In this document: positions 1-11,560 of the stretch, piece by piece | Layout of the letters: the number at the start of each line of letters is the position of its first letter | Numbering within the stretch: position 1 is the first letter of the stretch | Assembly: GCA_017651645.1 (NCBI GenBank) | Contig: JAGCCO010000037.1 | Span: forward strand, 1-11,560 | DNA from: Bacteroidales bacterium | GTDB taxonomy: Bacteria > Bacteroidota > Bacteroidia > Bacteroidales > F082 | DNA length: 11,560 nucleotides | Direction: 5' to 3' | Notes under the pieces: model-generated | Told to the model about the DNA's origin: nothing | The model's database searches: none | Seen by the model: only the letters and a program-made list of their open reading frames with translations | Position numbers and translations under genes: made by a program

Positions 1-1458
1 CAAGGCTCTCCAATCCTCGGTACTGGACACATGCCAACCTTCAGGACAGACTCCCTGGTGAGTTTCACCGATCAAGCTGTCGTCAACGACATCCGTCATG
101 TACTTGTTATCAATTTGCATGGCTTCCGTCCAAGTATAGAGACCATCAGATTCATACTTGAGTTCTTCGGCCATCCATTCATACTTTTTCCCTTCGTATT
201 CAAAGCTCACGGTCTTGTACTTATGTCCGTCACGCGGGTCGGTCATAGTCCCCGTTTTGTGGTCAACCGGAATCTTGAGAGAATCGATATATCCCTCTGT
301 CTTAAGTTCCCAGTAAAAACCGTTGCAAAGGAGATAACCCGATTTCAATACTTTCACTTGCCTATCAGCAGGATCTTCAGCAATAATAGGTCTATTGAAT
401 TGTCGATACTCGCCCCAAAGATTTTCCGTACAACGTTCAAGGCCCATGTAATCCAAAAACAGCAATATGCCGAATTCATACTCGTCCACCGCAACAAGGA
501 GGCGCTCATACGATTCTGGATCAACCTTTTTCTTGTCCAGCAAATCGTCATCATCAACATCTTCCATATTGCTATTCTCTAGGGTCAAAATATATGCCGT
601 TCCAACAAGAGACTGCATAAGGGTATCATCGAGAATACCGTCATCGGCGAAGTCATCGGTAAACCCGTCAAGATACTTTTGCAACTTAGAACAGTCAACA
701 TTTTCCCTGAGCCTCAAATGTTCCCAATGCCCCATCTCACCTCCCTCGCCATCCCAAGGGTCCCACTCGCTACGGCTATCCAGCAGAAGACTCATGTTGA
801 AAAGAATTCTGTCCGCTTCGGTCGTATTGTATATATTCAAATCTTCTGCAGAAGACACTTCAACCTTGACACCGAAAGCCCTAACAACTTCCGCCGCAGC
901 CTGTTTCTTGGCTTGAACAAAAGACTTGCCGGATTTGATCAAGTTCAAGACTCGTTTGTATTCAAAATGTGTCAAGATGTTGATGTTTACCGTTTCACGC
1001 TTTCGCAAATCAGAGACGGCATCAAGGCGCATGGGACATTCAGAACGCTTGGGATCTACTTCCATTACATCATCATCAAAGTAAAAAAATGCCTCCGCAT
1101 CATGTATATAATAACCCTCTGCAGATAGTCGCACATACTGGCTTTCTAGATCGAGGCTATCGAACTTGAAATCGCCCTTATCATTAATAGTCACAGTAGT
1201 GTATTCTCTACCGGTGGGTTCAAGATTCCCATTCGCCGATGTTTCACGGAGAACAACACTGGAGCCCTTCACGAACGGGCCCTTCTGCGCCACGCCGGCA
1301 ATCTGCTTATTCGTAATGGCGATAACACCCGAATCGACGGAGGATCCCCCAGCGACATCATTATCACCGGAACAGGCGACCACAAAGCCCAACAAAATGG
1401 CAAAAGCCAATGTAAAGACCAAGCATTCTCCAACCACTTTATACGCATCCCTTTTCAT
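1..1458 (-). CDS. Lip1: Fib_succ_major-type lipoprotein, C-terminus cut by window edge
   Basis: The reading frame is open from the ATG at 1458 to base 1 without a stop: 486 codons, 3' end outside the window. The start is set by an AGGAGG at 1466-1471, 7 nt upstream, and by an identical start context in Lip2. The product begins MKRDAYKV, has a hydrophobic stretch (about 13-28) and a lipobox FVVAC with Cys29, so it should be a membrane-anchored lipoprotein; the residues after Cys are acidic (SGDND). An N-terminal module (about 44-190) carries ITNKQIAGVAQKGP, then VNINILTHFEYKR and SGKSF..AKKQA. A mostly acidic middle region follows. The C-terminal Fib_succ_major (TIGR02145) domain starts near GTMTDPRDG, continues through YEWMAEELKYE and CPEGWHV, and is cut there. 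Its A overlaps the Reg1 stop (ATGA), implying co-transcription and translational coupling. It is a close paralogue of Lip2. Role unknown; family membership is fairly sure, substrate or partner is not known. Confidence 0.9.
   Translation of the reverse strand, partial: MKRDAYKVVGECLVFTLAFAILLGFVVACSGDNDVAGGSSVDSGVIAITNKQIAGVAQKGPFVKGSSVVLRETSANGNLEPTGREYTTVTINDKGDFKFDSLDLESQYVRLSAEGYYIHDAEAFFYFDDDVMEVDPKRSECPMRLDAVSDLRKRETVNINILTHFEYKRVLNLIKSGKSFVQAKKQAAAEVVRAFGVKVEVSSAEDLNIYNTTEADRILFNMSLLLDSRSEWDPWDGEGGEMGHWEHLRLRENVDCSKLQKYLDGFTDDFADDGILDDTLMQSLVGTAYILTLENSNMEDVDDDDLLDKKKVDPESYERLLVAVDEYEFGILLFLDYMGLERCTENLWGEYRQFNRPIIAEDPADRQVKVLKSGYLLCNGFYWELKTEGYIDSLKIPVDHKTGTMTDPRDGHKYKTVSFEYEGKKYEWMAEELKYESDGLYTWTEAMQIDNKYMTDVVDDSLIGETHQGVCPEGWHVSSTEDWRAL
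1280..1320. repeat. 41-nt block identical to one in Lip2 (4120-4160)
   Basis: This stretch of Lip1 encodes the ITNKQIAGVAQKGP core and is base-for-base identical to 4120-4160 in Lip2. A third copy at 7676-7713 in LipA matches at 37 of the first 38 bases. Flanking codons in the three genes are far less alike. Confidence 0.8.
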
Positions 1459-2312
1459 CTTTTTTCCTCCTTATTAGTTACACATTTCTTTCCCGTCCCT
1501 AAGCGTCCGCTCATCGGGAAAAGTTGCATGTTCAATCGGTAAACATATTCCGTCTCATTTTCTTCTGTGGCAATTGCCGTGATACGGCGGCGGCAAGCCT
1601 CAAGTTCCTTGCGAATGCGGTCATAAGAACGCCGCGTCAGGCCCAAGACCATTCCCGACATTTCGCGTTCCGACAGCGGCAGGTCCAAGGCCTTTATCGC
1701 AAATTCCCCCATCTGGCGCTGCAAATCTCTCGCCGCTACGGGAACGGCATCGGCAGCTCCAATCGCCACCGACTTTTCCGTCTGGCGGTAGTTTCCGTTC
1801 TTGTCCTTCTTCAGGAGATTCATCTTCACCAGCAAATCAAGCGTCTCGCTCACCTCGGCAGCGGTTATCACCGGCCTGCAGGTGCGGGCCATCTCGAGAG
1901 GCCGCGCCCCCGGCATGTGCGGAGCCAGTTCGCGCAGCACCGGATTTTTCCACGACTTGAAATAGTCAAACTCCTCTTTCCCGAGCACATGTACCTTGTG
2001 CGCCTGGGCCAACGCACAGCGTTCCTCGAAGGCGACACGCTTCGCCGCGTCGCTCTTCGCATGGGCATACGAGACCATCAACACGAAATAGGTCTGTTCA
2101 AAACCCGCAAGCCCCATAGCATTCGCGACCGAACCGGCGGCATTGACACTCAGGTTCTTCTTTCCTTCGCAAACATACTTCAAGTAAACCGCCGACGAGA
2201 AGCCTGCATCACGTGCAAAATCGCGCCAGGTAAATGCCGAGCTGCGCTTACGTTCATCGTAGTAATCCTGGATGAACTTGCGATAATCTGTATATTCAAC
2301 GATTTCCTTCAT
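1455..2312 (-). CDS. Reg1: TIGR02147 family HTH / DUF4423-like regulator
   Basis: A 285-residue protein typical in length for the Fibrobacter paralogous family TIGR02147. The N-terminal MKEIVEYTDYRKFIQDYY is the conserved opening of the family here. A helix-turn-helix is likely at about 28-70 (TWRDFARDAGFS, then a probable recognition helix SAVYLKYVCEGKKN). A winged-helix-like segment lies at about 148-182 (ITAAEVSETLDLLVKMNLLKKD.NGNYRQT), followed by a DUF4423-like C-terminal region ending in YRLNMQLFPMS (258-268). No signal peptide, so cytoplasmic and probably DNA binding. The start is chosen because Reg2 begins identically; no good Shine-Dalgarno precedes it, only an AU-rich leader. Its TGA overlaps the Lip1 ATG by 4 nt (ATGA). 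The pairing suggests it controls its own operon including Lip1; the direction of control is inferred, not shown. Confidence 0.92.
   Translation of the reverse strand: MKEIVEYTDYRKFIQDYYDERKRSSAFTWRDFARDAGFSSAVYLKYVCEGKKNLSVNAAGSVANAMGLAGFEQTYFVLMVSYAHAKSDAAKRVAFEERCALAQAHKVHVLGKEEFDYFKSWKNPVLRELAPHMPGARPLEMARTCRPVITAAEVSETLDLLVKMNLLKKDKNGNYRQTEKSVAIGAADAVPVAARDLQRQMGEFAIKALDLPLSEREMSGMVLGLTRRSYDRIRKELEACRRRITAIATEENETEYVYRLNMQLFPMSGRLGTGKKCVTNKEEKR
1466..1471 (-). promoter_or_regulatory. Strong ribosome binding site for Lip1
   Basis: AGGAGG on the minus strand, 7 nt before the Lip1 ATG, inside the last codons of Reg1 (Lys-Glu-Glu). It fixes the Lip1 start. The regulator upstream has no comparable site. 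Confidence 0.85.
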
Positions 2313-2344
2313 GCTATTAAATATAACCTAACAAACGTTATTGG

Positions 2345-2351
2345 GAACACA
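2345..2351. promoter_or_regulatory. Extra GAACACA half-site in the Reg1 leader
   Basis: GAACACA (TGTGTTC on the coding strand) lies 27 bp downstream of the proposed -10 element, in the presumed 5' UTR. It repeats the half-site word of the upstream operator at 2416-2443. At exactly the same offset Reg2 has GGACATA (5189-5195), a 5 of 7 match to its own word GAACATG. It could be a second binding site allowing looping or repression, or chance in one promoter. Confidence 0.45.
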
Positions 2352-2371
2352 AATTTTGCGTTTTCGTTCAA

Positions 2372-2397
2372 ATTTTACCATTTTTCTATTTTTTCAA
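2372..2397 (-). promoter_or_regulatory. Probable promoter of the Reg1-Lip1 operon
   Basis: The coding strand shows TGGTAAAAT, an extended -10 (TAAAAT at 2372-2377), 59 nt before the Reg1 start. The same TGGTAAAAT occurs 58 nt before Reg2. The best -35 candidate, TTGAAA (2392-2397), has only a 14-nt spacer, so the -35 is weak, which would fit a promoter needing an activator. The transcription start would be near 2365. Confidence 0.5.
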
Positions 2398-2415
2398 TTA
2401 AAATTCAGCAATCCA

Positions 2416-2443
2416 GAACACAATCATGTGTTCCAGGAACACA
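2416..2443. promoter_or_regulatory. Operator-like inverted and direct repeats upstream of Reg1
   Basis: Three copies of one 7-nt word: GAACACA (2416-2422), its inverse TGTGTTC (2427-2433), and GAACACA again (2437-2443). The last two form a perfect 17-nt palindrome, TGTGTTCCAGGAACACA, with 8-bp arms and one central base (2427-2443). The two direct copies are 21 bp apart, two helical turns. The set lies just upstream of the -35 region and abuts the U-tract of the Lip2 terminator. Cassette 2 has the same layout with a different word (5259-5287). This is probably the site of the TIGR02147 regulator; that assignment is inference. Confidence 0.7.
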
Positions 2444-2468
2444 GAAAAAAGACCCCGCAAGCGGGGCC
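2444..2468 (-). terminator. Intrinsic terminator after Lip2
   Basis: On the coding strand GGCCCCGC and GCGGGGTC form a GC-rich hairpin with a tight loop (2451-2468), directly followed by six U residues (2445-2450). It lies about 25 nt after the Lip2 stop and closely resembles the terminator at 5304-5327. Confidence 0.88.
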
Positions 2469-2492
2469 TGAATAAGAGAGAGATAATTTATC

Positions 2493-4304
2493 CTAGTTTT
2501 TCACGCAGCGGACACGGGCTTCCTCTAGCGTAGGTTCACCTAGTGGCCAAGCCGCACTGCCAATATAAATTAGAATTTGGTTCACGTCTGTGTTGAAGGA
2601 ACGATACCTTGCAGCAAGATCACATGCCCACATTTCATTATTTTCATTACAGTATTGGTACAAAGCCATCCATAATTCCTCCGTATTTTTGCCAGAAAAA
2701 GATTCATGTACGTACGTGTGATAATAGAGTCTCAAGTACTCCTTATCCATCGGTTCAAGATTGAAATCGAACCTATTATGAAATACGCCAACGGAACTCT
2801 TTGCAAAGGCGGATTCCCTGTCTGTTTTCCATGTTTCGTCAAACAGATTTTCGAGCCCGCCCACATAAACAACCAGGTCTGACCAATCCCTAGCATTTGC
2901 CACATGCCAACCATCAGGGCAAATTCCTTGATGTAAAGTATCAATCAAACCTTCATCAACATGCTGGTTCATATATTTATCATCAATTTGCATAGCAGTC
3001 GTCCAGCTATACAACCCCGAAGATGCCTCATACTTAAGGTCTTCCGCCATCCACTCATAGTTTTTCCCATTGAACACAAAACTTACCGTTTTATATTTTT
3101 TGCCGTCTCGCGGATCGGTCATAGTCCCCGATTCATGATCAATTCTCATTGTAAGCGAATCTATTTGTTCTTTTGTCTTTATTTCCCAGCTATAACCATC
3201 GCAAAGAAGGTAGCCAGAGTCCACAGTTGCCATCTGCTCCAAATTGCGATCATACTGTACAATAGGCCTTTCGAATTTCCTGACTTCGCCCCAAAGATCT
3301 TCGGTACACTGTTCAACACCCATATAGTTTAAAAACAAGAACTTACCAAAGTCGTATTGTTTTTTTATTTTCGCAACGCGGTCATACGTATTAGAGTCCA
3401 TTTCTTTCTCCGCCCTCATCATTTCTTCATCGAAGAATTCGGCGTTGTTATGACCTCTAACCTGATTATAAGCCTGATACGCCAAGTGCTGCATAATGGA
3501 ATCGCTCAACACACCATCATCGGCAAAGTCATCGGCAATCCCATCAATAAATTTCTGGAGATTCGGACAATTGACGCGATCGGGATTTGTCCAATGCTCC
3601 CATTCTTCATCGGAATCCAACTCGCCCTCCCACGGGTCCCACAATTCTCGTGTATCAACAAATATACTGAGATTATAGAGAGTCCTATCCCCTTCTGTCG
3701 TGTTGAAAATATTCAAGTCTTCCGCCAACGGGACTTCAATATTCACCCCGAACATAGCAAAAACTTCCTCCATCGCCTGTCTTTTAGCCTCAGCAAACGA
3801 CTTGCCGGACTTAAACAATTTCAGCACTCTCTTGTATTCAAAATGAGTCAAGAGATTGATGTTTGAAGTATTGCGATTTGCCAAATCAGTGACCGCATCA
3901 AGGCGCATTTGACATTCCGAAAGTCGATTGTCACCGTATTCATGCGTATAGTAACCTTCAGCAGAAAGAAGTACATATTGACATTCCAGATCAATGCTGT
4001 CAATTGCAAATTCGCCCTTGTCGCCAGTAATCGTAGTATAGTATTCCTTGCCCGTGGGTTTAAGGTTCCCTTCCGCAGATGTTTCACGGAGTACGACGCT
4101 AGACCCCTCTACAAGTGGCCCCTTCTGCGCCACGCCGGCAATCTGCTTATTCGTAATGGCTATTACGCCCGCATCGCCCGAAGCGCCGCCTACGAGATCT
4201 TTGTCATCGGAATCAGAACAGGCAACCACAAAGCCCAACAAAATGGCAAAAGCCACTGTAAAGACCAAGCATTCCCCAAAAACTTTATACGCATCCCTTT
4301 TCAT
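2493..4304 (-). CDS. Lip2: Fib_succ_major-domain lipoprotein
   Basis: A 603-residue lipoprotein starting MKRDAYKVFGEC. A more upstream in-frame ATG at 4328 exists, but AGGAGG at 4311-4316 sits 6 nt before 4304 and Lip1 starts at the same residue, so 4304 is preferred. Hydrophobic segment about 13-28, lipobox FVVAC with Cys29, then an acidic stretch (SDSDDKD). The N-terminal module (about 48-190) holds ITNKQIAGVAQKGP, NINLLTHFEYKR and KSGKSFAEAKRQA; it is shared with Lip1, LipA and, diverged, LipB. The middle (about 190-390) is rich in Asp/Glu. The Fib_succ_major (TIGR02145) domain runs from GTMTDPRDG (393) through YEWMAEDLKYE and CPDGWHV (462-468) to the terminal RVRCVKN. It overlaps Reg2 by 20 nt and is followed by a terminator. 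Probably a cell-envelope protein anchored by lipid; its ligand or activity is unknown. Confidence 0.92.
   Translation of the reverse strand: MKRDAYKVFGECLVFTVAFAILLGFVVACSDSDDKDLVGGASGDAGVIAITNKQIAGVAQKGPLVEGSSVVLRETSAEGNLKPTGKEYYTTITGDKGEFAIDSIDLECQYVLLSAEGYYTHEYGDNRLSECQMRLDAVTDLANRNTSNINLLTHFEYKRVLKLFKSGKSFAEAKRQAMEEVFAMFGVNIEVPLAEDLNIFNTTEGDRTLYNLSIFVDTRELWDPWEGELDSDEEWEHWTNPDRVNCPNLQKFIDGIADDFADDGVLSDSIMQHLAYQAYNQVRGHNNAEFFDEEMMRAEKEMDSNTYDRVAKIKKQYDFGKFLFLNYMGVEQCTEDLWGEVRKFERPIVQYDRNLEQMATVDSGYLLCDGYSWEIKTKEQIDSLTMRIDHESGTMTDPRDGKKYKTVSFVFNGKNYEWMAEDLKYEASSGLYSWTTAMQIDDKYMNQHVDEGLIDTLHQGICPDGWHVANARDWSDLVVYVGGLENLFDETWKTDRESAFAKSSVGVFHNRFDFNLEPMDKEYLRLYYHTYVHESFSGKNTEELWMALYQYCNENNEMWACDLAARYRSFNTDVNQILIYIGSAAWPLGEPTLEEARVRCVKN
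4120..4160. repeat. 41-nt block identical to one in Lip1 (1280-1320)
   Basis: Encodes ITNKQIAGVAQKGP in Lip2 and is identical to the Lip1 copy at every base. LipA has a near-identical copy at 7676-7713 (37 of 38). Either recent gene conversion or constraint at the nucleotide level could explain this. Confidence 0.8.
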
Positions 4305-5157
4305 TTTTGTCCTCCTTACTAGATACACATTTCTTCCCCGTCCCCAAGCGTTCGCTCATCGGGAACAATTGCACGTTCAAACGGTAGACCTGTTCCGTTT
4401 CGTCGTCTTCGGTAGCGATAGCCACGACGCGCCGGTAGTAATCTTCCGTTTCCTTTTTTATCCGCTCGAAAGCACGAGACGTAAGGCCCAGCGTATACCC
4501 CGACATGACACGCTCGGAAAGCGGCAGATTAAGCGACTGGATGGCAAATTCCCCCATCTGGCGTTGCAGATCGCGAGCCGCCAACGGCACAGCTTCCACA
4601 GGAGCCATTTTAATCGCCTTGTCGGTCTGATGGTAATTCCCGTTCCTGTCCTTCTTCAAAAGCTTCGCCTTCACCAAGAAGTCAAGCGTCTCGGAAACTT
4701 CCGCCGCCGTAATCTTCGGCTTGCAAGCCTTCGCTATCTCAAGCGGTTTCGCGCCGGGCATGTGCGGGGCCAATTCGCGGATTACCGAATTTTTCCACGA
4801 CTTGAAGTAGTCAAACTCCTCGTCACCGAGCACATGGACCTTGTGCGCTTTCGCCAAAGCACAGCGTTCTTCGAATGCGGCCCTTTTCGCCTTGTCGCTT
4901 TTTGCATGGGCATACGAGACCATCAGCACAAAGTAAGCCTGCTCATAGCCGGCAAGCCCCATGGCATTCGCGACAGAACCTGCGGAGCCGATACTCAGGT
5001 TCTTCTTCCCTTCGCAAACGTACTTCAAGAACACTGCCGACGAGAAGCCTGCATTCCGGGCAAATTCTTGCCACGAAAATGCCGAGCAGCGCTTGCGTTC
5101 ATCGTAGTAGTCTTGGATGTACTTGCGATAATCTGTATATTCAACGATTTCCTTCAT
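4285..5157 (-). CDS. Reg2: TIGR02147 family HTH / DUF4423-like regulator
   Basis: A 290-residue close paralogue of Reg1, collinear along its length. It opens MKEIVEYTDYRKYIQDYY; the HTH is at about 28-70 with putative recognition helix SAVFLKYVCEGKKN (Reg1 has Tyr in place of Phe). The winged-helix-like segment ITAAEVSETLDFLVKAKLLKKD lies at about 150-172, and the C-terminal region contains YRLNVQLFPMS. Compared with Reg1 it ends in five extra residues (EKGCV), because a 1-nt difference before the Lip2 start moves the stop. The overlap with Lip2 is therefore 20 nt rather than 4. Cytoplasmic, probably DNA binding; likely regulates its own operon through the repeats at 5259-5287 (inference). 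No clear ribosome binding site precedes the start. Confidence 0.92.
   Translation of the reverse strand: MKEIVEYTDYRKYIQDYYDERKRCSAFSWQEFARNAGFSSAVFLKYVCEGKKNLSIGSAGSVANAMGLAGYEQAYFVLMVSYAHAKSDKAKRAAFEERCALAKAHKVHVLGDEEFDYFKSWKNSVIRELAPHMPGAKPLEIAKACKPKITAAEVSETLDFLVKAKLLKKDRNGNYHQTDKAIKMAPVEAVPLAARDLQRQMGEFAIQSLNLPLSERVMSGYTLGLTSRAFERIKKETEDYYRRVVAIATEDDETEQVYRLNVQLFPMSERLGTGKKCVSSKEDKNEKGCV
4311..4316 (-). promoter_or_regulatory. Strong ribosome binding site that sets the Lip2 start
   Basis: AGGAGG, 6 nt before the ATG at 4304 and within the Reg2 coding sequence. It rules in favour of 4304 over the in-frame ATG at 4328, which lies upstream of it. Confidence 0.85.
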
Positions 5158-5215
5158 GAGTATGAATATACCCTATTTTTTCAAGTTAGGACATAAAATT
5201 TGCGTTTTTAAGCAG

Positions 5216-5243
5216 ATTTTACCACTTTTTGCGAATTTATCAA
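5216..5243 (-). promoter_or_regulatory. Probable promoter of the Reg2-Lip2 operon
   Basis: Coding strand TTGATA (5238-5243), a 16-nt spacer, then TAAAAT (5216-5221) preceded by TGG as an extended -10. The -10 lies 58 nt before the Reg2 start, matching the 59 nt at Reg1. Transcription would start near 5209. Confidence 0.6.
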
Positions 5244-5258
5244 AAATTACGCATTTCA

Positions 5259-5287
5259 GAACATGTCACACATGTTCCCAGAACATG
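5259..5287. promoter_or_regulatory. Operator-like inverted and direct repeats upstream of Reg2
   Basis: GAACATG (5259-5265), inverse CATGTTC (5271-5277) and GAACATG (5281-5287). The last two make a 17-nt inverted repeat with 7-bp arms. Direct copies are 22 bp apart. The nearest half-site begins 38 bp from the -10 (39 bp at Reg1), upstream of the -35, a position usual for activator sites. The core GAACA is shared with the Reg1 operator, but the last two bases are TG instead of CA. Confidence 0.7.
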
Positions 5288-5303
5288 AGAGAGTGGGTAC
5301 ACG

Positions 5304-5327
5304 AAAAAGGCCCCGCAAGCGGGGCCT
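5304..5327 (-). terminator. Intrinsic terminator after LipB
   Basis: A 9-bp perfect stem (AGGCCCCGC / GCGGGGCCT, 5308-5327) followed on the coding strand by a U run. A short A/T run also flanks the other side, so it could work in both directions. It lies about 25 nt after the LipB stop. Confidence 0.88.
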
Positions 5328-5352
5328 AAAAGAGAGAGTTATACAAATTATC

Positions 5353-7005
5353 CTAGTCTTTCACGCAACGGAGACCCAAAAGTATATCCCCATCGTTGAG
5401 ACCTAATATTGGCAACCTTATATCTCGAATTGACGATACATAAACTCCAAAGCTATCACGAGAGTCATCGGACGGGTCATCACCAGGCTCAATAGTATAA
5501 TTACTGTAGAAAGAGGTATGATACACAGCTTTCTGTTCCGGATTGGGATACTGGGGATAACGCATCAGTTCTAGCATTTCGAGATCATCCTTTATGGCGT
5601 CAGCCATTTGGTCCCACTCCTGATTATTGGGTACGTGCCAACCGTCAGGGCATATACCTTGGACATTCTCATTGAGGTTTATCGGCTTTTTAAGACGAAC
5701 CTCAGAGCTATTAAACTCGCACTTTTCTCCAGCGGAAAACCCAAAAATCTGGCAAATCGTATACCCTCTACCGATCCCAGGGCTATAACTTGTCATCCCT
5801 TTAGAATACATTTCACCTCGGTTGTTTCCCCAGCGAGAAACAGTATCATCACCATTCTTAGTGTCGTATTCCAAAAGGCTTGCCATCCAGGTAGCCGTAT
5901 CGCCATTCTTTAATTCAACATCTAAAGTCTTGTAAACCATACCATCTCTTTCATCGACAAAAGAGCCATATTTTCCCGTGGTGTCAACAGGAGGGTCCCC
6001 TTCGTCTCTTTCTCCATCATAACCCATCCATACGCCGTCTCGGCAAATAACTCGTTCCTTTTCTTCAAAATGGGTCGTTCTTCTGACCTCGTCTTGAGTG
6101 TTACAGTGCCCCCATACAGAATCCCAAGGAGAAGCGAATTGCTTGAGAAACTTTTTAAAATCGGGAACTTCGGCGACTTCAACCCATTCTTTTACATACC
6201 TGGCAACGGTATCGCGGCCATCATTATCGTAAGTGTAGTAATCGTAGACGGGTTCAAGCCCGACTTTGGCATTGTCAAAAACGCCATCGTGATAATCCAT
6301 GGACACAAGGTCTTTTGTCCGGCGAATCAAGACAGTGTCATCCCAGGTTCCATCCTTTTCCAAATCCAGGGAAATCTCGGCCAAAGTACTTGCTACTTCG
6401 CCCATATCTTTACCCGTAAGCATAATCATGGAGACTGCCAAAAGTTTAGCATCGCCTTCGGTATTGTTGAGAATATCGAGCTGATCAAAGGCTTCCGTCT
6501 CCTCTGAAAAACCAAAAGCGGCCATCACTTCTTTTTCGGCTTGTTTTTTCGCTTCGCCAACAGTTTTACCCTGCTTGACCAGATAGCGAATTCGGTCAAA
6601 AGACAGATGCGTCAGAACGTTGATGTTGACATGGTCTAGGTCCCGCAAGTCGACAAGACTATTCAACGAAATCGTTTGTTCAGAAGGAAAACCGCTCAAC
6701 TCGCTGGTAAAGTAGCCGTTGGCATTGAGCCATGCATAACGATCGTCCAAATCAATGTTTTTCAAGGAGTATTCACCGCGGTCGTTATCGATTTCCGTGG
6801 AGAAATGTGCCCCCGTTTGCTGCAGTTTTTCATCCATCCCATAAAGGGTCACTTTGGTTCCTTTTGTAAAAGGCCCCTTTTGCGACTTCCCGGAAATAGT
6901 TCTTCCAGAGGCCGAACTTTCAGAACCCGATTCAAACTGGCTGCACGCCGTGAAAAAAGTTCCTGCGACAAGTAACGTGAAAATGGCAAGATTTTTTTTA
7001 GACAT
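5353..7005 (-). CDS. LipB: Fib_succ_major-domain lipoprotein, third gene of the Reg3 operon
   Basis: A 550-residue lipoprotein. Signal: MSKKNLAIFTLLVAGTFFTAC, lipobox FTAC, Cys21, then a Ser/Glu-rich tether. The N-terminal module (about 36-168) is a diverged relative of those in the other lipoproteins: SGKSQKGPFTKGTKVTLY, VNINVLTHLSFDR, KQGKTVGEAKKQAEKEV. The middle is rich in charged residues. The Fib_succ_major domain runs from FVDERDGMVYKT (about 349) through ATWMASLLEY and ICPDGWHVP (451-459) to the terminal RCVKD. It starts 9 nt after the LipA stop, with AGGAGG at 7010-7015 sharing a base with that stop. It is less like Lip1 and Lip2 than they are to each other: it lacks ITNKQIAGVA and its leader differs. 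Envelope-anchored; function unknown. Confidence 0.92.
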   Translation of the reverse strand: MSKKNLAIFTLLVAGTFFTACSQFESGSESSASGRTISGKSQKGPFTKGTKVTLYGMDEKLQQTGAHFSTEIDNDRGEYSLKNIDLDDRYAWLNANGYFTSELSGFPSEQTISLNSLVDLRDLDHVNINVLTHLSFDRIRYLVKQGKTVGEAKKQAEKEVMAAFGFSEETEAFDQLDILNNTEGDAKLLAVSMIMLTGKDMGEVASTLAEISLDLEKDGTWDDTVLIRRTKDLVSMDYHDGVFDNAKVGLEPVYDYYTYDNDGRDTVARYVKEWVEVAEVPDFKKFLKQFASPWDSVWGHCNTQDEVRRTTHFEEKERVICRDGVWMGYDGERDEGDPPVDTTGKYGSFVDERDGMVYKTLDVELKNGDTATWMASLLEYDTKNGDDTVSRWGNNRGEMYSKGMTSYSPGIGRGYTICQIFGFSAGEKCEFNSSEVRLKKPINLNENVQGICPDGWHVPNNQEWDQMADAIKDDLEMLELMRYPQYPNPEQKAVYHTSFYSNYTIEPGDDPSDDSRDSFGVYVSSIRDIRLPILGLNDGDILLGLRCVKD

Positions 7006-7009
7006 AATT

Positions 7010-7015
7010 CCTCCT
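7010..7015 (-). promoter_or_regulatory. Ribosome binding site of LipB overlapping the LipA stop
   Basis: The coding strand reads TAAGGAGG: the last A of the LipA stop codon is the first A of AGGAGG. The spacer to the LipB ATG is 4 nt, short but workable. A ribosome finishing LipA would be placed directly on the LipB start. Confidence 0.75.
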
Positions 7016-7878
7016 TATTTTCCCATCCATTCGTATATACACTTAAAGAAATCATCATCTCCATGCAGTTCTACAGAACCTCTCAATCCAGGCAGTTCGC
7101 CTGAAGTAGAAAAGACCCGTGCAAGATCGTCAATACCTGCTTGAACACCACTGCAATCGTTATTGGTCTCATAAGCGCAAATAGAACCGCAATATTCACC
7201 GAACATACATTCATCGAAATGCGCACTAATTTGTTCCAGCGCCTTGTCTGTTTTTCCGTCATTGGCAATATCCAGATTCTCAAAATCATCTGCAAGGTTT
7301 TCATAGCCAAACTCTTGCATCCATTCTTCACGAGCCTGCTTTTTTGCCTCGGCAAACGATTTCCCGTTTTTAACGAGGTAAAGAGCGCGATCGTATTCAA
7401 GATGCGTAAGGATATTGATGTTTATCTGGTCTCGCTCTCGGATGTCGGACAGAGCCCTTAAGCTAATCTGGCATACCGTGTTCTCGCCCGTCGTTTCTCT
7501 TTTATAATAACCTGTCGCCTTCAGCCGGACAAACTGGCTTTCCAAATTGATGCCATCTATTTGGAAATCCCCCTTGTCGGTGCGAGTCGTGGCAAAGAAT
7601 TCCTTGCCCGTAGGCTTAAGGCTTCCATCCGCCGACGTTTCCGCGAGGACAATATTCGAACCCTTTACAAAAGGGCCCTTCTGCGCCACGCCGGCAATCT
7701 GCTTGTTCGTAATCGCAACAATGCCTTCCGCCTCTTCGCTCGTGCCGGAGACCTTTTCACTATCAGAACAGGCACCGAACAGAACTCCCAATACAAGGGC
7801 CAGCAAAATTCCTGTTTTCGCTCTCCACGGCTTGCCCGGACGGAAAGCATTTCTGGTTTCATCAAAACAATTCATCAT
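7015..7878 (-). CDS. LipA: short lipoprotein with the shared N-terminal module only
   Basis: A 287-residue protein that lacks the Fib_succ_major domain. A long charged n-region (MMNCFDETRNAFRPGKPWRAK) precedes a hydrophobic segment and a lipobox LFGAC, Cys37; Phe at -3 is slightly off consensus. The N-terminal module matches Lip1 and Lip2 closely: ITNKQIAGVAQKGPFVKGS, ETSADGSLKPTGKEF, ININILTHLEYDR, NGKSFAEAKKQA. The tail (about 225-287) is Cys-containing and ends in CIYEWMGK. Its ATG overlaps the Reg3 stop (ATGA). A second ATG follows immediately at 7875. GGAGAAG upstream gives a 7-nt spacer to the first ATG. It may be a truncated copy of a Lip1/Lip2-like gene or a genuine short paralogue; the clean stop next to the LipB ribosome binding site favours a settled gene. 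Function unknown. Confidence 0.9.
   Translation of the reverse strand: MMNCFDETRNAFRPGKPWRAKTGILLALVLGVLFGACSDSEKVSGTSEEAEGIVAITNKQIAGVAQKGPFVKGSNIVLAETSADGSLKPTGKEFFATTRTDKGDFQIDGINLESQFVRLKATGYYKRETTGENTVCQISLRALSDIRERDQININILTHLEYDRALYLVKNGKSFAEAKKQAREEWMQEFGYENLADDFENLDIANDGKTDKALEQISAHFDECMFGEYCGSICAYETNNDCSGVQAGIDDLARVFSTSGELPGLRGSVELHGDDDFFKCIYEWMGK
7676..7713. repeat. Third copy of the conserved Lip1/Lip2 block
   Basis: Inside LipA, 37 of 38 bases match the blocks at 1280 and 4120; the one change is synonymous. The neighbouring sequence of LipA is much more diverged. Confidence 0.7.
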
Positions 7879-8729
7879 TTTTCTTCTCCTTTACCCGCTG
7901 TTACTGTTTTCAAATTTTCTGTCAACGGGAAAAGTTGCATGTTCAAACGGCAAACCTTTTCCACGTTTTTATCCGCCGAGACAATCGACACGATGCGCTT
8001 GCGGCATTCCGTGAGTTCCACGACAACCTTTTCGTAGCTTTCGGCAGTCATGCCCATGGTAATTCCACTAAAATGACGTTCCGAAATTGGCAGCGTGTCC
8101 AAAGCCTCAAGCGCGAACTCGCCCATCTGGCGCAGCAGCGAATGTATCGCCACAACCACCACGTTCAGGCGGCCCGTACTTAACGAACGGTTCGTCTGGT
8201 GGTAATTGCCCTTGATATCCCTTTCCAGCAATCCGGACTTGAGAAGGAAGCGGAGACTCTCGCTCACGTCGGCAGCAGAAATCGCGGGCCTACAAACCTT
8301 CGCAATCTCGTTCGGCTTCGCCCCCGGCATCGCAACCGCAAGTTCACGTATCACGGAATGCTTCCATGTCTCATAGAAGGTGTACAAGTCGCTCCCGAGG
8401 ATTTTCACATGGTTCGCTGCACTCAGCGCCTGCATTTCCTCAAAGCACTTCTTCTTTTCCCTATTCGTTTTCGCACTTTCGTAGCGAACCATCAAGACGA
8501 AGTAGTCGTACTCGAAGCCAAGCAACCCCATGGCAAAAGCCGTCTTTTTAGCCCCTTCCTCACGAAGCCGAGTCTTGCCATCGCAAACAAGCTTCAAGTA
8601 CGACCCCGAGGCAAACCCCGCAAGCTTCGCAAACTCGCGCCATGTAAACGCAGAACTACGCTTGCGTTCGCTGTAGTAGTCCAGAATATACTGGCGATAA
8701 TCTTTGTATTCAGTAACCGTTTTCATCAT
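7875..8729 (-). CDS. Reg3: TIGR02147 family HTH / DUF4423-like regulator, diverged
   Basis: 284 residues from the ATG at 8729. A second ATG at 8726 aligns with the start of Reg1 and Reg2 (MKTVTEYKDYR against MKEIVEYTDYR) and may be the true start. The HTH region (about 28-70) is clearly different in the putative recognition helix: SGSYLKLVCDGKTRLR. The winged-helix-like part ISAADVSESLRFLLKSGLLERD and the C-terminal CRLNMQLFPLT are conserved. Cytoplasmic, probably DNA binding. It heads a three-gene operon with LipA (4-nt overlap) and LipB. The changed recognition helix goes with a different repeat word upstream (CTATAAAAC). Control of its own operon is inferred. Confidence 0.9.
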   Translation of the reverse strand: MMKTVTEYKDYRQYILDYYSERKRSSAFTWREFAKLAGFASGSYLKLVCDGKTRLREEGAKKTAFAMGLLGFEYDYFVLMVRYESAKTNREKKKCFEEMQALSAANHVKILGSDLYTFYETWKHSVIRELAVAMPGAKPNEIAKVCRPAISAADVSESLRFLLKSGLLERDIKGNYHQTNRSLSTGRLNVVVVAIHSLLRQMGEFALEALDTLPISERHFSGITMGMTAESYEKVVVELTECRKRIVSIVSADKNVEKVCRLNMQLFPLTENLKTVTAGKGEEK

Positions 8730-8770
8730 GACAATAAAATAGATAATGAAATCGACCGATGCAACATTTT

Positions 8771-8787
8771 CTAAAAAACAAAAATGG
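8771..8787. repeat. Third, diverged copy of the Reg3 upstream repeat
   Basis: CTAAAAAACAAAAATGG matches 8842-8858 (CTATAAAACAAAAATGC) at 15 of 17 bases. It lies just downstream of the proposed -10, in the leader. A-rich composition makes chance similarity possible. Confidence 0.4.
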
Positions 8788-8789
8788 CG

Positions 8790-8795
8790 ATTTTA
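8790..8795 (-). promoter_or_regulatory. Possible -10 element of the Reg3 operon
   Basis: TAAAAT on the coding strand, 60 nt before the ATG at 8729, the same offset as in the Reg1 and Reg2 promoters (59 and 58 nt). The TGG extension is missing and no convincing -35 is seen. The call rests on position. Confidence 0.35.
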
Positions 8796-8841
8796 AGCGA
8801 ATTTCGCACATTATTTATTTAAACAAAATATTTTTAGCATT

Positions 8842-8875
8842 CTATAAAACAAAAATGCAAAACTATAAAACAAAA
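8842..8875. repeat. 13-bp direct repeats upstream of Reg3, 21 bp apart
   Basis: CTATAAAACAAAA at 8842-8854 and 8863-8875, each preceded by GCA plus two or three bases. The 21-bp period equals that of the GAACACA repeats upstream of Reg1. No inverted middle copy was seen, unlike in the other two cassettes. The distal copy also supplies the U-tract of the upstream terminator, so its role as a binding site is less certain. Confidence 0.55.
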
Positions 8876-8901
8876 GCGCCCCCGGCGCAGAGCCGAGGGG
8901 C
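8871..8901 (-). terminator. Intrinsic terminator of the four-repeat secreted protein gene
   Basis: The coding strand GCCCCTCGGC / GCCGGGGGC stem (8878-8901) has 9 bp with one bulged base and a 5-nt loop. It is followed by TTTTGTTTTATAG. It lies 23 nt after the stop at 8925. Confidence 0.85.
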
Positions 8902-8924
8902 TTCTTGGACATTTAACAAACTAT

Positions 8925-10511
8925 TTATTTCACGGAGACACGTTGCACGCCCTTGCCGATGCGGACAAGGTATGCCCCCGCATGGTCTACCGGGATGGCA
9001 AAGTTCGTGCCGAGAGCAGGCCCACTGCGGAGTACGCGGCCCTGCATGTCGAGAAGGGCATAGGTGTCGCCAAGTGCAGCATCGACGGCGCCAAGCACCT
9101 GTATATTGCGGCCGACAACTTCCACGTTAAACTGCGGAGCAACAGCAACCGTCAGCAAAGCGTCCTTGCCCTTCTTGCTGGAGCTGCTGGACTTGCCCGA
9201 AGAGCTACTGGACTTAGCCGAGCCAGATTTCGCGCTGCTCGAGGATTTCGATTTGGAACTGGAGGATTTAGCAACCGACGAACTCGAAGTGGCTTCCGAA
9301 TCCTTCACGACGATTTTCACCTCTGCCGTATCGTTGTTCTCGTAGCCTTCGGCAACGACCTTCATGTTGTATTCGCCACTCGCTTTTTCGCTCACGGCAC
9401 CTTTAACGGTAATCGTTTTTGCCTTTGTGTCCCTCTCAGCGACAAGTGTCCCTTCGGGGTAATTTAATCCCAGAGCGTTCATTGCCAGTTCGTACTTGAA
9501 CACGATGGGCTCAATCGAATCGCCAGCGTTTACGGTCTGCGTGGTTTTGCCGCTGGCATGTGCAATCGTCGTTTTGCCGGGTTTGTGTTTGATTACGAGC
9601 TTTACGAATGCCGTGTCGTTGTTGTCGAGGCCTTTTGCACATATACTCATGACAAGTGTCGAGTCACCGAAATCTTCTGGAATGGCACCCTGCAACAAGA
9701 TCATTTTTGCCTCTGGGTCATTATAGGGATCTAAAGTCTTCGGGATGTCCTTAAAGTGCAAGTCGGTAATGTTTTCGTATTTGAGCGTGACGGGTTTGAT
9801 GCTGTCTCCGGCGACAACAACCTGCGAATCATTTTCGAGCACCCTGATGGCGGTGACGACGGGAATGTGTTCCACTTCGAGTTCGAGGTTATAGACAACA
9901 GAATCCTGTTCTGTCAAGTAAGCGACCAATGCGAATGTGTATTTTTTGTCTCTCTGAACATTTTCGGCAGCCCCTTCAATTGTGATTGTCTTGGAGGTGG
10001 TGTCTTTTTGAGCGACAAGGTCAGAAGGCAGATTGTCAACGCGGAAATCGTGCAGCTTCTGGTAATCGAACACAATCGGCTCGATGGAATCCCCAGCCAT
10101 AACGTTCTGCTTCAAGCTTCCGCCAGAAAGTACAAACGCATCCTTTAACGAGAGGACCGTAATATAAAACATGGAATTAACGCTGGTTCCATTTATCGTA
10201 TCCGTTGCAAGAATCTCTATCAGGTATTTGCCGGGGTCCGTGTCAGTAGCGACAGTCCCCGAAACAGTGGCAAGCGATTTTTCGACCCAATCGTCGTACT
10301 CAAACACACCGGTGAGCGAATCCAAAAGCGTGTATTCTACAACATGAGCCCCTTCAACCACAAAAACAACGGGTTCTATGGTATCGCCAGGAAATACCGT
10401 CTGCTGAGTACTTCCCATACGCAAGTTCATTTTGGGTTGGGGTTTATCTGTTTGACCCATGGCAGCCGTGGCCATCAGCAACAACGAAATCAATACAATC
10501 AGTTTTTTCAT
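8925..10511 (-). CDS. Secreted four-repeat protein with Ser-rich linker and T9SS-like C-terminal tail
   Basis: 528 residues from the ATG at 10511. The frame is open further upstream to 10640, but that part crosses a terminator and hairpins and is not coding. The start is supported by a signal peptide, MKKLIVLISLLLMATAAMG, cleaved before Gln20, and by a weak GGAG 5 nt upstream. Four repeats of about 95 residues each open with a motif like QxVxAGDSIEPIVFxYE (GDxI at 42, 140, 235 and 330), probably beta-sandwich domains of bacterial Ig or cadherin-like type. A Ser/Lys linker (409-446) follows. The last 70 residues (YALLDMQGRVLRSG ... AGAYLVRIGKGVQRVSVK) resemble the C-terminal sorting domains of type IX secretion substrates. 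Probably a cell-surface or secreted adhesin or structural protein; no catalytic domain is seen. It has its own terminator and no obvious partner. Confidence 0.88.
   Translation of the reverse strand: MKKLIVLISLLLMATAAMGQTDKPQPKMNLRMGSTQQTVFPGDTIEPVVFVVEGAHVVEYTLLDSLTGVFEYDDWVEKSLATVSGTVATDTDPGKYLIEILATDTINGTSVNSMFYITVLSLKDAFVLSGGSLKQNVMAGDSIEPIVFDYQKLHDFRVDNLPSDLVAQKDTTSKTITIEGAAENVQRDKKYTFALVAYLTEQDSVVYNLELEVEHIPVVTAIRVLENDSQVVVAGDSIKPVTLKYENITDLHFKDIPKTLDPYNDPEAKMILLQGAIPEDFGDSTLVMSICAKGLDNNDTAFVKLVIKHKPGKTTIAHASGKTTQTVNAGDSIEPIVFKYELAMNALGLNYPEGTLVAERDTKAKTITVKGAVSEKASGEYNMKVVAEGYENNDTAEVKIVVKDSEATSSSSVAKSSSSKSKSSSSAKSGSAKSSSSSGKSSSSSKKGKDALLTVAVAPQFNVEVVGRNIQVLGAVDAALGDTYALLDMQGRVLRSGPALGTNFAIPVDHAGAYLVRIGKGVQRVSVK
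9174..9287 (-). other. Ser/Lys low-complexity linker coding segment
   Basis: Codes for residues 409-446, runs of Ser broken by Lys, Gly and Ala. Poly-Ser linkers of this kind separate domains in Fibrobacter secreted proteins. The DNA is made of repeated Ser codons and could slip during replication. Confidence 0.8.
9300..10409 (-). repeat. Four tandem domain repeats in the secreted protein
   Basis: The repeat-start motif occurs at residues 41, 139, 234 and 329: PGDTIEPVVF, AGDSIEPIVF, AGDSIKPVTL, AGDSIEPIVF. Spacing is 98, 95 and 95 residues. Repeats 2 and 4 are most alike, repeat 1 the most diverged. Each repeat ends with a strand pattern such as AEVKIVVK or AFVKLVIK. Confidence 0.8.
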
Positions 10512-10561
10512 GCACACTCCACACACACAACTACCATATTCCCTGTGGCAAGCAAATTTAG

Positions 10562-10594
10562 AAAAAAAGGAGCCCCCGGCGTATTGCCGAGGGC
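10562..10594 (-). terminator. Intrinsic terminator downstream of the decarboxylase subunit
   Basis: Coding strand GCCCTCGGC, 5-nt loop, GCCGGGGGC (10572-10594) with one internal mismatch, then CTCC and seven U residues. The stem is nearly the same as in the terminator at 8878-8901. Confidence 0.82.
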
Positions 10595-10612
10595 ATTCCT
10601 TTGCAAGGGGAT

Positions 10613-10652
10613 CCCGCCTTCGCGGGTCTGTGATGGCCACGCCCTTGCGGGC
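10613..10652. other. Two small GC-rich hairpins between oadB and its terminator
   Basis: CCCGC-CTTC-GCGGG (10613-10626) has a 5-bp stem, and GCCC-TTGC-GGGC (10641-10652) has a 4-bp stem with a GCAA tetraloop on the coding strand. Neither has a following U-tract. They may protect the 3' end of the transcript or be remnants of small repeats. Confidence 0.45.
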
Positions 10653-10665
10653 TCGCCATGACTCC

Positions 10666-11560
10666 TTACGAGAGTCGGCTAATCATGTAACCGGCGCAGA
10701 CTGCAGTACCGATCACGCCAGCCACGTTCGGGCCCATGGCGTGCATCAGCAAGAAGTTCTGCGGGTCATACTTGGCACCTTCCACCTGGGAAACACGTGC
10801 AGCCATCGGCACGGCGGACACGCCAGCAGAACCGATGAGCGGGTTCACGGGGTTCTTCGGAGAGCACCAGTTCATGATTTTCGCGAGGAAGAGGCCTGCC
10901 GCGGTCGAGAAACCGAAGGCGACAACGCCCATGGCGATAATCATGAGGGTCTGCGGTTTGAGGAAGATGTCGGCAGACATCGTGAGGCCCACGGACGTAC
11001 CGAGGAAGATGGTCACGATGTTCATGAGTTCGTTGGAAGAGGTCTTCACGAGACGTTCCACGACACCGGCTTCCTTGAAGATGTTACCGAGCATGAGCAT
11101 GATGATAAGAGCAGAAGCATCGGGCACCACGAGGATGCACACGATCATCACCATCACGGCAAACACGATGCGTTCGGCCTTCGACACCTTGCGCAGAGCC
11201 TTCATACGGATCTTGCGTTCCTTGTCGTTGGTCATGAGGCGCATGATAGGCGGCTGGATGAGCGGCACAAGAGCCATGTAGGTGTAAGCAGCCACGGCGA
11301 TGGGGCCGATGAGGTGCTTGGCAAGTTTGTTCGCAGTGAAGATGGAGGTCGGACCGTCGGCACCACCAATGATACCGATGGAGGCCGCTTCACCAAGAGT
11401 AAAGCCACCGAAAGCCACAGCGCAGAACATGGTCGCGAACACGCCGAACTGAGCGCCACCGCCGAGGAGCAGTGTACGCGGGTTAGCGATAAGCGGTCCG
11501 AAGTCCGTCATGGCACCCACGCCCAAGAAGATGATGGGCGGGAAGAGTTCCAGGTGGATA
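10666..11560 (-). CDS. oadB: Sodium-translocating decarboxylase beta subunit (OadB/GcdB/MmdB type), N-terminus outside window
   Basis: 297 residues are visible, open at the right edge; the family is usually about 380-430 residues, so roughly the first quarter is missing. The frame continues upstream of 11526 with [20 protein letters not shown], so no start lies in the window. This integral membrane subunit decarboxylates carboxybiotin and drives sodium export in oxaloacetate, glutaconyl-CoA or methylmalonyl-CoA decarboxylases. Seen: [13 protein letters not shown] (Asp codon at 11356-11358, the position of the essential Asp203 of Klebsiella OadB); several hydrophobic helices; and [17 protein letters not shown], whose N, G, S and R have the spacing of Asn373, Gly377, Ser382 and Arg389. 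The C-terminal [19 protein letters not shown] is typical. All key residues are present. Which acyl substrate it serves cannot be told from the beta subunit; the partner subunits are presumably upstream. Confidence 0.93.

Follow-up and report, generated by a model that had tools for sequence, protein, structure and literature searches.

Repeated promoter words of Fibrobacter TIGR02147 regulators as probable self-operators with co-diverged specificity

The repeated DNA words upstream of three TIGR02147 regulator genes in the window (the whole stretch of DNA analysed, 11,560 nucleotides) very probably serve the encoded regulators as operators, with a specificity that would have co-diverged with the proteins. 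Our confidence in this sequence-based reading comes from the repeat spacing, the top covarying protein columns, the analysis of site B and the -10, and the pairing at word position 1. The rumen bacterium Fibrobacter carries many copies of this uncharacterised regulator gene, each with a repeated word ahead of the gene. The word letters follow the residues predicted to bind and read DNA, and the family amounts to a natural experiment in the retargeting of gene switches.

Regulators, neighbouring genes and sites in the window

The features of the window are as follows.

1455..2312, minus strand: Reg1, TIGR02147/DUF4423 regulator; helix-turn-helix (HTH) at about residues 10-84, with W29, R30, A41, V42, Y46 and K52
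2223-2225: R30 codon of Reg1
2320..2325, minus strand: probable -10 of Reg1, TATATT, 7 nt from the ATG, with site D in the -35 place
2345..2351, minus strand: Reg1 proximal site D, TGTGTTC on the coding strand, an exact copy
2352..2415, minus strand: Reg1 spacer from D to C, with phased A/T tracts
2416..2422, minus strand: Reg1 distal site C, GAACACA, direct
2427..2433, plus strand: Reg1 inverted half-site B, palindrome with C
2437..2443, minus strand: Reg1 outermost direct site A, GAACACA
2493..4328, minus strand: FISUMP (TIGR02145) lipoprotein-like gene, overlapping the Reg2 end
4285..5157, minus strand: Reg2, TIGR02147/DUF4423 regulator, with W29 and Q30
5068-5070: Q30 codon of Reg2
5165..5170, minus strand: probable -10 of Reg2, TATATT, 7 nt from the ATG
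5189..5195, minus strand: Reg2 proximal site D, ATGTCC, one mismatch to ATGTTC
5259..5265, minus strand: Reg2 distal site C, GAACATG, direct
5271..5277, plus strand: Reg2 inverted half-site B
5281..5287, minus strand: Reg2 outermost direct site A, GAACATG
5353..7005, minus strand: second FISUMP lipoprotein-like gene, behind Reg3
7015..7878, minus strand: lipoprotein-like gene, overlapping the Reg3 end
7875..8729, minus strand: Reg3, TIGR02147/DUF4423 regulator, with a third word (GTTTTA at site C)
8771..8783, minus strand: Reg3 proximal site D, one mismatch, 92% identical to the other Reg3 copies
8842..8854, minus strand: Reg3 distal site C, 71 bp from D
8863..8875, minus strand: Reg3 outermost site A, 21 bp from C

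Reg1, Reg2 and Reg3 score 321.7, 332.1 and 286.7 bits against TIGR02147 (Fsuc_second) over most of the model, with a curated cut-off of 50, and all three also exceed the cut-off of PF14394. Each of the 16 Fibrobacter genomes searched holds 12-45 copies of the family. Among the open-access papers searched, none mentions TIGR02147, and the one that mentions DUF4423 has it in a line of a table. The FISUMP gene at 2493..4328 is a probable co-transcribed target of Reg2, and an orthologous pair was found for these two genes.

The direct, inverted, direct half-sites that the sequence-only reading described before Reg1 and Reg2 lie at the coordinates listed above, with the direct copies 21 bp (Reg1) and 22 bp (Reg2) apart, as it states. 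The three copies that it counted per operator are all present, but the true number is four, because the proximal site D had been overlooked; at Reg1 this site lies 71 and 92 bp from the direct copies C and A. The exact GAACACA and GAACATG palindromes each occur once in the window. With up to three mismatches, they have 3 and 4 matches, compared to means of 0.47 and 0.68 in shuffles. No wide Reg1/Reg2 regulon was found in genome G001: the degenerate palindrome GAACAYRN3-6YRTGTTC has three matches there, and the only one besides the Reg1 and Reg2 sites falls within a TPR-like reading frame, which we take as chance. Reg3 has its own third word in three copies, unrelated to those of Reg1 and Reg2 and with alike spacing (71 and 21 bp); an inverted site B was not seen at its promoter. 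GC-rich hairpins at 2450-2469 and 5308-5327 adjoin the sites and are separate from the words.

Repeat spacing and promoter layout across Fibrobacter

Analysis of 55 groups of related regulators revealed that the distance between repeats in a regulator's own promoter peaks at 70-74 bp (26 group-hits), with a second peak at 90-92 bp (8 group-hits) and 0-4 hits at any other distance from 30 to 130 bp. In the first, weaker repeat test, from which onward one regulator with a short upstream region was left out, a score of 9 was reached by 63 of 116 own pairs, compared to 16% of foreign pairs. Site B played no part in placing the sites. It agrees with the regulator's own word at 6 or 7 of 7 bases in 18 of 43 groups; foreign words reach this level in 12%, and a control zone does so in 3 of 43 groups. 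The word-shuffle test gave 220 observed against 190.7 (sd 4.7), with 220 reached in none of 2000 shuffles. Across Fibrobacter, TIGR02147 genes of the Reg HTH type are thus preceded by an excess of repeated words at fixed spacing, contrary to the lack of enrichment that the sequence-only reading had named as a refutation. In other genera of the same family, the GTATCAT layout was recognized by eye in L322, L323, L324 and L328 among 30 loci. No preferred repeat distance emerged from the 28 regulators read in G070, a genome from another family of the class.

The sites might instead serve another shared regulator, or RNA polymerase as an UP-element, with the TIGR02147 proteins as bystanders. Phased A/T tracts do occur upstream of promoters, where they can work as UP-elements or curved DNA without a regulator. 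However, a single shared protein would hold one word, whereas 19 distinct 7-mers are found among the 25 regulators of one genome, and the words track HTH residues of the adjacent gene; we consider this explanation very improbable. The words are not all private, as GTATCAT is common to 6 of those 25 regulators.

The sequence-only reading had taken TGGTAAAAT, at 2372-2380 (Reg1) and 5216-5224 (Reg2), as the -10. This candidate was rejected: it falls on an A-tract that holds a fixed place relative to site D, and TATATT lies 7 nt from the ATG. Rather than a -10, TGGTAAAAT is probably a member of the series of A/T tracts that recurs every ~10 bp between the sites. Aligned on site D, the tract phasing reaches 0.49 at 10 bp against a null maximum of 0.23, where the AT-rich control comprises 25 sites, a few of them operator-like, and the 218-site control, mostly of GC-richer DNA, is a poor one. 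The A-tract autocorrelation against run-shuffles was mostly negative and is superseded by the alignment on site D. A simple promoter score placed the best Reg2 site in the spacer (TTGATA-16-TAAAAT) and likewise gave spacer sequence for Reg1; a second promoter inside the Reg2 spacer is possible.

As to how such operators would act, we lean towards looped autorepression. At least two predicted cognate sites lie at the regulator's own promoter at a helically phased distance. From the sites, spacing, tracts and covariation read in the sequence, we infer the binding, curvature, looping, sign and signal of the following model. The TIGR02147 protein would read a 6-7 bp word with its N-terminal HTH, which has the lambda-repressor (XRE) fold. 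One copy of the word (site D) overlaps or adjoins the -35, and another (site C) lies ~71 bp further upstream; at Reg1 and Reg2, the upstream part consists of a palindrome (B-C) and an outer copy (A). The D-C DNA, with its A/T tracts phased at ~10 bp, is probably curved, so that proteins at C/B and D could make contact and enclose the promoter of the regulator-lipoprotein operon in a small loop. The most likely outcome would be autorepression, lifted by some signal.

Positive autoregulation is a realistic possibility as well, in which the same pairing would place a protein at D that contacts RNA polymerase as an activator, with C/B and the spacer serving only to aid its binding. Site D starts 10-15, 24-25 or 34-39 bp from the -10, depending on the group, and the Reg1 relatives belong to the 24-25 bp class. 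In Reg1/Reg2-like promoters, D sits in the place of the -35 and a good -35 was not seen, a layout that would suit activation as well; in most other promoters D lies immediately ahead of the -35, the binding position of class II activators. Against activation, TTGAC in the -35 place and a TATATT-like -10 occur together in 21 of the 35 groups whose D lies at 34-39 bp, and these promoters should need no help. Moreover, D starts 10-15 bp from the called -10 in five groups (the -10 being doubtful in two, L029 and L036), and a protein bound there normally blocks polymerase.

Covariation between word letters and HTH residues

Covariation was computed over 86 regulators, after 30 of 116 had been left out for unsure sites or as window duplicates; sites were unsure in 27 of the 113 regulators outside the window. 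Numbered from the Trp (W), the top covarying columns out of 272 for word positions 1, 3, 4, 5 and 6 are W+1, W+12, W+17, W+13 and W+23, respectively, all within the HTH, and those for positions 2, 7 and 8 lie elsewhere in the protein. The pairing of W+1 with position 1 (138 regulators, 276 cells) is R with G in 192/192, H with A in 18/18, P with T in 10/10 and Q with A in 41/56. Reg1 accordingly combines R30 with GTGTTC, and Reg2 combines Q30 with ATGTTC. Their words also differ in the flanking base, which is T in Reg1 and C in Reg2.

For positions 3-6, we used 206 cells from 103 regulators whose sites had been located independently of any word pattern. Among these, W+12 pairs with position 3 as P with A (134/140), D with G (6/6) and G with T (6/6); Ala at W+12 pairs with both G and A (6:8), so that G3 of Reg1 is not sharply predicted. 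W+17 pairs with position 4 as Y with T (84/84), L with T (101/102), V with G (12/12) and T or M with C (6/6), and W+23 with position 6 as K with C (24/24), F with G (46/46) and S with A (69/82).

On a tree built from non-HTH residues, the W+1 residue and its base change together on 5 branches, with 0.24 expected from 6 residue and 8 base changes. The corresponding values are 7 branches against 0.76 for W+12 and 3 against 0.10 for W+17, whereas W+13 and W+23 co-change with their bases on only 3 branches each, with ~1 expected. The partial Mantel r is 0.64 over 47 representatives, reached by none of 2000 entropy-matched column sets, the five columns having been chosen on overlapping data.

Held-out tests excluded loci at least 95% identical to earlier ones. 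Of 79 new loci 52 were kept, the others being >97% identical to earlier loci, under the site score or lacking a readable word. Among the new loci, 34 are Reg1/Reg2-like and share <95% identity with the earlier set; all 68 of their cells obey the W+1 rule (R with G 52, Q with A 6, H with A 10). The pattern that placed these loci left position 1 free, fixed positions 2, 4 and 6 and limited 3 and 5, and they were excluded from the evidence on positions 3-6. Outside this subfamily (14 loci, 28 cells), prediction is barely above the commonest base, with 22 versus 20, 23 versus 21, 28 versus 28, 26 versus 22 and 25 versus 25 cells at positions 1, 3, 4, 5 and 6.

The word letters thus covary with HTH residues. 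This result, together with the enrichment of words at fixed spacing, supports two proposals of the sequence-only reading: that the repeats are cognate sites, and that specificity diverged after duplication, a change which can now be named as R30 with G in Reg1 versus Q30 with A in Reg2. The strong covariation would fit a base specificity set by recognition-helix residues. Paralogs would diverge by swapping a few base-reading residues (W+1, W+12, W+13, W+17 and W+23), with the sites in their own promoter changing alongside. It is very improbable that the repeats are a relic of promoter copying or form the RNA stems of terminators. Reg1 and Reg2 are indeed paralogs with similar spacers, and GC-rich hairpins stand nearby, but those hairpins are distinct from the words, copied promoters would not alter words in step with protein residues, and Reg3 keeps the spacing with an unrelated word.

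More tentatively, Fibrobacter may hold a large set of mostly insulated surface-lipoprotein switches. Each would be a unit of an autoregulated regulator and its lipoprotein, governed by a loop operator of pre-curved DNA, and roughly five residue-base pairings would form a modular code common to all. If so, a handful of point mutations in the HTH, with a concerted change of the promoter's three or four sites thereafter, could create a new private switch. With many paralogs per cell, TIGR02147 offers a natural series on how duplicated regulators shift specificity while promoter sites follow, and its residue-base code is partly readable and can be probed by single substitutions.

Fold of the HTH and comparison with known systems

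The N-terminal HTH of TIGR02147 proteins has the five-helix XRE/lambda-repressor fold and resembles P22 c2, DdrO and the 434 repressor. The best PDB sequence match of the HTH is weak (E 0.52). The first structure model of Reg1 has a pLDDT of 56, and the second reaches 69, with a good HTH and unreliable residues 179-218. A full-length Foldseek search returned nothing at E up to 0.001; for the C-terminal DUF4423 half, Foldseek listed MarR-like winged helices weakly.

GalR, LacI and lambda cI are looping repressors that use two operators with a fixed, helically phased spacer. The Fibrobacter sites likewise form two operators with a spacer of fixed and helically phased length; compared to these repressors, their spacer is ~71 bp long and carries phased A/T tracts, and looping is predicted.

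The lambda, 434 and P22 phage repressors share with TIGR02147 proteins the XRE fold of the HTH and repeated sites near the regulator's own promoter, which in TIGR02147 are predicted to be cognate. Relatives among the phage repressors differ in specificity via a few HTH residues, as TIGR02147 relatives do in predicted specificity. Counted from a shared glycine, W+12, W+13 and W+17 are presumably positions 1, 2 and 6 of the recognition helix, and W+23 presumably the position of lambda Asn55. In contrast to the phage repressors, the TIGR02147 HTH appears, in one weak alignment (E 0.52), to carry an additional residue ahead of the recognition helix and to place W+1 one residue past the conserved Gln of helix 2. 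In addition, the C-terminal half of TIGR02147 proteins is DUF4423, and Pfam HTH models do not detect the N-terminus at E up to 0.01, DUF4423 alone being found in the Reg proteins.

In the MerR covariation study (PMC5045206), protein-site mutual information is reported to indicate base-contacting residues, in line with the candidate contacts in TIGR02147. Compared to that case, TIGR02147 stands out by many paralogs that coexist in one genome, each with its own promoter word.

Word copies upstream of the three regulators

The window carries three TIGR02147/DUF4423 regulators (Reg1, Reg2 and Reg3), lipoprotein-like genes behind Reg2 and Reg3, two of them with a FISUMP (TIGR02145) domain, and further word copies upstream of the regulators.

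1455-2312, minus: Reg1, TIGR02147/DUF4423 regulator
2345-2351: site D of Reg1, fourth copy, 71 bp from C and 92 bp from A
2493-4328, minus: lipoprotein-like gene with FISUMP domain, behind Reg2
4285-5157, minus: Reg2, TIGR02147/DUF4423 regulator
5189-5195: site D of Reg2, fourth copy, reading ATGTCC
5353-7005, minus: lipoprotein-like gene with FISUMP domain, behind Reg3
7015-7878, minus: lipoprotein-like gene behind Reg3
7875-8729, minus: Reg3, TIGR02147/DUF4423 regulator
8771: Reg3 word copy with one mismatch
8842 and 8863: Reg3 word copies (CTATAAAACA, plus-strand reading)
10666-11526: beta subunit of a sodium-pumping decarboxylase (TIGR01109)

The half-sites described in the sequence-only reading, GAACACA at Reg1 and GAACATG at Reg2, are present as given, with direct copies 21 and 22 bp apart; its count of three per set (outermost A, inverted B and C) is incomplete, as the proximal copy D was overlooked at both regulators. 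Read on the coding strand, the Reg1 word is TGTGTTC and that of Reg2 CATGTTC, and each exact palindrome occurs once in the window. Reg3 has a third word, its copies spaced 71 and 21 bp. The decarboxylase gene adjoins the cassettes and is unconnected with the operators. By eye, the lipoproteins at 2493-4328 and 7015-7878 have a common N-terminal module (AITNKQIAGVAQKGP...), differ in the remainder and are reminiscent of a family of surface proteins whose ends are interchangeable.

In the nearest genome (G001) there are 41 TIGR02147 matches, all 16 genomes searched within the genus have 12-45 copies, and at least one match occurs in 53 of 60 genomes sampled across the phylum. We collected 180 loci from five genomes and some others, in which 117 proteins, counting the window's three, have the HTH type of Reg1-3; 116 regulators with a full upstream region form 55 groups at 80% identity. 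Repeat distances in their own promoters show one peak at 70-74 bp and a second at 90-92 bp. Sites C and D were placed by an expectation-maximisation step that used no protein information, and 86 of the 116 (43 groups) were kept. In these groups site B, unused in the placement, fits its own word better than foreign words; among the 18 cases with a match, 12 have it 12 nt upstream of C. These fixed-distance peaks and the preference of B confirm repeated words upstream of related TIGR02147 genes. At 91 of 113 related loci the start of a lipoprotein-like reading frame falls from -60 to +250 nt relative to the regulator end, and in 88 of those 91 from -50 to +19.

Other layouts were also seen. A further TIGR02147 clade, MN[VI][YF]AYYNYR (L002, L045-L059, L307-L309) has several GTGTTC/GAACAC half-sites upstream, arranged differently in the members read (L002, L307-L309). 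At L019, L084, L118 and L163, an inverted GTATCAT (ATGATACAAA) lies by eye between -35 and -10, directly after D, a different layout overlooked by the C-D search. A regulator 100% identical to Reg1 lies at L181 (CADCIQ010000185.1), on a contig labelled Bacteroidales RUG14682, whose label or binning is probably wrong.

Residue-base pairings

Word positions were numbered on the coding strand (GTATCAT = G1 T2 A3 T4 C5 A6 T7), and protein positions relative to the F[ST]W tryptophan (residue 29 in Reg1). The diverged specificity proposed earlier finds a counterpart in mutual information, by which half-site bases covary with HTH residues at positions 1, 3, 4, 5 and 6; for positions 2, 7 and 8 the top column among 272 falls at other places in the protein. 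For W+1 and position 1, 138 regulators (276 cells) gave R:G 192/192, H:A 18/18, P:T 10/10 and, for Q, A 41, T 6 and G 9. Removing loci placed by word pattern left a stricter set of 103 regulators.

Table. Pairings, with z of the top mutual-information column among 272 protein columns, counts in the stricter set (206 cells), and same-branch residue and base changes (observed; expected) on a tree built from non-HTH residues (103 regulators).
W+1, position 1: z 5.9; R:G 140/140, H:A 6/6, P:T 10/10, Q:A 35/50; 5 (6 residue, 8 base changes); 0.24
W+12, position 3: z 5.4; P:A 134/140, D:G 6/6, G:T 6/6, R:G 5/6, S:T 18 G 14 A 2, A:A 8 G 6; 7; 0.76
W+17, position 4: z 5.8; Y:T 84/84, L:T 101/102, V:G 12/12, T or M:C 6/6, Q:T 1 C 1; 3 (all three base changes); 0.10
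W+13, position 5: z 4.0; V:T 66/86, N:A 28/44, T:C 18/18, G:C 8/8, I:C 12/14, S:C 21 T 15; 3; 1.02
W+23, position 6: z 4.7; K:C 24/24, F:G 46/46, A:A 10/10, S:A 69/82, T:A 30/36, Y:G 4 A 2; 3; 1.03

Three Q proteins with R at W+12 (L023, L251, L258) have the words GTGTTG or GTATTG, a pattern that looks compensatory. A telling contrast is given by SSSSYMKVV proteins, with the word GTTGCAT, and L144 (SSPSYMKVV), where site D has GTAGCAT and site C has GTAGTAT.

Reg1 and Reg2 are alike at W+12, +13, +17 and +23 (A, V, Y, K) and differ at W+1 (R30 and Q30, respectively). The code gives G-T-[A/G]-T-T-C for Reg1 (actual word GTGTTC), A-T-[A/G]-T-T-C for Reg2 (ATGTTC) and, for Reg3 (R, G, S, L, T), G-T-T-T-[T/C]-A (site C, GTTTTA). 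Of the two bases reported to change between Reg1 and Reg2, position 1 matches R30/Q30, whereas the T/C base before it has no clear protein partner.

Kinship and held-out loci

Judged by same-branch counts against expectation, the W+1, W+12 and W+17 pairings rest on repeated changes, and those of W+13 and W+23 much less so. Once rest-of-protein distance is removed, word distance still tracks the five residues (partial r 0.64, 47 representatives; none of 2000 entropy-matched column sets is as high, maximum 0.40), a value nearly unchanged in a larger locus set, although this is not independent evidence because the columns were chosen on overlapping data.

Held-out loci were drawn from named records. 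Among 47 Reg1/Reg2-like loci, some near-copies of earlier ones, R goes with G in 32/32 readable D and 33/33 readable C words, and Q or H with A in 9/9 of each (6 D and 5 C words unreadable). The 34 loci below 95% identity with both words readable gave R:G 52, Q:A 6 and H:A 10 without exception, against 52/68 for a constant guess of G. In 14 other loci position 1 was barely better than the commonest base (22/28 versus 20), and positions 3, 4, 5 and 6 scored 23 versus 21, 28 versus 28, 26 versus 22 and 25 versus 25; the code hardly gains here because nearly all these loci are of one HTH type.

Promoter layout, mode of action and setting

From the start of D to a TATATT-like -10, the distance is 34-39 bp in 35 of the 43 groups, 24-25 bp in 3 and 10-15 bp in 5, classes that step by about one helical turn; TTGAC is found in 21 of the 35 far-class groups. 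In 27 of 43 groups a gap of 6-9 nt separates the end of the called -10 from the ATG, so leaderless mRNAs may be common here. In the KY[VI]SEG clade (L011, L012, L023, L085, L111, L160, L161, L166) this gap is 50-58 nt, and several members have an AGGAGG-like site, unlike most others, which look leaderless.

The C-D spacer holds A/T tracts centred about 3, 13, 22, 33, 43 and 51 bp upstream of D, with a phase coherence at 10 bp of 0.49 (null maximum 0.23 in 1000) and places largely kept in Reg1/Reg2-like promoters. The element formerly taken as the -10 (at Reg1, TGGTAAAAT) is the tract at about 24, at one of these kept places, and is probably not the -10. Phasing in AT-rich controls was not significant, 67 of 500 shuffles being as high in a small, not clean set of 25 sites. 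Activation by the regulators is the main rival reading of this layout and a quite conceivable one; the fixed C-D distance, the phased spacer, the helical steps of D and the good promoters argue for looped autorepression, which fits best and which we hold, on sequence grounds, to be somewhat probable.

In G001, 25 regulators with confident sites (of 31 of the Reg1-3 HTH type) show 19 different 7-mers and 20 different five-residue signatures. Because GTATCAT is common to six of the 25, insulation between regulators is, as far as the words indicate, only partial; the flanks of the six sharers may be distinct.

A term search of the open-access literature gave no mention of TIGR02147 and, in the text it covered, one table line for DUF4423; among the matches listed in further searches, no title concerned this regulator-operator system. 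Term look-ups in the S85 genome paper (PMC3079729) returned no TIGR0214, Fib_succ_major, FISUMP or DUF4423. Two other studies concern strain S85: Fibrobacteres phylogenomics assigns its 54 TIGR02145 genes to the heading of other cellulose-binding proteins (PMC4704652), and in the S85 cell-envelope proteome 40 of 49 quantified putative lipoproteins, which may or may not include those discussed here, were lower on cellulose (PMC6851124).
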